A DNA stretch of 64,000 bases from Marinactinospora thermotolerans DSM 45154. Lineage in GTDB: Bacteria; Actinomycetota; Actinomycetes; Streptosporangiales; Streptosporangiaceae. The stretch covers positions 1 through 64,000 of the forward strand of contig NZ_FUWS01000013.1 in NCBI RefSeq assembly GCF_900167435.1, in the 5' to 3' direction. Position numbers and translations under genes: made by a program. Below the pieces are notes generated by a model. The model was not told where the DNA came from. It ran no database searches and saw only the letters and a program-made list of their open reading frames with translations. Below, one piece after another: positions 1 through 64,000 of this stretch (its first letter is position 1; every line of letters starts with the position of its first letter).

Positions 1-76
1 GCTGGATCGTTGATGGGGGGTTTCTGGATCTCCCGCGGACACGGCGAAGGGCGTCGAGGGTCGGTGTGCGCCGACC

Positions 77-357
77 AACCCTGACGCCCTTCTGAGTGCA
101 CTCTCCGTCCACCTGGACGACCAGTCCCGCCTTCGCGCGGACAACCCGTCAAACGCGGCCCCGACCGGCTGCTCACCGACGCCGAACCGGTCTGCGTCGC
201 GGTGGCCCAGGTCCTGCTACGCCATGACTCCAAGCGTCACTGGATACGCGCCGCCCCCGCCCGTATCGGCCACCTCTTGCCCCGCCGGCCAGACCCGTCC
301 GAATACGACCCTCACCCGCGCGATCCGGGACCAGCCCCACGCACGGCAGCGATCCAG
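77..357 (+). pseudogene. IS982-family transposase remnant (frameshifted, truncated)
   Basis: The translation at 92-150 reads LSALSVHLDDQ. After a frame change near 150 it continues as RLLTDAEPVCVAVAQVLL, then RHDSKRHWIRAAPARIGHLLP. This matches the N-terminus of IS982-type transposases as I remember it (LDALxTALYVxIDD, then LTDAELVCLAVAQALLG, then SERRWLRxARxRLGHLFP). The two halves are in different frames. Homology fades after about 340 and no catalytic core follows, so this is a dead fragment. I see no terminal inverted repeats. The first 76 bases of the window show nothing further. The family assignment rests on remembered motifs and not on an alignment. Confidence 0.6.
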
Positions 358-419
358 CCCGGCCGCCCAAAGTGACGGAAGGGGGCTCCCGGGTGACGGA
401 CCGGGCCGGTTGACGTAGT

Positions 420-438
420 TTAGGTATGCCTTACTCCT
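420..438 (+). promoter_or_regulatory. Candidate iron-box (DmdR/IdeR-like) upstream of the aldolase gene
   Basis: TTAGGTATGCCTTACTCCT matches the actinobacterial iron box TWAGGTWAGSCTWACCTWA at 14 of 19 positions, with the left half-site intact and the right half weak. It lies 67 bp before the start codon at 505. A TTGACG hexamer at 410-415 could be the -35 element. The match could be chance. Confidence 0.35.
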
Positions 439-504
439 CGGCCTCCCCCCGCCGGGACCCCCCGCCTCCTGTTGCCCACACGCGCCGATCCCCTTCGAGG
501 AACC

Positions 505-1149
505 ATGCTGCTGGAACAACACCGCAGGGATGTCTGCCTCGCCGTCCGCCGTCTCGCCGGTGACGGCCCGGTCCCGGGCGAGTCCCCGACCGTCAGCGTC
601 CGCGCCGGCGAGCTCGTCGTGGTGACCCCGGCCGGTGTCGCCCCCGACCGCACCGAGCCCGCCGACTGCCCGGTCCTCTCCCTGGACGGCCGCCTCCTGG
701 AGGGCCGTCGCGACCCCGCGGCGGAGACCACGATGCACCTCGCGGTGCACCGCACCGGTGACGCCGGTGCCGTTGTCCGCGCCGGCTCCCCCGCCGCCGC
801 CGCGGTCGCGGCCACGCTCGCCGAGCTTCCGCCGATCCACCACGCCGCCGCCCGGCTGGGCGGCGCCATCCCCGTCACGCCCTACGCCACCTACGGCACC
901 GGCGAACTCGCCGACCAGGTCTGCAAGGCCCTGGCCGGCCGCAACGCCGCGCTCTTGGCCAACCACGGCGGAATCGCCCTGGGCGCCGACCTGGGACAGG
1001 CCATCGAGCGCTTCGGCCTGTTGGAGTGGCTGTGTGACGTCTACATCCGGGCCCGGACACTGGGCGCCCCCCGCGTCCTCACCGAGGACGAACTCGCCGA
1101 GGTCCGGCACCGCGACACCTACGGCTGGGGCGGCCCCGACATCGTGTGA
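505..1149 (+). CDS. Class II aldolase/adducin-fold protein lacking two metal ligands
   Basis: The 214-residue product has the class II aldolase (FucA/AraD) fold signature. An Ala-Glu-Thr-Thr-Met-His segment lies around residue 74 and Ala-Asn-His-Gly-Gly around 152-156. Normal members bind zinc through a VHTHSP-like HxH motif plus a later His. Here that motif reads VRAGSP (91-96), so both first histidines are gone. The phosphate-binding Gly-Asn-Val-Ser loop is also replaced, by PTVSVR. Glu74 and the NHG histidine remain. I start at ATG 505 because GAGGA lies just before it; an upstream TTG at 472 has no ribosome site. The protein is probably not a standard aldolase, and a binding or structural role is possible. 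It stands alone, transcribed away from the IS remnant. Confidence 0.75.
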   Translation: MLLEQHRRDVCLAVRRLAGDGPVPGESPTVSVRAGELVVVTPAGVAPDRTEPADCPVLSLDGRLLEGRRDPAAETTMHLAVHRTGDAGAVVRAGSPAAAAVAATLAELPPIHHAAARLGGAIPVTPYATYGTGELADQVCKALAGRNAALLANHGGIALGADLGQAIERFGLLEWLCDVYIRARTLGAPRVLTEDELAEVRHRDTYGWGGPDIV

Positions 1150-1209
1150 ACGCGCCCGGAGCGGGTGCGCGACGGGACCGCCGGGCGCTTCCGCCGGTCC
1201 CGCCGGGGG

Positions 1210-1764
1210 TCACTCCTCGTCGTCGACCGGCTCGTCCGGCAGTGTCCAGGCGAGGTAGGCCGCGGGAAAGCCCACGTGCAGGAACGTGGCCAACCCGATC
1301 AGCGGGATCAGGACCCGCGCGGGGACGTCGATCTCCCCGCCCCAGGCGGCGCAGGCCGCCACCCACAGCACGAGCAGGGACACCCTGGTCACCCCGTGCG
1401 AGACCGTGCGTGCCCGGGTGTGCCAGGCGAGCTGGCGCTCGTCCAGAGCCCGGGTCCCTATCTCGGTGATGAGCCGGGTCGCGATGTTCACCTGACTCGC
1501 CAGGTAGCACGTGAGGACGGTCAGCACCCCCAGCGCCAGGAGGAGCCCCCAGGGGCGCGACGACGGCGTCACCGCGCCGAACACGGCCAGGGTGGCCACG
1601 GTGGCCGCCGCCTCCGCCATCACCAGCTTCCTGCGTCTGCTCCGCGGCGCCCAGCGGCGGCGGAGCCGTTCGTTGCCCAGCGCCTGTTCCAGCGCCCCGG
1701 CGAACAGCCGGTCCCACCAGCCTCCGACGCCGACCTCGCCAGCGCGTTCCCGCACCGTTCCCAT
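1210..1764 (-). CDS. Integral membrane protein paired with XRE regulator
   Basis: A protein of about 184 residues with roughly four hydrophobic segments: two around residues 50-90 and two near 125-165. A basic, arginine-rich N-terminal third precedes them and the C-terminus is acidic. I do not recognise a named family. It sits directly behind the small HTH gene. ATG 1764 lies 4 nt after that gene's stop, with GGGGAG in front of it. A GTG at 1779 that would overlap the regulator is the alternative. Small XRE regulators paired with a multi-pass membrane protein are common in actinomycetes. The regulator may control this membrane partner, but that is inference. Confidence 0.7.
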   Translation of the reverse strand: MGTVRERAGEVGVGGWWDRLFAGALEQALGNERLRRRWAPRSRRRKLVMAEAAATVATLAVFGAVTPSSRPWGLLLALGVLTVLTCYLASQVNIATRLITEIGTRALDERQLAWHTRARTVSHGVTRVSLLVLWVAACAAWGGEIDVPARVLIPLIGLATFLHVGFPAAYLAWTLPDEPVDDEE

Positions 1765-1768
1765 ACTC

Positions 1769-2050
1769 CTACTCCCCACTGCCGATCCGGGGGAAGGGCG
1801 TGATCGAGAAGACCACTTCCACCGGAACCTCGAAGTAACGCGCGATCCGCAGCGCGAGGTACAGGCTGGGGCTGTACTCCCCGCGCTCCAGATAGCCCAC
1901 GGTCTGGTAGTGCACGCCCAGTGCCTCGGCGAGCTGGCGCCGGGAGACGCCCCGCTCGGCCCGCAGCACCGCGATGCGGTTGTAGATCGTCTCGCTCGCG
2001 ACGCCCGCCTTCGTCCTGCTCCGCGGGCTCGTCCGTTCAGTTCCGGCCAC
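1769..2050 (-). CDS. Small XRE-family DNA-binding regulator
   Basis: A 93-residue protein. After a basic N-terminal tail of about 18 residues it consists of one helix-turn-helix: IYNRIAVLRAERGVSRRQLA, then a recognition helix around VHYQTVGYLERGEYSPS. The tail FEVPVEVVFS is typical of YozG/Cro-type one-domain regulators that often repress their own operon. GTG 2050 is supported by a GGGGGAG ribosome site 6 nt upstream. It is the first gene of a two-gene operon with the membrane protein that follows. I see no sensor domain, so the signal may come from the membrane protein. Confidence 0.85.
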   Translation of the reverse strand: MAGTERTSPRSRTKAGVASETIYNRIAVLRAERGVSRRQLAEALGVHYQTVGYLERGEYSPSLYLALRIARYFEVPVEVVFSITPFPRIGSGE

Positions 2051-2118
2051 GTCGGCTCCCCCTAGGTTTCCGGAGGGAACAGCAGGGCGTCAGGCCCACC
2101 GGAACGACCCACGCCGGC

Positions 2119-2973
2119 TCAGACCACACGCTGCATCACCTTGTGCTTGCGCGCCTCCATGGCCGCCCCCGACTCCCGGCGCGCCATCCGGCGCAGCACG
2201 ATCGGGGCGAGGATCAGGCCGACCACCGCCCAGGCGCCGAGCACCCCCACGGTCTCCAGGGTCCGCCAGGACTCCCCGATCTCCACGGCCAGCGCGGTGT
2301 CGGGCAGGAAGGCCGAACGCATTCCCAGCCCGAGCCAGTAGAGCGGGAAGACCTGGGCGGCCGTCTGGATCCAGCCGGGGAACCCGTCGATCGGGGCGAA
2401 GACCCCCGAGATCACGATCAGGCCCATGATCGGGACCAGCATGATGCCCGTGGCGACACGCGGGTTGGTGAACAACGCCCCGGCGATCGCCCCATAGGGG
2501 AGGGTCGCCAGGAGACCGAGCAGGGTGACCCACAGCGCCGTCGGCAGGGTGGAGATCCCGTTGCCGAGCATGCCGTCGATCAGGAACAGGCCGGGGAGCA
2601 GGATCACCAGCATGGACAGCAGCGTCATCAGCGAGACGCTGACCACCTTGCCGGTGAGGTAGCCGGCGACTCCGCCGGGCAGCGCCCGGCAACGGAGCAG
2701 CGTGCCGTCCTCGCGCTCGATCGACAGGTACTGGGCCATCGACGTGACCCCTCCGAAGACGATCATCGTGGCGAGGGCGCCGGGAAGTCCGATCATGCCG
2801 AGGGAGATCGCCCCCGCCGCCGGTTCGTTACGGTCGAGGAAGGACAGGATCACCAGCATGATCACGCTGTTGAGCAGATAGGAGGCCAGGTCCGAAGGCG
2901 TCCTCAGGGTCTGGCGGAACTCGATCCAGCCACGGGCGATCCCGATCCGGAGCGTGTGGGCCGCCGATGTCAT
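2119..2973 (-). CDS. ABC-2 type transporter permease (DrrB-like)
   Basis: A 284-residue membrane subunit with about six transmembrane stretches (for example IMLVILSF near 40 and LSMLVILLPGLFLI near 125). It has the conserved ABC-2 segment around GLIVISGVFAPIDGFPGWIQ, typical of DrrB and related daunorubicin-type exporters. ATG 2973 is chosen because AAGGAG lies 6 nt before it and the start overlaps the ATPase stop as ATGA. The coding frame stays open upstream, but that stretch lies inside the ATPase gene. With the ATPase it should form a homodimeric export pump. The substrate cannot be read from the sequence. Confidence 0.88.
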   Translation of the reverse strand: MTSAAHTLRIGIARGWIEFRQTLRTPSDLASYLLNSVIMLVILSFLDRNEPAAGAISLGMIGLPGALATMIVFGGVTSMAQYLSIEREDGTLLRCRALPGGVAGYLTGKVVSVSLMTLLSMLVILLPGLFLIDGMLGNGISTLPTALWVTLLGLLATLPYGAIAGALFTNPRVATGIMLVPIMGLIVISGVFAPIDGFPGWIQTAAQVFPLYWLGLGMRSAFLPDTALAVEIGESWRTLETVGVLGAWAVVGLILAPIVLRRMARRESGAAMEARKHKVMQRVV

Positions 2974-3935
2974 CGTGTCTCCTTCTCGAAGGCCATGGCG
3001 GCCTCGTCCGTTCGTCCGGTCTCGTGGCGGTGGACCAGGGACAGGTAGACGTCCTCCAGGGTCGCCCGCCGGACCTCCAGGTCGGTGACCGCGTCGCCGT
3101 ACTGGTCGAAGAGGTCGCGGACGAAGGCGGTGGCGTCGTCCGCGGTGTGCACGTAGCGGTCTCCACCCCTGGTCCACCGGATCTCGGCGTCGCGGGCGAC
3201 ACCGCGCGCCAGCGTCTCGGCGCTGCCGTCGGCGACGATGCGGCCACCCGCCAGGATGAGGATGCGGTCGGCGAGCTTCTCCGCCTCGTCCAGGTCGTGG
3301 GTGGTCAGCAGGACCGTGGTGTCCTCCAGGTCCGACAGGCGGTGCACCAGATCGTGGAAGTCCCGGCGCGCCTCCGGGTCGAACCCGGCCGTCGGCTCGT
3401 CCAGGAACAGCAGCTCCGGCCGTCCCACGATCCCGATCGCCACGTCCAGTCGGCGCCGTTGGCCCCCCGACAGCATCGAGACCCGCTTGTTCGCGTGCTG
3501 CTCCAGGCCGACCGTGGAGATCAGCTCGTCCACGTCACGGGGTCGGACGCGATCCGGCTCGGAGTGGGGCCGGTAGTGGGCGGCGAGGTGGCCGAGGAGC
3601 TCCCGGACCCGCCACTTCCCGTGGTCGCGCCACGACTGGAGCACGATCCCCAGACGGGACCGCCACCTCTCGTCCCCCTCCGCGGGGTCCGTTCCCAGCA
3701 CCCGCACATGACCGGAGGAACGGGCCCGGAATCCCTCCAGGATCTCGATGGTCGTCGTCTTGCCGGCCCCGTTGGGACCGAGCAGAGCCAGCACCTCGCC
3801 GCGCCGCGCGGTGAAGTCCACCCCTTTCAGCACCTCCACCTGCCCGTAACGCATCCACAGGTCACGGACCTCGACCACGGTCTCGGTGGACCCGATGCGC
3901 GCGGGGACGGCGCGCGGCTCGTTCACCACTGTCAC
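2970..3935 (-). CDS. ABC transporter ATP-binding protein (DrrA-like)
   Basis: A 321-residue ATPase. The Walker A motif GPNGAGKTT is near residue 55, the signature LSGGQRRRLDVA near 157, Walker B LLFLDEPTAGFD near 178 and the switch histidine TTHDLDEAE near 212. A C-terminal domain of about 90 residues follows, as in DrrA-type drug-exporter ATPases. GTG 3935 has AGAGGAG in front of it. The stop overlaps the permease start by 4 bp, so the two genes are translationally coupled. The promoter region upstream (3936-4000) holds two small palindromes, which suggests a dedicated regulator encoded elsewhere. Confidence 0.92.
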   Translation of the reverse strand: MTVVNEPRAVPARIGSTETVVEVRDLWMRYGQVEVLKGVDFTARRGEVLALLGPNGAGKTTTIEILEGFRARSSGHVRVLGTDPAEGDERWRSRLGIVLQSWRDHGKWRVRELLGHLAAHYRPHSEPDRVRPRDVDELISTVGLEQHANKRVSMLSGGQRRRLDVAIGIVGRPELLFLDEPTAGFDPEARRDFHDLVHRLSDLEDTTVLLTTHDLDEAEKLADRILILAGGRIVADGSAETLARGVARDAEIRWTRGGDRYVHTADDATAFVRDLFDQYGDAVTDLEVRRATLEDVYLSLVHRHETGRTDEAAMAFEKETR

Positions 3936-3949
3936 AGGTCTCCTCTTGT

Positions 3950-3990
3950 CTATCGTTTCCCTATGACTATTGATAGCACATGTACTACAT
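3950..3990 (-). promoter_or_regulatory. Candidate operator region of the ABC exporter operon
   Basis: Two inverted repeats lie 15-55 bp upstream of the ATPase start: CTATC/GATAG arms at 3950-3954 and 3972-3976, and the perfect palindrome ATGTACTACAT at 3980-3990. The stretch is AT-rich against a GC-rich background. The layout resembles GntR/PadR-type operators, but no regulator gene is adjacent. Confidence 0.4.
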
Positions 3991-4087
3991 ATCGAAAAAG
4001 AGATGCTTCCCTACCGCATGACAGGACGGCGATGGACGTGGTGATCGGGACAAGGGTGGGCCCGAAGGCCCCGCGGGAAACCGGGGT

Positions 4088-4450
4088 TCAGCCGGTGAGG
4101 GCGCGCACGATCGCCTCACCCAGGACGAACGCCCCCATCCCCGCGGCGACGGTCACCGCGGCGTTGATCACGGCGAGGAGGAACCGCCGCCCCACCGCGA
4201 GCTGGAAGGTCTCGTAGGCGAAGGTCGAATAGGTGGTGAAGGCGCCGAGGAAACCCGTGACGACCAGGACCATCCCCCAACCGGGCAGCGTCAGCGCGCC
4301 CACCATCCCGATGAGCAGGCAGCCCACGACGTTGACGACATGCGTCCCCCAGGGAAACGCCGAGTCGTGCCGGGCCTGCACGAACCGGCTCACGAGATAC
4401 CGCAACGGCGCGCCGACCGCCGCGCCGACCGCGACGAGCAGCACGCTCAC
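4088..4450 (-). CDS. crcB: Fluoride ion channel, second subunit (CrcB/Fluc)
   Basis: A 120-residue protein with four transmembrane helices. It has the Fluc motifs: a GxxxGAPLRYLVSRF start, NVVGCLLIGMVGA, and GAFTTYSTFAYE carrying the conserved TYSTF pore segment. Fluc channels export fluoride passively as antiparallel dual-topology dimers, and many Gram-positives use two different subunits, as here. GTG 4450 overlaps the previous gene's stop as GTGA. The pair follows an alpha/beta hydrolase gene. I found no fluoride riboswitch pattern upstream of the set. Confidence 0.93.
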   Translation of the reverse strand: MSVLLVAVGAAVGAPLRYLVSRFVQARHDSAFPWGTHVVNVVGCLLIGMVGALTLPGWGMVLVVTGFLGAFTTYSTFAYETFQLAVGRRFLLAVINAAVTVAAGMGAFVLGEAIVRALTG

Positions 4451-4887
4451 CGCCGGCCCCCCACCGGACGGGAGCGGACGATCAGCGAGGCGGCGGCGCT
4501 GCCCAGCGCCACGGCGGCCAGTGCGGCGAACAACGTCAGGGCCAGGTAGCCGAGCCCGGCCGCGGCGTCGCCCCTTTCAAGCAGCATCCCGGCGTCGGCC
4601 GCGTAGGTGGAGAAGGTGGTGTACCCCCCGAGGAAGCCGGTTCCCAGGAAGGCCTGCGTGAGCCGGCGCTGAGGCCACAGGGCCGCGGCGAACACCATCA
4701 GGACGCCGATCAGGAAGGAGCCGCTGACGTTGACCAGCAACGTGACCCAGGGGAGCCCCGTCTCGGAAACGCCGGGCACGGCACCGGCCAGGCACCGGGC
4801 GACCGCCCCAAGGGCGCCGCCGAGGGAGACCGCGACGAGCACGGCCCCCGTTCCCGGGTTCTCCGTTCGCCTACCGGAACCGTCCAT
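4447..4887 (-). CDS. crcB: Fluoride ion channel, first subunit (CrcB/Fluc)
   Basis: A 146-residue four-helix protein. It starts with GGALGAVARCLAG, then has NVSGSFLIGVL and GGYTTFSTYAADA with the conserved TFST pore motif near residue 92. It has an N-terminal extension of about 15 polar residues that its partner lacks. ATG 4887 follows a GGGGG-rich ribosome site. The stop overlaps the next crcB start by 4 bp, so the two subunits are coupled, as expected for a heterodimeric Fluc channel. It lies 32 bp behind the hydrolase gene, probably in one operon. Confidence 0.93.
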   Translation of the reverse strand: MDGSGRRTENPGTGAVLVAVSLGGALGAVARCLAGAVPGVSETGLPWVTLLVNVSGSFLIGVLMVFAAALWPQRRLTQAFLGTGFLGGYTTFSTYAADAGMLLERGDAAAGLGYLALTLFAALAAVALGSAAASLIVRSRPVGGRR

Positions 4888-4919
4888 CCCCGTGCCCCCT
4901 GTCGGCGTCCCGGCCCGGG

Positions 4920-5687
4920 TCAGGACGCGACGTGTGCCACCAGCAGTTCGTTGACCCGATCCGCCCGTTCGACGTTGACCAGGTGCGCGGCCCCCGAGAC
5001 CACCTCGAAGCGGGCGCCGGGGATGCCGTTGCTCAACCGGCGGCCGTGCCCCGGCGGAAGGACGGGGTCGTGCGCGGCGGACACCACCACCGTGGGCGCC
5101 CGCACCCTCGACAACGCCGCGCGCTGGTCGCCCTCGGCCAGAGCGTCACAGCATCCCGCGTACCCCTGCCGGTCCACCGACTCGAACTCCTCGACCATCC
5201 GGGCGAGGATGTCGGGACGGCGGTCCACGAAGGCCGGCGTGAACCAGGAGCGGGTCACCTCCTCGACCACCGCGACCGTTCCCCCGGCCCGCGTCTGCGA
5301 AGCCAGACGCTGCCACCGGCGCGCCGGCGGCGCCCACGCGGACGTCGCCAGCAGGGCCAGTCGGTGCACCCGATCAGGCTCTCGGGCCGCCAGCCAAGTG
5401 GCCAACATACCTCCCAGGCCGGCGCCGATCACGGAGAAGCGTTCGAGTTCGCACGTGTCGAGAAGGGCCAGCAGATCCCCGCCGAGTTCGGCGACGCTGT
5501 AGGCGCCCTGGGGGGCGGGAGAGCCGCCGTGCCCACGATGGTTGACGCGCAGGACGCGCAGGTCGCGGGTGAGGTCGGGCATCTGGGGTTCCCACATGGA
5601 CCACTTCGCGCCGAGGTGGGGCAGCAGCAGTACCACCGGCGCATGTCGGGGCCCGTCAAACCGGTACTGAAGGGGAACGACGGCCAT
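4920..5687 (-). CDS. Alpha/beta-hydrolase fold protein with Gly at the nucleophile position
   Basis: A 255-residue protein resembling 3-oxoadipate enol-lactonase-type hydrolases: LLLPHLGAKWSMWEPQ near 20-35, NHRGHGGS near 49, Asp207 in AAHDPVLPP and His235 in SGAAHLVN. The nucleophile elbow, normally GxSxG, reads GAGLG (88-92), so the catalytic Ser is Gly90. The other two triad members remain. It may therefore be non-catalytic, or use another mechanism. ATG 5687 has AGGAGG 6 nt upstream. It heads the operon with the two fluoride channel genes, but a link to fluoride is only positional. Confidence 0.82.
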   Translation of the reverse strand: MAVVPLQYRFDGPRHAPVVLLLPHLGAKWSMWEPQMPDLTRDLRVLRVNHRGHGGSPAPQGAYSVAELGGDLLALLDTCELERFSVIGAGLGGMLATWLAAREPDRVHRLALLATSAWAPPARRWQRLASQTRAGGTVAVVEEVTRSWFTPAFVDRRPDILARMVEEFESVDRQGYAGCCDALAEGDQRAALSRVRAPTVVVSAAHDPVLPPGHGRRLSNGIPGARFEVVSGAAHLVNVERADRVNELLVAHVAS

Positions 5688-6053
5688 GTACGACCTCCTG
5701 GACAGCCGGTCAAAAGCCTACCGCCAATCCCAGGTGGTGTAGGGGCCTTTCCCGCACTGGACCGCCTCCACCGCCCTTCCTCCGCGGCACACCCGTGACG
5801 CCGCTCCCATCGTGGCCGGTGGCGTGTCGGCGGTCCCCCGCGACGCCCCGCCGGTCCCCTTCCGAGCGGTCCGACAGCCGCGTTCCGGTGCCCGGTCCCG
5901 CCTTCCTCGCCGGCGACCGCCCCTCCCCGAGAGCAGGGTCCCCCATGTTCCGCGTGGACGACGCGCCCAGGGAGATCGACCCCGGATTGCGGACGGGAAT
6001 CGACCGCAATTCTCCATAACCTCGGTCTCCCGAGCAACGGAAGGACGGACACC
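5688..6053. other. Divergent intergenic region
   Basis: 366 bp between the hydrolase operon (leftward) and the DinB-like gene (rightward). I see no gene in it. The only clear structure is ATTGCGG/CCGCAAT at 5986-5992 and 6004-6010, perfect 7-bp arms spaced 11 bp apart and 43 bp before the DinB-like start. It may be an operator. Confidence 0.45.
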
Positions 6054-6611
6054 ATGACAGCCCTGGAGACGACCTCGCCCACCGGCGAGCGCGCCGACCT
6101 GATGTCGATCCTGGCCGAACAGCGCGCCACCCTCCGGCTGACCGTGCGCGGCCTGGACGACGTGTCGGCCTCGCGGCGCACGACCGCGAGCGAACTGACG
6201 CTCGCCGGGTTGATCAAACACGTCACGCGGACCGAACGCGGCTGGGTGGACATCATGTCCGGCCGCGCCGGAACGGACCGGCCACGGGAGTCGGCGCGTG
6301 AGCAGCGGAAGGCGTGGGCGGACGACTTCCACATGACGGCCGGGGAGACGCTGGCCGGTCTGCTCGACGATTACGCGCGGGCGGCGCGGGAGACCGCGGA
6401 GGCCCTCGCCGCACTGCCCGATCTGGACCGGCTCTGCCCCCTGCCCCCGGCTCCCTGGTTCCCTCCGGGAAGCGCCTGGTCGGTCAGGCGGATCCTGCTC
6501 CACTTGATCAGGGAGACCTCCCAGCACGCCGGGCACGCCGACATCATCCGCGAGTCGCTGGACGGGGCGTCCACCACCGCGGCCTGGGGCGAGGGCGCCC
6601 TCCAGGGGTGA
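6054..6611 (+). CDS. DinB/DUF664-family protein
   Basis: A 185-residue four-helix-bundle protein of the DinB_2/DUF664 group. Three histidine motifs that usually hold a divalent metal are present: GLIKHVTRTERGW near 55, LLHLIRETSQHAGHADIIRE near 146-165. Such proteins are thought to be metal-dependent thiol transferases, for instance for mycothiol in actinobacteria; the exact substrate here is unknown. ATG 6054 follows GGAAGGA. The gene is monocistronic: a long hairpin terminator begins 4 bp after the stop. Confidence 0.88.
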   Translation: MTALETTSPTGERADLMSILAEQRATLRLTVRGLDDVSASRRTTASELTLAGLIKHVTRTERGWVDIMSGRAGTDRPRESAREQRKAWADDFHMTAGETLAGLLDDYARAARETAEALAALPDLDRLCPLPPAPWFPPGSAWSVRRILLHLIRETSQHAGHADIIRESLDGASTTAAWGEGALQG

Positions 6612-6614
6612 CCC

Positions 6615-6672
6615 GCCGGCGTGGGGAAGGGGAGGACCGCTGCTGCGCGGTCCTCCCCTTCCCCACGCCGGC
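6615..6672 (+). terminator. Very long perfect hairpin terminator
   Basis: A 26-bp perfect inverted repeat (6615-6640 and 6647-6672) closes on a 6-nt TGCTGC loop. It starts just after the stop of the DinB-like gene. No U-run follows, which is common for actinobacterial terminators. Confidence 0.85.
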
Positions 6673-6684
6673 CTTTCGGGCTAG

Positions 6685-7098
6685 GCTTCCCACCACGGTG
6701 ACGATGTACCACTTCGCGCTTGGAGGGTCGGCGCACCCCTCTTACGGCTCAGCCGACTAGCGGAGCCTGCCCTTCTTCTCCTCGCGGTCATCGTCGCGAT
6801 CCTCCTGCTCGCCCTGCTCTGCGGACTCGTCGCCTTCGCCGTCACCCTCGGCCGGGGCTACGCCCGCCTCCTGCTCCGCCGCCTTGAGTCGGGTCCCTCC
6901 CCCGAGGGGCGGGCCCCTCCGGGGAGGGACCCCCGGGCCGGACCGGTGCCGGGCGTGGAGAACCGCTTCACGGGGTCGGCTTCGGGAACCGTCGTCCAGA
7001 GCGGATCGATCGCGAACCTGCACCTCCACCTATATGCCGCGCGGGCCGAGGAGGAACGGACGCCGACCTCACCGGGAAGCCCCGGCGCTCCCCGGTGA
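6685..7098 (+). pseudogene. Possible start-less small membrane protein with NRFTGSASGTVVQSG motif
   Basis: An open frame runs from just after a TAG at 6682 to TGA 7096-7098. It encodes a clear transmembrane helix (LLLLAVIVAILLLALLCGLV, about 6772-6830), then an arginine-rich and proline-rich linker, and then ENRFTGSASGTVVQSGSIANL. That last motif resembles the short segments (NTVSGxVxGxVVQAGxI) found in many actinobacterial membrane and NB-ARC-type proteins. Third positions are GC-rich, as in real genes. There is no in-frame ATG, GTG or TTG ahead of the helix. Either the start was lost, the gene is frameshifted, or it uses an unusual start. Antisense frames here look like shadows. Confidence 0.45.
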
Positions 7099-7102
7099 GG
7101 TC
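7065..7102. terminator. Bidirectional terminator
   Basis: A 12-bp perfect stem, GACCTCACCGGG (7065-7076) with CCCGGTGAGGTC (7091-7102), and a 14-nt loop. It lies between the rightward remnant gene and the leftward gene ending at 7110. Confidence 0.7.
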
Positions 7103-7109
7103 CGTCGGC

Positions 7110-8216
7110 TCACGGGTTCTCGGAGAGGGTCAGTCCGTAGTAGTCGGCCTGGTAGCGGTGTCGGCCGCCCTCGCCGTCGAGGACCGTGATCGTCTCGGCG
7201 GAGTCGATCAGGGAGAGGTCCCCGGGCGAGGGGATGCCCAGCGCCTTGGCCGTCTCGACCAGCATCCAGGCCAGCCGCGTGCCGTCGGCCTCGCCGGGGG
7301 CGAACCCGTCGGAGTGGTAGGCGACCCGCTCAAGGTGGTCCAGCCGCGCCGGTCTCTCGGCGGCGGATATCCAGCCCAGGTCGGGCAGGCCCAGGGACGC
7401 GAGGTTGATCCCCTCCCCCTCCAGCGGGTACACCGCGAGTTCCAGGGTCCCCTCGCAGGCGATGTGGAAGACCCACGGCCCGTGGGTGCCCGGAATCCTG
7501 CCGTGGACGCCCAGGGACAGCCCGATCCCCAGGGCCAGGGTCTCGGCGGGCAGGTTGCGCAGGAAGTCGGCCAGGGTCCGGGCGAACTCCGCCCAGTCGC
7601 CGGCGCGCCACTTCCCGGGGATCCCCAGTCCGGCGTTCTCCCCGGCGTTCGAGGTGGCGAAGAAGCCGCTCAGGGCGTAGGGGGCACCATGCCCCTGCCG
7701 CCACATCCAGCCCTCGACGGGGTCGTTGGGGAAGAGGAGGAGTTCGGGACCGCCGGCACCGGCGTGCACCTCCAGCGTCGTCCCCGTCCTCTGGTCGCGC
7801 CAACGCCGGAAGGGCGCTCCCCAGCCCGGGGGAGAGTCGAAGAAGGGACCGAGGTTGCCGTAGGAACCGATGATGGACGCCGGACGGCCCAGAGCCTGGT
7901 GGACGAGGCCGGCGGCGCGAGCGAAGGCGTGGGCCTTCTCCTGCGGACCGCCCTCGATCCTGGCCAACGGGACATGCAGACCGACGAACTCCTCGGTGTC
8001 CGTGTAGTCGCTCTCATACCGGCCGACCGGACGCAGCCAGGCGTCTCCAGCGGGCAGTCCGGTGCGCAGCCGCGGCGGCGTCCCCTCGTCCCACTCCCAC
8101 CCCAGGGTCGCGGCCACCCGACGCAGGTCCCCCTCCCGCCAGTCCCCGGGGCGGGCCTCACGGAGCCTGCGCGCGAGTTCCCGCACGTCGCTGTCGTCCA
8201 CGTGGATGTCCGGCAT
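7110..8216 (-). CDS. Two-domain DUF6301/TY-Chap-like protein
   Basis: A 368-residue soluble protein. Residues 5-75 (VRELARRLREA, LGWEWDEG, TGLPAGDAWLRP) look like DUF6301, a small domain often found near secreted toxin or type VII genes. Residues 185-365 (GPWVFHIACEGTLELAVYPLEGEG, then WISAAERPARLDHLERVAYH) look like the TY-Chap peptide-binding chaperone group. Both assignments are from memory and tentative. The middle contains GSYGNLGPFF and FRRWRDQRTGTTLEV. ATG 8216 follows GAGGG at 7 nt. The neighbours give no partner toxin. It could be an immunity or chaperone-like protein left from a polymorphic-toxin setting. Confidence 0.65.
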   Translation of the reverse strand: MPDIHVDDSDVRELARRLREARPGDWREGDLRRVAATLGWEWDEGTPPRLRTGLPAGDAWLRPVGRYESDYTDTEEFVGLHVPLARIEGGPQEKAHAFARAAGLVHQALGRPASIIGSYGNLGPFFDSPPGWGAPFRRWRDQRTGTTLEVHAGAGGPELLLFPNDPVEGWMWRQGHGAPYALSGFFATSNAGENAGLGIPGKWRAGDWAEFARTLADFLRNLPAETLALGIGLSLGVHGRIPGTHGPWVFHIACEGTLELAVYPLEGEGINLASLGLPDLGWISAAERPARLDHLERVAYHSDGFAPGEADGTRLAWMLVETAKALGIPSPGDLSLIDSAETITVLDGEGGRHRYQADYYGLTLSENP

Positions 8217-8685
8217 TCGGTTCCCTCAGGTCGTCGGTGTCGGGATCGCGGTGATCCTGGCACCCTCCTACGACACGGAACCGCCCAGTGGTGGCGGGCC
8301 ACCGCCGGCAGGCGCAGGGGCGGCGCGAAGGGCGGGAAGCGGGCGGAGGAACGGGGAGAAGGGCGCGGACACGCGAAAGCGCGAGGGCCGCCTCCGTGTC
8401 CCCCCTCAAAATCACGGAGACGGCCCTCGCCTCGGGAACGGCCGCGGACTCCTCCCCCCTGGAGCCGGCGGCCTCTATAAAGTTCGCGAAGCGGATGGAG
8501 AGTGCTTATCTCTCCCTCGCTGGTACATAGATTATCCAGCCTCACCTGCCAGGACAACCGTCGGTGACAGTCAATTACTTAAAGTAATCGCCAGGACTGG
8601 TTCTCATCCAGGCCAAGTCCTGACGCGCCCTCCTTCAGCAGGGGGGTGACGCGCCGCGCACGGCAGACGCACATAGCCTGGACAG
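8217..8685. other. Structured divergent intergenic region
   Basis: 469 bp between divergent genes, without a recognisable protein gene. It contains an 18-bp hairpin with one mismatch at 8382-8430 (arms GCGAGGGCCGCCTCCGTG and its near complement, loop about 13 nt), GGAGAG/CTCTCC at 8497-8515, the perfect 15-bp palindrome ATTACTTAAAGTAAT at 8574-8588, and AGGACTGG/CCAAGTCCT around 8592-8622. Base composition falls sharply towards AT from about 8470. It could hold an operator, a small RNA with a terminator, or both. Confidence 0.5.
8574..8588. promoter_or_regulatory. Perfect palindrome, candidate operator
   Basis: ATTACTTAAAGTAAT has 7-bp arms about a central A, about 98 bp upstream of the SURF1-like start at 8686. 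It is AT-only apart from its C and G, in a GC-rich genome. The binding protein is unknown. Confidence 0.45.
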
Positions 8686-9525
8686 GTGCGCTTTCCTCTA
8701 CTCCAGCCTCGCTGGCTCGGACTCCACCTGATCGCCGTGCTCGCCGTGGTCGGCTGCGCCCTGCTGGGCTATTGGCAGTTCGAACGCTCCCAGGAGCCCT
8801 CGCGTGAGGCCATCACCAACCCGGTGGAGGACCTCGCCAACGCCAGCGCGCTCGGCGACATGCTCGCTCCCGGAGAGTACATGCCGCAGACGCTGGCGAA
8901 CGAAGCCGTCACCGCCACGGGCGAGTACGACCCCGGCTCCCAGCTCCTGTCGCCGGCGCTGTCACCCGAGGGCGAGGAGGGCTACAACGTGATCGTCCCC
9001 CTCGTCACCGACGAGGGCGTCGCCGTCATCGTCAACCGGGGCTGGATCCCCGAGGCGACCACCGCCGAGGACCTCGACACGCTCCCGTCCGGAGAGGTCA
9101 CCGTGGACGGCTGGCTGATGATGCCACAGGACCAGGCGTCCGAGGGGTATTCGGCGATGTCCGTCCCCGAAGGCCAGATCGAGCGCATCTCCCCGGCGTT
9201 GCTCGTCAACGAGTGGCCCTATCAGCTCTATGGCGGATACGTCGCGCTGTCGGAGCACAGCCCCGGCGGCGCCGGCTCGACGCCGGGGCTGAGCGAGATG
9301 CCACCGCCGCCGCCCGAGACCAAGATCACCTGGAACTTCCGCAACCTCAGCTACGCGGCCCAGTGGCTGGTCTTCGCGGTGGCCGCGATCGCCTTCTGGG
9401 TCTCGCTGATGCGACGCGAACTCGCGGACCACCGTTCCGAAGGGGCCGGCCCCGGCAGCGGCGCACCCGGTTCCGCCTCGGCGGACGAGCCTCAGCGTTC
9501 GGCGGTCGGCGTCGAGGCCGACTGA
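8686..9525 (+). CDS. SURF1-family protein, copy 1
   Basis: A 279-residue SURF1-like protein. SURF1 proteins help assemble haem-copper cytochrome oxidase, probably in haem a insertion. The N-terminal helix is LIAVLAVVGCALLGYWQFERS (11-31). The extracytoplasmic domain carries ATGEYDPG, IVNRGWIP and YQLYGGYVALSE, and the C-terminal helix is WLVFAVAAIAFWVSLMRRE near 225-243. GTG 8686 has no ribosome site. TAGCCT lies 6 nt before it, so the mRNA is probably leaderless. A second SURF1 gene lies at 23516-24349 with the same -10 sequence. The last 34 bp overlap the convergent DUF3817 gene. Confidence 0.9.
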   Translation: MRFPLLQPRWLGLHLIAVLAVVGCALLGYWQFERSQEPSREAITNPVEDLANASALGDMLAPGEYMPQTLANEAVTATGEYDPGSQLLSPALSPEGEEGYNVIVPLVTDEGVAVIVNRGWIPEATTAEDLDTLPSGEVTVDGWLMMPQDQASEGYSAMSVPEGQIERISPALLVNEWPYQLYGGYVALSEHSPGGAGSTPGLSEMPPPPPETKITWNFRNLSYAAQWLVFAVAAIAFWVSLMRRELADHRSEGAGPGSGAPGSASADEPQRSAVGVEAD

Positions 9526-9851
9526 GGCGTGGCCTCGGCCGCCTTCTCCTGGCGGACGATGCGGTGCTCGACGAAGAAACCGAGCACCGGGATCGTGCCG
9601 GCGAGCATGACCCCGACCGTCCGCAGGGCGGGCCACTTGCGATCCATCGCCAGCCACAGCACGACCAGCACGTAGACCATGTAGATGTACCCATGGGGGA
9701 TGGCGATCGCCGGCATGAGCCAGGTGTCTTCGTCGTAGAGGTACTTCACCGGCATGGCGACGAAGGTGAGCAGCAGCAGCCACACACCCGTCACATAGGC
9801 CAGCACCCGATACAGCGTGAGCGGGAGACGCTTCTTTTCCACAGAGGGCAC
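9492..9851 (-). CDS. DUF3817-family small membrane protein
   Basis: A 119-residue integral membrane protein with three hydrophobic segments: VTGVWLLLLTFVAMPVKYL (about 20-38), PHGYIYMVYVLVVLWLAMDRKW (53-74) and LRTVGVMLAGTIPVLGFFVEHRI (76-98). The PHGYIYMVYV segment and the conserved charged EHR fit DUF3817, a family of unknown function common in actinobacteria. The start may be GTG 9851 or GTG 9842; the latter has GAGG 8 nt ahead. Its 3' end overlaps the convergent SURF1 gene by 34 bp. Confidence 0.85.
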   Translation of the reverse strand: MPSVEKKRLPLTLYRVLAYVTGVWLLLLTFVAMPVKYLYDEDTWLMPAIAIPHGYIYMVYVLVVLWLAMDRKWPALRTVGVMLAGTIPVLGFFVEHRIVRQEKAAEATPQSASTPTAER

Positions 9852-9870
9852 CTCGGACTAGGGACGGCAC

Positions 9871-9914
9871 ACGCCCTCAGCGGCGCCCGAGGGAACGGGC
9901 ACCGCCGAGGGCGT
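9871..9914 (-). terminator. Terminator of the glycosyltransferase gene
   Basis: ACGCCCTC plus GCGG on one side (9871-9883) pairs with CCGC plus GAGGGCGT (9902-9914), with one mismatch. On the minus strand it follows the synthase gene ending at 9966. On the plus strand a TTCTTCC run follows. Confidence 0.65.
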
Positions 9915-9965
9915 TCTTCCTCCCTGAGCCTAAGTGCTGTGGTGAGCAGCCGTTATCCGGGTTCG

Positions 9966-11525
9966 TCACAGCGTCTGGGCGGAGCGCTCCGGGCTCTTCC
10001 ACCGCCCGTCGGACTTCGCCGTCCACGCCTGCGGGATCGTGCGCAGCGTCAGATAGGCGTCGATCACGCGGACCGGCAGGAAGAACAACCCGTAGACGAG
10101 GTAGCCCGGCCGACGCCGGACCATCGCCATGACGCATGTGAGCACGTAGTCGGGGACGAACAGGCCGACCGCGATGACGGTCAGGGGAAGCACCGCCGTG
10201 ACCGCGGCGTAGCCGCTCTCGTACCACCCGAACGCCAGGACCGCGTCGTCGGTGAGCATCGGCAGCAGGGTGAACACCCCGAGCGCGACCGTGGTCAGCA
10301 GGGTCACCGCGACGAGCACGACTTCCAGGATGTAGAAGAACAGCGCGAACCAGAACAGACTCGGCCAGACGCCGTGGCGCCGGACCGTCTGCCAGAAGCC
10401 GAGCGTCCAGCGCCGCACCTGGCTGACGTAGTCGCCCAAGGTGAAGGGGTCCTGACAGTAGGCCTTGGTGTCGGGCCGCATCGAGATGCGCCCCAGGCTC
10501 TTGTGGTGGACCTCGAAGGTCATGTTGAAGTCCTCGATCACCAGACCTCGCGGGTTGATGTCGATGTGCTTGAGGACGCTGGTCCGGTAGGCGCTGGCGA
10601 ACCCCGGCACGATGAACGTCGCGCTGGTGAACCGCCAGGTCTGGCCGAAGCGGATCAGGTACTGGAGCAGCCAGTACAGCCGGTCGCGGTAGGCCGAGAT
10701 GAGCCGTCCCACGACCGTGCGCTCCTTCGGCTTCCACTCGGCCACGACGAAGCCCGCGACCGCGGCGACCGTGGGATCGCCGAACTGCCGCCGGGCCCCC
10801 TCGACGTAGTTCTCGTCCAGCTCGGTGTCGGCGTCGAGGATCACCACGCCGTCGTAGTTCTCGATCAGGTCGAACTCGGCGATCACGGCTTCGATGGCGC
10901 CCGCCTTGCCGCGGTTGCTGAGCAGCTCCAAGACGTTGACACCGGTCTCGGCGGCGATGTCGGCGGTCGCGTCGTTGGAGCTGTCGGAGACGACGTAGAT
11001 GTCCCAGCGGTTGAACAGGCGCAGGGCCGACCTGATGGCCCCGTCGATGACGGGCTCCTCGTTGTGGGCCGGGATGATGACGGCCAGGGCCATCGGCTCC
11101 GCCGCTGTCCGCGGCGGAGCGGGATCGGCCGTGTCCGATTCCGTCCGGACGGCGACGGCCGTGGTATTCCCCACGTCGTCACCGCCGTCGCCGTCTTGGG
11201 CCGAGGAGCGGACCCTGACCAGGGAACGGCCGCGTTCGGCGACCGCGCCGAGGGCCCTGTCCTCGGTCGTGTGCCCGCTCGCGACCGCCCTGGCCCGGCG
11301 GCGGGCGAGTGTCTGAATCGACTCGTCTCCCAGACGGAGCAGGCCGACGAAGGACCAGACGAGCAGGTTGACCCCGAACGCCATCCAGAGGAACAGCGGC
11401 GCCGGGGTGTCTCCCGTGCCCGCTGAGTCGAGGGCGAAGCGGATCCATTGCACGAACAGGACGACCGCCAACGTCAAGGCGAGCAGTCCCGCGAGCCAAC
11501 TTCCGATGAAACGTGCCGTTCGCAC
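9966..11525 (-). CDS. Membrane-embedded processive glycosyltransferase (GT2)
   Basis: A 519-residue polysaccharide synthase of the NodC/IcaA/hyaluronan-synthase type. It has two N-terminal helices (about 7-27 and 45-65) and a low-complexity cytoplasmic linker of about 70 residues. The GT-A domain holds VIIPAHNEEPVIDG, the substrate-binding LDADTELD, the acceptor-site IEDFNMTFEVH and the QVRRW motif. Four or so C-terminal helices follow. It probably polymerises a sugar nucleotide and threads the chain through the membrane. I start at GTG 11525 because CCCCGGAGGA lies at the right distance; the ATG at 11597 has only an abutting AGGGG. It is divergent from a WbqC/PIG-L/epimerase operon, which suggests a joint glycan pathway. 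The product cannot be predicted. Confidence 0.88.
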   Translation of the reverse strand: MRTARFIGSWLAGLLALTLAVVLFVQWIRFALDSAGTGDTPAPLFLWMAFGVNLLVWSFVGLLRLGDESIQTLARRRARAVASGHTTEDRALGAVAERGRSLVRVRSSAQDGDGGDDVGNTTAVAVRTESDTADPAPPRTAAEPMALAVIIPAHNEEPVIDGAIRSALRLFNRWDIYVVSDSSNDATADIAAETGVNVLELLSNRGKAGAIEAVIAEFDLIENYDGVVILDADTELDENYVEGARRQFGDPTVAAVAGFVVAEWKPKERTVVGRLISAYRDRLYWLLQYLIRFGQTWRFTSATFIVPGFASAYRTSVLKHIDINPRGLVIEDFNMTFEVHHKSLGRISMRPDTKAYCQDPFTLGDYVSQVRRWTLGFWQTVRRHGVWPSLFWFALFFYILEVVLVAVTLLTTVALGVFTLLPMLTDDAVLAFGWYESGYAAVTAVLPLTVIAVGLFVPDYVLTCVMAMVRRRPGYLVYGLFFLPVRVIDAYLTLRTIPQAWTAKSDGRWKSPERSAQTL

Positions 11526-11882
11526 TGGTTGTCCTCCGGGGTGCAGGCGGGTTCCGGCCGACCGGTAACCGACGAAACCGGCGATATGTTGACGCATCCC
11601 CTATGGGACTAGTTCACCGGTGATCGCGACCTATGTAGGCCACGCAAATCCTATGCCCGGACTTGCGACCGCTGTGCCCCATTGATGCAATACCGGAAGG
11701 GGCTTAGTTGGCGCCACCTGTTCTACGAACTTTCCTCGTATTCGCTCCTTCACCTTCAAGACCACCGGGAAGCCGAATCATCCACGGAACCATCCGTGAG
11801 ACGGGCGCAGGGGCCACGTGGTGGACGGCCCTCCCGGTGCCGGCGCCACATCAGGCACACAACGCCTCGGAAGGGAACCACA
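11526..11882. other. Divergent promoter region of the glycan module
   Basis: 357 bp between the synthase (leftward) and the WbqC operon (rightward). Base composition is more AT-rich around 11640-11780. I see no gene and no strong palindrome in it. It should carry both promoters. Confidence 0.4.
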
Positions 11883-12593
11883 GTGCGCGTCGCCATGCAC
11901 CAGCCGCACTATCTGCCCTGGCTGGGGCTCCTTGACAAGGCCGATCGCAGCGACCTGTTCGTTGTGCTCGACCACGTCCAGTACGAACGGAGGGGGTGGC
12001 AGAACCGCAACTACATCGCCTCGAAGAGCGGCCCGGTCCTGCTGACGGTCCCCGTGGTCAACCGGAGCCGCAACGAACAGATCCGGGACAAGGTCATCGA
12101 CCGAACCCGGCCATGGCGGGAAAAACATCTACGGGCTATCTCAGAACACGGCTACCGGACGGCCCCATTCTGGAAGGATTTCGGTCCAGAGATCACCGCC
12201 ATCTACGACACCGATTGGGAACGCCTCATCGACATCTCATTGGCCACTACTTACTTCATTTTTAACGCCTTCGGGATCACCACCCCGGTTGTCCGTTCCA
12301 GTGAACTCGGGGAATTCCCGGGCCAGAAAAGCGAACTCCTGGCCCAGATCTCCGCGAAGGTCGGCGCCGACACCATGCTCTCCGGCGACGGCGCCCGCGG
12401 CTACGTCGATCCGGAGGTCTTCCGCCGCTACGGCGTCGAAGTGGAGTGGCAGAACTTCCGGCATCCCGAGTATCCGCAGTTCCACCGCAAGGGAGGGGAG
12501 TTCCTGCCCCGGTTGGCCGCTGTGGACCTGCTGCTCAACGCCGGACCCGAAGGGATGGAGCTGGTGCGCGCGGCACGCGTCACCGACGGCTAG
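11883..12593 (+). CDS. WbqC-like family protein
   Basis: A 236-residue protein of the WbqC family. These occur in O-antigen and other glycan loci and are proposed to transfer or modify amino-sugar groups, but the chemistry is not settled. The family start is clear: MHQPHYLPWLGLLDKADRSD, then FVVLDHVQYERRGWQNRN near 30-47, LTVPVVNRS near 58 and SGDGARGYVDPEVFRRYGVEVEWQNF near 170-195. GTG 11883 has AAGGGA upstream. It is the first gene of a rightward set with the PIG-L deacetylase and epimerase, divergent from the GT2 synthase. A short AT-rich patch near 12230-12265 differs from its surroundings. Confidence 0.88.
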   Translation: MRVAMHQPHYLPWLGLLDKADRSDLFVVLDHVQYERRGWQNRNYIASKSGPVLLTVPVVNRSRNEQIRDKVIDRTRPWREKHLRAISEHGYRTAPFWKDFGPEITAIYDTDWERLIDISLATTYFIFNAFGITTPVVRSSELGEFPGQKSELLAQISAKVGADTMLSGDGARGYVDPEVFRRYGVEVEWQNFRHPEYPQFHRKGGEFLPRLAAVDLLLNAGPEGMELVRAARVTDG

Positions 12594-12688
12594 ATCTCCC
12601 GGCGGCACGGCCGCCGTCCCGCCGGCCACGGCATCCCGCATACCTCCCGCGTGACTCCGTACCCGCAATCCCCCTGTTAGGACATGGC

Positions 12689-13402
12689 ATGACGATCGAT
12701 TGGGCCAAGGAACGGATTCTCATCTTCGCGCCTCACCCCGATGACGAGACGTTGGGGTGCGGCGGGCTGATGAGCAAGGCGAAGGCGGCCGGAGCCGAGG
12801 TCTTCGTCCAGTTCATCACGGTGGGCGACACCGCGGACTTCTCCGCGGCGGGGCTGTCCACCGCCGAGGAGCGGTTCCGTGAGATCAAGGAAGTCGCCGA
12901 CTTCTACCGCTGGGACGACTGGAACATCGCCTTCCCCGGCGACGAGTACCACCTGAAGCTGGACCGGCTGCCACGATTCGAACTGGCCAACGCGATCGAA
13001 CGCCACAGTCCTCTGGCCATCGCCGAGCTCCGCCCGAGCGTGGTCATCACGCCCCACTGGACGAGCTACAACCAGGACCATCGCGCCACGGCCGAGGCCG
13101 TGCACACCGCGCTGCGCCCTTCCGACAACCGGATGCGGCACCATCCTCGCCTGGTCCTGGCCTACGAGGAGGCCGCCGACCAGTGGCGTTACGAGGCCAC
13201 CACCTCGCCCAACCTCCTCGTGGAACTGACCGAGGAGCATCTCGACGACAAGATCACCGCCATGCGCCTCTACGGAACCCAGATCCACGGGCATCCGCAC
13301 ACCCGCTCGGAGCTGACGCTACGCAGCCTGGCCGCGTTGCGCGGAATGCAGAGCGGGGTGGCCTTCGCCGAGGGCTACCACACGCTGCGCTGGCTGGCCT
13401 GA
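12689..13402 (+). CDS. PIG-L family deacetylase
   Basis: A 237-residue zinc-dependent LmbE/PIG-L enzyme. The metal motif is APHPDDETLGCGG (residues 14-26), and the second metal site is TPHWTSYNQDHRAT around 118-131, with the His, Asn and Asp-His spacing of the family. Such enzymes remove N-acetyl groups from GlcNAc-containing substrates, for example MshB in mycothiol synthesis or antibiotic glycans. Next to a glycan synthase and an epimerase, a carbohydrate substrate is likely. ATG 12689 has AGGA 7 nt ahead. An overlapping ATG 5 nt earlier is out of frame and stops at once. Confidence 0.92.
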   Translation: MTIDWAKERILIFAPHPDDETLGCGGLMSKAKAAGAEVFVQFITVGDTADFSAAGLSTAEERFREIKEVADFYRWDDWNIAFPGDEYHLKLDRLPRFELANAIERHSPLAIAELRPSVVITPHWTSYNQDHRATAEAVHTALRPSDNRMRHHPRLVLAYEEAADQWRYEATTSPNLLVELTEEHLDDKITAMRLYGTQIHGHPHTRSELTLRSLAALRGMQSGVAFAEGYHTLRWLA

Positions 13403-13466
13403 GCCCCGACGCGGCCCGGGACCTGTGACAGGGAAGACACCAAGCACCCTTGGAGGGGAAACGACG

Positions 13467-14456
13467 ATGAAGGCCGTTGTGACCGGCGGTGCCGGGTTCA
13501 TAGGTTCCCATCTCTGCGACTACCTCGTCGCCCACGGGCACGAGGTGGTCGTCCTGGACGATCTGTCAACGGGGTCGGAACGCAACCTCGAACAGCTCAT
13601 CGGGAATCCCGCCTTCGAGCTGGTCAAGGGTTCCATCCTGGACAAGTCACTGGTCGGCGACCTGGTCGGCGACTGCGACACGGTGTTCCACCTGGCCGCC
13701 GCGGTCGGTGTCCACACCATTGTGGACAAGCCGTTGCAGTCGCTGCGCATCAACCTGCACGGCACGGAGAACGTCGTGGAGGCCGCCGCATCCCACGGCG
13801 CCCGCTTCCTGGTGGCCTCCACCAGCGAGGTCTACGGGAAGAACGACGCGGACGGCCTCACCGAGGACGCCGACCGCATCCTGGGATCCCCTTTGAAGAG
13901 CCGCTGGTCCTACGCCGCGGCCAAGGGGCTCGACGAACTCGTCGCCTACATCTACGGCCAGGAGACCGGCCTGCCCTGTGTCATCACGCGGTTCTTCAAC
14001 ATCGTCGGTCCCCGTCAGACCGGTCGTTACGGCATGGTGGTGCCGCGCTTCGTCGCTCAGGCCCTGGCCGGCGAACCGATCACCGTCTACGGTGACGGCA
14101 CCCAGCGGCGCTGCTTCGGTTCGGTGTTCGACATCATCCCGGCGATGGTCAGGCTCATGGACACCCCCGCGGCCTACAACCAGGCCGTGAACCTCGGGGG
14201 GATGGAGGAGGTCTCCATCAAGGGCCTGGCCGAGCGTGTCATCGAGCTGACCGGCTCCACCAGCGAGGTGCGGTTGGTCTCCTACGAGGACGCCTACGGC
14301 GAGGGGTACGAGGACATGCAACGGCGCATGCCCGACACCTCCCTGGCGGCCGACCTCATCGGATACGAGCCACAGCGCCGGCTCGACGACATCATCACCT
14401 CCATCATCGAGTACAAGCGTGCCGGCGCCCCCTCGCCGCGGGTGACGATCGCCTGA
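13467..14456 (+). CDS. NAD-dependent nucleotide-sugar epimerase/dehydratase
   Basis: A 329-residue extended short-chain dehydrogenase. The Rossmann motif TGGAGFIGSHLCDY is at residues 7-20, the Ser of the triad lies in ASTSEVYGKN, and the Tyr-Lys pair is in SYAAAKGLDE. The sugar-side segment is NIVGPRQTGRYGMVVPRFV, typical of UDP-glucose 4-epimerase and UDP-glucuronate decarboxylase relatives. Which sugar it acts on cannot be decided. GGAGGGG lies 8 nt before ATG 13467. As third gene behind WbqC and PIG-L it likely supplies or tailors an activated sugar for the GT2 synthase. Confidence 0.9.
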   Translation: MKAVVTGGAGFIGSHLCDYLVAHGHEVVVLDDLSTGSERNLEQLIGNPAFELVKGSILDKSLVGDLVGDCDTVFHLAAAVGVHTIVDKPLQSLRINLHGTENVVEAAASHGARFLVASTSEVYGKNDADGLTEDADRILGSPLKSRWSYAAAKGLDELVAYIYGQETGLPCVITRFFNIVGPRQTGRYGMVVPRFVAQALAGEPITVYGDGTQRRCFGSVFDIIPAMVRLMDTPAAYNQAVNLGGMEEVSIKGLAERVIELTGSTSEVRLVSYEDAYGEGYEDMQRRMPDTSLAADLIGYEPQRRLDDIITSIIEYKRAGAPSPRVTIA

Positions 14457-14471
14457 CCGGGCCGGCGGCCC

Positions 14472-14843
14472 TCACCCGAGTACCGCGGTCACCGCGACCA
14501 CGACACCGAGGGCCGCCACGGAACCACTGAGCAGGAACAACGCCCACGGCCGGGCAACAGGCGCCGGTGGGGTGCCGGTCGCGTCGTCGTGGCAGCCGTG
14601 GTCGGTCGCCCGCCATCGCCGGCGGACATGGACCATCAACACCCCCGCCACGGCGAGCACCACCAGGCCGATCGGCAACCGGTGCAGCGCCTCCACCGCG
14701 CGCCCGGTCGCCGCCGTGACGTCGTGGAAGGGGTCACGCACGTACAGCAGGACCGTCGCGATGACGACGATGAGCGTGCGCTGCCAGGAGAGGAGCGTCC
14801 GTTCCGGCTGGAGTCCCGGGTCCCTTCCCGGACGCCGGCTCAC
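14472..14843 (-). CDS. DUF202 membrane protein, second of pair
   Basis: A 123-residue three-helix membrane protein. The DUF202 signature QPERTLLSWQRTLIVVIATVLLY lies at the start, followed by LPIGLVVLAVAGVLMVHVRRR and WALFLLSGSVAALGVVVAV. GTG 14843 overlaps the stop of the upstream DUF202 gene as GTGA, so translation is coupled. Function is unknown for the family. The pairing suggests a heteromeric membrane complex. A histidine and acid-rich cytoplasmic loop (TDHGCHDD) links helices two and three. Confidence 0.85.
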   Translation of the reverse strand: MSRRPGRDPGLQPERTLLSWQRTLIVVIATVLLYVRDPFHDVTAATGRAVEALHRLPIGLVVLAVAGVLMVHVRRRWRATDHGCHDDATGTPPAPVARPWALFLLSGSVAALGVVVAVTAVLG

Positions 14844-15202
14844 GGCCAGTAGTTTCCGATGACGACGGTCGCGCACACCAGCGTGACGCCTATCGTGGTG
14901 ATCACCGGCAGCGCGCTCACCGGCAGCGGTCGGCCCTGGCGCATGGCCCGTTGCACGCGGATCCAGCGCAGCGGGGCATAGACCGTGATGACGACCGCCA
15001 GGGCCGTGAGCGCCAGGCCCACGGTCATCCGCGCCCACGGGGTCCACTGGAGCGGAACCAGGTGCAGTACCGCGACCGCTCCCGCGATCAGGGCCAGGGC
15101 CGTACGGATCCAGGCGAGGAAGGTCCGTTCGTTGGCGAGGGTGAAGCGGTAGTCCGGCTCCCCCTCCTCACCGGTCCGCCCCCGGTCTGGCAGCAGTCCC
15201 AC
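14840..15202 (-). CDS. DUF202 (YidH-like) membrane protein, first of pair
   Basis: A 120-residue protein of the YidH/DUF202 family. The signature FTLANERTFLAWIRTALALIAGAV lies near residues 20-43, and two further helices follow (MTVGLALTALAVVITVYAPL and LPVITTIGVTLVCATVVIGNY). GTG 15202 is preceded by GGGGGA. It is coupled to the second DUF202 gene. The role is unknown. The operon is divergent from thioredoxin, which may or may not mean shared regulation. Confidence 0.87.
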   Translation of the reverse strand: MGLLPDRGRTGEEGEPDYRFTLANERTFLAWIRTALALIAGAVAVLHLVPLQWTPWARMTVGLALTALAVVITVYAPLRWIRVQRAMRQGRPLPVSALPVITTIGVTLVCATVVIGNYWP

Positions 15203-15405
15203 CGTTCCCCCGTCTCATCGGTTCTCCGCCCCGACAGCCTGAGGGTAGCCTCGACGGGATTTTCCTCCCAAGTCGGTATCTATCAGGGGTTTTGTCGGAA
15301 ATTGACGTTGCGGGGAGGTGTTCCATGCCACGGAGAGGCTTGTGGAACAAAACAACGGGCAAGACCGCTCTACGAGAGAAAACCCCATCGCGATCAGGAG
15401 ACTCC

Positions 15406-15789
15406 GTGGCTACCATCGAGCTGACCAAGGACAACTTCAACGAGACGCTCAACGACAACGACTTCGTGCTGATCGACTTCTGGGCGTCGTGGTGCGGTCC
15501 GTGCAAGATGTTCGGCCCGGTCTTCGATCGGGCTTCGGAGAAGCACACAGACCTGGTCTTCGCCAAGGTCGACACCGAGGCCCAGCAGGAACTCGCCGCC
15601 AGCTTCGAGATCCAGTCGATTCCGACCCTGATGGTCGTCCGCGACAAGACGGTGATCTACGCCCAGCCCGGCGCGCTGCCCGAGGAAGCGCTGGAAGACC
15701 TGATCCGTCAGGCCCGCGAACTCGACATGGACAAGGTGCGCGAGGAGATCGCCAAGCAGCAGGGCGACGGCGCCCAGCCCCAGGGCTGA
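15406..15789 (+). CDS. trxA: Thioredoxin
   Basis: A 127-residue thioredoxin. The redox site WASWCGPCKMF is at residues 28-38 and the cis-proline segment SIPTLMVV follows near 74. A charged C-terminal tail of about 20 residues (DKVREEIAKQQ) extends past the usual 105-110 residue fold and could be a short coiled segment. It reduces protein disulfides in the cytoplasm with thioredoxin reductase, which is not encoded here. GTG 15406 has CAGGAG at 5 nt. A hairpin terminator follows, so it is monocistronic. I looked for a SigR-type promoter and could not support one. Confidence 0.95.
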   Translation: MATIELTKDNFNETLNDNDFVLIDFWASWCGPCKMFGPVFDRASEKHTDLVFAKVDTEAQQELAASFEIQSIPTLMVVRDKTVIYAQPGALPEEALEDLIRQARELDMDKVREEIAKQQGDGAQPQG

Positions 15790-15803
15790 CCCGTCAACCC
15801 CGG

Positions 15804-15838
15804 ACGGGGCCGTGCCGGATCTCCCGGTACGGCCCCGT
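15804..15838. terminator. Terminator after thioredoxin
   Basis: A 15-bp stem (15804-15818 with 15824-15838; ACGGGGCCGT/ACGGCCCCGT plus CCGG/CCGG, one G-U pair) with a 5-nt loop, followed by TTCTT. It sits between convergent genes and could serve both. Confidence 0.8.
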
Positions 15839-15868
15839 TCTTGGTCCAGACCCGGCCCACGACCCGGA

Positions 15869-16564
15869 TCAGCCCCGTCGGGGCCGGGTCAGGTAGACCA
15901 GGTCGGGCCCGCCGCGGCGGGCCGGAACCTCGATCACCTCGACGGCGCCGAAACGCCGCTCCAGGAGCAGCGCGAACTCCGGGGCCGGCATGGCGCTCCA
16001 AAAGGCGATGACCCCGCCGGGGGAGAGCAACCGCTCCAACCGGTCCAGCGCGGCGGGCCGGTAGAGGCGCTCGTTGCCCTCGGTGACGGTCCAATCGGGC
16101 CCGTTGTCGGTGTCCAGGCAGATCGCGTCGTAGGAACCGGTGGCCTCCTCCAACCAGGAAACCAGGTCGGCGCAGGTCACCTCACAACGCGGGTCCTCCA
16201 GGAGCCGTCCGGCGACCGGCGCGAGCGGTCCCGCGTGCCACGTGATGACGAGCGGCTCCAGCTCGATGACGTGGACGTGGGCGACCCGCGCGTGGTCCAG
16301 GGCCTCACGCGCGGAGAACCCCATGCCCAGGCCCCCGATCAGGACCCTCGCGCCGGTGCGGTCGGCGGGCAGCGCGTCCAACGAGGCGCGCACCATGGCG
16401 CGCTCCGAGGCACCGTCACGGGTATCCATGAGGAAGACCCCGTTCGCGACCAGCTCCCAGTCGGCACCCACGCGTCGCAGGACCACCTCGCCGCCCGTCC
16501 TCCCGATCGCGCGTTCCACGACAACGGGCTCCTCGGACTCCGGGGAGGGGAACAACGCGCTCAT
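15869..16564 (-). CDS. Spermidine-synthase-like methyltransferase-fold protein
   Basis: A 231-residue protein of the polyamine synthase fold: IGGLGMGFSAREAL near 74-87, the acidic strand VHVIELEPLVITWH, then YDAICLDTDNGPDWTVTEGN near 145-165. True spermidine synthases have a gatekeeping loop and a DxxD pair that are not obvious here, so the substrate is uncertain. The product may instead be a related AdoMet enzyme. ATG 16564 has AGGAG touching it; GTG 16519 has GAGGAG at 9 nt and may be the real start. It lies 40 bp behind hisG and probably shares its transcript. Confidence 0.75.
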   Translation of the reverse strand: MSALFPSPESEEPVVVERAIGRTGGEVVLRRVGADWELVANGVFLMDTRDGASERAMVRASLDALPADRTGARVLIGGLGMGFSAREALDHARVAHVHVIELEPLVITWHAGPLAPVAGRLLEDPRCEVTCADLVSWLEEATGSYDAICLDTDNGPDWTVTEGNERLYRPAALDRLERLLSPGGVIAFWSAMPAPEFALLLERRFGAVEVIEVPARRGGPDLVYLTRPRRG

Positions 16565-16603
16565 CTCCTGGGGCGGGCCTTTCGGTGTCGCGGTGGTACG
16601 GGC

Positions 16604-17458
16604 TCAGAGGCGGCAGGCGTAGATGTCGGTGACCAGGATCGCGCGCGCGCCGATCTGCCACAGGTCGTCCATGATCTGCTGGGCGGAGGCGCGCGGCACC
16701 ATGGCGCGGACCGCCACCCACCCCTCGCGGTGCAACGGGGAGACCGTCGGCCCCTCCATCCCCGGGGTGAGCGCGATGGCGTCGTCGAGGTGCTCGGCGT
16801 GGACGTCGTAGTCCATCATCACGTAGTCGCGCGCGACCAGCACGCCCCGCAACCGGCGCAGCATCTGCTCCAGCTTGGGGTCGTCCGCCGCGTCACGCTG
16901 ACGGATGACCACGGCCTCGGACTCCAGGATCGGGTCGCCGAAGATCTCCAGCCCGGCGTTGCGCAACGTGGTGCCGGTGGAGACGACATCGGCGATGGCG
17001 TCGGCCACGCCGAGCTGGATCGCGCTCTCGACGGCGCCGTCGAGGTGGATCACCCGGGCGTCGATACCGTGCTCGTCGAGGTAGCCGCGCAGCAGACCCG
17101 CGAACGAGGTGGCGACGCGCTTGCCCCGCAGGTCGTCGAGCTTCATCGACGCGCCGTCGCGCGCCGCGAACCGGAAGGTCGACGCCCCGAACCCGAGCGG
17201 CAGAACCTCCTCGACCTGCGCGCCGGAGTCGATGAGCATGTCCCGGCCGGTGATCCCCGCCTGGAGGATGCCTTCTCCGACATAGACGGCGATGTCCCGG
17301 GGGCGCAGGAAGAAGAACTCGGTCTGGTTGTCCGGGTCGACCAGGACGAGGTCGCGGGAGTCCTTGCGTTGGCGGTAGCCGGCCTCGCGGAGCATGGCGC
17401 TGGCGGGTTCGGCGAGCTGGCCCTTGTTGGGCACGGCGATACGGAGCTGGTCAGGCAT
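16604..17458 (-). CDS. hisG: ATP phosphoribosyltransferase (long form)
   Basis: A 284-residue HisG of the long, self-regulated type, which catalyses the first step of histidine synthesis. The catalytic half contains [14 protein letters not shown] and [16 protein letters not shown]-type segments ([16 protein letters not shown]). The C-terminal 75 residues form the ACT-like regulatory domain ([20 protein letters not shown], then [16 protein letters not shown]) that allows histidine feedback. ATG 17458 begins [13 protein letters not shown]. It follows hisE after an 83-bp gap, and the hisE-hisG pair is a standard actinobacterial arrangement. Confidence 0.96.
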
Positions 17459-17541
17459 TGAGGTCTCTTCCTCTACTCATCGACGGAGGTTGCCGTGGGG
17501 ACGTCGACGCGCGGCCGGTCTCGGGACGGCCCGGGACCGAC

Positions 17542-17805
17542 CTACAGATGCCGGTAGACGTCCTCCAGGCGCAGACCGCGGGCCAGCATGAGGACCTGGA
17601 GGTGGTAGAGGAGCTGGGAGACCTCTTCGGCGGCGCGCTCGTCCGACTCGTACTCGGCTGCCATCCAGACCTCGGCGGCCTCCTCGACGACCTTCTTGCC
17701 GATGGCATGGACGCCGGCGTCGAGGGCCGCGACCGTCCCCGACCCCTCGGGGCGGACACGGGCCTTCTCGGACAGCTCGGCGAACAGCTCTTCGAAGGTC
17801 TTCAT
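17542..17805 (-). CDS. hisE: Phosphoribosyl-ATP pyrophosphatase
   Basis: An 87-residue all-helical MazG-like hydrolase, the second step of histidine synthesis. The start [15 protein letters not shown] is typical of HisE, followed by [25 protein letters not shown], which holds the metal-binding glutamates, and [15 protein letters not shown] choose ATG 17805 because AGGA lies 8 nt ahead; the GTG two codons earlier is too close to it. HisE is separate from HisI, as usual in actinobacteria. It is the first gene of the hisE-hisG transcript. Confidence 0.95.
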
Positions 17806-17946
17806 GATCACTTTCCTAGACGAGGTGCCCTTCTAGCCTAGGCGCAGAGCGAGGTGGTACGTGCCGCGACCCGGGGAACGGGGACCGACGACGTCGTGAC
17901 CAGACCGGATACGGACCGCCGCACACCGCTGGAGACCGGGACCGAA

Positions 17947-18756
17947 TCAGCGCATTCGCCGGGCGATGCCGCGGAACACCCCGTGGGGCACCGCCCGCAG
18001 CACCCAACTCGCCGCCCGGTACTGCGGGCCGGGCACGACGCGGGCCATACCCGCGGCCCACGCGCGCAGGGAGTCGGTGACGACCCGCTCCTTGGGGACG
18101 AACGCGATGTCGGGCGCGCCGCTCTCCTGCATCGACCTCGTCATGTCCGTGCGCACGAAACCGGGAAGGACGACCGTGACCTTCAGGCCGTGCGGCGCCG
18201 CCTCCAGGGCGACACTCTCACTGAACGAGACCACGTAGGCCTTCGTGGCCGCGTAGACGGCGCCGAGGGGCGAGGCCGGGAGCAGGCCCGCCATCGACGC
18301 GACGTTGATCACCCCCATGGGGCGGTCGGTGATCCCGGCTTCGCGGCGATCGATCTGGACCGGAAGCACCGCTCGGGTCAACCGGGTGAGCGCGCGCACA
18401 TTCAGCTCGATCATGCCGTCGATGGCCGCGACGTCCTGCCCGGCGAGCCCGTCGCTGGCCCCCCGCCCGGCGTTGTTGACCAGGAGATCGACAGGGGCCT
18501 GCTCGACGGTCCCGTCGGCGCGCAGGCGCTCCTCGACACGGAGGAGCCCCTCCTCCTCCGCCAAGTCGGCCGCCAGGGACTCGACCCGCACACCGTGCCG
18601 GTCGGTGAGCTCCGCCGCGAGATCGGCGATCCGGTCGCCCCGGCGGGCGACGAGGACCAGGGAGAACCCCCGCTGGGCGAGCTGGCGGGCGTACTCCTCG
18701 CCGATGCCGCTGGAGGCTCCGGTGATCAGGGCGGTGCGGACGCGGTTGGGGCTCAT
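17947..18756 (-). CDS. Short-chain dehydrogenase/reductase
   Basis: A 269-residue classical SDR. The cofactor motif TGASSGIGEEYA is at residues 10-21, NNAGRG near 90, the catalytic Ser in INVASMAGLLP near 145 and YAATKAYVVSFSESVALE carrying Tyr and Lys near 158-162. An Asp/Arg-rich segment after the second strand (VARRGDRI) suggests NADP(H). The C-terminal 40 residues extend past the core, as in membrane-associated 17-beta-type SDRs. ATG 18756 has no ribosome site; TAGCAT lies 8 nt before it, so a leaderless mRNA is possible. The substrate is unknown. It is divergent from the esterase gene. Confidence 0.88.
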   Translation of the reverse strand: MSPNRVRTALITGASSGIGEEYARQLAQRGFSLVLVARRGDRIADLAAELTDRHGVRVESLAADLAEEEGLLRVEERLRADGTVEQAPVDLLVNNAGRGASDGLAGQDVAAIDGMIELNVRALTRLTRAVLPVQIDRREAGITDRPMGVINVASMAGLLPASPLGAVYAATKAYVVSFSESVALEAAPHGLKVTVVLPGFVRTDMTRSMQESGAPDIAFVPKERVVTDSLRAWAAGMARVVPGPQYRAASWVLRAVPHGVFRGIARRMR

Positions 18757-18883
18757 ACCGCCGCATGCTACCCCGCGCCCGCGGCATTCCACCGGTCTGC
18801 CTGACGCGGCGGGGGGAAGCGACTATGGTGCCGGATCCACCCCGGATCCGAGTGACCGCACAGTGCAGGGAGGACGCCGCTCC

Positions 18884-19849
18884 ATGACCCTCGACCCCAC
18901 GATCCGCAGGTTCATCGACGGCCTGAGCACGACCGTGCCTCCCGTCGACTCGGGGCAGGCCGCGCGGACATCGCATCCGCCACGGGGGGCCTGGCCGCAG
19001 ACGCCGGCGCCCCGCGTCGCCCTGGTCCGCGACCTGGAGATCCCCGGCCCCGGCGGCCCCCTGGGGGCGCGCCACTACCATCCGGATCCCGGGCAGGCCG
19101 CGCTTCCCGCCGTGGTCTACTACCACGGCGGCGGCTTCGTCTTCGGGGACCTCGACACCCACGACCACATCTGCCGGTTGATCGCGGCGCGCAGCGGCGT
19201 CGTCGTGGTCGCCGTCGACTACCGGCTGGCCCCCCGGCACCGCTTTCCCGCCGCGGTACAGGACGCCTTCACGGCCCTGCGCTGGGTCGGCGACAACGCC
19301 TCGGCCCTGGGCGTCGACCCGGACCGGCTGGCGGTGTGCGGGGACAGCGCCGGCGGTGGGCTGGCCGCGGTCGCGGCGATCCTGGCCCGCGACGGCGGTG
19401 GACCGGAACTCGCCTTCCAGGCCCTGGTATACCCGGTCATCGACCTGGGCGGCTATCCCGTCCGCCCCGGCACCCCCTACGAGTCGCGGATCTCCAACGG
19501 CACGGGCTACCTCTTGACCTCCGAGGGCATGCACTGGTTCGCCGGACAGTACCTGGGCGATCCACGGGACGCCACGGACTTCCGGGCGTCGCCGATCCGC
19601 GCCGGTGACCTGTCCGGGCTGGCCCCGGCCCTGGTCGTGACCGCCGACTTCGATCCCCTGCGGGACGAGGGCGAGGCCTACGCCCGCGCGCTGGCCGCCG
19701 CGGGGGTCCCCGCGACCACCGTACGGATCAATGGGGGATTCCACGGCATGTTCGGGATGGGGGAGTCGCTCCCTCCCTGCCGCCAGGCCGAGGACGTCGT
19801 CACGGGAACGTTGCGGGCCGTGCTGAGCCGGACACGTTGCCCGGATTGA
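18884..19849 (+). CDS. Alpha/beta hydrolase, hormone-sensitive-lipase (family IV) esterase
   Basis: A 321-residue esterase with a complete catalytic set. HGGGFVFGD near 85 forms the oxyanion hole, GDSAGGGLAAV near 160 carries the nucleophile Ser, and DFDPLRDEGE near 257 and NGGFHGMFG near 287 supply Asp and His. Family IV enzymes hydrolyse short- to medium-chain esters. GGGAGGA lies 10 nt before ATG 18884. It is useful as a contrast, because three other hydrolase-fold proteins in the window have lost the nucleophile. Confidence 0.92.
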   Translation: MTLDPTIRRFIDGLSTTVPPVDSGQAARTSHPPRGAWPQTPAPRVALVRDLEIPGPGGPLGARHYHPDPGQAALPAVVYYHGGGFVFGDLDTHDHICRLIAARSGVVVVAVDYRLAPRHRFPAAVQDAFTALRWVGDNASALGVDPDRLAVCGDSAGGGLAAVAAILARDGGGPELAFQALVYPVIDLGGYPVRPGTPYESRISNGTGYLLTSEGMHWFAGQYLGDPRDATDFRASPIRAGDLSGLAPALVVTADFDPLRDEGEAYARALAAAGVPATTVRINGGFHGMFGMGESLPPCRQAEDVVTGTLRAVLSRTRCPD

Positions 19850-19886
19850 CGGTGCCCTTAGGCCCCCAGGCAGTACCGTTCCCCAC

Positions 19887-20579
19887 ATGGCAGCGACACA
19901 GAGCCCCTCCGGATCCCTCCGCCCTGACCAACGACTGCGGGACGTCGGCCTCTTCCTCCGGCAGGCACTGCGGACCTTCCGCGCAACCGGAGCGATCGCC
20001 CCGAGCGGCCCCGCCCTGGCCAACGCGCTGACCCGATTCGTCGACGAACGTGAGGATCCCAGCGCGCCTTTGACGATCCTTGAGGCCGGTGCCGGGACCG
20101 GAGCGGTGTCCCGGGCGATCGTGCGGCACATGCGCGCGGGCGACACCCTCGACCTGGTCGAGCCGAACTCGCACTTCGTCGGCCATCTCGCGGACCTGCT
20201 CGCGACCGACCCGGACTTCGTTCGGGTCGCCGACCGCGTGACGGTCCACCAGGCCCTGGTGACCGACCTGGGCCCGGATCGCCGCTTCGACGTCATCGTC
20301 TCCGGCCTGCCGTTCGCGAACTTCACCGCCGAGGAGGTCCGCGAGATCCTGGAGTACTACTTCACCGTGCTCAAGCCGGGAGGGCACCTGTCCTTCTTCG
20401 GCTACCTCTACACCAAGGAGGTCAAGGCGGTGATCGCCCCTCGCGAGGATTACCTGCGCCAGGCGCGGTCGAGCTGGGTGGTGCAGGAGTGGGTGGACCG
20501 TTACGGCATCGGCACCGAGCGCGTGCTGCCGAACATCCCTCCGGCCTGGATCCATCACCTGCGCAAGCCCACCGAGTGA
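19887..20579 (+). CDS. AdoMet methyltransferase, phospholipid N-methyltransferase-like
   Basis: A 230-residue class I methyltransferase. Motif I is ILEAGAGTGAVSRAIV near residue 62, the acidic loop DLVEPNSHFVGHL near 90, and VIVSGLPFANFTAEEV near 137. The SGLPF(x)NF segment is typical of the PmtA-like group that methylates phosphatidylethanolamine or rRNA-like substrates. Which one applies here is unclear. TACCGT lies 7 nt before ATG 19887 with no ribosome site, so it is probably leaderless. A terminator follows 12 bp after the stop. Confidence 0.85.
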   Translation: MAATQSPSGSLRPDQRLRDVGLFLRQALRTFRATGAIAPSGPALANALTRFVDEREDPSAPLTILEAGAGTGAVSRAIVRHMRAGDTLDLVEPNSHFVGHLADLLATDPDFVRVADRVTVHQALVTDLGPDRRFDVIVSGLPFANFTAEEVREILEYYFTVLKPGGHLSFFGYLYTKEVKAVIAPREDYLRQARSSWVVQEWVDRYGIGTERVLPNIPPAWIHHLRKPTE

Positions 20580-20591
20580 CCTGCCGCCCTT

Positions 20592-20619
20592 GGCCCCGTG
20601 TCCGGACGGGCACGGGGCC
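20592..20619 (+). terminator. Intrinsic terminator
   Basis: GGCCCCGTG/CACGGGGCC, a perfect 9-bp stem with a 10-nt loop, followed by TTTCCCTT. It ends the methyltransferase transcript. Confidence 0.82.
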
Positions 20620-20635
20620 TTTCCCTTCCCCGAAA

Positions 20636-20679
20636 GTCAACCAGGGTTGACAACCCCGAAGCGTCAACCTACATTGACG
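20636..20679 (+). promoter_or_regulatory. Tandem GTCAA/TTGAC palindromes in the Clp-N gene promoter
   Basis: Two related inverted repeats lie 35-78 bp before the start at 20714. The first is GTCAACC-AG-GGTTGAC (20636-20651, perfect 7-bp arms). The second is CGTCAA-CCTACA-TTGACG (20662-20679, perfect 6-bp arms). Their centres are 27 bp apart and both expose TTGAC as a possible -35. A dimeric repressor or MerR-type activator is likely. It differs from the HspR (HAIR) consensus. Confidence 0.6.
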
Positions 20680-20713
20680 AACACGGACGCCCCACGCCAC
20701 CGGGAGGCAGACC

Positions 20714-21160
20714 ATGTTCGAACGCTTCCGCATCGACGCCCGCCAGGCGGTGAAACTCGCCCAGGACGAGTCCCGCCACGCCGGCCACCACCACATCGGC
20801 TCCGAACACCTCCTGCTCGGCCTGCTCGCCCAGGAGGAGTCCACCGCCGCGCGCCTCCTCCACGACAACGGCGCCGACATCCACAGGCTGCGCCGGCAGG
20901 TCGCCGCCCTCCCCTCCACACCACCGCGCGGCCCGCTCGCACGGCTGTCCCGCGGACGGCACCGGCCATTCACCACGGAGGCGAAGAAGACGCTGGAGCG
21001 GTCGCTGCGCATCGCCCTGGCCCACCGGCACCGTCACATCGGCGGCGGCCACATCCTGCTCGCCTCCCTGGAGGATCCCGCCGTCGCGCGGTCCCTCACC
21101 GACATCGGCGTGGACGCCACCGCCGTACGGGCCGCAGCCGAACGCCTGCTCGACGTGTGA
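20714..21160 (+). CDS. Stand-alone Clp N-terminal domain protein
   Basis: A 148-residue protein made only of two Clp_N repeats: MFERFRIDARQAVKLAQDES with HHIGSEHLLLGLLAQEE (residues 1-70), and FTTEAKKTLERSLRIALAH with HIGGGHILLASLEDP (about 85-148). There is no ATPase domain. In ClpC/ClpA this domain binds adaptors and substrates, so the stand-alone form may act as an adaptor, decoy or regulator of ClpC. GGGAGG precedes ATG 20714. The tandem palindromes in its promoter point to stress-type control. No protease genes are nearby. Confidence 0.9.
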   Translation: MFERFRIDARQAVKLAQDESRHAGHHHIGSEHLLLGLLAQEESTAARLLHDNGADIHRLRRQVAALPSTPPRGPLARLSRGRHRPFTTEAKKTLERSLRIALAHRHRHIGGGHILLASLEDPAVARSLTDIGVDATAVRAAAERLLDV

Positions 21161-21164
21161 CCGG

Positions 21165-21390
21165 GCCGGACGACACACCCCACCGGCCCGACCCCCGCCA
21201 TCGTGGAGCCGATACCCGCGGCGGCCGCCCACAGGGACACGGCCCTGGACCGTTCTAGGCCGACGACGTGCTTTTGGCCGCGGCTCCTCGGCCAGGGCCG
21301 TCACGGCCGGATCCCCACACTGGATCACGGACCTGTCCGGCCGGTTCCCCACCCGCCGAACACCACGTGCCCCGGGACGCGATCGCCCGT
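21165..21390 (-). pseudogene. Decayed RelE-type toxin (duplicate of 21777-22058)
   Basis: The minus-strand translation still contains VTALAEEPRPKARRRPR, matching VMALAEEPRPEGGRRLS of the intact toxin 650 bp away. The plus-strand DNA at 21272-21310 aligns closely with 21921-21960. Frameshifts and substitutions remove the rest, and the left limit is approximate. It lies in the same order as in the intact module, behind the decayed antitoxin. Confidence 0.7.
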
Positions 21391-21659
21391 CACGGGCCGA
21401 GCCCGGCGGCGTCCCGGACGGACACGTCCTGGGCGTCGCCGGACCGGGCCCCTCCAGCCACCGGTGTGCGGCACGCCCGTCCCACCGGTCGGGAAACCCC
21501 TCGCAGGCCCCGGCCGGCTCGGCCCGGACGATCGCCGCGACCCGCTCGCGCCCCCGTTTCGCCCGGGCGATCCCGTCGCCGAAGGCCACCCCGTCCACCC
21601 ACCGGGATGAAGCGGACACGAGCCCGGGCCACCGACAGTTCGAGAAAGGTGCCACCCAT
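21390..21659 (-). pseudogene. Decayed Phd/YefM antitoxin (duplicate of 22055-22333)
   Basis: In two frames the minus strand reads LELSVARARVRF and then KRGRERVAAIVRAE, GRAAHRWLE. These match VELSVAQARDHF, RGRKRERVAAIV and GRIAHQRLEEI of the intact antitoxin. The ATG at 21659 corresponds to the intact start at 22333. At least one frameshift lies between the two blocks. The operator palindrome found upstream of the intact gene is not conserved here. Confidence 0.75.
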
Positions 21660-21709
21660 GCCGCCGTACCACGCCGACTCGGCCACGTCGGCGACCATCG
21701 GTTCCTACC

Positions 21710-21750
21710 TCAGTGGCGGCAGCGGACGAACAGGCGGCCGAAGTTCTCGG
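21710..21750 (-). repeat. Duplicated 3' tail of the Smr-domain gene
   Basis: The 18-mer ACAGGCGGCCGAAGTTCT at 21730-21747 recurs exactly at 22403-22420, inside the end of the Smr gene. The minus strand here reads ENFGRLFVRCRH then stop, against KNFGRLWIHFRH then stop in the intact gene. It marks the junction of a tandem duplication about 670 bp long. Confidence 0.8.
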
Positions 21751-21776
21751 GTGCGCGCACTTGCGGAAGACCGCCC

Positions 21777-22058
21777 TCAGAGTTTTCTGTAGACCCCACG
21801 ACGATGGGCGACACGCAGAGCCACGACGACGAGTCGGCCGTCATCGATCGAGTAGACCACCCGGTGGTCGTCCACCCGGATACGCCAGAGATCCGTGTGA
21901 CCGCTGAGCCGACGGCCTCCCTCTGGACGCGGTTCCTCGGCCAAGGCCATCACAGCCGCATACACGCGGCGAGCTACGGGCTTGTCCAGCTTGCCGAGCT
22001 CCTTACCGGCCCTGCCATCGAACACGACCTCGAAGACGCGCGATCCTTCGTTCGTCAC
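21777..22058 (-). CDS. RelE/ParE-family toxin
   Basis: A 93-residue RelE-type mRNA interferase candidate. FDGRAGKELGKLDKPVARRVYAAVMAL is followed by RPEGGRRLSGHTDLWRIRVDDHRVVYSIDDGRLVVVALRVAHRRGVYR. The WRIRVxDxRVVY strand and the final HRR-Y segment carry the residues usually needed for ribosome-dependent cleavage. GTG 22058 overlaps the antitoxin stop as GTGA, the normal antitoxin-first arrangement. It is the intact member of a duplicated module. Confidence 0.92.
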   Translation of the reverse strand: MTNEGSRVFEVVFDGRAGKELGKLDKPVARRVYAAVMALAEEPRPEGGRRLSGHTDLWRIRVDDHRVVYSIDDGRLVVVALRVAHRRGVYRKL

Positions 22059-22333
22059 AGACCGAGCTCCCTGGCCACCTCTTCGGCGGACACGACCTCG
22101 GCGTCGCCGGACCGGATCTCCTCCAGCCTCTGGTGGGCGATGCGCCCGTCCTCAAGATCGATCATCGCCTCATAGGCCTCGACCAGCTCGATCGGAACGA
22201 TTGCCGCGACCCGCTCACGCTTACGCCCGCGCGTCACATAGGTGACCTCGTTTCCATAGGCGGCTCTGTTCACACGTTCAGAGAAGTGGTCACGGGCTTG
22301 GGCCACGGACAGCTCGACACGATCAGCACTCAT
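22055..22333 (-). CDS. Phd/YefM-family antitoxin
   Basis: A 92-residue antitoxin. The DNA-binding N-terminus is VELSVAQARDHFSERVNRAAYGNEVTYVTRGRKRERVAAIVP. The acidic C-terminus that would wrap the toxin is LEDGRIAHQRLEEIRSGDAEVVSAEEVARELGL. I start at ATG 22333. An upstream TTG at 22360 lies inside the operator palindrome and would put the operator inside the gene. It is coupled to the toxin by GTGA. Autorepression through the palindrome at 22345-22368 is expected from the family. Confidence 0.92.
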   Translation of the reverse strand: MSADRVELSVAQARDHFSERVNRAAYGNEVTYVTRGRKRERVAAIVPIELVEAYEAMIDLEDGRIAHQRLEEIRSGDAEVVSAEEVARELGL

Positions 22334-22344
22334 GCCACCATCGT

Positions 22345-22368
22345 GCGCCAAGTTGGCCAACTTGGCGC
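22345..22368 (-). promoter_or_regulatory. 24-bp perfect palindrome, antitoxin operator
   Basis: A perfect 24-bp palindrome with the core CCAAGTTGGCCAACTTGG (22348-22365) sits 12 bp upstream of the antitoxin start. Symmetry of this length next to a Phd/YefM gene fits autoregulation by the toxin-antitoxin complex. Confidence 0.75.
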
Positions 22369-22382
22369 CCCTTGGGGGCGCA

Positions 22383-22634
22383 TCAATGACGAAAATGAAT
22401 CCACAGGCGGCCGAAGTTCTTGGAGTCCTTCTCCACCCGGTGGTAGAGCGGCCGGACGTCCTTGCGGTCGAGAAAGCGCAGGACCCGCTTCTTCAACTGC
22501 CCCGACCCCTTGCCGGGGATGATCTCGACCGTCTTCGCCTTGGTGCGCACGGCCTCGTCGAGGATGTCGCGCAACGCGCGGTCGATGTCGGTACCACGGT
22601 TGTAGATGTCGTGCAGGTCCAGTTTGAGTCGCAC
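22383..22634 (-). CDS. Smr-domain protein
   Basis: An 83-residue single Smr (MutS2 C-terminal-like) domain: LKLDLHDIYNRGTDIDRALRDILDEA with the LDLH motif, then KTVEIIPGKGSGQLKKRVLRFLD with the GKGSG loop. Smr domains nick DNA or cleave RNA. GTG 22634 has GGGGGA 6 nt ahead and starts 1 nt after the methyltransferase stop, so the two are co-translated. Its last 18 bp are repeated at 21730-21747, at the edge of a duplicated toxin-antitoxin block. Confidence 0.88.
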   Translation of the reverse strand: MRLKLDLHDIYNRGTDIDRALRDILDEAVRTKAKTVEIIPGKGSGQLKKRVLRFLDRKDVRPLYHRVEKDSKNFGRLWIHFRH

Positions 22635-22635
22635 G

Positions 22636-23469
22636 CTAATCCCCCTTCCGCGCCACGAAGATCGCGGTGCCGGGGAGGATCCGCCCACGCAGCGGGCTCC
22701 AACCGCCCCACACCTGTTCGTTGTCGGCGGGCCACTCCGGCTCGACCAGGTCGATCAGCGACAGGCCGGCGGCCGTGATCGCGCGCACCCAGTCGCCGAC
22801 CGTGTGGTGGTGCTCGACGTAGAGCGCCCGCCCCTCGTCGTCCTCCTCGACATAGGCACGACGGTCGAAGTAGGACTCGGTCGCGGTGAGGCCCCTCCCG
22901 GTGGGATCGTCCGGGAAGCACCACCGGACCGGATGCGAGACCGAGAACGCCAACCGGCCGCCCGGCCGCAGCACGCGGGCGACCTCCCGCAGGGCGGCGA
23001 CGGCGTCGGGGACGAAGGGGAAGGCCCCATAGGCGGAGCACACGACGTCGAACGCGGAGTCGACGAAGGGCAGTCGCTGAGCGTCGGCCTGAGCGGTCGC
23101 CAGCGAGCACCCGGTGGCCTCGTCAATGCGCAATCCGTGCTGGAGCTGGCGCAACGAGACGTCAACGCCGACCACCCGGTCCACCCCTTGGGCGCGCAAC
23201 CAGCGTCCGCACTGCCCGGCCCCGCACCCCACCTCCAGGACCCGCGCCCCGGACAGCTCGGCCGGATCGCCCAGGAGCCGGGCCTTCTCCTCGTCGAGCC
23301 CCTCCGGTCCCCACACGAAGCCGACATCGCGCAGGAAGTCGCCGTGCTCGGCCTGGTACTCGTCGGCCTCGCGCTCCCACCAGACGCGGCTCGCACGGGC
23401 GCTCTCGTCGGGATCGGCCCCACGGCGCGCGATCCGGGCCACGGACGGGTGCGTCAGGTCCTCGCTCAT
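22636..23469 (-). CDS. Class I AdoMet-dependent methyltransferase
   Basis: A 277-residue methyltransferase. Motif I VLEVGCGAGQCGRWL is near residue 75, VGVDVSLRQLQHGLRI near 97, DAQRLPFVDSAFDVVCSAYGAFPFV near 128 and LRPGGRLAFSVSHPVRW near 165. The Trp-rich front (RVWWEREADEYQAEHGDFL) resembles the UbiE-like/DUF-type methyltransferases common in actinobacteria. The substrate is unknown. ATG 23469 has AGGA 8 nt ahead. It forms a tight operon with the Smr gene. Confidence 0.88.
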   Translation of the reverse strand: MSEDLTHPSVARIARRGADPDESARASRVWWEREADEYQAEHGDFLRDVGFVWGPEGLDEEKARLLGDPAELSGARVLEVGCGAGQCGRWLRAQGVDRVVGVDVSLRQLQHGLRIDEATGCSLATAQADAQRLPFVDSAFDVVCSAYGAFPFVPDAVAALREVARVLRPGGRLAFSVSHPVRWCFPDDPTGRGLTATESYFDRRAYVEEDDEGRALYVEHHHTVGDWVRAITAAGLSLIDLVEPEWPADNEQVWGGWSPLRGRILPGTAIFVARKGD

Positions 23470-23515
23470 AGCGCGATCCTGCCAGGCCGAGGGGTCCCAC
23501 GGCCACGGAGCCGGC

Positions 23516-24349
23516 TCAGGAGGTGGCAGAGGGCTCGGCCGGGGTCGGCAGGGGGCGTTGCGGCCCTCCCCCGCCACCGTCCCCGCCAGGACCGTCCTCG
23601 CCGCCGGCGTTCCTCGAGTCCTGGACCTCCTTGCGCATCAGGAAGAACCAGCCGACCACCGCGATGACCGCGAAGACCCACCACTGCACGGCGTAGGACA
23701 GGTTCATGCCGGTGTTCGTCTCGGGCGGGGAGACGACCTCGGGAGCCGGGTCCGAGGGCGGGTCCTGCGCGGTGAGCTCCACGTACCCGCCATAGAGCGG
23801 GTAGGGCAGCTCCCGGCCGATCTCGTCGAGGTCGATGATCATGATCTGCCCCTCGGGCAGGCCCTCTCGCGGCCGGATGCCGGTGTTCTCCGGGGTCTCG
23901 CCGAACTGCACGCGCCCGGTGACCGTGACCTCCCCCTCGGGCGCCCGGGGGACCTCCGGCTGCTGTGCCGAGGAGGGGGGCTGGGGCACCCACCCCCGGT
24001 TGACGAGCACGGCCGCGCCGTCGTCGGTGACCAACGGGGTGACGACGTGGAGACCCACCCCACCGGAGCCGTCGCGGTTGCGGACGAGCATCTCGTTCCC
24101 GGTGTCGTACTCGCCGGTCGCGGTGACGGTCCTCCACCGGTCCTCCCGCCGGACCTCACCCCCGACCTCGGTCACCTGGGCCAGCGGCACGGGGGAGGCG
24201 GTGAGGTTGGCCTCCTGGAGGTCCGCGGCGGCGGCCTTGACCTCCCAGCGCCCGTACTGCCACATCCCCAAGGCGATGAAGGAGGGGACGACCAGCAGCA
24301 CCAGGGCGTGAAACGCCAGCATGCGCGATGAGAACAGAACACGGAGCAC
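23516..24349 (-). CDS. SURF1-family protein, copy 2
   Basis: A 277-residue SURF1-like protein for cytochrome oxidase assembly. The first helix is MLAFHALVLLVVPSFIALGMWQYGRWE (10-36); ATGEYDTGNEMLVRN and VLVNRGWVPQP follow, then YPLYGGYVEL and the closing helix WWVFAVIAVVGWFFLMRKEV. The C-terminal tail is Gly/Pro-rich. GTG 24349 has no ribosome site. CATAGCCT lies 7 nt upstream, the same -10 as the copy at 8686, so both look leaderless. Identity between the copies is limited to the SURF1 core motifs. Confidence 0.9.
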   Translation of the reverse strand: MLRVLFSSRMLAFHALVLLVVPSFIALGMWQYGRWEVKAAAADLQEANLTASPVPLAQVTEVGGEVRREDRWRTVTATGEYDTGNEMLVRNRDGSGGVGLHVVTPLVTDDGAAVLVNRGWVPQPPSSAQQPEVPRAPEGEVTVTGRVQFGETPENTGIRPREGLPEGQIMIIDLDEIGRELPYPLYGGYVELTAQDPPSDPAPEVVSPPETNTGMNLSYAVQWWVFAVIAVVGWFFLMRKEVQDSRNAGGEDGPGGDGGGGGPQRPLPTPAEPSATS

Positions 24350-24530
24350 GTCTTCGAGGCTATGAGATCCCCCGGTGTCGTCCGCATCGACCCGGCGTAA
24401 CAGGCTCCCCTCCTTACCTGGCGAAAGAGGAGCGGGGGGACACGCCTCCCCCTCGCCACCGGGCGCCGTCCCGGCCGGTGACGCGGTCCTCGCGAGAAAT
24501 CAATCCCAAAGGTAAGCAATCCCTCACTTT

Positions 24531-24545
24531 TTGTGCAATGCACAA
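24531..24545. promoter_or_regulatory. Perfect palindrome TTGTGCAATGCACAA
   Basis: Seven-bp arms about a central A, 458 bp before the monooxygenase start and 182 bp before the divergent SURF1 start. It is LacI/GntR-operator-like in form. The regulator is unknown. Confidence 0.45.
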
Positions 24546-24571
24546 CATTCGACCGTCCCGCCCGGCCGTGT

Positions 24572-24587
24572 ACCGGACTAGACCAGT
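24572..24587 (+). promoter_or_regulatory. DasR-responsive element (dre)-like site 1
   Basis: ACCGGACTAGACCAGT matches the Streptomyces dre consensus ACTGGTCTAGACCACT at 13 of 16 positions. DasR is the GntR-family N-acetylglucosamine sensor that controls chitin-use genes. Confidence 0.55.
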
Positions 24588-24757
24588 GCCCGGCACGCCG
24601 CGGCGAAGACGCAGATCATCGCCCCTCGGCAATTCCAGGGAAATGGAACCAGGCGGGAGAGAGCCCCGGCGAAGCGGCGGAACTCTCACGCCCCCGACCT
24701 CGCCAAGGAAGCCGAATCAGAGGAAAACCACCTCTTGACTCATAGTAAACAGCAAAA

Positions 24758-24773
24758 TACGGTCTAGACCAGC
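24758..24773 (+). promoter_or_regulatory. dre-like site 2
   Basis: TACGGTCTAGACCAGC contains the perfect 10-bp dre core GGTCTAGACC (24761-24770) and the following A. It lies about 230 bp before the monooxygenase start. With site 1 it supports DasR control of chitin oxidation. Confidence 0.6.
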
Positions 24774-25002
24774 TGGAGAATCCGGAATAACCGCCATACC
24801 CCAGCTTCCATCAGCGCTTTTCCGGAAAGTCCAGAGGAGTCGAGAATCCCCGCAACAGAGTCCCCCACCGGGCGAGGAGGCCGGCGACGACCTTCTCGCC
24901 CGGGAACGCCCGCCCCTTTCCCCCGCTTTCCATGCCGTTTTCCCGGCGCAACAACAGACCATCGGATCGGAAATACCTCCGCATTACAATAAGGAACCCG
25001 CC

Positions 25003-25512
25003 ATGTCGTTGAAGCGTAAACTGCTCTCCGCCGCCGCGATCGCCCCGTTCGTTTTCGTGCTGCTGCCCGCCAGCACCGCCCACGCCCACGGCTACGTCTC
25101 CTCCCCCGCCAGCCGGCAGGCCCAGTGCGCCGCCCGGGTCGTCTCGTGCGGCGCGATCCAGTGGGAGCCCCAGAGCGTCGAGGGCCCCAAGGGTCTGCGC
25201 AGCTGCAGCGGCGGCAACGCCGGGTTCGCCGAGCTCGACGACGACAACAAGGGCTGGCAGGTCACCCCGGTCGGCCGCTCCCTCAACCTCACCTGGCGTA
25301 TCACCGCCGCCCACGCCACCAGCACGTGGGAGTACTACATCGGCTCCACCCGCGTCGCCGTGTTCAACGACGGCGGCGCCCGCCCCGGCTCCACCGTCAA
25401 CCACACCATCAACCTCAACGGCTACAGCGGCAAGCAGAAGCTCCTCGCCGTCTGGAACATCGCCGACACCGCCAACGCCTTCTACTCCTGCATCGACATC
25501 AACGTCAGCTGA
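25003..25512 (+). CDS. AA10 lytic polysaccharide monooxygenase
   Basis: A 169-residue secreted copper enzyme. A signal peptide of 28 residues ends in AHA, so the mature protein starts at His29 (HGYVSSPASRQ), the first residue of the copper histidine brace. The second brace His is His104 in ITAAHATSTWEYYI. A Cys pair near the start (CAARVVSCG) and another later (SCSGG, YSCIDI) suggest disulfides. It has no carbohydrate-binding module and is short even for single-domain AA10 enzymes. It should cleave chitin oxidatively. AAGGA lies 8 nt before ATG 25003. Two DasR-like sites upstream fit chitin-responsive control. Confidence 0.95.
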   Translation: MSLKRKLLSAAAIAPFVFVLLPASTAHAHGYVSSPASRQAQCAARVVSCGAIQWEPQSVEGPKGLRSCSGGNAGFAELDDDNKGWQVTPVGRSLNLTWRITAAHATSTWEYYIGSTRVAVFNDGGARPGSTVNHTINLNGYSGKQKLLAVWNIADTANAFYSCIDINVS

Positions 25513-25582
25513 TCCGAACACAGCAGGAGGACCGCCGGACACGCGCCGCGCTCACCGGGAGAGGGTGTCGGCGCACCGCACA

Positions 25583-25612
25583 GCGCCCCCGGACCGCAAG
25601 GTCCGGGGGCGC
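25583..25612. terminator. Bidirectional terminator with GNRA loop
   Basis: A perfect 13-bp stem (25583-25595 with 25600-25612) closed by a GCAA tetraloop, between the convergent monooxygenase and chaplin genes. Confidence 0.88.
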
Positions 25613-25635
25613 CGCGTCGTCACCTGGGCGCGGGA

Positions 25636-26763
25636 CTACTCCTCGCCGGCCGCGGCGGCGGCCTTACGACGCCGGGCCAGGTACATGGCGGCGCCACCAC
25701 CGCCGACCGCCGCGACCGCGGCGGCGACCAGGCCGCCCAGGGCCGCACCGGTCACCGGCAGACCGCCGGGCGTCGCGGACTCGTCCGCGCTGGTGCCGTC
25801 CGAACCGCCAGGCCCGCTCTGCCCCTCGGTGTCGCCCGGACCACCCGGGGTCCCCGGCCCCTCGGAGCCACCCGGCTCCTCCGGCTTACCCTCACCCGGC
25901 CGCTCGCCGCCCGGCTCCTCGCCACCGGGCTTGTCGCCGCCCGGCCGCTCCTCGCAGTCGGTGTCGTAACCGTGTTCGTCCTTGCCCTTGCAGTCGTCCC
26001 CGGGCTTGGGGTCCTCCGCGGGCGGCTTCTGCTCGTCGGAGATCTCGGAGACGCACTCGGCCTCGCCCAGGCCGAGCACGGAGACGGCGTTGCCGCAGAT
26101 CTCGACCGCGGCGTCGACCGGAACGGTCACCTGGTTGCCGCTGGCGATCCCGCCCGAGCCGTCCGTCTGCTGGCCGCCCGCCTTGTTCTCCGGCGCCTCG
26201 TGGATGACGTTGATGACCGTGTTGCACTCGGCCTTGGAGATGCCGAGGACGCCGATGGAGTTGCCGCAGATGTTGACGGCGACGTCGACGGGGACGTTGA
26301 TCTGGTTGCCGCTGGCGATCCCGCCGGCGCCACTGGTGCGCTGCTCGTTCTCCTGGGAGTCGGCCACCTTCTCGACGATCTTGGTGCACTCGGCCTCGGA
26401 GATCCCACCGACGGCCACGGAGTTCCCGCAGACCTCGATCGCCGCGTCCACCGGGATGTTGATCTGGTTGCCGCTGGCGATCCCGCCCGAGCCGTCCGTC
26501 TGCTGGCTCGCCTGCCCCTTGCCGCTGGCCGCGTAGAGGACCTTGGCCACCTGCGTGCACTCGGCCTCGGAGATCCCGAGGACGGCGAGGGAGTTGCCGC
26601 AGAGGTTCGCCTTGATGTCGGCGGGCACGCTGACCTGGTTGCCGGCGACCACTCCACCGGTTCCATCGGTCAGCTGGTCGGCCGCCGCGTGGGGGGCGAA
26701 GGCCCCGGTGAGCCCCGCGGCCAGCAGGGCCGCGGAGGCCGAGGTGTAGAGCTTCTTGCGCAT
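25636..26763 (-). CDS. Cell-wall-anchored chaplin with four chaplin domains
   Basis: A 375-residue surface protein. A signal peptide (1-28, ending AHAAADQ) is followed by four chaplin domains at roughly 33-70, 89-127, 143-182 and 203-241. Each has GG(V/I)(V/A)(A/S)GNQ, then CGNS or CGNA, and a second Cys in the EAEC or KAEC segment. A Pro/Gly/Glu-rich wall-spanning linker runs to about 325. The end is a sortase signal, LPVTG, then a hydrophobic helix and RRRK. Long chaplins of Streptomyces (ChpA-C) carry two domains, so four is unusual. Chaplins make the amyloid sheath that lets aerial hyphae leave water. The four repeats are near-identical in places, which suggests recent domain duplication. 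Confidence 0.93.
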   Translation of the reverse strand: MRKKLYTSASAALLAAGLTGAFAPHAAADQLTDGTGGVVAGNQVSVPADIKANLCGNSLAVLGISEAECTQVAKVLYAASGKGQASQQTDGSGGIASGNQINIPVDAAIEVCGNSVAVGGISEAECTKIVEKVADSQENEQRTSGAGGIASGNQINVPVDVAVNICGNSIGVLGISKAECNTVINVIHEAPENKAGGQQTDGSGGIASGNQVTVPVDAAVEICGNAVSVLGLGEAECVSEISDEQKPPAEDPKPGDDCKGKDEHGYDTDCEERPGGDKPGGEEPGGERPGEGKPEEPGGSEGPGTPGGPGDTEGQSGPGGSDGTSADESATPGGLPVTGAALGGLVAAAVAAVGGGGAAMYLARRRKAAAAAGEE

Positions 26764-27250
26764 GTTCGGAAGGACCTTTCGCTCAATGCGTTACGGAAAG
26801 TGACCCATCAAGGGCGGATCGTCACCGCGGTGGGGGTCGGTGAAGCACGGGTCGCTTTCGAGGTACGGGGATCCCCGGACGTTTCCTCGCTCTGACATCG
26901 ACGGCCGGAGCGACCCTTCTCGGCACGGGACATCCGGAAGGTACGTTTTCCCGCTCCGGCGCGCCGACGAATGGTTACGTTAGCAGCCCTGCGCGGAAGG
27001 CAGGCTTTTTCCGCCGAATTTCGGCAATCCCCCGAAACTCCCGCAGAGCGCACATCACCCCCGGACCGAGAGTCGACGCAGCTCACGGCTCCGTTCAGAG
27101 CAAGATCAGCTTACCGCCGTCACCACACGGAACGCTTTCCCTGGAAAAACCCGAGTCCAGAAGAGGGGATTACTAATTTCCTACGAAATATAGTTGAAGG
27201 GAGAAATGTGGATCATTCCGTCAACACGCGCGAAAGTAGCAAAAAGAAAA
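26764..27250. other. Long 5' region of the chaplin gene
   Basis: 487 bp between the chaplin start and the catalase terminator, both leftward. There is no supported gene. The part nearest the catalase (27170-27240) is AT-rich, with ATTTC/GAAAT around 27176-27189. The chaplin promoter must lie here. I could not place a sigma-specific -10/-35 with confidence. Confidence 0.4.
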
Positions 27251-27282
27251 CCCCGGGCGGGATACCGAGATCCCACCCGGGG
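27251..27282 (-). terminator. Intrinsic terminator of catalase
   Basis: On the minus strand a CCCCGGG/GGGAT-type stem (27251-27263 with 27270-27282, one mismatch) is followed by TTTTCTTTTT. This is one of the few clear U-tract terminators in the window. Confidence 0.88.
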
Positions 27283-27327
27283 TGCGGGCGGCGGTCGGCC
27301 TCACAGACCGACCACCTGGACGATCAC

Positions 27328-28794
27328 TCAGGCCTGGACGCCGAGGCCCTTCGCGACGCCGGCGCCGAGGTCGGGGTGGACGTTGGTCCAGTACTCGACC
27401 ACACGCTTCTTCATGTCGGCGGTGACCTCGGGGGCCGAGGCGTGGCCGACGATGTTGCTCACCATGTTGGCGCGGTCGGTCTCGGAGAGGACCTTCTCCC
27501 ACAGCGCGCGCGGCTGACCGAAGTCGTCGTCCTCCTTGTGGAGGTCGTAGGCGGAGCGGACGATCTCACCCGCGACGTGGTAGCTCTCGCCCTTGTGGAA
27601 CTCCGGGTCCGCGGCCGGGCCACCAACGGTGTTGGGGGCATAGACCGGGTCCGAACCGTAGCGGTAGGCCATCGGACCGTCGAAGTTGTAGCTGTTGACC
27701 GGGGACTTCGGCTGGTTGACCGGCAGGTGCAGGTAGTTCGGGCCGATCCGGTAGCGCTGGGTGTCGGGGTAGGAGAAGAGCCGGCCCTGAAGCATCTTGT
27801 CCGGGCTCATCGCGATGCCCGGCACCAGGCTGGACGGGCTGAACGCCGCCTGCTCGATCTGGGCGAAGTAGTTCTCCGGGTTCCGGTTGAGGACGAACCG
27901 GCCGATCGTGATCTCCGGGTAGTCCGCGTGCGGCCACACCTTGGTGAGGTCGAACGGGTTGAACCGGTAGTCGGCGGCGTCCTCGAAGGGCATGATCTGG
28001 ACGTTGACGGTCCAGGCCGGGTAGTCGCCCTTCTTGATGGACTCCCACAGGTCACGGCGGTGCAGGTCGGGGTCCTCGGCCTCGAAGGCCTTGGCCTCGG
28101 CCGCGGTGAAGTTCTCGATGCCCTGCTCGGTCTTGAAGTGGTACTTGACCCAGAACTTCTCGCCGTTGGCGTTGTACCACAGGAAGGTGTGGCTACCGAA
28201 GCCGTGCTGGTGACGCCAGGTCTTCGGGGTGCCGCGGTCGGTCATCAGGAAGGAGACCTGGTGGGCCGACTCGGGGTTGAGGGTCCAGAAGTCCCACTGC
28301 ATGTTGTGGTCGCGCAGCTGGTTGTCGGCACGCCGCTTCTGCGAGTGGATGAAGTCGGAGAACTTCGAGGGGTCGCGGATGAAGAAGATCGGCGTGTTGT
28401 TGCCGACGATGTCGTAGTTGCCCTGCTCGGTGTAGAACTTCAGGGCGAAACCACGCGGGTCACGGGCGGTGTCGGCGCTGCCCAGCTCACCGGCGACGGT
28501 GGAGAAGCGCAGCAGCAGCGGGGTCTTCTTGCCCTTCTGGAACAGGTCCGCCTTGGTGTACTGGCTGACGTCCTCGGTGATCTCCAGCTCACCGAAGGCA
28601 CCGCCGCCCTTGGCGTGCACGACGCGCTCGGGCACCCGCTCGCGGTTGAAGTGCGCCATCTTCTGGATCAGGAAGTGGTCCTGCAGCAACAGCGGGCCGT
28701 TGGGGCCCACCGACTGCGAGAGACCGTCGCTCGGTGCCGGGATACCGTTGTCGTCCGTGCTGTAAGCAACCACTGCTTGCACCTTTCGGGTCAT
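27328..28794 (-). CDS. katA: Monofunctional haem catalase (clade 3)
   Basis: A 488-residue haem catalase of the small-subunit clade. The distal His is in RVVHAKGGGAFGE near 62, the distal Asn in GNYDIVGNNTPIFF near 135 and the haem-ligand Tyr in RLFSYPDTQRYRIG near 345. NADPH-binding region residues such as KYHFKTEQG are present. It degrades hydrogen peroxide in the cytoplasm. The start is uncertain: ATG 28794 is given, but GTG 28773 has AAGG at a better distance. It lies directly behind the Fur-family gene, the usual FurA/CatR-catalase pair, so repression relieved by peroxide is expected. Confidence 0.96.
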   Translation of the reverse strand: MTRKVQAVVAYSTDDNGIPAPSDGLSQSVGPNGPLLLQDHFLIQKMAHFNRERVPERVVHAKGGGAFGELEITEDVSQYTKADLFQKGKKTPLLLRFSTVAGELGSADTARDPRGFALKFYTEQGNYDIVGNNTPIFFIRDPSKFSDFIHSQKRRADNQLRDHNMQWDFWTLNPESAHQVSFLMTDRGTPKTWRHQHGFGSHTFLWYNANGEKFWVKYHFKTEQGIENFTAAEAKAFEAEDPDLHRRDLWESIKKGDYPAWTVNVQIMPFEDAADYRFNPFDLTKVWPHADYPEITIGRFVLNRNPENYFAQIEQAAFSPSSLVPGIAMSPDKMLQGRLFSYPDTQRYRIGPNYLHLPVNQPKSPVNSYNFDGPMAYRYGSDPVYAPNTVGGPAADPEFHKGESYHVAGEIVRSAYDLHKEDDDFGQPRALWEKVLSETDRANMVSNIVGHASAPEVTADMKKRVVEYWTNVHPDLGAGVAKGLGVQA

Positions 28795-28865
28795 GATCAA
28801 GCCGGCCTCGTGGCTCGCGGAGGAACCCGGTTACGCCGGGAGGGATCGGACGCGGGGATCGGGCG

Positions 28866-29324
28866 TCACGCCGGGCGCGCGGGGGCGCCGACGCTGTCGC
28901 CGGAGGAGTCGCCATCCTTGGTCTGGCAGTTCGGACACACGCCCCAGAACACGACCTCGGCCGCGGCGATGGTGTAGCCGTTCGTCTGCGACGGTTCCAG
29001 GCAGGGAGCCTCTCCCACGACGCAGTCGATGTCGGTGACCTCACCGCATTCACGGCAGACGAGGTGGTGGTGGTTGTCCCCGACGCGCGCCTCGTAGCGC
29101 GCCGGCGAACCGGCGGGCTCGATGCGGCGCAGCAGTCCGGCGCCGGTCAGCGCGTGGAGCGCGTCATAGACCGCCTGGGTGGATACGTGTCCCACTTTGC
29201 CGCGGACCGCTTGTGCGACGTGCTCGGCGTCCAGGTGGTTGCCCTCCCGGACCGCGTCGAGGATCGCCAGCCGGGCCGCGGTGACCCGCAGACCGGCCGC
29301 GCGGAGGTCGGTGGCGTTGTCCAT
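28866..29324 (-). CDS. furA: Fur-family peroxide-sensing repressor (FurA/CatR)
   Basis: A 152-residue Fur-family regulator. The winged helix carries LRVTAARLAILDAVREGNHLDAEHV and STQAVYDALHALTGAGLLRRIEP. The metal region HHHLVCRECGEVTDIDC is near residues 90-106, and a second CPNC near 135 makes the structural zinc site. FurA/CatR proteins next to catalases sense peroxide by metal-catalysed histidine or cysteine oxidation. ATG 29324 has no ribosome site. TATGCT ends 7 nt before it and TTGAGC lies 17 bp further up, so the gene is almost certainly leaderless. The -35 overlaps a FurA-box-like sequence, which indicates autoregulation. Confidence 0.94.
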   Translation of the reverse strand: MDNATDLRAAGLRVTAARLAILDAVREGNHLDAEHVAQAVRGKVGHVSTQAVYDALHALTGAGLLRRIEPAGSPARYEARVGDNHHHLVCRECGEVTDIDCVVGEAPCLEPSQTNGYTIAAAEVVFWGVCPNCQTKDGDSSGDSVGAPARPA

Positions 29325-29360
29325 GGCCGCAAGCATAGGACACAAACTGGAATAGCTCAA
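29325..29360 (-). promoter_or_regulatory. Leaderless furA-katA promoter with FurA box
   Basis: On the minus strand: -35 TTGAGC (29360-29355), 17-bp spacer, -10 TATGCT (29337-29332), 7 nt, then ATG 29324. The sequence TTGAGCTATTCCAG at 29360-29347 matches the mycobacterial/Streptomyces FurA box TTGACTGATTCCAG at 11 of 14 positions. Confidence 0.75.
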
Positions 29361-29540
29361 GAAAACGAGCGAGTACAGATAAGCCGTGAAGTATGACACA
29401 GTGGACAGCCCCACCGAGGGGGTGCGCCGCTGGCGGTGACCCAAGTCACAACCAGGCGCATCGGAGAACTCCGACAACTCACCATCCCCGGAGCGCGTCA
29501 CGAGTGCGACCTGCGTCTCACTCACGCATTCAGAGTCCGC

Positions 29541-30636
29541 GTGCCCCCCATCCCCCTCGGCACGTCCCACCGGCTACGGGCCGCGCTCGCCCTCCTCGTC
29601 CTCACCACCACGTCCTGCGGTGCCGACGGAGCGGCGCTCGGCTCCGGAGCCGAGGCCGTCGCCGGCGCGTCCTGCCCGAGCGGGGGGCGAAAGGGCCGCC
29701 TCCCCGTGCCGTTCACCATCGCCTTCGGCGGCGACGTCCACTTCGAGGGCGTGCTCCGCTCCCGGCTGGACGCCTCCCCCGCGGAGGCGCTGGGAGACGT
29801 CGGCTCCACGCTCTCCGCCGCCGACATCGCGATGGTCGACCCGGAGACGGCGGTGACCGAGGCCGGCACGCCGGCTCCGGGCGGGCGGTTCCTGTTCCGC
29901 GCGCCCGCGACGGCCTTCACCGCGCTCCGTGAGGCGGGCCTCGACGTCGCCCCCCTCGCCGACAACCACGGCATGGACCACGGACCCGCCGGTCCGGCCG
30001 ACACCCTCGCCCACGAGGGGGAGGCCGGCCTCCCCCTCGTGGGCGCCGGTCCAGACGCCGATGCCGCCTACGCCCCGCACGCCCTCGATGCCTCCGGCAA
30101 CCGCGTCGCCCTCTTCGGGGCGACCGACGTCCTGGACGACCACCTGATGGCCGAGTGGACCGCCGGCCTGGCCTCCGCCAAGGGAGAAGACCCCCAACGG
30201 CTGGTCACCGCGGTCCGGGCCGCCGAGGCCGACACCGTCGTCGTGTTCCTGCGCTGGGGCCGTGAGGGCGACCACTGCCCACTGCCGCACGCGTCCGATC
30301 TCGCCCGGCGGCTGGTCGAGGCCGGCGCCGCCGCCGTCGTCGGCGGGCACTCCCACGTCCTCGGACCGGGCGGCCACCTCGACGGCGCCTACGTCCATTA
30401 CGGCTTGGGGAACCTCGCCTTCCACACCTCCCACCGCCGAGACCGGCGTACTGCGGCTGGCCATGCCGGGCGATGAGGTCATCGAGGGCGAGTGGCTTCC
30501 CACCCGGAACGATGGGGGCGTTCCCGTCCTGTACGAGGGGGCGGCGGCGGAACAGGCGCCACTGACCTGGGCGGAAGACCGGAGCACCTGTGCGACCGGA
30601 CTGGATGGCCCCTCTGGTTCAGAGGCCGCCTCCTGA
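29541..30636 (+). pseudogene. CapA-family protein, frameshifted near its 3' end
   Basis: A CapA/PgsA-like metallophosphatase-fold protein. An N-terminal hydrophobic segment ends in TTTSC, which is close to a lipobox. FGGDVHFEG near 66, DPETAVTE, LADNHGMDHG and VVGGHSHVLGPGG follow, and then HYGLGNLAFHT. The frame then slips: it would stop at 30476. The expected continuation (TAETGVLRLAMPGDEVIEGEWLPTRN... to 30636) lies in the +1 frame. The slip is in a C-rich stretch at about 30430-30440. It may be a true inactivating mutation or a sequencing error. GTG 29541 is the likeliest start; the frame is open back to 29436. CapA-like proteins are tied to poly-gamma-glutamate capsules, but no capsule genes are nearby. 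Confidence 0.75.
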
Positions 30637-30785
30637 GGAAATACCGGGAGCCATTTTTATCGACAAATCGCCACTAATCGGGAGCAAAACAGCAAGAGGC
30701 GAAAGGCCTCACTCCGTCTTCTTCTCGCCACAACTAGGTTGAAGATGGCACAATCAGGCGCGATCATCGCAGATGGAGAGGGAGC

Positions 30786-31478
30786 ATGTCCGAAACCGGC
30801 GACCGTCGCGCCCACTGGCAGGAGCAGCCCGGGGAGGACTCGGGACGCCTCCCGGGCTCGGCCGGTGAGCATCACATGCAGGAGCTGTACGGCACCTCGG
30901 AGCGCGCCCGACGCTTCTACCGGGACCAGGTCCTGGACCACCTCAACCCCCGCATGCGCGAATTCATCGCACGCCAGGAGATGGTGTTCGTCGCCACCTC
31001 CGACTCACGCGGCGAATGCGACTCCAGTCTGCGCGCCGGCCCGCCCGGCTTCGTCCACGTCATCGACCGGCGCACCCTCGCCTACCCCGAGTACCGGGGC
31101 AACGGGGTCCTCGCCAGCGTCGGGAACATCCGCGAGAACCCGCATATCGGTCTCATGTTCCTCGACTTCGAGCGCGACCACATCGGCCTGCACGTCAACG
31201 GGCGCGCCGCCATCCTCGACGACGTGGAACTCCGCCGGCACAGCCCCGACCTGCCGGAACCGGCCGTCCCCGGCCAACGCGCGCAGATGTGGGTGGTGGC
31301 GCGGGTCGAGGAGGCCTACATCCACTGCCGCAAGCACATCCCGCGGATGCGCAGGGTCGACGCGCAGGAGCCCGCGAACTGGGGAAGCGACGACATGCGC
31401 CGCAAGGGGGGCGACTTCTTCGACGCCAAGGGGACGCCGAGCCCCTGGTCGGGCGATCCGCTGCGCACCAGGGGCTGA
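30786..31478 (+). CDS. Pyridoxamine-5'-phosphate-oxidase-like flavin-binding protein
   Basis: A 230-residue protein of the split-barrel flavin-binding group: ARRFYRDQVLDHLNPRMREFIARQEMVFVATSD near 38-72, then GFVHVIDRRTLAYPEYRGNGVLASVGNI and IGLMFLDF near 118, and EAYIHCRKHIPRM near 175. These enzymes use FMN or F420 on unknown substrates, often in redox defence. GAGAGGG precedes ATG 30786. The 60 bp upstream are AT-rich and carry its promoter. It converges with adenosine deaminase, the gap being only 17 bp. Confidence 0.87.
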   Translation: MSETGDRRAHWQEQPGEDSGRLPGSAGEHHMQELYGTSERARRFYRDQVLDHLNPRMREFIARQEMVFVATSDSRGECDSSLRAGPPGFVHVIDRRTLAYPEYRGNGVLASVGNIRENPHIGLMFLDFERDHIGLHVNGRAAILDDVELRRHSPDLPEPAVPGQRAQMWVVARVEEAYIHCRKHIPRMRRVDAQEPANWGSDDMRRKGGDFFDAKGTPSPWSGDPLRTRG

Positions 31479-31495
31479 CGCCGCCGCCCCTCGCC

Positions 31496-32524
31496 TCAGG
31501 AGCGCGCCACCAGGGCGTCGATCTCCGCGGTCAGTTCCCGCTTCGCCGCGTCGTCCAGGAAGGACGCCGTGACGCCGTTACGGGCCAGGCCCGCCAGGTC
31601 GTCGAGCCCCAGGCCGATCCGGTAGGCGGTGCGGTACTCGTTGGTCAGGTCCGTCCCGAACATCGGCGGGTCGTCGGAGTTGAGCGTCACCATGAGCCCC
31701 TCCTCCACCATGCGCGGCAACGGGTGGTCCCCGATCGCTTCGACGGCGCGGGTGCGCAGGTTGGAGGTCGGTGAGACGTCCAGGGGAAGCTGCGTCTCCC
31801 GCAGATAGGCCACGAGCTCGGGATCCTTCATGCTGTCGATGCCATGGCCGATGCGTTCGGCCCCCAGGACCCGGATCGCCGACCAGACCCGTCCGGGACC
31901 GCCGTTCTCCCCGGCGTGGGGCAGACTGTGCAGCCCGTTGGCCCGGGCCCGCGCGTAGACGTCGGCGAACGGGTCGCGGTCCACCTCGATCCCGCCGATG
32001 CCCAAGCCGACGACGCTGGCGGGGCCGTGGGCGAGCACCGCCTCCAGGGTCCTCTCACCCGCCTCGACCCCGTAGTCGCCGGGGAAGTCGGGGATCCAGC
32101 GCAACCGGATGCCGTGTTCGCGCTCGGCCTCGATCCGCCCGTGCTCGACCCCGGCGAACACCACCTGTGCGGGGACACCCCGCAGCAGGTGGTTGTAGAG
32201 GCTGAGGTGCACCTCCGCGTAGCGGACGTTCTGTGCGGCCAGGCGACGCGCCACGTCGCGCGTCAACAGCGCGAAGTCGGACTCGTCGCGCAGCGTCCGC
32301 ACCGAGTTGATATAGACGTCGATGAAGTGCGGGAAGTCGCGGAACTCGTAGTAGTCGGCGATCGCCTCGATCGTGTCCGGTAGGTCGTCGACGCCGTGTT
32401 TGCGGGCGAGTTCGAGCAGCGTGGCGGGCTGCATCGACCCTTCCAGGTGGACGTGAAGTTCCACTTTGGGCAGGTCGCGGATGAAGGCCTCGACGCTGGA
32501 GGGGATCTCTGCGGCAGCGGTCAT
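31496..32524 (-). CDS. add: Adenosine deaminase
   Basis: A 342-residue zinc hydrolase converting adenosine to inosine in purine salvage. VELHVHLEGSM near 22 supplies the HxH metal site. SLPHAGENGGP near 200 carries the third His, RIGHGID near 221 a catalytic His, and LNSDDPPMFGTDLTNEY near 277 the metal Asp pair. ATG 32524 shows no ribosome site but has TAACGT 6 nt upstream, another leaderless candidate. The enzyme is intact and of usual length. Confidence 0.95.
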   Translation of the reverse strand: MTAAAEIPSSVEAFIRDLPKVELHVHLEGSMQPATLLELARKHGVDDLPDTIEAIADYYEFRDFPHFIDVYINSVRTLRDESDFALLTRDVARRLAAQNVRYAEVHLSLYNHLLRGVPAQVVFAGVEHGRIEAEREHGIRLRWIPDFPGDYGVEAGERTLEAVLAHGPASVVGLGIGGIEVDRDPFADVYARARANGLHSLPHAGENGGPGRVWSAIRVLGAERIGHGIDSMKDPELVAYLRETQLPLDVSPTSNLRTRAVEAIGDHPLPRMVEEGLMVTLNSDDPPMFGTDLTNEYRTAYRIGLGLDDLAGLARNGVTASFLDDAAKRELTAEIDALVARS

Positions 32525-32595
32525 GCCGCGACGTTACTGATCTTCTCCCCTCCCTCCAAGGAAACGCGGGGGTTTTTAACCCCAAAAAGTAAGAA

Positions 32596-32618
32596 ACGCC
32601 CGGGCCTCCGACGGGCGT
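32596..32618 (-). terminator. Terminator of beta-glucosidase
   Basis: On the minus strand ACGCCCG pairs with CGGGCGT across 9 nt, followed by TTTCTTACTTTTT. It overlaps the stop codon of the GH1 gene. A second GGGGTT/AACCCC element lies at 32569-32583. Confidence 0.75.
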
Positions 32619-34003
32619 CACGCCGTACCGGCCCGAGCGCGGGCGATGCGGTCCCGGTACCAGGCGAAGGAGTCCTTGGGGGTGCGCGCCTGGGTCCGGT
32701 AGTCGACGTGCACCAGGCCGAAGCGCTGGGTGAACCCCTCCGCCCACTCGAAGTTGTCCAGTAGCGACCACACGAAATAGCCACGGACATCCACCCCGTC
32801 CCGTTTCGCCGCGACGAGGGCCCGCAGATGACGGTCGAGGTAGTCGATGCGCTCGGGATCGGCGACGCGCCCGGCCCCGTCCGGGGTATCGGCCCGCGAG
32901 CAACCGTTCTCGGTGACGTGGAGCGGCGGAAGCGCGGCACCGTAACGGTCACGCAGCCCGGTCAACACCCGGTACAGCCCCTCCGGCGCCACCGGCCAGC
33001 CGAAGGCCGTCACCGGCGTGCCCGGAAACCGGGAGGTGTAGTCCGGCAGGGCGAAGGGCAGCGCCTCCCCTGGCCCCGGTGCGGCGACGAGCGTCGGCAT
33101 GTAGTAGTTGACGCCGAGCCCGTCCAACGACCCGGCCATCAGGTCCAGGTCCGCGTCCCGCACGAAATCCCCGAGGTCCGGGGCCCCCAGCGCCGCCAGT
33201 GCCGCCAGGTCGGGGTAACGCCCCAGGAGGAGCGGGTCGAGGAGGAGCCTGTTGTGCAGGGCGTCGTAGACCTGGGCGGCGGCCCGGTCCTGCGGCGCGC
33301 CGCTCGCCGGAACGACCGGGGTGTGGTTGTGGGCCAGGAGCACCTGGTGGCCACCGTCACGTAGCGCGCGGGCCGCCAAGGCGTGCGCCAGCAGCTGGTG
33401 GTGGGCGACCGGAAGGGCGTCGAACATGAGGGTCCGGCCAGGTGCGTGCACGCCGAAGGCGTAGCCGTAGGCCATGTGCACGAACGGCTCGTTCAGGGTG
33501 ATCCAGCGCGTGACCCGGTCGCCGAGACGGGCGGCGACCGCCCGCGCGTAGTCGGCGAAGCGTTCGGCGGTGCTCCGGACGAGCCAGCCGCCCTCCTCCT
33601 CCAGGGCCTGGGGAAGGTCCCAGTGGTAGAGCGTGGGGACCGGTTCGATACCCACGGCCAGGAGCTCATCGATCAGCCGGGCGTAGAAATCGACCCCCGC
33701 CGTATCGATCCGTCCCCGCCCCAGCGGCATGATCCGCGGCCAGGAGATGGAAAAGCGATAGGCGCTAAGTCCGAGTTCGGCCATCAACGCGACATCGCCG
33801 GGGAATCGATGGTAGTGATCACAGGCGACTCGCCCAGAGGACCCGTCGGCAATTCGGCCCGGTATGCGGCAGAACTCGTCCCAGATCGAGGCTCCCCGCT
33901 GTTCGGACGCGCCTTCGACCTGGTAGGCCGCTGTCGCAACCCCCCATAGGAAATCCCTGGGGAAGAGAACGGTGGACGAATCGGAATGGTCGGTGCTTGG
34001 CAC
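32618..34003 (-). CDS. GH1 beta-glucosidase
   Basis: A 461-residue family 1 glycoside hydrolase. The start FPRDFLWGVATAAYQVEGA is typical. The acid/base Glu is in TLNEPFVHMAYG near 165 and the nucleophile Glu in LHVTENGCSR near 370. TLYHWDLPQALEEEGGW and RFGLVHVDYRTQ are further family marks. No signal peptide is visible, so it likely hydrolyses imported cellobiose or aryl-glucosides. I start at GTG 34003, which has GAGGAG 5 nt ahead. TGGGAGCG at 34015-34022 equals half of the CebR operator. A TetR-family gene lies divergently upstream. Confidence 0.95.
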   Translation of the reverse strand: MPSTDHSDSSTVLFPRDFLWGVATAAYQVEGASEQRGASIWDEFCRIPGRIADGSSGRVACDHYHRFPGDVALMAELGLSAYRFSISWPRIMPLGRGRIDTAGVDFYARLIDELLAVGIEPVPTLYHWDLPQALEEEGGWLVRSTAERFADYARAVAARLGDRVTRWITLNEPFVHMAYGYAFGVHAPGRTLMFDALPVAHHQLLAHALAARALRDGGHQVLLAHNHTPVVPASGAPQDRAAAQVYDALHNRLLLDPLLLGRYPDLAALAALGAPDLGDFVRDADLDLMAGSLDGLGVNYYMPTLVAAPGPGEALPFALPDYTSRFPGTPVTAFGWPVAPEGLYRVLTGLRDRYGAALPPLHVTENGCSRADTPDGAGRVADPERIDYLDRHLRALVAAKRDGVDVRGYFVWSLLDNFEWAEGFTQRFGLVHVDYRTQARTPKDSFAWYRDRIARARAGTA

Positions 34004-34014
34004 GTCAACTCCTC

Positions 34015-34028
34015 TGGGAGCGTGTCCG
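34015..34028 (-). promoter_or_regulatory. Weak CebR-like half site
   Basis: TGGGAGCGTGTCCG matches the CebR operator TGGGAGCGCTCCCA at 10 of 14 positions, all eight of the left half. It lies 12-25 bp before the GH1 start. The right half is poor, so this is only suggestive. Confidence 0.25.
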
Positions 34029-34142
34029 GCCGGGAACACACGAGAAGTCCGGAAGTGGCCAGAACGGTTCATGCCACCGGACGCGCGTCCAAAACCGGAA
34101 TAGTACGGGAACCATTTGAATTCAGAAAGGCATGATAGAGAC

Positions 34143-34886
34143 GTGACGACTACTTCCCGCAGCTCCGCGTCCGCCACGCCCTGGCCGCGTCGCGATTCCG
34201 GAACCCCCGACGGATCGGGCACCCCGCCCCTCTCCCGCCACGCGCGTGTCGACACGTCCCAGCCTGCCCTGGCGCACGCCCCCCTGCGCCGGCTTCCGGC
34301 ACAGCAGCGCAGCATGGCCCGCGTGCAACGGATGCTCGACGCCTGCGCCGAGCTCCTCGACGAGGGGGGTTACGGCGAGCTGTCGACCACCCGGATCGCC
34401 GAACGCGCCGGTGTGGCGATCGGGTCGGTGTACCAGTTCTTCCCCGACAAGAAGGCCATCACCCAGGCGTTGGGGCTGCGCTACCTGGACCTGTTCAGCA
34501 TGCGGGTGACCCAGCGCCTGGCCGAGGAGGCGTTCGAGCACTGGACCGAGGCGGTCGAGGCCATCATCGACGAGTACATCGACATGCACCGGACGGTGCC
34601 GGGTTTCCGCAGCCTGCACTTCGGTGACGTCGTGGACGTCCGGCTCCTCGATCCCGAGGCGGACAACAACCAGGTCATCGCCAATCGACTGCGCGAACTC
34701 GTCGTCACGACCACCGAGGCCAAGGAGGGAGAGGAACTCGACCGCGCCGTCATGGTCGCGGTCGAAGCCTCCGACGCGGTCCTCAAACTGGCCTTCCGCC
34801 ACGATCCGGATGGGGATCCGACACTGATCACCGAAGCGAAACTCCTCGTCCACAGTTATCTCAGTCGGCACTTCGGTCCACGGTAG
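34143..34886 (+). CDS. TetR-family transcriptional regulator
   Basis: A 247-residue regulator. A disordered Ser/Pro/Arg-rich N-terminal extension of about 55 residues precedes the HTH domain: RVQRMLDACAELLDEGGYGELSTTRIAERAGVAIGSVYQFFPDKKAI (about residues 60-105). The ligand domain follows. GTG 34143 is my start; the frame is open to TTG 34116. No strong ribosome site is seen for either. It is divergent from the GH1 gene and may control it, but the ligand domain gives no clue to the signal. Confidence 0.87.
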   Translation: MTTTSRSSASATPWPRRDSGTPDGSGTPPLSRHARVDTSQPALAHAPLRRLPAQQRSMARVQRMLDACAELLDEGGYGELSTTRIAERAGVAIGSVYQFFPDKKAITQALGLRYLDLFSMRVTQRLAEEAFEHWTEAVEAIIDEYIDMHRTVPGFRSLHFGDVVDVRLLDPEADNNQVIANRLRELVVTTTEAKEGEELDRAVMVAVEASDAVLKLAFRHDPDGDPTLITEAKLLVHSYLSRHFGPR

Positions 34887-35202
34887 ATTTCGGACGAGAT
34901 CCACGTTTCTCACAAAAAGGGCGATAAGGTAATTTCACCGCGGCACCCTCACGACGGTGCCCGGGTTGGCAGGATGAACACGGTGGACCGGACGCTACGG
35001 CGGTCGGCTATCGGGGGAACGCGCAGCGGCGCCGACACGTCACGGGGGAGTGGCGTGGCAGCGTCCTGTCCACGTGCCCAGCCGTCACGGTGCCCCGGGC
35101 TCCCGACGGCTCCGTCCTCGTCGGCTCCACACGACAAGGCGTATGACCGGCCGTCCTCGCGGCGTCCGGTAACGAGGGGTTCGATCAGGGGAGGGACCCT
35201 CA
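34887..35202. other. Intergenic region, nothing recognised
   Basis: 316 bp between the TetR gene and the hydrolase-fold gene, in the same direction. The first 70 bp are AT-rich. Short frames on both strands have no ribosome site or recognisable product. Confidence 0.4.
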
Positions 35203-36075
35203 GTGGTAGCAGACGGCACGCTCGCCCGGCCGTTGACCGGATTCGCCGCCGGAGTGCCCTACGTCGCGGTGCCGCCCTACGATGGCGGAGCGGCTCCGAT
35301 GGTCATCGCGTTACACGCGTTCGAGCCACCGCGCAGTGAGGCCGCCCTGGCCGGGACACTGCCGTTGACGCGCCTGCCCGCGTGGCGCTTCTACCTCGGT
35401 CTGCCCATGTTCGGGGCGCGCCTGCCCAAGGGCGGCGTCGCCGAGGTCAACCATCTCGGCCAGTCCGACTACCTCCTCCACCTCTACGGTCCGGTCATCG
35501 AGCAGGCCGCCATGGAGCTCGTGGAGGTGGCCGAGGAACTGCGGGAACGTTTCCCCGTCCACGACGGTCCGTTCGGGTTGGCGGGGGTCGGCGCCGGCGG
35601 GGCCGCGGCCCTTCTCGCGCTGGCCGAGAGCCGGCTTCCCATCGGCGCGATGGCGGTCGTCAACCCCATCATCGACCCCACCCCGGTGCTCGCGGCGCGC
35701 GAGCGCCATCTCGGCATCGCCTACCACTGGAGCGAGCAGTCACGCGAGGCCGCGGCCTGGCTGGACTTCACCGCGCGGGCCGCCGAGATCGGCGCGCGGG
35801 CGCCCCTGCCGCCCCTGCTGGTGATCACCGGCGGGCTCGACGAGGTGATCCGCCCCGAGCACGGCCAGGCCTTCCACGACGCGCTCGCCCCCTACCATCC
35901 GGCACCGGCCCTGCGCCACGTGGTGATCCCCGACCTCGCTCACACGATGGGCCCCGAGCCCGGCCTGGTCCCCGGACCACCGACCCCCGGCAGCGTGCTG
36001 GTCGACCGCGCGCTCACCGAGTGGTTCCACCTGCACCTGACCTCCGCGGTGGAGGAGACGGTACGGTTCCGCTGA
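35203..36075 (+). CDS. Alpha/beta-hydrolase fold protein with Gly at the nucleophile position
   Basis: A 290-residue protein with the layout of a dienelactone-hydrolase-like enzyme: VIALHAFEPP near 34-43, then the elbow GVGAGG (128-133), LLVITGGLDEVIRPEHGQ near 206 and VVIPDLAHTMGPEPG near 245. The position of the catalytic Ser is Gly130, while the late acid (Asp or Glu in GGLDE) and His (LAHTMG) are kept. It may be a non-catalytic relative or a misread class. GTG 35203 follows GGGAGGG. The neighbours (TetR, broken SDR) do not indicate a pathway. Confidence 0.78.
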   Translation: MVADGTLARPLTGFAAGVPYVAVPPYDGGAAPMVIALHAFEPPRSEAALAGTLPLTRLPAWRFYLGLPMFGARLPKGGVAEVNHLGQSDYLLHLYGPVIEQAAMELVEVAEELRERFPVHDGPFGLAGVGAGGAAALLALAESRLPIGAMAVVNPIIDPTPVLAARERHLGIAYHWSEQSREAAAWLDFTARAAEIGARAPLPPLLVITGGLDEVIRPEHGQAFHDALAPYHPAPALRHVVIPDLAHTMGPEPGLVPGPPTPGSVLVDRALTEWFHLHLTSAVEETVRFR

Positions 36076-36198
36076 TCCGCGCCGTGTCCCGCCGCGCTCC
36101 TTCTCCGCGCGCCGCCCCACCGAGCGCCGACGCGATCGGTCCGCCCCCGTAACGCGGCGGGCCTGGCGAGGGCGGTGTGACCGTCCTCGTGGAACGGG

Positions 36199-36972
36199 TC
36201 AGTACTTCTCGGACTGCCCGCCGTCGATCGCGACGACCGTGGCGTTGCTGGAGGAGGACTGGTCGGACAGCAGGAAGGCCGCCACCGGCCCGCCGGACCG
36301 TTTCGTCGGGTTGACGCTGACGAACTCCTTGCCCGCGGCCTCCCGGTTGACGGGGTCGATCTGCTTGAGCGAGGCCTCGACCATGGGAGTCACGATGGCG
36401 CCGGGGGCGATGGCCTTGACGGAGATCCCGAACCGGCCGTACTCGACGCCGGAGCCGCGGGTCAGGCCGGCGACGCCGTGCTTGGAGGCGGCGTAGCCGG
36501 ACCGGTCGCCCACACCCCGGATTCCGCCGACGCGGGTGGTGTCGACGACCGTGCCGTGGCCCTGCTCCCGCATGACGGGCAGGACGTACTCGAGGTCGAG
36601 GAAGACCCCGCGCAGGTTGACCGATACGACACGGTCGAACTCCTCGCCCCGAAGTCCTGGGTGAGGTCCTGCCCGCCCTCGATGCCGGCGTTGCCGGAGA
36701 AGGCGTCGATGCGGCCGTAGACCTCGATCGTCTTGTCGACGTAGCCACGTGTGCCGTCCTCGGCCGCGACGTTGGCGACGATCGTGGTGACCTCGGCCTG
36801 CGGGGCGACCCGCTTGACGGCGGCGGCCGCCTCGGCGAGGCCCTCCTCGTTCAGGTCGACAAGGGCGGGCTTCGCGCCCTCGCGGGCCACCTGGAGAGCG
36901 GTGGCCCGGCCCAGTCCCGAGCCTCCGCCGGCGATGGGACGACCTTGTCGTCGAACCTGTTCTACACGAGAA
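36199..36972 (-). pseudogene. SDR-family oxidoreductase with at least two frameshifts
   Basis: A levodione-reductase-like SDR in pieces. RFDDKVV is in one frame, PIAGGGSGLGRATALQVAREG to NAGIEGGQDLTQDFG in a second, and EEFDRVVSVNLRGVFLDLEY, SGYAASKHGVAGLTRG and NATVVAIDGGQSEKY in a third. The shifts lie near 36940 and 36650. The expected start is followed at once by a TAG in the frame of the upstream GGGAGG. SDR motifs are otherwise well kept, so the decay is recent or the sequence has errors. Confidence 0.8.
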
Positions 36973-37065
36973 TCCTCCCAAAAACAGACAAAAACCATTT
37001 ACGTCCTATTCGGGATGCCACTCTCGCCATCGCCGCTCTGACGTGCGCTGATACGCCACTCTCCC

Positions 37066-38439
37066 TCAGAGAGCCCCTTCCAGCTTCCGCGCCGCCACGA
37101 GGACCGGATCCCACACCGGTGAGAAGGGCGGCGCGTATCCGAGGTCCATCCCCGCCATCTCCTCGACGGTCATCTCGTTCCACAGCGCGGTGGCCAGCAC
37201 GTCGACACGCTTGCCCGCGTTCTCGCGACCGACGATCTGACCGCCGAGCAACCGGCCGGTCCGGCGCTCGGCGATGAGCTTGAGCGTCATCATCGAGGCT
37301 CCCGGGTAGTACCCGGCACGGGTCGAGGACCTCACCGTCACCGTCTCGAACTCGAACCCGGCCCGCCGGGCCTCGGCCTCGCCGAGCCCCGTGCGCGCGA
37401 CCTCGACCCCACAGATCTTGGTGATGGCCGTCCCCACGACGCCGGGAAAGCGCGCGTACCCACCGGCGATGTTGATACCCGCGACCCGGCCCTGCTTGTT
37501 GGCGTGGGTGCCCAGCGCGATCGCGACGGGCGCCCCCGATATCCGGTGGACGGTCTGCACGCAGTCACCCGCCGCCCAGACCCCTTCGACCGAGGTGCGC
37601 ATCCGGGGGTCGACGACGATCCCACCCGTGGGCCCGACCTCCAGACCGGCCTGTCGCGCGAGGTCGCTGTTGGGCCGGACCCCCATGCCCAGCACGACGA
37701 TGTCGGCGGGGAACTCGGCGTCCTCGGTCAGGACCGCGCGCACCCGGCCGTCCTTGGTGTCGAATCCGGTCACCCGTGTCCCGGGGAAGAAGCGCACCCC
37801 CATCTCGCATACCGCGTCACGCACCAAACGGCCCATGTCGGGATCGAGCGTGCCCATGGGCTCGGGCCCCGCCTCGATGAGGTCGACCTCGACACCCCGT
37901 TCGAGGAACGCCTCCGCCATCTCCAACCCGATGTAGCCGCCGCCGACCACCACCGCGCGACGTGGGGAGCGCTCATCGACCTCGGCGCGCAGCCGGATGC
38001 CGTCATCGAGGGTCTGCACCCCATGGATCCCCTGGGCGTCGGCACCGGGAAGGTCGGGACGGCGCGGCACGGCTCCGGTCGCGATCAGGAGGTGATCAAA
38101 ATGTTCCTCGTGAAACATCCCATCCCCACCGATCATCCCGACAACACGTCGTTCCAGGTCGATGGCCGTCACCTCGGTACCGGTGCGCACATCGATGGCG
38201 TAATCTCGGCGGAAGGTGTCGGGGGCGCGGGCGATCAGCTCGTCGGCACTCGATACCGTTTTCCCGACCAGGTACGGGATGCCGCACGCCGAGTAAGAGG
38301 TGTGCGCGCCACGTTCCAGGGCGAGGATCTCCAGGTCGTCGGGACCGCGTCGGCGGCGCGCCTGAGAGGCGGCACTCATCCCCCCGGCATCACCGCCAAC
38401 CACGATGAGACGTGACCGGCCGTTAACCCGTCGCTCCAT
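37066..38439 (-). CDS. CoA-disulfide reductase/NADH oxidase-like FAD enzyme
   Basis: A 457-residue pyridine-nucleotide-disulfide oxidoreductase. The FAD site is IVVGGDAGGMSAASQARR (residues 12-29), the single redox Cys in YSACGIPYLVG near 52-62, the NAD site AVVVGGGYIGLEMAEAFLERG near 160 and a second FAD segment VWAAGDCVQ near 285. The single-Cys SxxxCGIPY arrangement is that of CoA-disulfide reductases and NADH oxidases; an N-terminal basic tag precedes it. It probably maintains low-molecular-weight thiols or detoxifies peroxide or sulfur. ATG 38439 has GAGGGAGG 5 nt ahead. Confidence 0.9.
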   Translation of the reverse strand: MERRVNGRSRLIVVGGDAGGMSAASQARRRRGPDDLEILALERGAHTSYSACGIPYLVGKTVSSADELIARAPDTFRRDYAIDVRTGTEVTAIDLERRVVGMIGGDGMFHEEHFDHLLIATGAVPRRPDLPGADAQGIHGVQTLDDGIRLRAEVDERSPRRAVVVGGGYIGLEMAEAFLERGVEVDLIEAGPEPMGTLDPDMGRLVRDAVCEMGVRFFPGTRVTGFDTKDGRVRAVLTEDAEFPADIVVLGMGVRPNSDLARQAGLEVGPTGGIVVDPRMRTSVEGVWAAGDCVQTVHRISGAPVAIALGTHANKQGRVAGINIAGGYARFPGVVGTAITKICGVEVARTGLGEAEARRAGFEFETVTVRSSTRAGYYPGASMMTLKLIAERRTGRLLGGQIVGRENAGKRVDVLATALWNEMTVEEMAGMDLGYAPPFSPVWDPVLVAARKLEGAL

Positions 38440-38667
38440 GCAGCCTCCCTCGGTGGACGCTCTCGCGTCAGCGTGTGCGCGTTCCATGGGATCATCCCCA
38501 TGGTGGGCTGAGCATCTTCCCCTGGTTTTGGTTAACGTGATGGCTAATCACGCGTGTCCTCCCCGGCCCGGACGGCCCCAGCGCCCCCTGCCGCCGCTCC
38601 GCCAGGTGGCCAAGCGCCTCTCCACCGGGACCCGCGTGCGACAAGCTTCTCTAGGAGGGCGACTTAC

Positions 38668-39294
38668 GTGACTGAACCGGCACCGGTGTACGCCAGCGGG
38701 GTTGATCACGAACGACTCACGGCCCAGCTCCGGTTCATCCTTGAGGTCGACAAGCTCAAGCGGATCCTGCGCCGCAACCTGCTCGTCGACGGTTCCCGGA
38801 GGGAGAACGACGCCGAGCACTCCTGGCACCTCGCCCTGACCGCGCGGGTGTTCGCCGAGTACGCGCCCCAGGGGACCGACATCGAACACGTGGTGGAGCT
38901 CCTCCTCGTCCACGACATCGTCGAGATCGACGCGGGGGACACCTTCGTCTACGACACGCGCATGTCGGCCTCCCAGGCCGAGCGCGAACGGGTCGCCGCC
39001 GACCGGATCTTCGCCCTGCTCCCCAAGGACCAGGCCACCTACGCGCGCGGGCTGTGGGAGGAGTTCGAGGCCCGCCTCACCCCCGAGGCCCGCTTCGCCA
39101 AGGCCATCGACCGGCTCGCCCCCATGCTCGCCAACTGGCACACCGACGGCGGAACCTGGGTGCAGTACGGCGTCACCAAGGACCAGGTGCTGGAGAAGGT
39201 CCGGATCATCGCCGAGGGGTCCGAGGCGCTCGGCTCCTACGCCACCGCCCTCATCGAGGACGCCGACCGCCGCGGCTACTTCTCGCGGAAGTAG
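38668..39294 (+). CDS. HD-domain hydrolase (HDDC2/YfbR-like)
   Basis: A 208-residue metal-dependent phosphohydrolase. The HD motif is split in the usual way: RRENDAEHSWHLALTARVFAEYAP (His near 51 and 54) and LLLVHDIVEIDAGDTF (His-Asp near 81-82). Relatives hydrolyse 5'-deoxynucleotides. GTG 38668 has AGGAGGG at 9 nt. A hairpin terminator follows. It is a monocistronic housekeeping gene, divergent from the FAD oxidoreductase. Confidence 0.9.
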   Translation: MTEPAPVYASGVDHERLTAQLRFILEVDKLKRILRRNLLVDGSRRENDAEHSWHLALTARVFAEYAPQGTDIEHVVELLLVHDIVEIDAGDTFVYDTRMSASQAERERVAADRIFALLPKDQATYARGLWEEFEARLTPEARFAKAIDRLAPMLANWHTDGGTWVQYGVTKDQVLEKVRIIAEGSEALGSYATALIEDADRRGYFSRK

Positions 39295-39306
39295 CCGTTC
39301 ACCCCG

Positions 39307-39330
39307 CCCGTGCCCGCCACCGGGCACGGG
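39307..39330. terminator. Terminator between convergent genes
   Basis: CCCGTGCCCG/CGGGCACGGG, a perfect 10-bp stem with a CCAC loop, ends 1 bp before the convergent TauE/SafE gene's stop. Confidence 0.82.
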
Positions 39331-39331
39331 C

Positions 39332-40096
39332 TCAGCCGCCCAGCGCGTCCATGAGCAGCTGGACGGCCGCGGTCAGCCCGATGACCACGACGAGGATGCG
39401 CAGCGCCAGCGGCTTGAGCCTGCGGCCGACCTTGGCCCCGAGATAACCGCCGACGATCGCCCCTCCGGCGATGAGTCCGACCACCGGCCAGCTCGGGTTG
39501 GCGAAGATCATGTAGAAGACCGCGGCGGTACCGTTCACGATCGACGTCAGCGCGTTCTTCAGCGCGTTGATCCGCTGGATGTCGTCGTCCAGCGCCGAAC
39601 CCAGCAGCCCGATCAGGACGATGCCCTGCGCGGCGGCGAAGTAGCCGCCGTAGGCGCCTGCTCCGTAGACCCCCAGCGGCAGCAGTGGCCCACCGTTGGG
39701 GCGGGAGGGCCGCCGTCGCCGCATCCAGGCGTTGATCCGCGGCTGGGCGATGATCAGGGTGCAGGCGAGCAGGATGAGGACCGGGACGACGAAGGTGAAG
39801 ACCTCCTCCGGCAGGGTCAACAGGAGCACGCAGCCGGTGATCGCGCCGAGGAAGGACATGGCGCCGAAGCGCAGTATCCGGGTCCGCTGGCCGGCGAGTT
39901 CACGCCGGTAGCCGATCGCGCCGGTGAGCGACCCCGGCGCCAGGCCGATGCTGTTGGAGACCGTCGCCACCACCGGCGGGTATCCCAGCGCCAGCAGCAC
40001 CGGGAACGTGAACAGCGTCCCCGACCCCACGACCGCGTTGATTCCCCCCGCGCCGATGCCCGCCGCCAGAACGGCGAGCGCCTCCCACCACGTCAT
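39332..40096 (-). CDS. TauE/SafE-family membrane transporter
   Basis: A 254-residue membrane protein of the sulfite/anion exporter family, with about eight helices in two repeats. GAGGINAVVGSGTLFTFPVLLALGYPPVVAT near 15-45 and YGGYFAAAQGIVLIGLL near 135-151 are the paired family motifs. The substrate is probably a sulfur oxyanion or organosulfur compound; this is not certain. ATG 40096 has AAGGG at 6 nt. A 31-bp interrupted palindrome 65 bp upstream suggests control by a TetR-type repressor. Confidence 0.9.
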   Translation of the reverse strand: MTWWEALAVLAAGIGAGGINAVVGSGTLFTFPVLLALGYPPVVATVSNSIGLAPGSLTGAIGYRRELAGQRTRILRFGAMSFLGAITGCVLLLTLPEEVFTFVVPVLILLACTLIIAQPRINAWMRRRRPSRPNGGPLLPLGVYGAGAYGGYFAAAQGIVLIGLLGSALDDDIQRINALKNALTSIVNGTAAVFYMIFANPSWPVVGLIAGGAIVGGYLGAKVGRRLKPLALRILVVVIGLTAAVQLLMDALGG

Positions 40097-40443
40097 CCGC
40101 GCCCTTCGTGTCGGGGACGCCGCGCGCCCGTTTCGGCCCTGTCCGTGCCATGACGCCCGAACCAGATTTGCATACAGTGTACGAATCTGGTGTCGGTGAG
40201 GCGTGGGCGCCCCCCGGGGGAAGGGAGGGGACGGGCTGGACGGTACGCGCCGCGCTGGACGCGCACGGCCCGACGCCGCCCCGGCGTGTCGGCCGTCAGG
40301 TCCGGACGGGCCTCCCGGCCCTCCTACGGCGGGAGCGTTCGGGCGCCCCCCGCACGCTTGCCCACCACCGAGGAAAGACGCGCGCACCGCGGGGCCGACG
40401 CGCCGGCCGGGCGTTGCGGCGACCCGGCCGGCGGCGACAGCGA
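40097..40443. other. Intergenic region with operator
   Basis: 347 bp between two leftward genes. Apart from the palindrome at 40161-40191 it is very GC-rich, with Pro/Arg-type frames in all readings and no supported gene. Confidence 0.4.
40161..40191 (-). promoter_or_regulatory. TetR-type operator candidate upstream of the TauE/SafE gene
   Basis: The outer arms ACCAGATT and AATCTGGT are perfect, and the inner part CATACAGTGTAC is partly symmetric. The element spans 31 bp and is AT-rich. It is placed at -65 to -95 from the transporter start. No regulator gene is adjacent. Confidence 0.6.
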
Positions 40444-41229
40444 TCAGACCGCCCGCGCGCTCCAACGGTCGCCCACACGCTCCACCTTCAGGGGCAGGCC
40501 GAACGTCTCGCTGAGGTTGTCGGCCGTCATGACGTACTCCAACGGCCCCGCCGCCACGACCCGCCCCTCACGCAGCAGCAGGCCGTGCGTGAATCCGGCC
40601 GGGATCTCCTCGACGTGATGGGTCACGACCGCCAGTGCCGGGGCGTCGATGTCGGCGGCCAACGTGGCCAGGCGGCGTACCAGGTCCTCGCGCCCACCCA
40701 GGTCCAACCCCGCGGCGGGCTCGTCGAGCAGCAGCAGCTCCGGGTCGGACATCAGCGACCGGGCGATCAGCACCCGTTTGCGTTCCCCCTCCGACAGCGT
40801 GCCGAACGCCCGATCGGCGAGGTGACGCGCCCCCCACTGCCCCAACATCGCATACGCACGGTCGTGGTCGGGCTGCCCGTACTCCTCCCCCCAACGGCCC
40901 AGGTAACCGTAGGAGGCGCTGATGACGAGGTCGAGGACGTTCTGGGTGTCGGGCACCTGGTTGGCGACCGCCGACCCGGCGAACCCGATGAGCGGCCGGA
41001 GCTCGAACACGTCTCCCTCGCCCATGCGTTCGCCCAGGACGTCCACCGATCCGGACGTCGGGAACAACTGCGTCGCGGCGATCCGCAACAGCGTCGTCTT
41101 GCCCGCCCCGTTGGGCCCGATGACGGCCCAGCGGTCCTCCTCCTCAACGACCCAGTCCACGTCGCGCAGCAGCTCCGCCGCCCCCCGGCGTACGCCCACA
41201 CCGCTCATGCGCAGCACATGCCCGTTCAT
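40444..41229 (-). CDS. ABC transporter ATP-binding protein (stand-alone)
   Basis: A 261-residue ATPase: Walker A IGPNGAGKTTLLRI near 38, signature TLSEGERKRVLIARSL near 143, Walker B LLLLDEPAAGLDLGG near 163 and switch His TTHHVEEIPAG near 200 (read VVTHHVEEIP). It resembles the ModF/YlmA-type stand-alone ATPases. No permease gene is close, so the partner is unknown. ATG 41229 has AAGGAG at 6 nt. It is divergent from a leaderless gene of unknown function. Confidence 0.92.
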   Translation of the reverse strand: MNGHVLRMSGVGVRRGAAELLRDVDWVVEEEDRWAVIGPNGAGKTTLLRIAATQLFPTSGSVDVLGERMGEGDVFELRPLIGFAGSAVANQVPDTQNVLDLVISASYGYLGRWGEEYGQPDHDRAYAMLGQWGARHLADRAFGTLSEGERKRVLIARSLMSDPELLLLDEPAAGLDLGGREDLVRRLATLAADIDAPALAVVTHHVEEIPAGFTHGLLLREGRVVAAGPLEYVMTADNLSETFGLPLKVERVGDRWSARAV

Positions 41230-41307
41230 CGCTCTCCTTCGTCGCGCCCGAGTAGCGAACATACTGGACGCCCCTGGTGGTCCGGCGGCCGATCTAGGCT
41301 GGCACCG

Positions 41308-42084
41308 ATGCTTCGAGAACTGTCCTCCGCACCGCTCACCGCCTGGGGGAACGCGTGGCTGTCCGGCCGGGTCGGCCTGGACGACGCGGTCGACGCGGTG
41401 GAGCGGAACACCGGTCCCCACGTCGTCGGCGCCCTCCCCGACGGCGACCCGCTCATCACGGCCGGGACTCCGCTACGCGCGGCGCTGGCCGGATTGCGCC
41501 CGCGCGGCCTGAGCGCGTTCCGGCTGTGCCTGCCGGTCCCCGGCGACCCGTTGGGGCTCGTGGGGCCGGCAGAGCTCAACAAGGCCGCGATCGAGGCCCG
41601 CGAGGCCGTACTGGTGCGCCTGGGCGACCGACAGGTGGGGCTCGTCCCCGGTGAAGACCGGCGGGGCTCATCCTACGTGGGTGTCCTCTGGACGCCCTAC
41701 CCCGCCGTCGACAGCATGCCCGAACCGCTCCCCCTGGCCGACGCCGAACACCGGCTCACCCTCGCGGTACGCGAGTCGACCGACCTGTTCGGACGGATCG
41801 ACGACATCGCCCCGTGGGGGCCCGAGGTCGTCCGGGCCCTGTCCGCCCTGCGCGACGCGGAGCGCTCCCCCACGCCGGGGCTGCCCCCGGGCCATCCCCC
41901 GCGGGCACACCGGGTCGCCGCCCTCGCCGACCGGTTGGCCGTCGTGGTCCACCTCGCCGGCGAAGACCCTGGTCGGGGACTGGACACCGCCCAGATGCGG
42001 GCGCGGCGCGAGGCACTGCGCCTCCTCGACGGCGCGGTCCGCCGGGCCAGGGTCGCCGCCTACTGTTCCGCGGTCGGCGGTTGA
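41308..42084 (+). CDS. Conserved actinobacterial protein of unknown function
   Basis: A 258-residue soluble protein. I do not recognise a catalytic family. Visible segments are SAPLTAWGNAWLSGRVGLDDAVDAVERNTG near 7-36, VPGDPLGLVGPAELNKAAIEAREAVLV near 77-103, GVLWTPYPAVDSMPEPLPLADAEHRL, and a basic C-terminus. Codon use is normal for the region. TAGGCT lies 7 nt before ATG 41308 and there is no ribosome site, so the gene looks leaderless. It is divergent from the ABC ATPase; the 78-bp gap contains both promoters. Confidence 0.8.
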   Translation: MLRELSSAPLTAWGNAWLSGRVGLDDAVDAVERNTGPHVVGALPDGDPLITAGTPLRAALAGLRPRGLSAFRLCLPVPGDPLGLVGPAELNKAAIEAREAVLVRLGDRQVGLVPGEDRRGSSYVGVLWTPYPAVDSMPEPLPLADAEHRLTLAVRESTDLFGRIDDIAPWGPEVVRALSALRDAERSPTPGLPPGHPPRAHRVAALADRLAVVVHLAGEDPGRGLDTAQMRARREALRLLDGAVRRARVAAYCSAVGG

Positions 42085-42187
42085 CCTCCGCCACAAGACG
42101 ATCAGGGTCGGGACGGTCGAAGGTCAGGGGAACGCCAGGGTCGTCTCCGGATCCCGGGCCCGACCAGACGAACCGATACTGAGAATC

Positions 42188-42817
42188 ATGGCGAACCCTC
42201 ACACCCCGGCTCCCCTCCCCGACCCAGGATCGTTGCGCGCGTCGGATGCCGACCGCGACCGTGTCGCCGCGCTGCTGGGAGAGGCCCTGGCCGAAGGCCG
42301 TCTCGACCACGACGAGCACGGTGAGCGGCTGGAGGCCGTCTACGCGGCCAAGACCATCGGCGAACTCGCGCCGTTGACCGCCGACCTGCCCGGGGGCGCG
42401 CGTCCCAGCGCGCCCGCCCCGAACCTCGTCGGCGCCGACCCGAACCTGCTCGCCTCCAGTGTCGGCTCGGAGAACATCGTCGCCGTGTTCGGCGCGGCCG
42501 AACGCAAGGAGCGCTGGCTCGTCGAACCACGCACCAACGCCTCGGTCCTCTTCGGCGGCGTCGACCTCGACCTGCGCGAGGCCGTGCTGAGCCAATCCGA
42601 GGTCGTCATCCAGTGCGCCGTGATCTTCGGCGGGCTCACGCTCACCGTCCCGCCAGGGGTACGGGTGCGCTCGAGGGTCTCCGCCTTGTTCGGCGGCGTC
42701 AGCACGGCCGAGCTGGACAACCCGGCCGCCCCGGACGCCCCCGTCGTCCTTCTCACCGGGCTGTGCATGTTCGGCGGTGTCAGCGTACGCACCCGCTCCC
42801 GCGAAGCCAAGAAGTAA
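42188..42817 (+). CDS. DUF1707 protein with C-terminal LiaF-like domain, copy 1
   Basis: A 209-residue protein. Residues 15-70 form the DUF1707 (SHOCT-like) domain: LRASDADRDRVAALLGEALAEGRLDHDEHGERLEAVYAAKTIGELAPL. Residues 95-205 form repeated beta segments (VAVFGAAERKERWLV, VLFGGVDLDLREAVL, AVIFGGLTLTVPPGV, ALFGGV, MFGGV) like the C-terminal cell-wall-stress domain of LiaF/VraT-type proteins. There is no membrane helix. ATG 42188 has no ribosome site and GATACT 7 nt ahead. It is a tandem paralogue of the next gene. Confidence 0.88.
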   Translation: MANPHTPAPLPDPGSLRASDADRDRVAALLGEALAEGRLDHDEHGERLEAVYAAKTIGELAPLTADLPGGARPSAPAPNLVGADPNLLASSVGSENIVAVFGAAERKERWLVEPRTNASVLFGGVDLDLREAVLSQSEVVIQCAVIFGGLTLTVPPGVRVRSRVSALFGGVSTAELDNPAAPDAPVVLLTGLCMFGGVSVRTRSREAKK

Positions 42818-42864
42818 TCTTGATCACACACGGACCCGTTGACCAGCCAGGAGGAAGCACCGCG

Positions 42865-43482
42865 ATGGAGCCCGACCACATCCGTGCCTCGGATGCCGAC
42901 CGTGACCGGGTCGCCGACCGGCTCCGCGAAGCACTGGCTGAGGGGCGGCTCACCCCCGAGGAGCACTCCGAACGCATCGACGCGCTGTACCGCTCCAAAA
43001 CCCTCGGCGACCTCGTCCCCATCACCGCCGACCTCCCGGCCGCCGGTGTCCCGTCCACCGACGAGCCCACCGGACTGTCCGTCTCCTCCGAGGAGGCCCA
43101 CCGGATCGCGGCCGGCGGACAGGGGCGGGAGAACATCATCGCCGTCTTCGGCGGGGCCGACCGCAAGGGCCGCTGGCTGGTCGAACCCCACACCAACGCC
43201 TCGGTCCTCTTCGGCGGCATCGACCTCGACCTGCGCGAGGCCGTGCTGAGCCGACGCGAGGTGGTGATCCAGTGCGCCGTGATCTTCGGCGGGCTCGACA
43301 TCATCGTTCCCCCCGGTGTCCGGGTGATCAACTCCACCACCGCCATCTTCGGCGGCACCAGCATGAACGGGGTCGACACCATGACCGACCCCAACTCGCC
43401 CACGATCCGGCTGACCGGGACCTGCCTGTTCGGCGGCATCGACGTCCGGGTGAAGAAACCGAAGAAGAAAAAGGCGCGGTGA
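42865..43482 (+). CDS. DUF1707 protein with C-terminal LiaF-like domain, copy 2
   Basis: A 205-residue paralogue of the preceding gene, with the same two-part plan: IRASDADRDRVADRLREALAEGRLTPEEHSERI near 6-38, then IIAVFGGADRKGRWLVE, ASVLFGGIDLDLREAVLSRREVVIQCAVIFGGLDI and ending KKPKKKKAR. Long stretches of DNA are near-identical between the copies, for example around the FGG(V/I)DLDLREAVLS segment. ATG 42865 has GGAGGAAG at 9 nt. The lysine-rich tail could contact membrane lipids or nucleic acid. Confidence 0.88.
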   Translation: MEPDHIRASDADRDRVADRLREALAEGRLTPEEHSERIDALYRSKTLGDLVPITADLPAAGVPSTDEPTGLSVSSEEAHRIAAGGQGRENIIAVFGGADRKGRWLVEPHTNASVLFGGIDLDLREAVLSRREVVIQCAVIFGGLDIIVPPGVRVINSTTAIFGGTSMNGVDTMTDPNSPTIRLTGTCLFGGIDVRVKKPKKKKAR

Positions 43483-43593
43483 CCGGCCGGCACTCGCCGG
43501 CCCCGTCCTGGTCGTCGGGAGACGATTCCCGGGGCGATTGTTCACCCACCTGACGCCCACGTCCCACAAGGCCCCCAGTACCGTGGTAGAGCC

Positions 43594-44814
43594 ATGACTC
43601 TTGCGAACTCCACGCTGCTGGTGACCGTGACCGGGCACGACCGTCCCGGTGTGAGCGCCCGGCTGCTGAGCACCCTGTCGGTCTTTCCCGTGACCCTGGT
43701 CGACCTGGAACAGGTCGTCATCGGCGGCCGCCTCGTCCTCGCCGCGCTGCTGGCCATCGATGAGCGCGTCGCCCCCGGTGTCAGCCACGAACGAGCGTTC
43801 GCCGAGGTCCGCTCGGCCGTCGAGAAGACGGCCATCGACCTGGGCATGGACGTGGAGTTCGCCGACGGCGGCGACAACGGCCGCGTCGGCGCGCTTCCCC
43901 AGGGACGGTTGCACGTGACCGTCCTCGCCGACCCGCTCCGGCCGGGCGCGCTGGGCGCCATCGCGTCGTGCGTGGCGCGCGCGGGGGCCAACATCGACCG
44001 CATCGAGCGTCTCGCCAGCTACCCCGTGACCTCCATCGAACTGGTCGTCTCGGGGGCCGAGCCCGAGCGGCTGCGCGCCGACCTCGCCTTGGAGGCGGCC
44101 ACCCAGTCGATCGACGTGGCCGTGCAGCCGGCCGGTCTGCACCGGCGCGCGAAGCACCTGGTCGTCATGGACGTCGACTCCACCCTGATCCAGGGCGAGG
44201 TCATCGAGCTCCTCGCCGAACACGCCGGCTGCGCCGAAGAGGTCGCCCGCGTGACCGAGGAGGCGATGCGCGGCGAGCTCGACTTCGAGGAGTCGCTGCG
44301 GCGCCGGGTCGCCCTCCTGGAAGGCCTCGACGCCTCCGTCATCGACGACGTCCGCGACCGGATCGTGCTGACCCCGGGGGCCCGGACGCTGATCCGCACG
44401 CTCAAGCGGCTGGGCTATGAGTGCGCGATCGTCAGTGGCGGGTTCACCCAGGTCACCGACGCCCTCGTGGAACGCCTGGGCATCGACTACTCCGCGGCCA
44501 ACACGTTGGAGATCGTGGACGGGCGGCTCACCGGCGAACTGGTCGGTCCCATCATCGACCGCAAGGGCAAGGCCATCGCGTTGGAGCGCTTCGCTGCCGA
44601 GGCCGGTGTTCCGCTCTCCCAGACCGTCGCCATCGGCGACGGCGCCAACGACCTCGACATGCTCCAGGCGGCCGGGCTGGGCGTGGCGTTCAACGCCAAG
44701 CCGGTGGTACGCGAACAGGCCGACACCTCGGTGAACGTGCCCTACCTGGACACGGTCGTCTTCCTGTTGGGCGTCTCGCGCGAGGAGATCGAGGCGGCCG
44801 ACCTCGGCCTCTGA
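43594..44814 (+). CDS. serB: Phosphoserine phosphatase with two ACT domains
   Basis: A 406-residue SerB, the last step of serine synthesis. Two ACT-like regulatory domains (LVTVTGHDRPGVSARLL near 8 and LHVTVLADPLRPGALGAIA near 106) precede the HAD domain. The HAD domain has VVMDVDSTLIQGEVIELLAEHAG near 190, SGGFTQVTDAL near 285 and GDGANDLDMLQAAGLGVAFNAKP near 347. This is the usual actinobacterial architecture. TACCGT lies 9 nt before ATG 43594, the same -10 as at 19874. CCCCG/CGGGG at 44818-44830 may end the transcript. Confidence 0.95.
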   Translation: MTLANSTLLVTVTGHDRPGVSARLLSTLSVFPVTLVDLEQVVIGGRLVLAALLAIDERVAPGVSHERAFAEVRSAVEKTAIDLGMDVEFADGGDNGRVGALPQGRLHVTVLADPLRPGALGAIASCVARAGANIDRIERLASYPVTSIELVVSGAEPERLRADLALEAATQSIDVAVQPAGLHRRAKHLVVMDVDSTLIQGEVIELLAEHAGCAEEVARVTEEAMRGELDFEESLRRRVALLEGLDASVIDDVRDRIVLTPGARTLIRTLKRLGYECAIVSGGFTQVTDALVERLGIDYSAANTLEIVDGRLTGELVGPIIDRKGKAIALERFAAEAGVPLSQTVAIGDGANDLDMLQAAGLGVAFNAKPVVREQADTSVNVPYLDTVVFLLGVSREEIEAADLGL

Positions 44815-44848
44815 GGTCCCCGAAGCGGGGTGCGGCGCCCGGCCCCGG

Positions 44849-45328
44849 TCACCGAACGGCCGGCAGGATCCGCCCGGTCCCGGTGCCGGGCGCCGCGTAG
44901 AGCCACTCCACTTCGAGGTCGACCACCGCGACGGACGCCGGGGGAAAGGGGACCGGCCCCTCCTCCATGAAGGCCGAGGCGAGCATCCCGGCCGTGGGAT
45001 TGTGCCCGACGTACAGCAGCGTCCCGACAGCGGGATCGACGAGGTTGATCAGGCCGAACACGTCATCGAGTCCGGCGCCGTAGGCGGCGTCCGAGTAGTC
45101 GGTCTCCGGCCGCGCGGCAAGGTGCCGGGCCACGAGCTCCCACGTCTGGCGGGTACGCCGCGCGGTGGAGCAGATGACCTGGTCGGGCAGGAGCCCCTCA
45201 CGGGCGAGCGCCGCCCCCACGGCCTCGGCCTGGGAGCGTCCCACGGCGGTGAGGGGGCGGTCGGCGTCTGGGCCGCCCAGCGCGGGCTCGGCCTGCGCGT
45301 GGCGCAGGATGACCAGACGCCCGTTCAC
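44849..45328 (-). CDS. SixA-like histidine phosphatase
   Basis: A 159-residue histidine-phosphatase-superfamily protein: RLVILRHAQAEP with the RHA nucleophile motif near residue 9, CSTARRTRQTWE near 53 with its arginine pair, and LLYVGHNPTAGML near 109 with the second His. SixA enzymes dephosphorylate phosphohistidine proteins; the partner is unknown. GTG 45328 has no ribosome site of its own. It overlaps the stop of a 30-residue membrane peptide gene as GTGA, so translation is probably coupled. Confidence 0.88.
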   Translation of the reverse strand: MNGRLVILRHAQAEPALGGPDADRPLTAVGRSQAEAVGAALAREGLLPDQVICSTARRTRQTWELVARHLAARPETDYSDAAYGAGLDDVFGLINLVDPAVGTLLYVGHNPTAGMLASAFMEEGPVPFPPASVAVVDLEVEWLYAAPGTGTGRILPAVR

Positions 45329-45417
45329 GGCGACAGCAGGGTGGCCACGACCGACAGCGCGGCCAGGAACAGCAGCATGGCCCCCACGATGACGGCGAGC
45401 CCTTTCATTCCGGACAT
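45325..45417 (-). CDS. 30-residue single-helix membrane peptide coupled to the SixA-like gene
   Basis: A tiny ORF starting ATG 45417 encodes MSGMKGLAVIVG, then a hydrophobic run AMLLFLAALSVVATLLSP, then stop. One transmembrane helix fills nearly the whole peptide. Its TGA overlaps the phosphatase GTG by 4 bp. No ribosome site is visible; CAGACT lies 7 nt ahead, so it may be leaderless. It could be a regulatory membrane peptide or just the leader for the phosphatase. Confidence 0.6.
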   Translation of the reverse strand: MSGMKGLAVIVGAMLLFLAALSVVATLLSP

Positions 45418-45459
45418 GGTTGCCAGTCTGCCACGTCCCCATCAGGGGCCGTATGCAGG

Positions 45460-45492
45460 TGGCGCCCCGCCCCTGTCGGGAGCGGGGCGCCA
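45460..45492 (-). terminator. Terminator of hppA
   Basis: TGGCGCCCCGC/GCGGGGCGCCA, a perfect 11-bp stem with an 11-nt loop, 18 bp past the hppA stop. Confidence 0.8.
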
Positions 45493-45510
45493 TCCGCGCG
45501 GACGGGACGA

Positions 45511-47910
45511 TCAGTCGTCGGCGCACCGCTCGCTCACGCCGGCCTCCTCGCGTTCCCTGGGCGCGGTGTCGCCGACGGCCGCCCCCGCGCCGTACGACGC
45601 CGCGGGCGCGTCCACCGCCGGCGAACCATCACGGGCGTCGGGCACCGGCGTCCCCGGCGTCTCGGTCGCCGGACGGCGCTTGGACCAGACGATCGCGCCG
45701 ACGATGACGACGACCGCCACCGTGGTGGCGACGACGCGCAGCACCATGTTGTCGGCGTAGATCACCACACTGGGCGCGATGATCAACGCCACCAGGTTCA
45801 TCACCTTCAACAGCGGGTTGATCGCCGGCCCCGCGGTGTCCTTGAACGGGTCCCCCACCGTGTCGCCGATGACGGTGGCCGCGTGGGACTCCGACCCCTT
45901 GCCCCCGTGGTGTCCGTCCTCGACCAGCTTCTTGGCGTTGTCCCACGCGCCGCCGGAGTTGGCGAGGAAGACCGCCATGAGCGCGCCGGCCGCGATCGCC
46001 CCGCCGAGGAAGGCCCCCAGCGAGGCGTAGCCGAGGGCGAAGCCGACGGCGATCGGCGTCATCACCGCGAGCAGGCCCGGGGTGATGAGCTCGCGGAGCG
46101 AGTCGCGGGTGCAGATGTCGACCACGCGCCCGTACTCGGGCTTCTCCGTTCCGTCCATGATCCCCGGCCGGGTGCGGAACTGCTCGCGCACCTCCTGCAC
46201 CACCCGTCCGGCGGCGCGCCCCACGGCCATGACCGCCAGGCCGGAGAAGAGGAACACCACGGAGGCCCCGATGATGACACCGACCAGCACGTTCGGGCGG
46301 TCGATGGAGAGGCTGAACGTGTCGGCCTGCGGACCGAGCGCGCCCTCGACCGAGGTCCGGAAGGCCCCGAACAACGCGGTCGCGGCGAGCACGGCGGTGG
46401 CGATCGCGATCCCCTTGGTGATGGCCTTGGTCGTGTTGCCGACAGCGTCCAGGCTCGTGAGGACGTCGGCTCCGGCACCCGTGACATCGCCGGACATCTC
46501 CGCGATGCCCTGGGCGTTGTCGGCCACGGGACCGAAGGTGTCCATCGCGACGATCACGCCGACCGTGGTGAGCAGGCCGGTACCGGCGAGCGCGACCGCG
46601 AACAGGCTGGTCGTGATGTCCCCGCCGCCGAGGAGGAAGGCGCTGTAGACCGCGCCGGCGATGAGCAGCGCGGAGTAGACCGCGGACTCCAGGCCCACCG
46701 AGATCCCGGACAGGATGACGGTGGCCGCGCCGGTCTCCGAACTCTCCCCGATCTCACGCACCGGCCGGCGGTTGGTCTCGGTGAAGTATCCGGTCAGCAG
46801 CTGGATCGCGGCGGCCAGCACCAGGCCGATGAGCACCGCGCCGATCGCGATGTAACGGGGGTTGCCCTCCAGCGCCGCGATCTGCGGCCCGACGCCCTCC
46901 AGGCCGGCGAAGCTCGTCGGCAGGTAGAGGAACGCCGTGACGACCACCAGGACGGCCGAGATGATCGCGGAGATGAAGAAACCCCGGTTGATCGCAGCCA
47001 TGGCGTTCTTGTCCCTGGCGCGGGGCGCGACGACGAAGATGCCGATCACCGCGGTGATGACACCGATCATCGGGACGAGGAGGGGGAAGACCAGCCCCTC
47101 GACGCCGAAGGCGACCCGGCCGAGGATCAGCGAGGCGACGAGCACCACGGCGTAGGACTCGAACAGGTCGGCGGCCATGCCCGCGCAGTCGCCGACGTTG
47201 TCGCCCACGTTGTCGGCGATGGTGGCCGCGTTGCGCGGGTCGTCCTCGGGGATGCCCTGCTCGACCTTGCCGACAAGGTCGGCGCCGACGTCGGCCGCCT
47301 TGGTGAAGATGCCCCCGCCCACGCGCATGAACATCGCGAGCAGCGCGGCACCGAACCCGAAGCCCTCGAGCACGATCGGCGCGTCGCCCCGGTAGACGAG
47401 TACCACGATCGCCGCGCCGAGCAGTCCGAGCCCGACCGTGAACATTCCGGCGACGCCACCGGTGCGGAACGCGATCCGCATGGCCGCGTGTTCACCGCCC
47501 TCACGCGCCGCCGCGGCGACCCTGACATTTCCCCGCACCGCAAGCCACATTCCGATGAATCCGGTCAGGGCAGAGAAAACGGCACCCAGCGCGAAGAAGA
47601 GCGAACGACCGTAACGGACCCATTCGGAATCCGCCGGCAGGAAGAGGAGAAGGATGGGAATGGCGATGACGAAAACGATCAGGGTGCGGAACTGGCGTTT
47701 GAGATACGCCGCCGCCCCCTCTTGGACCGCGAGCGCGATGCCCTGCATCCGCTCGGTCCCCTGGCCTGCGGCCAGAACCTCACGCACGAGCATCCCGGCG
47801 ACGGCGAGCGCGAGCAGCGCCACCACCAGGACCACCATGACCAGTGTGAGGTTCATGCCGTCCAGGACCAGTGCCGTGCCGCCGTCGGCGGCCAGGTTGA
47901 GCCCAGACAA
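45511..47910 (-). CDS. hppA: Membrane-bound proton-translocating pyrophosphatase (K+-independent)
   Basis: A 799-residue membrane pyrophosphatase with about 16 helices. The active-site stretch DVGADLVGKVEQGIPEDDPRN is near residue 205, followed by ADNVGDNVGDCAGMAADLFE. GNTTKAITKG near 485 has Lys where K+-dependent enzymes have Ala, so this is the K+-independent proton type. The late DNAKKLVEDG and GDTVGDPFKDTAGPAINPL motifs are present. I start at TTG 47910 because AAGGAGGA lies 5 nt ahead of it; the open frame extends 44 codons further up without support. The long acidic C-terminal tail is not usual. Confidence 0.95.
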   Translation of the reverse strand: MSGLNLAADGGTALVLDGMNLTLVMVVLVVALLALAVAGMLVREVLAAGQGTERMQGIALAVQEGAAAYLKRQFRTLIVFVIAIPILLLFLPADSEWVRYGRSLFFALGAVFSALTGFIGMWLAVRGNVRVAAAAREGGEHAAMRIAFRTGGVAGMFTVGLGLLGAAIVVLVYRGDAPIVLEGFGFGAALLAMFMRVGGGIFTKAADVGADLVGKVEQGIPEDDPRNAATIADNVGDNVGDCAGMAADLFESYAVVLVASLILGRVAFGVEGLVFPLLVPMIGVITAVIGIFVVAPRARDKNAMAAINRGFFISAIISAVLVVVTAFLYLPTSFAGLEGVGPQIAALEGNPRYIAIGAVLIGLVLAAAIQLLTGYFTETNRRPVREIGESSETGAATVILSGISVGLESAVYSALLIAGAVYSAFLLGGGDITTSLFAVALAGTGLLTTVGVIVAMDTFGPVADNAQGIAEMSGDVTGAGADVLTSLDAVGNTTKAITKGIAIATAVLAATALFGAFRTSVEGALGPQADTFSLSIDRPNVLVGVIIGASVVFLFSGLAVMAVGRAAGRVVQEVREQFRTRPGIMDGTEKPEYGRVVDICTRDSLRELITPGLLAVMTPIAVGFALGYASLGAFLGGAIAAGALMAVFLANSGGAWDNAKKLVEDGHHGGKGSESHAATVIGDTVGDPFKDTAGPAINPLLKVMNLVALIIAPSVVIYADNMVLRVVATTVAVVVIVGAIVWSKRRPATETPGTPVPDARDGSPAVDAPAASYGAGAAVGDTAPREREEAGVSERCADD

Positions 47911-48206
47911 TCCGTCCTCCTTGAGACGGGCACATCGCGCCCCGCGCTTTCGCGTGCCGCCGTCCGGAGCTGGGCACCGAAGGTGACCCGACGGCACACG
48001 GTGCAGGGTCGTGTGGGTGCCACCACTTACGGAAACAGCCAACTGGTGTCACCGCGCACGGCGGCACCAGTGTGCCGGGATTCTACGCACCACCGTCGCA
48101 AAAAGTGAGGGCCTGACGCCATTTTCCACGCCACACAGGGGATATGTGATCACTCGGTGATCTAAAGAGTCCGACAATTATCGGTATAAATGTCCTTTAT
48201 TTACAT
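47911..48206. other. Upstream region of hppA with a leader hairpin
   Basis: This stretch holds the hppA 5' region. A TAGAAT -10-like hexamer lies at 48085-48080 on the minus strand. ACTGGTG/CACCAGT arms with inner CCG/CGG (48042-48071) form a hairpin in the leader. Beyond 48110 the sequence turns AT-rich. No gene is seen. Confidence 0.4.
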
Positions 48207-48234
48207 TTGTCACTTAAAATGATTAAGGTGACAA
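48207..48234 (+). promoter_or_regulatory. AT-rich promoter with 28-bp palindrome
   Basis: TTGTCAC plus TTAA on the left pairs with TTAA plus GTGACAA on the right (48207-48234, one bulged base). The left arm doubles as a -35 (TTGTCA), and GACAAT at 48230-48235 is a -10 at 17-bp spacing. It sits 30 bp before the ORF at 48264. Confidence 0.6.
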
Positions 48235-48263
48235 TAGTGATAAAGGGAACATAAAGGAGAAAG

Positions 48264-48416
48264 ATGGCGATAACCTCTATCGCTCCGCCACGCGGCACAG
48301 CGGCCTCGAGGCCGGGCGGCGTGGAACGAAGACGAGAGCGCCCCTACAGCAGACCAGGATCACGGCCGTCCGGCCACACGTTCGAGGAAATGTGGACTAC
48401 ACCACATCGCGAGTAA
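48264..48416 (+). CDS. Candidate 50-residue small protein
   Basis: ATG 48264 follows an excellent ribosome site (AAAGGAGAAAG) and the palindromic promoter just upstream. The product starts MAITSIAPPRGTAASRPGGV, has a run of arginines (ERRRERPYSRP) and ends TFEEMWTTPHRE before TAA. It is basic, with no membrane helix and no known family. Its last 20 bp overlap the convergent DUF309 gene. A stable hairpin (CGGCCTCGAGGCCG, 48300-48313) lies inside it. It could be a small DNA- or RNA-binding protein or a leader peptide. Confidence 0.5.
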   Translation: MAITSIAPPRGTAASRPGGVERRRERPYSRPGSRPSGHTFEEMWTTPHRE

Positions 48417-48888
48417 GGGTCAACCGCAGTCGAGCGGGATCGACCGATGTCTCCGGATCCGCGGCGATGTGATCCGCCACCGCGCGCCCGTGCGCCGCGA
48501 CACCGGGCGCGTCGATCCGGTAGGGAGCACGCGCGCCATAGGCCGCCACCCGTTCGGCGCCCCGGCGCAGCAACCGGACCGCGCCGGCCACGTTGCCCCG
48601 CTGGGCGTGGGTGAGACCGACCGCCACCTGGGCCAGCCCCCGCCACAGCTCCCGCTCCGGTTCCGGCGCGGCCTTCCACACCGCCTCCAGCACCTCGTGC
48701 GCGTGGAAGGCATACCCTTCGTCCAGCAGACGCTGAGCCTCGGCCAGCCCCTCCTCCGGCGTGAACACCGCGTCGTCGGGCACCCGCGGCACACCGGGGG
48801 AGCCATAGGGCAGAGGCCGTCCGAAACGATCCCTCGGCCGTTGGTTCTGCGCACGCCCCGCAGAATCGCGATCGCGGTCGGCGGTCAT
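48397..48888 (-). CDS. DUF309-family protein
   Basis: A 163-residue helical protein. The DUF309 signature is FHAHEVLEAVWKAAPEPERELWRGLAQVAVGLTHAQRGNVAGAVRLLRRGAERV (about residues 60-112), with the conserved HEVLE and QRGN parts. The function is unknown; members are small helical bundles found in many bacteria. The N-terminal 40 residues are polar and basic. ATG 48888 overlaps the stop of the hydrolase gene as ATGA, so the two are translated together. Confidence 0.9.
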   Translation of the reverse strand: MTADRDRDSAGRAQNQRPRDRFGRPLPYGSPGVPRVPDDAVFTPEEGLAEAQRLLDEGYAFHAHEVLEAVWKAAPEPERELWRGLAQVAVGLTHAQRGNVAGAVRLLRRGAERVAAYGARAPYRIDAPGVAAHGRAVADHIAADPETSVDPARLRLTLTRDVV

Positions 48889-49811
48889 CTTCGCTCCCCC
48901 TGGCTCTCCGGCTCGCTGTCGCCCAGCCACCCCAGGAGCACCTCGTTGACCACCTGGGGCCGCTCCTGGTGCGGAAAGTGCCCGGCCCCCTCGACCAGCC
49001 GCCAACGGTAGGGGGCGTCGACGTAACGGCCGGACCCGCGAGCCGTCGCCGCGGGCAGCAACGGGTCCCCCCTGCCGTGGATCTGAAGCGTCGGCACCCC
49101 GATCGGACGGGCCATCCGGCGCATGAAACGGTACCCGTCCGGACGGAACTGCGAGCGGAACAGCCAACGGTGGTACTCCAGCGAGCAGTGCGCCACCCCG
49201 GGAATTCCGAACGCCTCCCGACACAGCCGCTCCGTCCGCGGGTCCGGCCAGCCGGGGCGGGACCAGGCGCGCAGCATCCTGCCGACGAGCGCCGCGTCAT
49301 CGGCCACCAGTCGCCGCTCCGGAAGCATCGGCACCTGGAAGCCGAAGAAGTGCCGTCCGTGCCAGCCCTGTACCCCCGACAGGACCTCGGCGCGCAACCG
49401 CAGAGGATGCGGCATCGACACCACCGCCAGCCGGCGCACCGACCTCGGGAAGTACACCCCCATCGTCCAGGCCAGCAGGCCCCCCGTGGCGTGCCCCGCG
49501 ACGATCGCGCTCGGCTCGCCGAGCGCCCTGATCAGGCTGGCCGTGTCCGAGGCCAGGTTGATCAGGTCGTAGCCGCGTGGCGGCTTGTCACTGGCCCCGT
49601 ATCCGCGCAGATCGACCGCCACCGCCCGGTAACCGCCCTCCGCCAACGCGGTGAGCTGGTGGTGCCAGGACCACCAGAACTGCGGAAACCCGTGCAACAG
49701 CAGGACCAGCGGCCCCTCGCCGGCCTCCGCGACGTGGAACCGCGTCCCGGCGGCGCTGACCGTCCGGTGCTCCCACGGTCCGTCGACCAGGACCACCGAC
49801 TCGTCGGACAC
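48885..49811 (-). CDS. Epoxide-hydrolase-like fold protein with Ala at the nucleophile position
   Basis: A 308-residue alpha/beta-hydrolase-fold protein close to epoxide hydrolases and haloalkane dehalogenases: LLLHGFPQFWWSWHHQLTAL near 37-56, VDLRGYGASDKPPRGY near 66-81, the nucleophile elbow GHATGG (106-111) and GAGHFPHQERPQVV near 276. The catalytic Asp or Ser is Ala108. The late His is present. It may be inactive or non-hydrolytic. GTG 49811 has GAGGGGG ahead. It is coupled to DUF309 downstream. Confidence 0.82.
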   Translation of the reverse strand: MSDESVVLVDGPWEHRTVSAAGTRFHVAEAGEGPLVLLLHGFPQFWWSWHHQLTALAEGGYRAVAVDLRGYGASDKPPRGYDLINLASDTASLIRALGEPSAIVAGHATGGLLAWTMGVYFPRSVRRLAVVSMPHPLRLRAEVLSGVQGWHGRHFFGFQVPMLPERRLVADDAALVGRMLRAWSRPGWPDPRTERLCREAFGIPGVAHCSLEYHRWLFRSQFRPDGYRFMRRMARPIGVPTLQIHGRGDPLLPAATARGSGRYVDAPYRWRLVEGAGHFPHQERPQVVNEVLLGWLGDSEPESQGERR

Positions 49812-49842
49812 CCCGCCCCCTCGATCGCCCCGCCGCGGCGGG

Positions 49843-50277
49843 TTACCTGCCGGCCGACGGATCGCGCCGCAGCACGGCCATGGTCCTCGTCATCGTGGCG
49901 CTGGTGCGCGGGGTGCCCTGCAACCGCCTGAGATAGCGGACCCCCACGAACGCCAGGACCCCGGCGACCAGCAGGTAGAACACCGTGACGATGAGGAACG
50001 CGAGCCAGGGCTGGAGCCCGAGCGCGGCCAACCCGAGCGCGATGGTGATGGACACCAGGATGAGGACCAGATGGCCCAGCACCGCGGCGACGACGAACAG
50101 CCCGGAACTCTTGGCGACCTTGCGCGCGTCGCTGGCGATCTCCAGCTTCGCGAGTTCCAGTTCGAGGCGCACCAAGCGGGAGATGTTGTCACCGGCGTCG
50201 GAGACGAGCTCGCCCAGCGAGCGCTCGGCGGCGTCGAGGTCCCCCGGTTCCTGGCCACCCGTCTGGGTCTCGGGCAT
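49843..50277 (-). CDS. Phage-holin-3-like (PF07332-type) membrane protein
   Basis: A 144-residue protein with two central helices: SGLFVVAAVLGHLVLILVSITIAL near 58-81 and WLAFLIVTVFYLLVAGVLAFVGV near 90-112. An amphipathic N-terminal region (DAGDNISRLVRLELELAKLEIASDARKVAKS) precedes them, typical of the YqjE-like family. Despite the name, these are chromosomal membrane proteins of unknown role. ATG 50277 has AAGGGAG at 8 nt. It lies 31 bp upstream of the hydrolase gene and likely shares its transcript. Confidence 0.88.
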   Translation of the reverse strand: MPETQTGGQEPGDLDAAERSLGELVSDAGDNISRLVRLELELAKLEIASDARKVAKSSGLFVVAAVLGHLVLILVSITIALGLAALGLQPWLAFLIVTVFYLLVAGVLAFVGVRYLRRLQGTPRTSATMTRTMAVLRRDPSAGR

Positions 50278-50485
50278 CGAGGTGGCTCCCTTCAGTCGGA
50301 CAAACGTCTTCCGCATCCTTGCACATATCCCCTCGCTCAAACCCTCGACGCCACGGCGGCGCCGCGGTAATCGGCTGCCCGGCATCCCCACCTGCGCGGG
50401 CGGTACACGGCCGGACCCGGACGGCCACCGTCGGGGCCGGGGCCGCGGGGGAGGCCGTCGGCCGTCGGCGCGTAGGGTGACCAAC

Positions 50486-51286
50486 GTGAATGCTGTGTCA
50501 GCCGATCCGCTGGTCCGGATCGCGGAACTTCCCGGTGTCGACGAGGCCGTGCAGGAGGCCCGGGCACTCGTCGACCGACTTCTCGGCCATCGGGTGCTGC
50601 GGCGTCGCAGCGCCGACGTCTCCCTGGAGTCGGCGCTGCGCGGCGCGCACGCCTCCGCGGCGCTCGAGGGCGCGGACGTGGCCTTGGAACAGGTACGCGC
50701 CGGGGACGTCGAGGACCCCCGGGTCAAGGGGGCGCTGCGCATCTCCGGCGAGCTCGGCGGGCTGGTCGAGACCTGGCGCAAGGCCCCCCGGCAGGTCCTG
50801 GCCCGGTTGCACGTGCTCGCCGGCGCCGACGCCGTACCGGCCGAGGCGCTCGGCCGGCCGAGGCTGGCAGGTGAGGAGGCCGGCGACCCCTTCGGTCTGG
50901 GCCCGGCGCCCGCCCCCGGACAGGTCGGTGAGCGGATCGAGGCCCTGGGAACGGTCCTGGCGGCCCGCGCCTCGGTCCCGGCCCTCGTGGTGAGCTCGAT
51001 CGTGCACGGCGAGCTGATGGCGTTGCGTCCGTTCGGCTGGGGTGACGGGCTCGTGGCCCGGGCCGCCGAGCGGTTGACGTTGGTCGAACGCGGCCTGGAT
51101 CCCAAGTCGCTGGTCTCCTCGGAGCTGGGACACGCTGAGTTGCGCGAGGAGTACGGCGAGGCGCTACGCGGCTACGTGAGTGGTCGTCCCGAAGGGCTGG
51201 CGTCCTGGATCATCCACTGTGCCGGTGCGGTGGCGGCCGGCGCCCGCGACTCGTTGGCGACCTGCGAGGCGCTCAAACGGGGGTGA
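50486..51286 (+). CDS. Fic-fold protein with degenerate catalytic motif
   Basis: A 266-residue protein with Fic features. An N-terminal inhibitory-type motif SAALEG near residue 56 fits (S/T)xxxE(G/N). The Fic loop, expected as HPFxxGNGRxxR, reads RPFGWGDGLVAR near 185. The catalytic His is replaced by Arg, and the loop Asn and Arg by Asp and Leu. AMP transfer is therefore unlikely, and a binding role is more plausible. TAGGGT lies 7 nt before GTG 50486 with no ribosome site, so it looks leaderless. Orthologous genes next to the ssd/tad locus in Streptomyces are annotated as oxidoreductases without evidence, as I recall. Confidence 0.75.
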   Translation: MNAVSADPLVRIAELPGVDEAVQEARALVDRLLGHRVLRRRSADVSLESALRGAHASAALEGADVALEQVRAGDVEDPRVKGALRISGELGGLVETWRKAPRQVLARLHVLAGADAVPAEALGRPRLAGEEAGDPFGLGPAPAPGQVGERIEALGTVLAARASVPALVVSSIVHGELMALRPFGWGDGLVARAAERLTLVERGLDPKSLVSSELGHAELREEYGEALRGYVSGRPEGLASWIIHCAGAVAAGARDSLATCEALKRG

Positions 51287-51430
51287 ACCCGCCTCCCGCC
51301 GTGTCCGGCGTCACTCCTCCGATCGGGGGCGTTCCCCGACGGGGCGGTCCGGCCCGATGACCTGACTCACTTAGGCGAATTTTCCGCCATATCACCCGAA
51401 GCCGCCTTTCCCGGCACCGGAAAAGACGGA

Positions 51431-51468
51431 CGGCGCCCCGCCGGCTCCACGGCTGAAACGGGGCGCCG
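51431..51468. terminator. Terminator after the Fic-fold gene
   Basis: CGGCGCCCCG/CGGGGCGCCG, a perfect 10-bp stem with an 18-nt loop. It separates the Fic-fold gene from the pilus locus. Confidence 0.7.
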
Positions 51469-52029
51469 CCACGGCACTTCGCTTCCGGGCTAGCAAGCGT
51501 GCATTGTGGTGTTGTCCGACCAGGTGAAACCTGGCCTGGACGAGCCTCCCGCGGCTTGGTGACGCGTGGGTACCCGGTGTCAGTGCCCAGTGGGACAAGC
51601 CCACCTCCTCCTTCCTTTCTACGCTTCTTCCCCCCACTTGAAAAGGGCCTCGTCCGACCATTCCCGGACCAGGATGCAAAATGCCGTGGTAACGTTGCGT
51701 ATTAGATTTGTTACGCGCATCGCGTGCGTGTCGCCTTCCCCGAAGGTGCCCGACCTTCCCCCGGGCACCACGGTGGCGGCACGGGCGCGATACGCCGTTA
51801 CGGGCGACCGGCACGGGCGTGTGCGCCCACCGTCGCCACTCGACGATCTCCTCCGGATACGGATCCGGCTCTCCCCCCCGGGGCCGGGCCGTGAGACGGC
51901 CCCCGCGCTCCCCCCGGCGGGGGCCGTCGCTTTTCCCCGCCTCCGGTTTTCCACAGGTCGATGTCTCCGCTTTCCGTGACGGCCTCCCCACCCGCACCGT
52001 GGAGGGGAGTCCCCGCACGGAAGGCCGTC
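51469..52029. other. Long leader of the ssd-tad locus
   Basis: 561 bp without a supported gene. An AT-rich patch at about 51670-51720 carries GTAAC/GTTAC and GCGTA/TACGC inverted repeats around TTGCGTATTAGATTTG, likely the promoter of the pilus locus. CCAGGTGAAACCTGG at 51520-51534 is a small hairpin. ATG 51961 opens the ssd frame 23 codons early but has no ribosome site. Confidence 0.4.
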
Positions 52030-53145
52030 ATGGACATCGATCCCCGCCCCGCTCCCCGTCCCCCCGCCCGGCCCGCCGAGCCCCGGCCACTGCTCGTCAC
52101 CGACCATCCCGCGCTCCTGGACGACCTGCTGCGCCTGGCCGCCGCGGCCGACGTCGAGGTCACCGTCGCCCACTCCGTGAACCATGCCGAACGCGCGTGG
52201 TCCACGGCACCGCTCGTCGTGATCGGCGCCGACCTGCTCGCTCCCCTCGCCGCGGCCCTCCCCGATCGCCATCCCAACGCCGTCGTCGTGCTGCCCGCGC
52301 CCGCGCGCGCCCCGTCCGGCGGCGACCAGGTGTGGAGCCAGGCGCTGCGCGTCGGCGCCCACGAGGTCATGTCCCTACCCGACCACGAGTCCCGGCTCGT
52401 GGACCTGTTCGCCGACGCCGCCGACGGCGGTCCACGGTGCGCCCCGCTCATCTCCGTCATCGGCGGACGGGGTGGCGCGGGCGCGAGCCTGCTCGCCGTC
52501 GCCCTCGCCCTCGCCGCGCGCCGGGCGGGGAAGCAGACCGTGCTGCTCGATGCCGATCCCCTCGGCGGCGGGCTGGACCTGCTCCTCGGCCATGAGGACG
52601 CGCCCGGAGCCCGATGGCCCGACCTCGCCGCGCGCCGGGGACGGCTCAACTGGCCCGCTCTGCGCGACTCCCTGCCATCGGCGCGCGGGATCGCGCTCCT
52701 CGCCTGGGGGCGTGGCCGCCCCTCCCCCGTTCCGGCCGTCGCGATGCAGGCCGTTGTGGCCACCGCGCTACGCGGCGCCGACCTCGTCATCGCCGATCTC
52801 CCCCGCGCGTTCGATCCCGCGACCGACGAGGTGTTACGGCGCACCACCCGCGCCCTTCTCGTGGTGCCGGCCGACGTCCACGCGACGATCGCGGCCGCGC
52901 GCCTGCTCCCGTTGCTCCGCGAACGCGTCACCGATCTCGGGCTGGTCGTGCGCGGCGCCTCCCCGGCCACCCTCACCGCGGACACGCTCTCCCTCTCCCT
53001 CGATCTCCCGCTCGCCGGCTCGCTCACCGACGAACCACGGCTCTCGGCCACCCTGGCCAAGGGCGCCCCTCCCGCGACCGGTCCCCGTTCGCCGCTGGCC
53101 GCATTCGGTGACGCGGTCGTCCGGGATATCTGTTCTCGCTCCTGA
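52030..53145 (+). CDS. ssd: Septum-site-determining-like MinD/CpaE-type protein
   Basis: A 371-residue ParA/MinD-superfamily protein of the actinobacterial Ssd/CpaE group. An N-terminal receiver-like part (residues 25-140: PLLVTDHPALLDDLLRLAAAAD) precedes the deviant P-loop GGRGGAGASLLAVALALAARR near 152. QTVLLDADPLGGGLDLLLG near 175 and VIADLPRAFDPATDEVL near 250 follow. The P-loop lacks the usual Lys-Thr pair, as in CpaE. Such proteins localise the Flp pilus machinery and affect septation. ATG 52030 has GGAAGG at 6 nt. Confidence 0.9.
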   Translation: MDIDPRPAPRPPARPAEPRPLLVTDHPALLDDLLRLAAAADVEVTVAHSVNHAERAWSTAPLVVIGADLLAPLAAALPDRHPNAVVVLPAPARAPSGGDQVWSQALRVGAHEVMSLPDHESRLVDLFADAADGGPRCAPLISVIGGRGGAGASLLAVALALAARRAGKQTVLLDADPLGGGLDLLLGHEDAPGARWPDLAARRGRLNWPALRDSLPSARGIALLAWGRGRPSPVPAVAMQAVVATALRGADLVIADLPRAFDPATDEVLRRTTRALLVVPADVHATIAAARLLPLLRERVTDLGLVVRGASPATLTADTLSLSLDLPLAGSLTDEPRLSATLAKGAPPATGPRSPLAAFGDAVVRDICSRS

Positions 53146-53276
53146 CCTCGACGTTCCCGACACAGGCCGCCCTCCTCCCCGAGGAGACCTCGAGAAGGGA
53201 CCCCCATGTCCTGCCCTCCTCCCGACCTCCGGCCCGCGCCGCTTCCCGTTCGGCGCCCATCCTCCACGCCCACCCC

Positions 53277-54485
53277 ATGAACACGGTGATCTCCCCCCGA
53301 CAGCCCCACCTCTCCCCCGGTCTCCTCGACGCGGTCCGCGCCCGGCTCATCCGCGACCGCGTCGATCCCACTCCGGCCCGGGTGGCCGCCGCGCTCCGTG
53401 CCGAGGGGGGTGTGCTCGGCGATTCCGAACTCCTCTCGATCGTCCGGGTGCTCCGGGCCGACCTCACCGGTGCCGGCCCCCTCGATCCGCTCCTCAACAA
53501 CCCCGGCATCACCGACATCCTGGTGAACGGCCCCGATCAGGTGTGGGTCGACGATGGCGGCGGCCTGCGCCGGGTTCCGCAGATCCGCTTCCGCGACGAC
53601 GGCGCGGTCCGCCGGCTCGCCCAACGACTCGCGGCCCAGGCGGGACGGCGCCTCGACTCCGCCGCGCCATGGGTGGACGCCCGTCTCCCCAACGGCGCCC
53701 GGCTCCACGCGGTGCTCGCCCCCATCGCGCCCGAGGGCACCTGTGTCTCCCTGCGCCTGCCCCGGCACCGGGTCTTCTCCATGGACGAGCTCGTCTCCTC
53801 GGGAACACTCCCCGCTGCAGGAGCGCACCTGCTCCAAGCCGTGGTGGCGGCGAAAGCCGCGTTCCTCGTCTGTGGCGGCACCGGCAGCGGCAAGACCACG
53901 TTGCTGTCCGCCCTGTTGTCCCTGACCCGGCACGACGAGCGGCTTCTCCTCGTCGAGGACTCCGCTGAGCTGCGCCCCGAGCATCCCCACGTGGTACGGC
54001 TCCAGGCCCGGCCCCCCAACATCGAGGGAACCGGTGGCGTCGATCTCCACCAGCTCGTCCGTCAGGCGCTGCGCATGCGTCCCGACCGGCTCGTCGTCGG
54101 CGAGGTCCGCGGGGCCGAGGTCGTGGACCTGCTCGCGGCCCTCAACACCGGCCACGAGGGGGGATGCGGCACCCTCCACGCCAACGCGGCCGCCGACGTA
54201 CCGGCCCGCGTCGAGGCGCTCGGATGCGCGGCGGGGATGAGCCGCCAGGCCGTCCACAGCCAGCTCTGCGCCACCAGGGCACTCATCATCCACCTCGCCC
54301 GATTCCCCGACGGTGTCCGCCGCCTCACCGAGCTGCACGTGTTGCGTCGCGACGCTAACGGCCTCGTCCACACCGTGCCCGCGATCGAGTTCCCGGCCGA
54401 GGGCGGTGTACGCGCGCACACCGGCGTCACCGACCTCGCCACCCGCCTGGCCGGTCTGTGGGCCCCTCCCCCGGGAGAGGGGTGA
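53277..54485 (+). CDS. tadA: TadA/CpaF pilus-assembly ATPase
   Basis: A 402-residue secretion ATPase that powers Flp pilus assembly. GAGPLDPLLNNPGITDILVNGPDQVWVD near 63-90 is the CpaF N-terminal domain; Walker A is CGGTGSGKTTLLSALL near 199, the Asp box VEDSAELRPEHPHVVRLQARPPN near 225 and Walker B LVVGEVRGAEVVDLLAALNTGHEG near 266. ATG 53277 has no visible ribosome site and lies 131 bp after ssd. The stop overlaps the tadB GTG by 4 bp. Confidence 0.94.
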   Translation: MNTVISPRQPHLSPGLLDAVRARLIRDRVDPTPARVAAALRAEGGVLGDSELLSIVRVLRADLTGAGPLDPLLNNPGITDILVNGPDQVWVDDGGGLRRVPQIRFRDDGAVRRLAQRLAAQAGRRLDSAAPWVDARLPNGARLHAVLAPIAPEGTCVSLRLPRHRVFSMDELVSSGTLPAAGAHLLQAVVAAKAAFLVCGGTGSGKTTLLSALLSLTRHDERLLLVEDSAELRPEHPHVVRLQARPPNIEGTGGVDLHQLVRQALRMRPDRLVVGEVRGAEVVDLLAALNTGHEGGCGTLHANAAADVPARVEALGCAAGMSRQAVHSQLCATRALIIHLARFPDGVRRLTELHVLRRDANGLVHTVPAIEFPAEGGVRAHTGVTDLATRLAGLWAPPPGEG

Positions 54486-55234
54486 TCCCCGTGCCCGTTC
54501 CCCCGTTCTCCCCCGAATCACTGCTCGTCCTGGGAACCGCCGGCTGGACGGTGCTGTGCGCCCTCCCTTCCCCCAGCGCCGTCCGGCTGCGCCGGATCAT
54601 CGGAAACGCCCCCTTACCCTCGGGTTCCTTCTGGCAACGACCGCATGGGTGGGCGAGCGCGGTCCTCGACCGCGACCGCGCACGCCGGCGCAGGGCCGCC
54701 ATCGACCTGTGCCGGGCCACGGCCGCCGAGCTTCGGGGCGGCCGTGCCCCCTCCGACGCGCTGGCCTCCGCCGTGGACGAACTCGACGCCTCGGTCGCCG
54801 CCGACCTCGGTAGGGTCGTCGCCGCCCTGCGCGGTGGAGACGACCCTGTCCCTGCGCTGTCGCGCGTTGCGGAACTACCGGGGTTCGCCGGGATGCGGCA
54901 TGTCGCGTCCTGCTGGCGGGTCGCCTACGACACCGGGGCCGGCCTGGCCGATGTCATGGACCGCCTGGCCGACTCCCTCGCCCGGGACGAGGCCCATCTG
55001 CGGGAGCTCTCCGCCCACCTCGCCGGCCCTCGCACCACCGCGCTCCTGCTCTCCCTGCTCCCCGTCGCCGGTCTGCTCCTGGCCGCCGCGCTGGGAACAG
55101 GCCCGCTGAGGTTCCTCTGCACCACGCCCGCGGGGCTCGTCTGCCTGGGCGGCGGGCTCGGTCTCGACGTCTTGGGCCTGTACTGGGTCCGCCGGATGTC
55201 CCGTGGGGTCACGGCCTGGATCGAGTCCCGATGA
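54482..55234 (+). CDS. tadB: TadB-like pilus-assembly membrane protein
   Basis: A 250-residue type II secretion F-domain protein. LVLGTAGWTVLCALPSPSAV forms an N-terminal helix. RRAAIDLCRATAAELRGGRAPSDALASAV and FAGMRHVASCWRVAYDTGAGLADVMDRLADSLARDE make the cytoplasmic F domain, and TTALLLSLLPVAGLLLAAALG with a further helix forms the anchor. GTG 54482 overlaps the tadA stop; GTG 54491 has a better-spaced GAGAGGGG and may be the true start. With TadC it forms the inner-membrane platform. Confidence 0.88.
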   Translation: MIPVPVPPFSPESLLVLGTAGWTVLCALPSPSAVRLRRIIGNAPLPSGSFWQRPHGWASAVLDRDRARRRRAAIDLCRATAAELRGGRAPSDALASAVDELDASVAADLGRVVAALRGGDDPVPALSRVAELPGFAGMRHVASCWRVAYDTGAGLADVMDRLADSLARDEAHLRELSAHLAGPRTTALLLSLLPVAGLLLAAALGTGPLRFLCTTPAGLVCLGGGLGLDVLGLYWVRRMSRGVTAWIESR

Positions 55235-55352
55235 ACCGCCGCCATCGGTTCTCTCCCCCTCGTCGGCCGGCGGGATCGCTCCTCCCGCTGCTCCCTCGCC
55301 ACACGATCCCGTCCCTCGTCCCCGGCCTCGACGTCCTCGCCGGAGTCCGGCC

Positions 55353-56108
55353 ATGACCGTCTGGGAGCTCCTGTTCGCGGTCTGTCCGACCACCGCCGCC
55401 GTGCTGCTGTGGGGCGGCCGGTCCCAGTCGGATCGACGACTCGCGGCGCTGTCGCCGGCGCCGCCCCGCCCCTCACGGCACGGCGGGGGCGCCTCCCCGT
55501 GGCGGCCGGGTCTCGTCGTCCGCGCTCTTCTCGCCTCCCTTCCCGCCGTAACACTCGTCTTGACGGTGGGGTTCGCCTGGGGGATCCCCATCGGCGCGGT
55601 CGCGGCGGTGGTGGTGTGGTGGCGGCTGGGGCGGGGCGATCCCGCCGGCATCCGCCGGCGGGACACGTGTGCCGTTTCCGCGTTTCCCGTCATCGTGGAC
55701 CTGCTGGCGGCGGTCCTCAGAGCCGGTGTCACCACCCCCGAGGCGCTCGACGCGGCCGCCACCGCGGCCACGGGTTCCCTCCGGGACGATCTGCGAGCGG
55801 TCGCCGAACGGCTACGGCTCGGCGCCGACCCCGTGGCCGCCTGGCACGGCATCGACGCTCCCGCCGAGTTCTCCGCGCTGGGGCGCACTCTGGCGCGCGC
55901 GGCCCGCACCGGTGCCCCGGTCGCCGACATGCTGGAGCGCCTCTCCCTGGAATGCCGTCACGCCGCCAGATCCCGTGTGATCACGCTGTGTCAGCGTGTC
56001 GGCGTCCTATCCGTGCTCCCCCTGGGGTTGTGCTTTCTGCCCGCGTTCGTGCTCATCGGCGTCGTCCCCCTCGTGGCCGGCCTGATTCCGACCATGGTCA
56101 TCCCCTGA
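55353..56108 (+). CDS. tadC: TadC-like pilus-assembly membrane protein
   Basis: A 251-residue F-domain membrane protein, partner of TadB. VWELLFAVCPTTAAVLLWGG is the first helix, ALLASLPAVTLVLTVGFAWGIPIGAVAAVVVWW the second pair, then AFPVIVDLLAAVLRAGVTTPEALDAAA and FSALGRTLARAARTGAPVADMLERLSLECR. The close is VLSVLPLGLCFLPAFVLIGVVPLVAGLIP. ATG 55353 has GGAG at 8 nt. A 118-bp gap after tadB is occupied by an open but unsupported frame. Confidence 0.9.
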   Translation: MTVWELLFAVCPTTAAVLLWGGRSQSDRRLAALSPAPPRPSRHGGGASPWRPGLVVRALLASLPAVTLVLTVGFAWGIPIGAVAAVVVWWRLGRGDPAGIRRRDTCAVSAFPVIVDLLAAVLRAGVTTPEALDAAATAATGSLRDDLRAVAERLRLGADPVAAWHGIDAPAEFSALGRTLARAARTGAPVADMLERLSLECRHAARSRVITLCQRVGVLSVLPLGLCFLPAFVLIGVVPLVAGLIPTMVIP

Positions 56109-56232
56109 GCGGCCGGTCCCTTTTATCCACAGGAAGGATTCGCGCCTTTCCCGCCCGGTCCTTCCCCGCCCATCCTGATCACAGGCCAGTCCTCGTCTGG
56201 ATTGCGCGCCCCTCACTCCACCGGAGGAACCC

Positions 56233-56445
56233 TTGCCCCGCTTCTCCTCTCCTCCCCGGCGTCCCCCCGGCGTCTCCCGGTCCCGGCGTCACGGCGAGCT
56301 CGGCATGTCCACCGCCGAATACGCGCTGGGCACCGTCGCCGCCTGCGCCTTCGCCGCCGTGCTCTATATGATCCTGACCGGCTCCCGCGTGCGCGACGTC
56401 CTCACCGACATGGTCACCACCGCGCTGCGCCAGGTGGGGGGATAG
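56233..56445 (+). CDS. DUF4244-family Flp-type pilin
   Basis: A 70-residue prepilin. A basic leader (RRPPGVSRSRRHGELG) is followed by MSTAEYALGTVAACAFAAVLYMILTGS. The Gly before the hydrophobic segment, with Glu at position 5 of the mature part, is the prepilin-peptidase signature. DUF4244 is the actinobacterial stand-in for Flp pilin. TTG 56233 is the likely start because GGAGGAACCC precedes it; ATG 56305 would delete the leader. It should be the main pilus subunit. Confidence 0.88.
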   Translation: MPRFSSPPRRPPGVSRSRRHGELGMSTAEYALGTVAACAFAAVLYMILTGSRVRDVLTDMVTTALRQVGG

Positions 56446-56446
56446 G

Positions 56447-56839
56447 GTGCCCCGTCCCACGGTCCTTCTCCCCGTTCCCCGTCCCGCCTTCCGGCCCGAC
56501 AGCGACGAGGGGCTGGTGACCGCCGAGATCGCCACGGCCCTGCCCGGACTGGCCCTCCTTCTCGGAATCGCCCTGGCCTCCGTCGCAACGGTGGCCGCCC
56601 ACATCATGTGCGTGGACGCCGCGCGAATCGGGGCCCGCGCCCTCGCCCGTGGCGACTCCAGCGCCTCCGCACACGCCCTCGCCTCCGGCGCGGCCCCCGA
56701 AACCGCCGACATCCGGCTCAGTGTCGACGGCGGCTACGCGCGCGTCAGCGTCAGCGCGCCGGTCCGCCTGGGCTCCGGCCCGCGGCTTCCGTTCATCGTG
56801 CGGGGCGACGCCGCCACCCCCCTGGAGCCCCGATCATGA
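56447..56839 (+). CDS. TadE-family minor pilin
   Basis: A 130-residue pseudopilin. DEGLVTAEIATALPGLALLLGIALASVATVAAHIMCVDAARIGARALARGD carries the TadE helix with an Ala-Glu-Ile motif after Thr. The C-terminal half is a small soluble domain (DGGYARVSVSAPVRLGSG). GTG 56447 lies 1 bp after the pilin stop. The stop overlaps the next gene as ATGA. It likely sits at the pilus tip or base. Confidence 0.87.
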   Translation: MPRPTVLLPVPRPAFRPDSDEGLVTAEIATALPGLALLLGIALASVATVAAHIMCVDAARIGARALARGDSSASAHALASGAAPETADIRLSVDGGYARVSVSAPVRLGSGPRLPFIVRGDAATPLEPRS

Positions 56840-57255
56840 CCCCGCCGGCACCGGGCCGAACCCCGGCCGCTCCCCTCCAGGACGACACCGGCTCGGGCAC
56901 CGTCTGGGTCATCGCCCTGTGTCTGGTCATCTGGTTCGCCACCCTGGCCGCCATAGTCGTCACCGGAGTCCGCGTGGGCCATCACAGGGCCGCCTCAGCG
57001 GCCGACCTCGCCGCTCTGGCAGCCGCACGCCACGCCCATCAGGGCCACGGCCCCTCCTGTGCCGCCGCCGACAGCGTCGCCGGCGCGAACGGGGCGCGCG
57101 TCGCCGCCTGCGCACTGGACGGGTTGGTCGTCGACGTCCACGTCGAATTCCCCCTCCCCCTGTTCTCAACGCACGCCACGGCGCACGCCCGGGCCGGCCC
57201 CGTCATCTCTTCGACGACTCCCGAGGTCCCGTCACCCCCAAAAGGAGATCCATGA
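56836..57255 (+). CDS. TadE/TadG-like helicase-adjacent pseudopilin (Rv3654c-type)
   Basis: A 139-residue protein. DDTGSGTVWVIALCLVIWFATLAAIVVTGVRVGHHRAASAADLAALAAARHA is typical of the Rv3654c/TadG-like family, with the AADLAALAAA heptad. Two Cys (PSCAAAD and AACALDG) may form a disulfide. ATG 56836 and its stop both overlap neighbours by 4 bp, so tadE, this gene and the next are translationally coupled. It is probably a minor pilus component. Confidence 0.87.
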   Translation: MTPPAPGRTPAAPLQDDTGSGTVWVIALCLVIWFATLAAIVVTGVRVGHHRAASAADLAALAAARHAHQGHGPSCAAADSVAGANGARVAACALDGLVVDVHVEFPLPLFSTHATAHARAGPVISSTTPEVPSPPKGDP

Positions 57256-57830
57256 CTCTGGACTCCACCGTGGCCCCTCCGTCTCTCCTGCGGACCACGG
57301 CTCTCGTCTTCGGCCTCACGATCGCCTGCTGTGCCTTCTCCGCCTTTCCCGAACAGGCCGATCCCTTACCGGTCCGTCCGCCGTCTCGCACCGACTCCGG
57401 CATCGTGTACCCCGTCGGCCCCGGCACGGCCGCCTCGTCACCGCGGGAAGCGCCCGCCCCGAGCCCGCGTCTCCATCACCCCCGCGTCCATCCAGGCACG
57501 TCCGGCGACAGCACCCCCACGCCACCACCCGCGAGGGCCGGACAGGACCCGCGCCCTGTCCCCAACCCCTCGCCCGGAACCTCGGCCCGCCCTCGGGAAC
57601 ACTCCGTCCGCGCCTCTCCCACCGGTTCCACGACCACCGGCTCCAGCCTCGCGGTCGAGTACGGCCGCCTTCCACCACGCTCCCCCCTTGACCGGGGCAT
57701 GCACCTGGTGGGATCGGTGTCCACCCTGCTGCTGATGCTCATCGCCGTGCTCACCCTCGCCCTGCGGCTCAGCGTGGGATGGCCACGCTTCCCCCCGAGG
57801 TACCGAGGCCGGCGCCGAATCGACCGTTGA
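57252..57830 (+). CDS. Two-helix proline-rich protein of unknown function
   Basis: A 192-residue protein with one helix near the N-terminus (TALVFGLTIACCAFSAF, 16-32) and one near the C-terminus (LVGSVSTLLLMLIAVLTLALRLSVG, about 150-174). About 110 residues of Pro/Ser/Thr/Arg-rich low-complexity sequence lie between them. A basic tail RYRGRRRIDR ends it. AAAGGAG precedes ATG 57252, which overlaps the previous stop as ATGA. It is the last gene of the tad operon. The layout suggests an extracellular loop anchored at both ends. I do not recognise a family. Confidence 0.7.
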   Translation: MTLDSTVAPPSLLRTTALVFGLTIACCAFSAFPEQADPLPVRPPSRTDSGIVYPVGPGTAASSPREAPAPSPRLHHPRVHPGTSGDSTPTPPPARAGQDPRPVPNPSPGTSARPREHSVRASPTGSTTTGSSLAVEYGRLPPRSPLDRGMHLVGSVSTLLLMLIAVLTLALRLSVGWPRFPPRYRGRRRIDR

Positions 57831-59024
57831 CCGCTCTGAGAGGCCCACCGTGCACGTCCCCGCTCCTTCCCCTCGTGCTCCACACCACCATCGACGGTGC
57901 GCCGGGTGCCCGCCCTTTTGCTCCCTCGTCCACGGACCGAACCGTGCGCTCCGACGGCCCGTCAGACGCCACGGCGACCGATCCGCACAGCACCGCCCGC
58001 CGCCGGCGGTGGGCGATGCGTGACCTTCTGCCTCCGGCACGCCGGCCCCGGTCCCGGGCAGCACACCGGCGCACGGCCAGCGGCCACGTGGCTCCCGTTC
58101 CCCTCCCGCAAGCGTGCTCCCCCCGATCTTCGGCGACCGTCGCGCCGGGCTCCCTCGGCGTTCGCGCGCCGCCGCCCGCTCCGTGTCCCCGGTCCGGACG
58201 GTGGCACCTCCGCCGTCCGGGCCGGCTCTCCCTTCGGGTTCCACCCGGTCCACGACCGCTCCGAGCCGAGCTTCCCCTTCCGGAAGGTGTTCCAGCGGGT
58301 CGACTCCCGTGCTTCCACCGCACGGGCGCGACTCCCCAACCACGCCCCCGCCGTCGCACCGGAGCACGTCGGGTCGGTGGAACCAGCGGACCGTCTCCGG
58401 ATCGGTTCCCCAGAGCGGGTATCCGGAGCAGGAGAAGACGCCGTTCCCCCGTTCCAGCGGGTCCACCGTGGTGTCATCGGGCCGCGGCTGCCACCCGGCC
58501 CCTCTGGCTCGTACAGCGGTCCCGGCAGCACCGCCCCGACGCACGACCGAGGACCACGGGCGCCCGCCCCTCACCTGCGGGTCGGGCGCGCCATGGCGCG
58601 CCCTCACGGTCCGTGGGATCGGTGATCCGGCCCGCACCCGGTCTCCCGCCGGCCCTCCCCCCGCACCTCACCGGCCTCGTCGAGTCGTAGGGCCCGCGAA
58701 TCCACCAGCCAGTCCCGGTGAGGGGTGACCTCCCTCGCCGCCCCGACAGCCCGCAGGTCTCCAGTTCGGTCACCGGGAACCGAATCCCATCTCTCCCGGC
58801 CACTCGTGAAACGCCCCGACCGTCGATCCCCGTCAACGGCGACGACCGGCTCGCCTCAACCCCCTGGACCCACCACCATGTCCCAGCACGATCACGCATC
58901 CCCACGGCCGTGGCCGTCTCGACATCCGGCTCCCGGGCACGCGCCGCGGAACACGTGTCATCGCCGGCGCCTTCGTAGTCCGACCACAACGCGCGGTCCG
59001 CCTCCGCCGTGATCGCCGTGTCCA
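57831..59024. other. Gene-poor stretch between the tad operon and the helicase
   Basis: About 1.2 kb with no intact gene I can support. Several long frames overlap on the minus strand with no consistent third-base bias. At about 58640-58980 two adjacent minus-strand frames read protein-like sequence (RDRAGTWWWVQGVE, and then REVTPHRDWLVDSRALRLDEA), which could be the remains of a frameshifted gene. No known motif is visible. Confidence 0.4.
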
Positions 59025-59049
59025 GGGCGTCGGGAGCCTCCCGACGCCC
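59025..59049. terminator. Hairpin terminator 1 upstream of the helicase 3' end
   Basis: GGGCGTCGGGA/TCCCGACGCCC, a perfect 11-bp stem with a GCC loop. Confidence 0.72.
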
Positions 59050-59052
59050 GCG

Positions 59053-59084
59053 CCGGCCTGCCCTCCGGCGAGAAGGCAGGCCGG
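59053..59084. terminator. Hairpin terminator 2 upstream of the helicase 3' end
   Basis: CCGGCCTGCC/GGCAGGCCGG, a perfect 10-bp stem with a 12-nt loop. With the first hairpin it forms a tandem stop 70-130 bp past the helicase gene on the minus strand. Confidence 0.72.
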
Positions 59085-59156
59085 TCATCAACGTGACCAC
59101 GGCGCGCAGGTGGTGGGGGGTGGGGGGGATCCCTCCCAGAAGCGGTGCCGGCTCTC

Positions 59157-61442
59157 TCACACTTCGGACAGGACCTCGTCGAGGAGCCGGAGAGCCCCGG
59201 ACTTGCTCAGCGGCTCGTTGCCGTTGCCGCACTTGGGCGACTGGATACAGGAAGGGCAACCGTCCTGGCATTCACAGGTGGCGATCGCCTCGCGGGTGGC
59301 GGTGAGCCAGTCGCGGGCCGCGGCGTAACCGCGCTCGGCGAATCCGGCACCGCCCTCGTGCCCGTCGTAGACGAACACGGTGAGGAGCCCGGTGTCGGCG
59401 TGCAGGGCGGTGGAGACCCCGCCGATGTCCCAGCGATCGCAGGTGGCGAACAACGGCAACAGCCCGATGGCGGCGTGTTCGGCGGCGTGGGCGGCTCCAC
59501 GCAGCTCCACACCCTCGGCACGGAGCCGCTCGGTCCCGTCCTGCTCGACCGTCCACCACATCGCCCGTGACCGTAGCGTCCGTCGCGGAAGGTCCAGGGG
59601 CTGTTCCCCCAGCACTGTTCCGGTGCGCAGGTCGCGTTTGAGGTAGGAGACGACCTGCCGGGTCACCGACACCTCGCCGAAGTGCACCGCGGCCGTCCCC
59701 CAGCGTTGGGAACGCAGGGTCGACAGGATCTCGATCTCGGTGACGTCCCGGGCCCAGGTGCCGTAGTCCGGCTCGGCCTCGCGTACGAGTGCGATCCCCT
59801 CCTCCAGATCCAGTGTCTCCACGACGTAGGTGAGCCCCTGGTGCAGGTACACCGCCCCCTCGTGGACGGTCGAGTGCGCGGCGGCCTCGTCCACCGTTCC
59901 CAGCAGTTGTCCGCTCTCGAAGTCGACGATCTGGACGGGACTGCCTCCCCCGCCGCGGATGTCGGCGAGTTCACAGGCGCGGTCGCGGCGCGTCCAGTAC
60001 CAGCCCCGGGGGCGTCTGCGCAGCATTCCGTCGCGGACGAGCCCGTCCAGGACCTCGGGCGCGGCCGGTCCGAAGATGTCGAGGTCCTCTGTGGTGAGGG
60101 GAACCTCCTCGGCGGCGGCGCACAGGTGCGGGCCGAGCACATAGGGGTTGTCCGGATCGAGCACGGTGGACTCCACCGTGCGTCCGAAGATCGCTTCGGG
60201 ATGGTGCACGAGGTAGGTGTCGAGAGGATCGTCGCGGGCGACGAACACCGCCAGCGCCTCGCCGCCCCGGCGGCCCGCGCGACCGGCCTGCTGCCACAGC
60301 GAGGCCAGTGTTCCCGGCCACCCGGCCATGAGCACCGCGTCCAGGCCGGTGATGTCGACTCCCAGCTCCAAGGCGTTGGTGCTGGCCAGCCCCAGAAGCC
60401 GGCCGCTGCGCAGCTCCTCCTCGAGGGCGCGTCGATCGGCGGCGAGATAGCCGGCACGGTAGGCGGCGACATGGCCGGTGAGGTCGTGGCGGCCCGCCTC
60501 GCCCAGTGCCCTGCGGGCCGACATGGCCACGAGCTCGGCGCCGCGGCGGGAGCGGACGAACGCCAGGGTGCGCACGCCCTCGGCCGCCAGGGCGGCGAGC
60601 AGGTCGGCGGTCTCCGCGGTGGCGGTCCTGCGGACGGGGGCGCCGTTCTCCCCGGCCTGGTCGGTGAGCTCGGGTTCCACGAGGACGAAGTCGACCGCGG
60701 CGCGCGGGGAGGTGTCGGTCTCGACCGCGCGGACGGGCAGCCCGGTGAGGCGCCGGGCGCTGTCCTGCGGGGTGGCCGTGGTTGCCGAGGCCAGGATGAA
60801 GGTGGGGTCGCTGCGGTAGTGGGCGCAGACCCGGCGTAACCGCCGCATGATCTGGGCGACGTGCGAACCGAAGACCCCCCGGTAACGGTGGGACTCGTCG
60901 ACCACGATGTAGCGCAGGCGCCGCAGGAAACGGGACCAGGCGCTGTGCCGTCCGAGGATGGCACGGTGGAGCATGTCGGGATTGGTCAGCACGTAGTTGG
61001 CGTGGGCCCGGATCCAGGCGCGCTGCTCGGCCGGCGTGTCACCGTCGTAGGTGGCCGCCCGTAGCCAGGGCAGGCCGAGCTCGTCGAGCGCGCGCTGCTG
61101 GTCCGCCGCCAACGCCTTGGTCGGTGAGAGATACAGCACGCTGTCCCCATCGGCGACGGCGGAGGCGCACGGTAGAAGGAAGGCGAGCGACTTCCCGGAG
61201 GCCGTGCCGGTGGCTATGATCACATTGTCACCGGCGTGGGCGAGGTTGGCCGCGTCCACCTGGTGCGACCAGGGAGCGGTGATCCCCAGCTCGGTAAGCC
61301 GCTCCAGCAGGGAGGGTGGTGTCCAGCCGGGCCAGTCTTGCCTTACTCCATGGCCACCTGCCAGATGTTCTACATGTGTCACCTGCGAGGTCCGGGTATC
61401 GTCACGCCACAACCGTCGGAGCGTCGACTCCCACCGGTTCAC
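59157..61442 (-). CDS. DEAD/DEAH-box helicase of the MrfA/Hrq1 type
   Basis: A 761-residue superfamily 2 helicase. Motif I is ATGTASGKSLAF near 78, motif Ia SPTKALAADQ, motif II VVDESHRY near 180, motif III LASATTATP near 220, motif VI QQAGRAGRRGGEALAVF near 400. The C-terminal DUF1998 domain has the four-Cys site CECQDGCPSCIQSPKCGNGN near 725. MrfA/Hrq1 proteins repair mitomycin-type DNA damage. GTG 61442 has GAGGAGGG at 6 nt; a start 11 codons earlier has none. Its position between the tad locus and bldG is conserved in Streptomyces. Confidence 0.93.
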   Translation of the reverse strand: MNRWESTLRRLWRDDTRTSQVTHVEHLAGGHGVRQDWPGWTPPSLLERLTELGITAPWSHQVDAANLAHAGDNVIIATGTASGKSLAFLLPCASAVADGDSVLYLSPTKALAADQQRALDELGLPWLRAATYDGDTPAEQRAWIRAHANYVLTNPDMLHRAILGRHSAWSRFLRRLRYIVVDESHRYRGVFGSHVAQIMRRLRRVCAHYRSDPTFILASATTATPQDSARRLTGLPVRAVETDTSPRAAVDFVLVEPELTDQAGENGAPVRRTATAETADLLAALAAEGVRTLAFVRSRRGAELVAMSARRALGEAGRHDLTGHVAAYRAGYLAADRRALEEELRSGRLLGLASTNALELGVDITGLDAVLMAGWPGTLASLWQQAGRAGRRGGEALAVFVARDDPLDTYLVHHPEAIFGRTVESTVLDPDNPYVLGPHLCAAAEEVPLTTEDLDIFGPAAPEVLDGLVRDGMLRRRPRGWYWTRRDRACELADIRGGGGSPVQIVDFESGQLLGTVDEAAAHSTVHEGAVYLHQGLTYVVETLDLEEGIALVREAEPDYGTWARDVTEIEILSTLRSQRWGTAAVHFGEVSVTRQVVSYLKRDLRTGTVLGEQPLDLPRRTLRSRAMWWTVEQDGTERLRAEGVELRGAAHAAEHAAIGLLPLFATCDRWDIGGVSTALHADTGLLTVFVYDGHEGGAGFAERGYAAARDWLTATREAIATCECQDGCPSCIQSPKCGNGNEPLSKSGALRLLDEVLSEV

Positions 61443-61659
61443 TCGACACCCTCCTCGGCAGAGGCCGCACCTCACAGGACGGCAGATGTATGGATACCGG
61501 TTTCAGTGTGGCACCCGGGGGAACACACGCGCGGGGTCGTGGTTTTCTTGTGCGTAGCACGGAGATGAAACGACCAGGCGTGGTTGAATGCCGCCTTGTG
61601 GGGTAACGCCCGGCAGAGATCACCCGCGGTTTTGATCGCGGTTCGGCGCTGGAGGACTA
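61443..61659. other. Divergent promoter region between helicase and bldG
   Basis: 217 bp with no gene. It should carry the bldG promoters and the helicase promoter. No palindrome stands out. Confidence 0.4.
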
Positions 61660-62007
61660 GTGGACTTGAAGCTTGATCACCACACCGAGGACGACACCGA
61701 GATCGTCGTCGTTGAAGGTGAGATCGACGTCTATACCGCGCCTCGGCTGCGTGAGCTTCTGATCGACCTGGTGAACAAAGGGAACTTCCACCTGGTCGTC
61801 AACATGGAGAAGGTCGAGTTCCTCGACTCCACCGGTCTCGGCGTGCTCGTGGGCGGCCTGAAGCGAGTTCGTGCCCACGACGGCACGCTCGACCTGGTCT
61901 GCACGCAGGAGCGCATCCTGAAGATCTTCCGCATCACCGGCCTGACCAAGGTGTTCGGCATCTACGGTTCGGTGCAGGAAGCCATCGACAAGCGTAAGTC
62001 GAAGTAG
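61660..62007 (+). CDS. bldG: Anti-sigma-factor antagonist BldG
   Basis: A 115-residue STAS-domain protein. [26 protein letters not shown] near 17-42 and [24 protein letters not shown] near 52-75 carry the phosphorylatable Ser in DSTGLG. The tail [16 protein letters not shown] closes it. In Streptomyces, BldG is needed for aerial growth and antibiotic production and is controlled by phosphorylation. GTG 61660 has GGAGGA ahead. It is followed 20 bp later by the anti-sigma-like ATPase gene, the conserved pair. Confidence 0.95.
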
Positions 62008-62026
62008 TCGCGTAACGAGCGTAGCG

Positions 62027-62596
62027 ATGGCAATCGTCCAGCTCACGATCAGTGCGCTGCCCGCCCACGTCCGTACCGCGCGGCTCATGGCGACCGCTGT
62101 GGCCCGGCGGGCGGGTATCGCGGAATCCGCCCTCGACGAGGTTCGTCTGGCGGTTGGCGAGGCGTGCTCGCGCGCGGTGGAGGCCCACCGCGCGCACTGC
62201 CCCGACCAGCCGATCCAGCTCGAACTGATCGACAGCGCCGGTCCCCTCCCCGCCACGTCCTCCCATCCCGGTGGGGTGGCGCCGGAGTGGGGCAGCGGGA
62301 ACGGTGACGGCCCTGGCCGTTTCGAGGTCGTCGTCTCCGACCGGGCACCGGCCAAGGAGACGGCCGACTTTCCGCTCGACTACCACGTCCCCGACGGTGT
62401 CAGCGCCTTTCTCGGCGTTCCGACCCCGGCCGGCGGGGTCTCCGGCCTCTCCCCGGACGTGGGGCTGGCGGTCATCATCGGTCTGGCCGACGAGGTGAGC
62501 ATCGAGCCTCATGACGACGGCACGGTGGTCCGTATGAGCTGGCCGTTGGAGCACGGCGGCCCCGTCTCTCGGGACTCCGTGCAATCGACCGGCTGA
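62027..62596 (+). CDS. BldG-partner ATPase-fold (anti-sigma-like) protein
   Basis: A 189-residue protein in the HATPase/RsbW-like fold: LDEVRLAVGEACSRAVEAHRAH near 36-57, then VVVSDRAPAKETADF near 102-116. In active anti-sigma kinases the first motif has Asn (ExxxN) and the second reads DxGxG. Here Arg replaces the Asn and the glycines are missing, so ATP binding may be lost. The C-terminal third (SPDVGLAVIIGLADEVSIEPHDDGTVVRMSW) is of normal type. ATG 62027 lies 20 bp after bldG and should be co-transcribed. It resembles the protein encoded next to bldG in Streptomyces. Confidence 0.85.
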   Translation: MAIVQLTISALPAHVRTARLMATAVARRAGIAESALDEVRLAVGEACSRAVEAHRAHCPDQPIQLELIDSAGPLPATSSHPGGVAPEWGSGNGDGPGRFEVVVSDRAPAKETADFPLDYHVPDGVSAFLGVPTPAGGVSGLSPDVGLAVIIGLADEVSIEPHDDGTVVRMSWPLEHGGPVSRDSVQSTG

Positions 62597-62616
62597 CACG
62601 GAACGGTATCGGTCTT

Positions 62617-62644
62617 CGGGCGTCTTCCCTCGGGGAGGCGCCCG
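62617..62644 (+). terminator. Terminator of the bldG operon
   Basis: A 13-bp stem with G-U pairs (62617-62629 with 62632-62644) and a tiny loop, starting 21 bp after the stop. The following 296 bp to the protease stop hold nothing I can identify. Confidence 0.7.
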
Positions 62645-62940
62645 TTGTCGTGTGGAAGGGTCCGGGACGCGCCGGGAGCGACCGCCTCCGCGGCGCTCAT
62701 CTGTCGACGTACCCGGAGCGGGCCGTCACCGGATGTCACGGCCCTCAGCGGCCGATGGGACGTTCCCGTCTCGGTGTTGTGGACCCCACGAGGGTTGGGG
62801 CCATGGCCTCCCGTGCGGGGACACCGGTCGCGGCCAGGCGCCGGCGGACCGCCTCCTCCTAGGATCTTCCCCGATCGGCCTCTCCCGTCGGGCACGGGGA
62901 ACGTGGACGGTCCGTGGGCACGCCGCCGGTCACGGGGCGG

Positions 62941-64000
62941 TCAGTCACACTGCTGGGTCGACACGGGCTGCTCGGCGGTGCGGCCCCTGTCCGCGTTCTC
63001 GGCGACCTCCTGCGCGGTGAGGACGTATCCGGTCTCTTCCTCGTTGGTGGCCGCGGCGAACACCACGCCGTAGACCGTGCCCTGCGGCGACAGCAGAGGT
63101 CCGCCGGAGTTGCCGGGCCGCACGACGGCACGGATCTGGTAGATGTCGCGGCTGACCTGCTGGGAGTGGTAGAAGTCGGGTCCCTGAGCGGTCTGTTCGG
63201 CCCTGATGCGCGCCGGGACGACGGTGAACCCGCTGTCCCGGGGGAATCCGGCGACGACCGCGTCGTCGCCCTTGTCCGCCTCCTCCTCGAACTCCAGGGC
63301 CGGCAGCTGCAGCCCGGGAACGTCGAGGACGGCGATGTCCTGTTGGGGGTCGTAGAGCACGACCGTGGCCGCGAGCTGCTGGCCGGACCGGGTGACGATG
63401 CGCAGTTCCTGTTCGACGCCGGCGACGACATGCGCGTTGGTCATGATCCGTTCGGGCGCGTAGACGAATCCGGTCCCCTCGACCCGGCGCTGACAGGAGG
63501 GAGCGGTGCCGAGGACCTTGACGACGCTACGGCTGGCCTGGCGCAGCCCTTCGGTGTTGAGGACATCGGGGTCGGGGGCGTCCACCTCGGCGGGTTCGCC
63601 CGTTCCCAACCCGCTGAACACCTGGGGGAAGGCGCTCTGGTCGACGATCCTGCGGAACGTGGAGAACCAGGTGTGGGCGGTGTCGGGCATGAACCGGTCG
63701 ACCGTGTGCAGGACCCGTGAGTTCTGGACCTGCGTGGTGACGAACGGAAGGGCGGAGTTGGCGACCGCGCTGCCGATGAGCCAGGCCACGAACAGGACCG
63801 ACAGCGCGCTGACGACCGCGCCGCCCATCGCGTCGAGTACCCGCGCGGAGTTCCAGGTCACCCGGTTGCGGACGAGGGCCCCGACGTAGGAGGCGAGGAA
63901 CTGCCCGGTGGCCGCGGCGACGAACACCGTGGCGATGGCCAGGAGCGCCTGCTGGCTGGGGTCCTCGACGAGGCGCTGGATCAGCGACGGCGCGCCGAGC
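62941..64000 (-). CDS. MarP-like membrane serine protease (5' end beyond the window)
   Basis: At least 353 residues; the start lies past the right edge. Visible helices include LLAIATVFVAAATGQFLASYVG and ALSVLFVAWLIGSAVANSAL, like the CvpA-like membrane part of MarP. The periplasmic trypsin-like domain has a complete triad: TNAHVVAGV (His), YDPQQDIAVLDV (Asp) and RPGNSGGPLLSPQG (Ser). Two cysteines near the domain edges (PSCQRR and STQQCD) could form a redox-linked disulfide as in MarP. MarP protects mycobacteria against acid. The frame continues open to base 63999. Confidence 0.9.
   Translation of the reverse strand, partial: LGAPSLIQRLVEDPSQQALLAIATVFVAAATGQFLASYVGALVRNRVTWNSARVLDAMGGAVVSALSVLFVAWLIGSAVANSALPFVTTQVQNSRVLHTVDRFMPDTAHTWFSTFRRIVDQSAFPQVFSGLGTGEPAEVDAPDPDVLNTEGLRQASRSVVKVLGTAPSCQRRVEGTGFVYAPERIMTNAHVVAGVEQELRIVTRSGQQLAATVVLYDPQQDIAVLDVPGLQLPALEFEEEADKGDDAVVAGFPRDSGFTVVPARIRAEQTAQGPDFYHSQQVSRDIYQIRAVVRPGNSGGPLLSPQGTVYGVVFAAATNEEETGYVLTAQEVAENADRGRTAEQPVSTQQCD

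Follow-up and report, generated by a model that had tools for sequence, protein, structure and literature searches.

BshC, the presumed cysteine-adding and last enzyme of bacillithiol synthesis, has a PIG-L-type deacetylase as its partner. In PNAG-type exopolysaccharides, deacetylation takes place outside the cell and is carried out by CE4 enzymes, and PgaB carries a GH18-like domain. A glycine transferase role was once proposed for WbqC-type O-antigen genes. According to the relevant section of a 2015 review, the ligase activity of BshC had not yet been demonstrated in vitro and its mechanism was open; passages on mycothiol synthesis (MshA-MshD) describe the deacetylase MshB, after which MshC ligates an amino acid to the amine. 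The WbqC family is presented as uncharacterised, but present in O-antigen clusters, in the relevant passage of PMC5532660. Relevant passages of the literature on wbqC give no activity, and among the publications listed on WbqC glycine transfer and on BshC relatives nothing settles the role of WbqC.

The module described here occupies positions 9966-14456 of the window, by which we mean the whole 64-kb stretch of DNA analysed. A minus-strand gene for a membrane GT2 diverges from a plus-strand operon encoding WbqC, a PIG-L deacetylase and a sugar-nucleotide SDR, and all four products score above the Pfam cut-offs of the families (GT2, WbqC, PIG-L and SDR epimerase/dehydratase) to which the initial annotation had assigned them. 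The module resembles the bacillithiol pathway (BshA/BshB/BshC) in its PIG-L-type deacetylase, its predicted BshC-fold protein and a deacetylate-then-acylate logic. It does not qualify as that pathway, since in place of a BshA-type GT4 it carries an SDR and a membrane GT2, and its PIG-L lies below the BshB1 cut-off; moreover, its WbqC (236 aa; the BshC chain of 4wbd has 540) belongs to a separate Pfam family. With mycothiol synthesis, as those passages describe it, the module shares a PIG-L deacetylase followed by the (here proposed) placing of an amino acid on the amine. However, the window PIG-L is far below the NCBIfam MshB cut-off (24.1 against 224.35), and MshB is encoded elsewhere in the genome, on another contig (425.9 bits), so the module PIG-L is not the mycothiol deacetylase.

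With the PNAG systems (PgaABCD/IcaADBC) the module has in common a processive-type GT2 of similar layout, a deacetylase and, in a second family (f21), a GH18 protein; unlike them it adds an SDR and WbqC, and its PIG-L lacks an export signal, in contrast to the exported CE4 enzymes. O-antigen clusters with WbqC share PF08889, a sugar-nucleotide SDR and amino-sugar chemistry, whereas the module belongs to a Gram-positive lineage, has a synthase-type GT2 and shows no Wzx/Wzy among its listed neighbours. Vi-type uronate synthesis (TviB/TviC) is echoed in loci L177 and L178, where the GT2 and SDR core stands with a UDP-sugar dehydrogenase and without PIG-L or WbqC; the window module, by contrast, has no adjacent UDP-sugar dehydrogenase, and its SDR is below the TviC cut-off (81.1 against 760). 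We dropped a possible connection with the sporangium-matrix clusters of Actinoplanes, these being, in the relevant passages, of the Wzx/Wzy and GtrA types and of different composition.

The membrane GT2 and its divergent intergenic region

The GT2 (9966-11525, minus strand) matches PF00535 at 69.1 bits, together with PF13632 and PF13641, and aligns to the NCBIfam PgaC_IcaA profile across positions 40-406 of 407 at 62.4 bits, below the cut-off of 422.3. Its motif residues D205, D255-A-D257, E355-D356 and Q393xxR396W397 (positions in the longer, 543-aa ORF) are invariant in 26 of the 26 GT2s compared, and hydropathic segments at 31-49 and 68-86 and at 426-444 and 463-481 flank the catalytic domain as two pairs. 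D, DxD, (E)D and QxxRW with flanking transmembrane helices are, we take it, the hallmarks of processive GT2 synthases, and the protein carries both the full motif set and the hydropathic segments on either side. Together with a GH18 gene that follows the GT2 in f21, these sequence features support a role as a secreted-glycan synthase. Searches of PDB sequences with the GT2, as a single sequence or as a profile, returned nothing useful.

Alternatively, the GT2 might transfer a single sugar onto an acceptor, lipid or wall, so that the role of the module would be to attach an N-acylated amino sugar to an existing polymer (for example, teichoic acid). The structure model of the GT2 (pLDDT 55), too poor to show a channel, is compatible with such a reading, as is the adjacency of WbqC elsewhere to PF00953 lipid-carrier transferase-like genes, found within 3.5 kb in 19 of 21 PIG-L-linked WbqC loci. 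It appears rather unlikely, however, given the complete and invariant processive motifs, QxxRW included, the nearly full-length PgaC_IcaA alignment and the hydrophobic N-terminus of the GH18 protein whose gene adjoins the GT2 in f21. Among the publications listed on Nocardiopsis wall polymers, nothing settles the point.

GTG 11525 is very probably the true start of the GT2, giving a protein of 519 aa, rather than ATG 11597, because a Shine-Dalgarno sequence (GGAGGA) precedes the GTG, many homologues begin with the same MRTARF and a conserved promoter-like element would otherwise lie partly within the gene. The GT2 and the wbqC operon do share one intergenic region, as first annotated, and the revised start sets its bounds at 11526-11882. 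An alignment of 30 of the 32 regions (L057 was left out for its lack of an N-terminal alignment and L071 for its 1.7-kb gap) shows a block of ~100 bp strongly conserved in most of them, the remainder being unconserved; in the window the best-conserved part spans ~11573-11670. Within it, on the GT2 strand, lies GTGAAC-N17-CGTC (11591-11617, minus strand), which recurs exactly in 26 of the 30 regions, is missing in L047, L048, L058 and L076, and occurs only once when both strands of the window are scanned. Read against ECF-sigma consensus sequences, this element suggests that the GT2 of Nocardiopsaceae is probably expressed from an ECF-sigma promoter. The 350 bp that precede the SDR gene in the six f21 loci do not contain it. 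A relaxed pattern present in 30 of 30 regions was set aside as evidence, since it was shaped after the alignment had been seen and the window contains 55 instances of it. The possibility that the conserved block encodes an RNA element was also considered and rejected: Rfam gave no match in the window at gathering scores and none within 11400-12000 at E ≤ 5.

Conservation of the module across genomes

Co-occurrence in other genomes had been set beforehand as the test on which the four-gene grouping could fail, and the genes co-occur strongly, staying side by side in actinobacteria of soil. Among 80 loci kept of at least 547 confirmed for WbqC, all 31 named loci with a WbqC at least 57% identical hold the four genes and retain the divergent arrangement; in the remaining 49, WbqC is at most 47% identical and the arrangement is absent. 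Of 60 further genera sampled in the window's own family (f1), 17 show the arrangement; in 16 of these the GT2 was observed directly, and in the remaining one, G040, the contig stops short of it and a GT2 match lies near the end of another contig. A GT2 survey of 296 genomes of the class lists 24 with a match at E ≤ 1e-30, the window's own genome included; in the other 23, WbqC accompanies the GT2 in 14 of 15 genomes of f1, 5 of 5 of f21 and none of three others. Genome G255 has the GT2, PIG-L and SDR, with no WbqC in a gap of ~975 bp.

In f21, a second family of the class, the SDR, PIG-L and WbqC are present in all six loci, all co-directional, in another order and with different flanks. The GT2 is found in five of these loci, in one of them split in two, and the sixth contig stops after WbqC. 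The GH18 gene follows the GT2 in all five; its product has a hydrophobic N-terminus (computed for L129 only), which could be either an anchor or a signal peptide. A search of the window's own genome, run without a positive control, gave no orthologue of this GH18 at E ≤ 1e-5, and other GH18 genes there gave six matches.

Across the f1/f21 divide, identity to the window's proteins is 29-39% for WbqC and PIG-L, 41-49% for the GT2 and 55-59% for the SDR. In a WbqC tree built from part of the available sequences (11 from f1, 6 from f21 and 34 others), the Nocardiopsaceae copies group with two betaproteobacterial ones and not with f21. Given the lower identity of WbqC and PIG-L and this tree, the four genes may not have been inherited as a single unit. 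Independent recruitment of PIG-L and WbqC in f1 and f21 is suggested by the tree and not established, a single clade of the two families not being rejected (AU p 0.06).

SURF1 and DUF3817 genes lie beside the module in all 31 loci (among the 80 kept), and DUF202 and thioredoxin genes in 28, the contigs of the other three ending; hisG is near in only 10 of the 31 stretches. These flanking genes were not counted in the module because the f21 stretches give just one match to any of them, a thioredoxin in L132, 4.8 kb away.

The SDR, PIG-L and WbqC

Residues were compared in 19 of the 31 f1 loci, four f21 loci and, where the gene is present, L177 and L178. The SDR (13467-14456, plus strand; 329 aa), of a UDP-glucuronate decarboxylase/ArnA/LegB-like type, matches PF01370 at 191.9 bits, and its best PDB sequence match is UDP-glucuronic acid decarboxylase 1 (E 3.4e-57). 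S120, E121, Y149, K153, R286 and R287 are invariant in 26 of 26 sequences, TSE, YxxxK and R presumably being the active-site residues. Scores stay below the equivalog cut-offs for PRK11908 (153.6 against 294) and ArnA (129.7 against 777).

The PIG-L/LmbE-type zinc N-deacetylase (12689-13402, plus strand; 237 aa) belongs to PF02585 (69.1 bits; gathering score 28.2). H16, D18, D19 and SYNQDH131 are invariant in 24 of 24 sequences, and we take PH-x-DD and DH to be the metal site. No signal peptide or membrane segment is seen by hydropathy, so the substrate of the enzyme would be a cytosolic precursor, not finished polymer. This bears on another reading, in which the module makes a plain free-amine (glucosamine-type) exopolysaccharide, the GT2 using a precursor deacetylated by PIG-L and WbqC being accessory. 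The alignment of the GT2 to nearly the whole PgaC profile, the intact metal-site residues and the GH18 gene after the GT2 in f21 all speak for it. We nevertheless consider it unlikely, as PNAG-type deacetylation is extracellular and of the CE4 kind, whereas this PIG-L carries no export signal by hydropathy, and the pairing of WbqC with PIG-L extends well beyond the module. Among the publications listed on PIG-L exopolysaccharide systems, nothing settles the point.

WbqC (11883-12593, plus strand; 236 aa from a GTG start) belongs to PF08889 at 229.5 bits, against a gathering score of 21.3. The best structural match of its AlphaFold2 model (pLDDT 95.3) is BshC 4wbd, with a VIA-align Z of 13.3 and an rmsd of 3.7 over 223 of 236 residues; the second-ranked match reaches only Z 7.8, and rows 2-50 comprise aminoacyl-tRNA synthetases, PPAT, ATP sulfurylase and pantothenate synthetase, whose common fold we take to be HUP. 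The BshC match comes from VIA-align, the second aligner, only and is made on a predicted model; Foldseek alone gave no match at E ≤ 0.001. Profile-profile comparison with BshC (hhalign) was not significant (P 0.34 and 0.12), the BshC family PF10079 is absent from the Pfam matches of WbqC at E ≤ 0.001, and the PDB sequence search with the single sequence returned nothing useful. One match of the WbqC profile to the PDB, at E 0.84, was taken as chance.

The partners of WbqC in the 49 loci outside the module arrangement were counted with PIG-L queries of which three came from tested loci (L086, L099 and L122) and with a DegT query that missed L107, so the PIG-L and DegT figures are approximate. 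PIG-L lies within 2 kb of WbqC in 21 of the 49 loci, 14 of these being Rokubacteria and hence not independent, and does not occur in 538 kb farther out. A DegT aminotransferase, which is another amine supplier, lies within 2 kb in six loci, with two farther out and L107 added by Pfam. Eighteen loci have an SDR only, without an amine supplier, and five have none of PIG-L, DegT and SDR, L107 being one of these five. Gene lists in the relevant parts of PMC10434189 and PMC9650423 also place WbqC beside DegT. Because WbqC pairs with PIG-L well beyond the module, its role is more likely to be coupled to an amine.

A further alternative is that the product of PIG-L and WbqC is a small metabolite of the bacillithiol or mycothiol kind, combining glucosamine with an amino acid, the GT2 and SDR being mere neighbours. 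BshB1 is the best NCBIfam profile for the PIG-L (54.6 bits; cut-off 182.5), BshC is the best fold match of WbqC, and GT4, PIG-L and WbqC occur together in four loci of other actinobacteria (f19/f20). However, the module has no GT4 or BshA-like gene, the pair stays with the GT2 and SDR in two families despite different gene order, and the genome already has MshB, which together make this alternative quite improbable.

A proposed N-modified envelope glycan

We favour, at slightly less than even probability, a module for the biosynthesis of an N-modified envelope glycan, in which PIG-L exposes the amine of a sugar for acylation by WbqC, and the GT2 polymerises and exports the product. The SDR would yield a UDP-sugar, its substrate probably being UDP-glucuronate or a similar UDP-uronate, and PIG-L, as a cytosolic BshB-type zinc deacetylase, would take the N-acetyl group off a GlcNAc-like precursor, nucleotide- or lipid-linked. 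Onto the amine so released, stand-alone WbqC may then couple a carboxylic acid, an amino acid being the likeliest, as its predicted BshC fold and its partners elsewhere suggest. From its motifs and topology, the GT2 would polymerise the sugars and move the chain across the membrane, and in f21 the GH18 protein with the hydrophobic N-terminus probably trims the polymer outside. The substrate, amino acid and polymer named here are what we infer. The deacetylated surface polymer first suggested for the four genes is thus partly supported: the secreted-glycan synthase is supported, whereas finished polymer as the PIG-L substrate is not, nor is plain deacetylation, the neighbouring WbqC being best read as re-acylating the freed amine.

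More broadly, it is possible, if doubtful, that WbqC is a remote BshC relative that N-(amino)acylates amino sugars in general; that bacteria from at least six phyla modify their glycan precursors through a PIG-L-then-WbqC swap (deacetylate, then aminoacylate), which in Nocardiopsaceae would serve to produce, under ECF-sigma control, an envelope polysaccharide that is synthase-made and carries amino acids; and that BshB/BshC would be a special case of an older glycan-editing pair. Such a model would give a large Pfam family without an assigned role a testable biochemical one and would tie glycan decoration to the thiol-cofactor pathways of bacillithiol and mycothiol. In Nocardiopsis, Thermobifida and Streptomonospora, the module would lead one to expect an N-modified envelope polymer of an unusual kind.

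Layout and conservation of the module

The membrane GT2 gene (9966-11525, minus strand) is divergent from a plus-strand operon of wbqC (11883-12593), a PIG-L gene (12689-13402) and a sugar-nucleotide SDR gene (13467-14456), with intergenic gaps of 95 and 64 bases within the operon. Genes for SURF1 and DUF3817 border the module at one end and genes for DUF202 and thioredoxin at the other; the genome (5.66 Mb, 37 contigs), judged from its relatives, appears close to Nocardiopsaceae. The GT2 start is most likely GTG 11525, because GGAGGA lies upstream of this codon and many homologues use the same start.

The initial annotation had grouped the four genes as one set, and their co-occurrence was borne out in other genomes. 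A similarity search with WbqC, from which 80 of at least 547 confirmed loci were kept, revealed the same four-gene arrangement in 31/31 kept loci with WbqC at least 57% identical; it was absent from the other 49 (WbqC at most 47% identical). Across the family, the module occurs in 17 of 60 other genera (one genome per genus), with GT2 directly observed in 16. SURF1 and DUF3817 genes flank all 31 loci, and DUF202 and thioredoxin genes 28 of them (the remaining three contigs end), so this synteny alone could reflect simple inheritance. A stronger test is provided by f21, a second family of the same class, because its flanks are different. Here, SDR, PIG-L and WbqC genes follow one another on a single strand in six loci, GT2 comes after WbqC in the five whose contigs continue, and a GH18 gene stands next after GT2 in 5/5 (Pfam confirmation in L127 and L129; in L129 the GH18 N-terminus is hydrophobic). 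Conservation of the four-gene association beyond chance is near-certain.

Three loci show peculiarities. In the f21 genome G266, GT2 lies in two pieces in different frames (L131:7845-9040), a pseudogene or a sequencing error. In G255 (genus g46), GT2, PIG-L and SDR are present, and no WbqC is recognisable in an N-free gap of ~975 bp (L180:6014-6988). A record labelled Glycomyces fuscus (L068) carries a Nocardiopsis-type locus including flanks, and the genome is possibly misnamed.

The GT2-WbqC intergenic regions and the partners of GT2

A strongly conserved block of ~100 bases recurs across 30 GT2-WbqC intergenic regions, in which the remaining sequence is variable. Within this block, GTGAAC-N17-CGTC occurs on the GT2 strand in 26/30 regions; its exact form is found once in the whole window and upstream of 0/6 f21 operons. 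It resembles the consensus of ECF-sigma promoters. Upstream of the SDR gene in five f21 loci (L127, L129, L130, L131 and L132), TCAC-type direct repeats with ~11-bp spacing, followed by sequence like GGCTTACTGG, were noted by eye and look like an OmpR-family regulator box; by eye, this site was not seen before the SDR gene of L128. In Nocardiopsis metallicus, the GT2-WbqC spacer measures ~1.65 kb (L071:8354-10000) versus the usual ~0.36 kb.

Among 296 genomes searched, 24, including the window's own, have a GT2 relative at E<=1e-30. WbqC is present in 14/15 other GT2-bearing genomes of the window's family and in 5/5 of f21; no WbqC match was found in the remaining three (families f28, f35 and f48). 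Loci L177 and L178 combine GT2 with a UDP-sugar dehydrogenase and SDR (L177 additionally has GH18), and at L179 GT2 alone among the query genes was found. From the gene content of L177 and L178, GT2 and SDR look like a core, with PIG-L and WbqC a partner set alternative to the dehydrogenase.

Fold and gene neighbourhoods of WbqC

No solved structure related to WbqC by sequence was found in the PDB, with either a single sequence or a profile. The AlphaFold2 model (66 aligned sequences; pLDDT 95.3) is mixed alpha/beta, and Foldseek against the PDB gave no match at E<=0.001. When the second structural aligner, VIA-align, was run over the 1000 chains ranked highest by Foldseek, the best match was Bacillus subtilis BshC (4wbd; Z 13.3, rmsd 3.7, 223/236 residues), followed by entries at Z 7.8 and lower; according to the tool's own guidance, the best Z without a clear match is usually 7 to 8, and ~14 for mostly helical models. 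Since sequence-profile comparison of WbqC with BshC was not significant, WbqC is not classed as BshC, and the evidence pointing towards BshC consists of predicted fold and gene partnership. In PMC4360819, BshC is presumed to add cysteine in bacillithiol synthesis, on an amine substrate made by the deacetylase BshB, and its in vitro activity is given as not demonstrated at that time. BshC itself is present in 4/9 and 1/18 WbqC-bearing genomes of two test sets.

The 49 other WbqC loci, picked by WbqC similarity irrespective of neighbours, have PIG-L (21), a window-like SDR (22) or a DegT aminotransferase (6) within 2 kb; farther out, over 538 kb in total, the counts are 0, 0 and 2. The PIG-L-linked loci are not independent, because 14/21 are from Rokubacteria, the other seven belonging to Omnitrophota (2), Chloroflexi, Methylomirabilota, Betaproteobacteria and two unplaced genomes. 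In 19 of these 21, a gene of PF00953 (GlcNAc-1-phosphate transferase-like) lies within 3.5 kb. Four actinobacterial loci (families f19 and f20) have a GT4 gene alongside WbqC and PIG-L, a grouping like that of BshA, BshB and BshC. DegT also adjoins WbqC in published gene lists from Bacteroides and a Dickeya flagellar island (PMC10434189, PMC9650423). Such neighbouring amine suppliers fit an amine-acylating role of WbqC. Against this role, SDR is the sole one of these three neighbours in 18/49 loci and PIG-L, SDR and DegT are all missing in 5/49, one of which (L107) has DegT next door by Pfam; at the Nitrospina locus L092, Pfam identifies no amine supplier but does identify radical SAM proteins. 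On balance, we lean slightly towards WbqC being an amine-acylating enzyme.

Two further neighbours were recorded. The WbqC locus at L092:8877-14525 has a row of genes for SDR, a pair of radical SAM/SPASM proteins, GT2 and a methyltransferase, and a related radical SAM gene lies within 3.5 kb of WbqC in 15/67 loci (L077-L144 without L080). A protein of ~550 amino acids without a Pfam match directly precedes WbqC at L086:8349-10004, with relatives within 3.5 kb in 17/21 WbqC-PIG-L loci.

Partner enzymes and a possible pathway

The PIG-L metal-site residues are kept in 24/24 proteins compared, hydropathy indicates no export signal, and the genome encodes a separate mycothiol deacetylase, MshB. 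Both the processive motifs of GT2 and the TSE/YxxxK/R residues of SDR are kept in 26/26. By sequence, the closest solved structure to SDR is a UDP-glucuronate decarboxylase, and SDR scores below every equivalog cut-off among the profiles compared; two UDP-sugar dehydrogenase candidates are encoded elsewhere in the genome.

The component families are of known kinds. No report of the four-gene combination, or of a WbqC-BshC fold link with a deacetylase partner, was found in a literature search that was weak on subscription journals. In the proposed mechanism, SDR would provide a UDP-sugar, PIG-L would expose an amine group of a precursor in the cytosol, WbqC would acylate that amine, probably with an amino acid, and GT2 would polymerise the sugars and export the chain. 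As a whole, this succession from SDR through PIG-L and WbqC to GT2 is put forward tentatively, at just under even chances.
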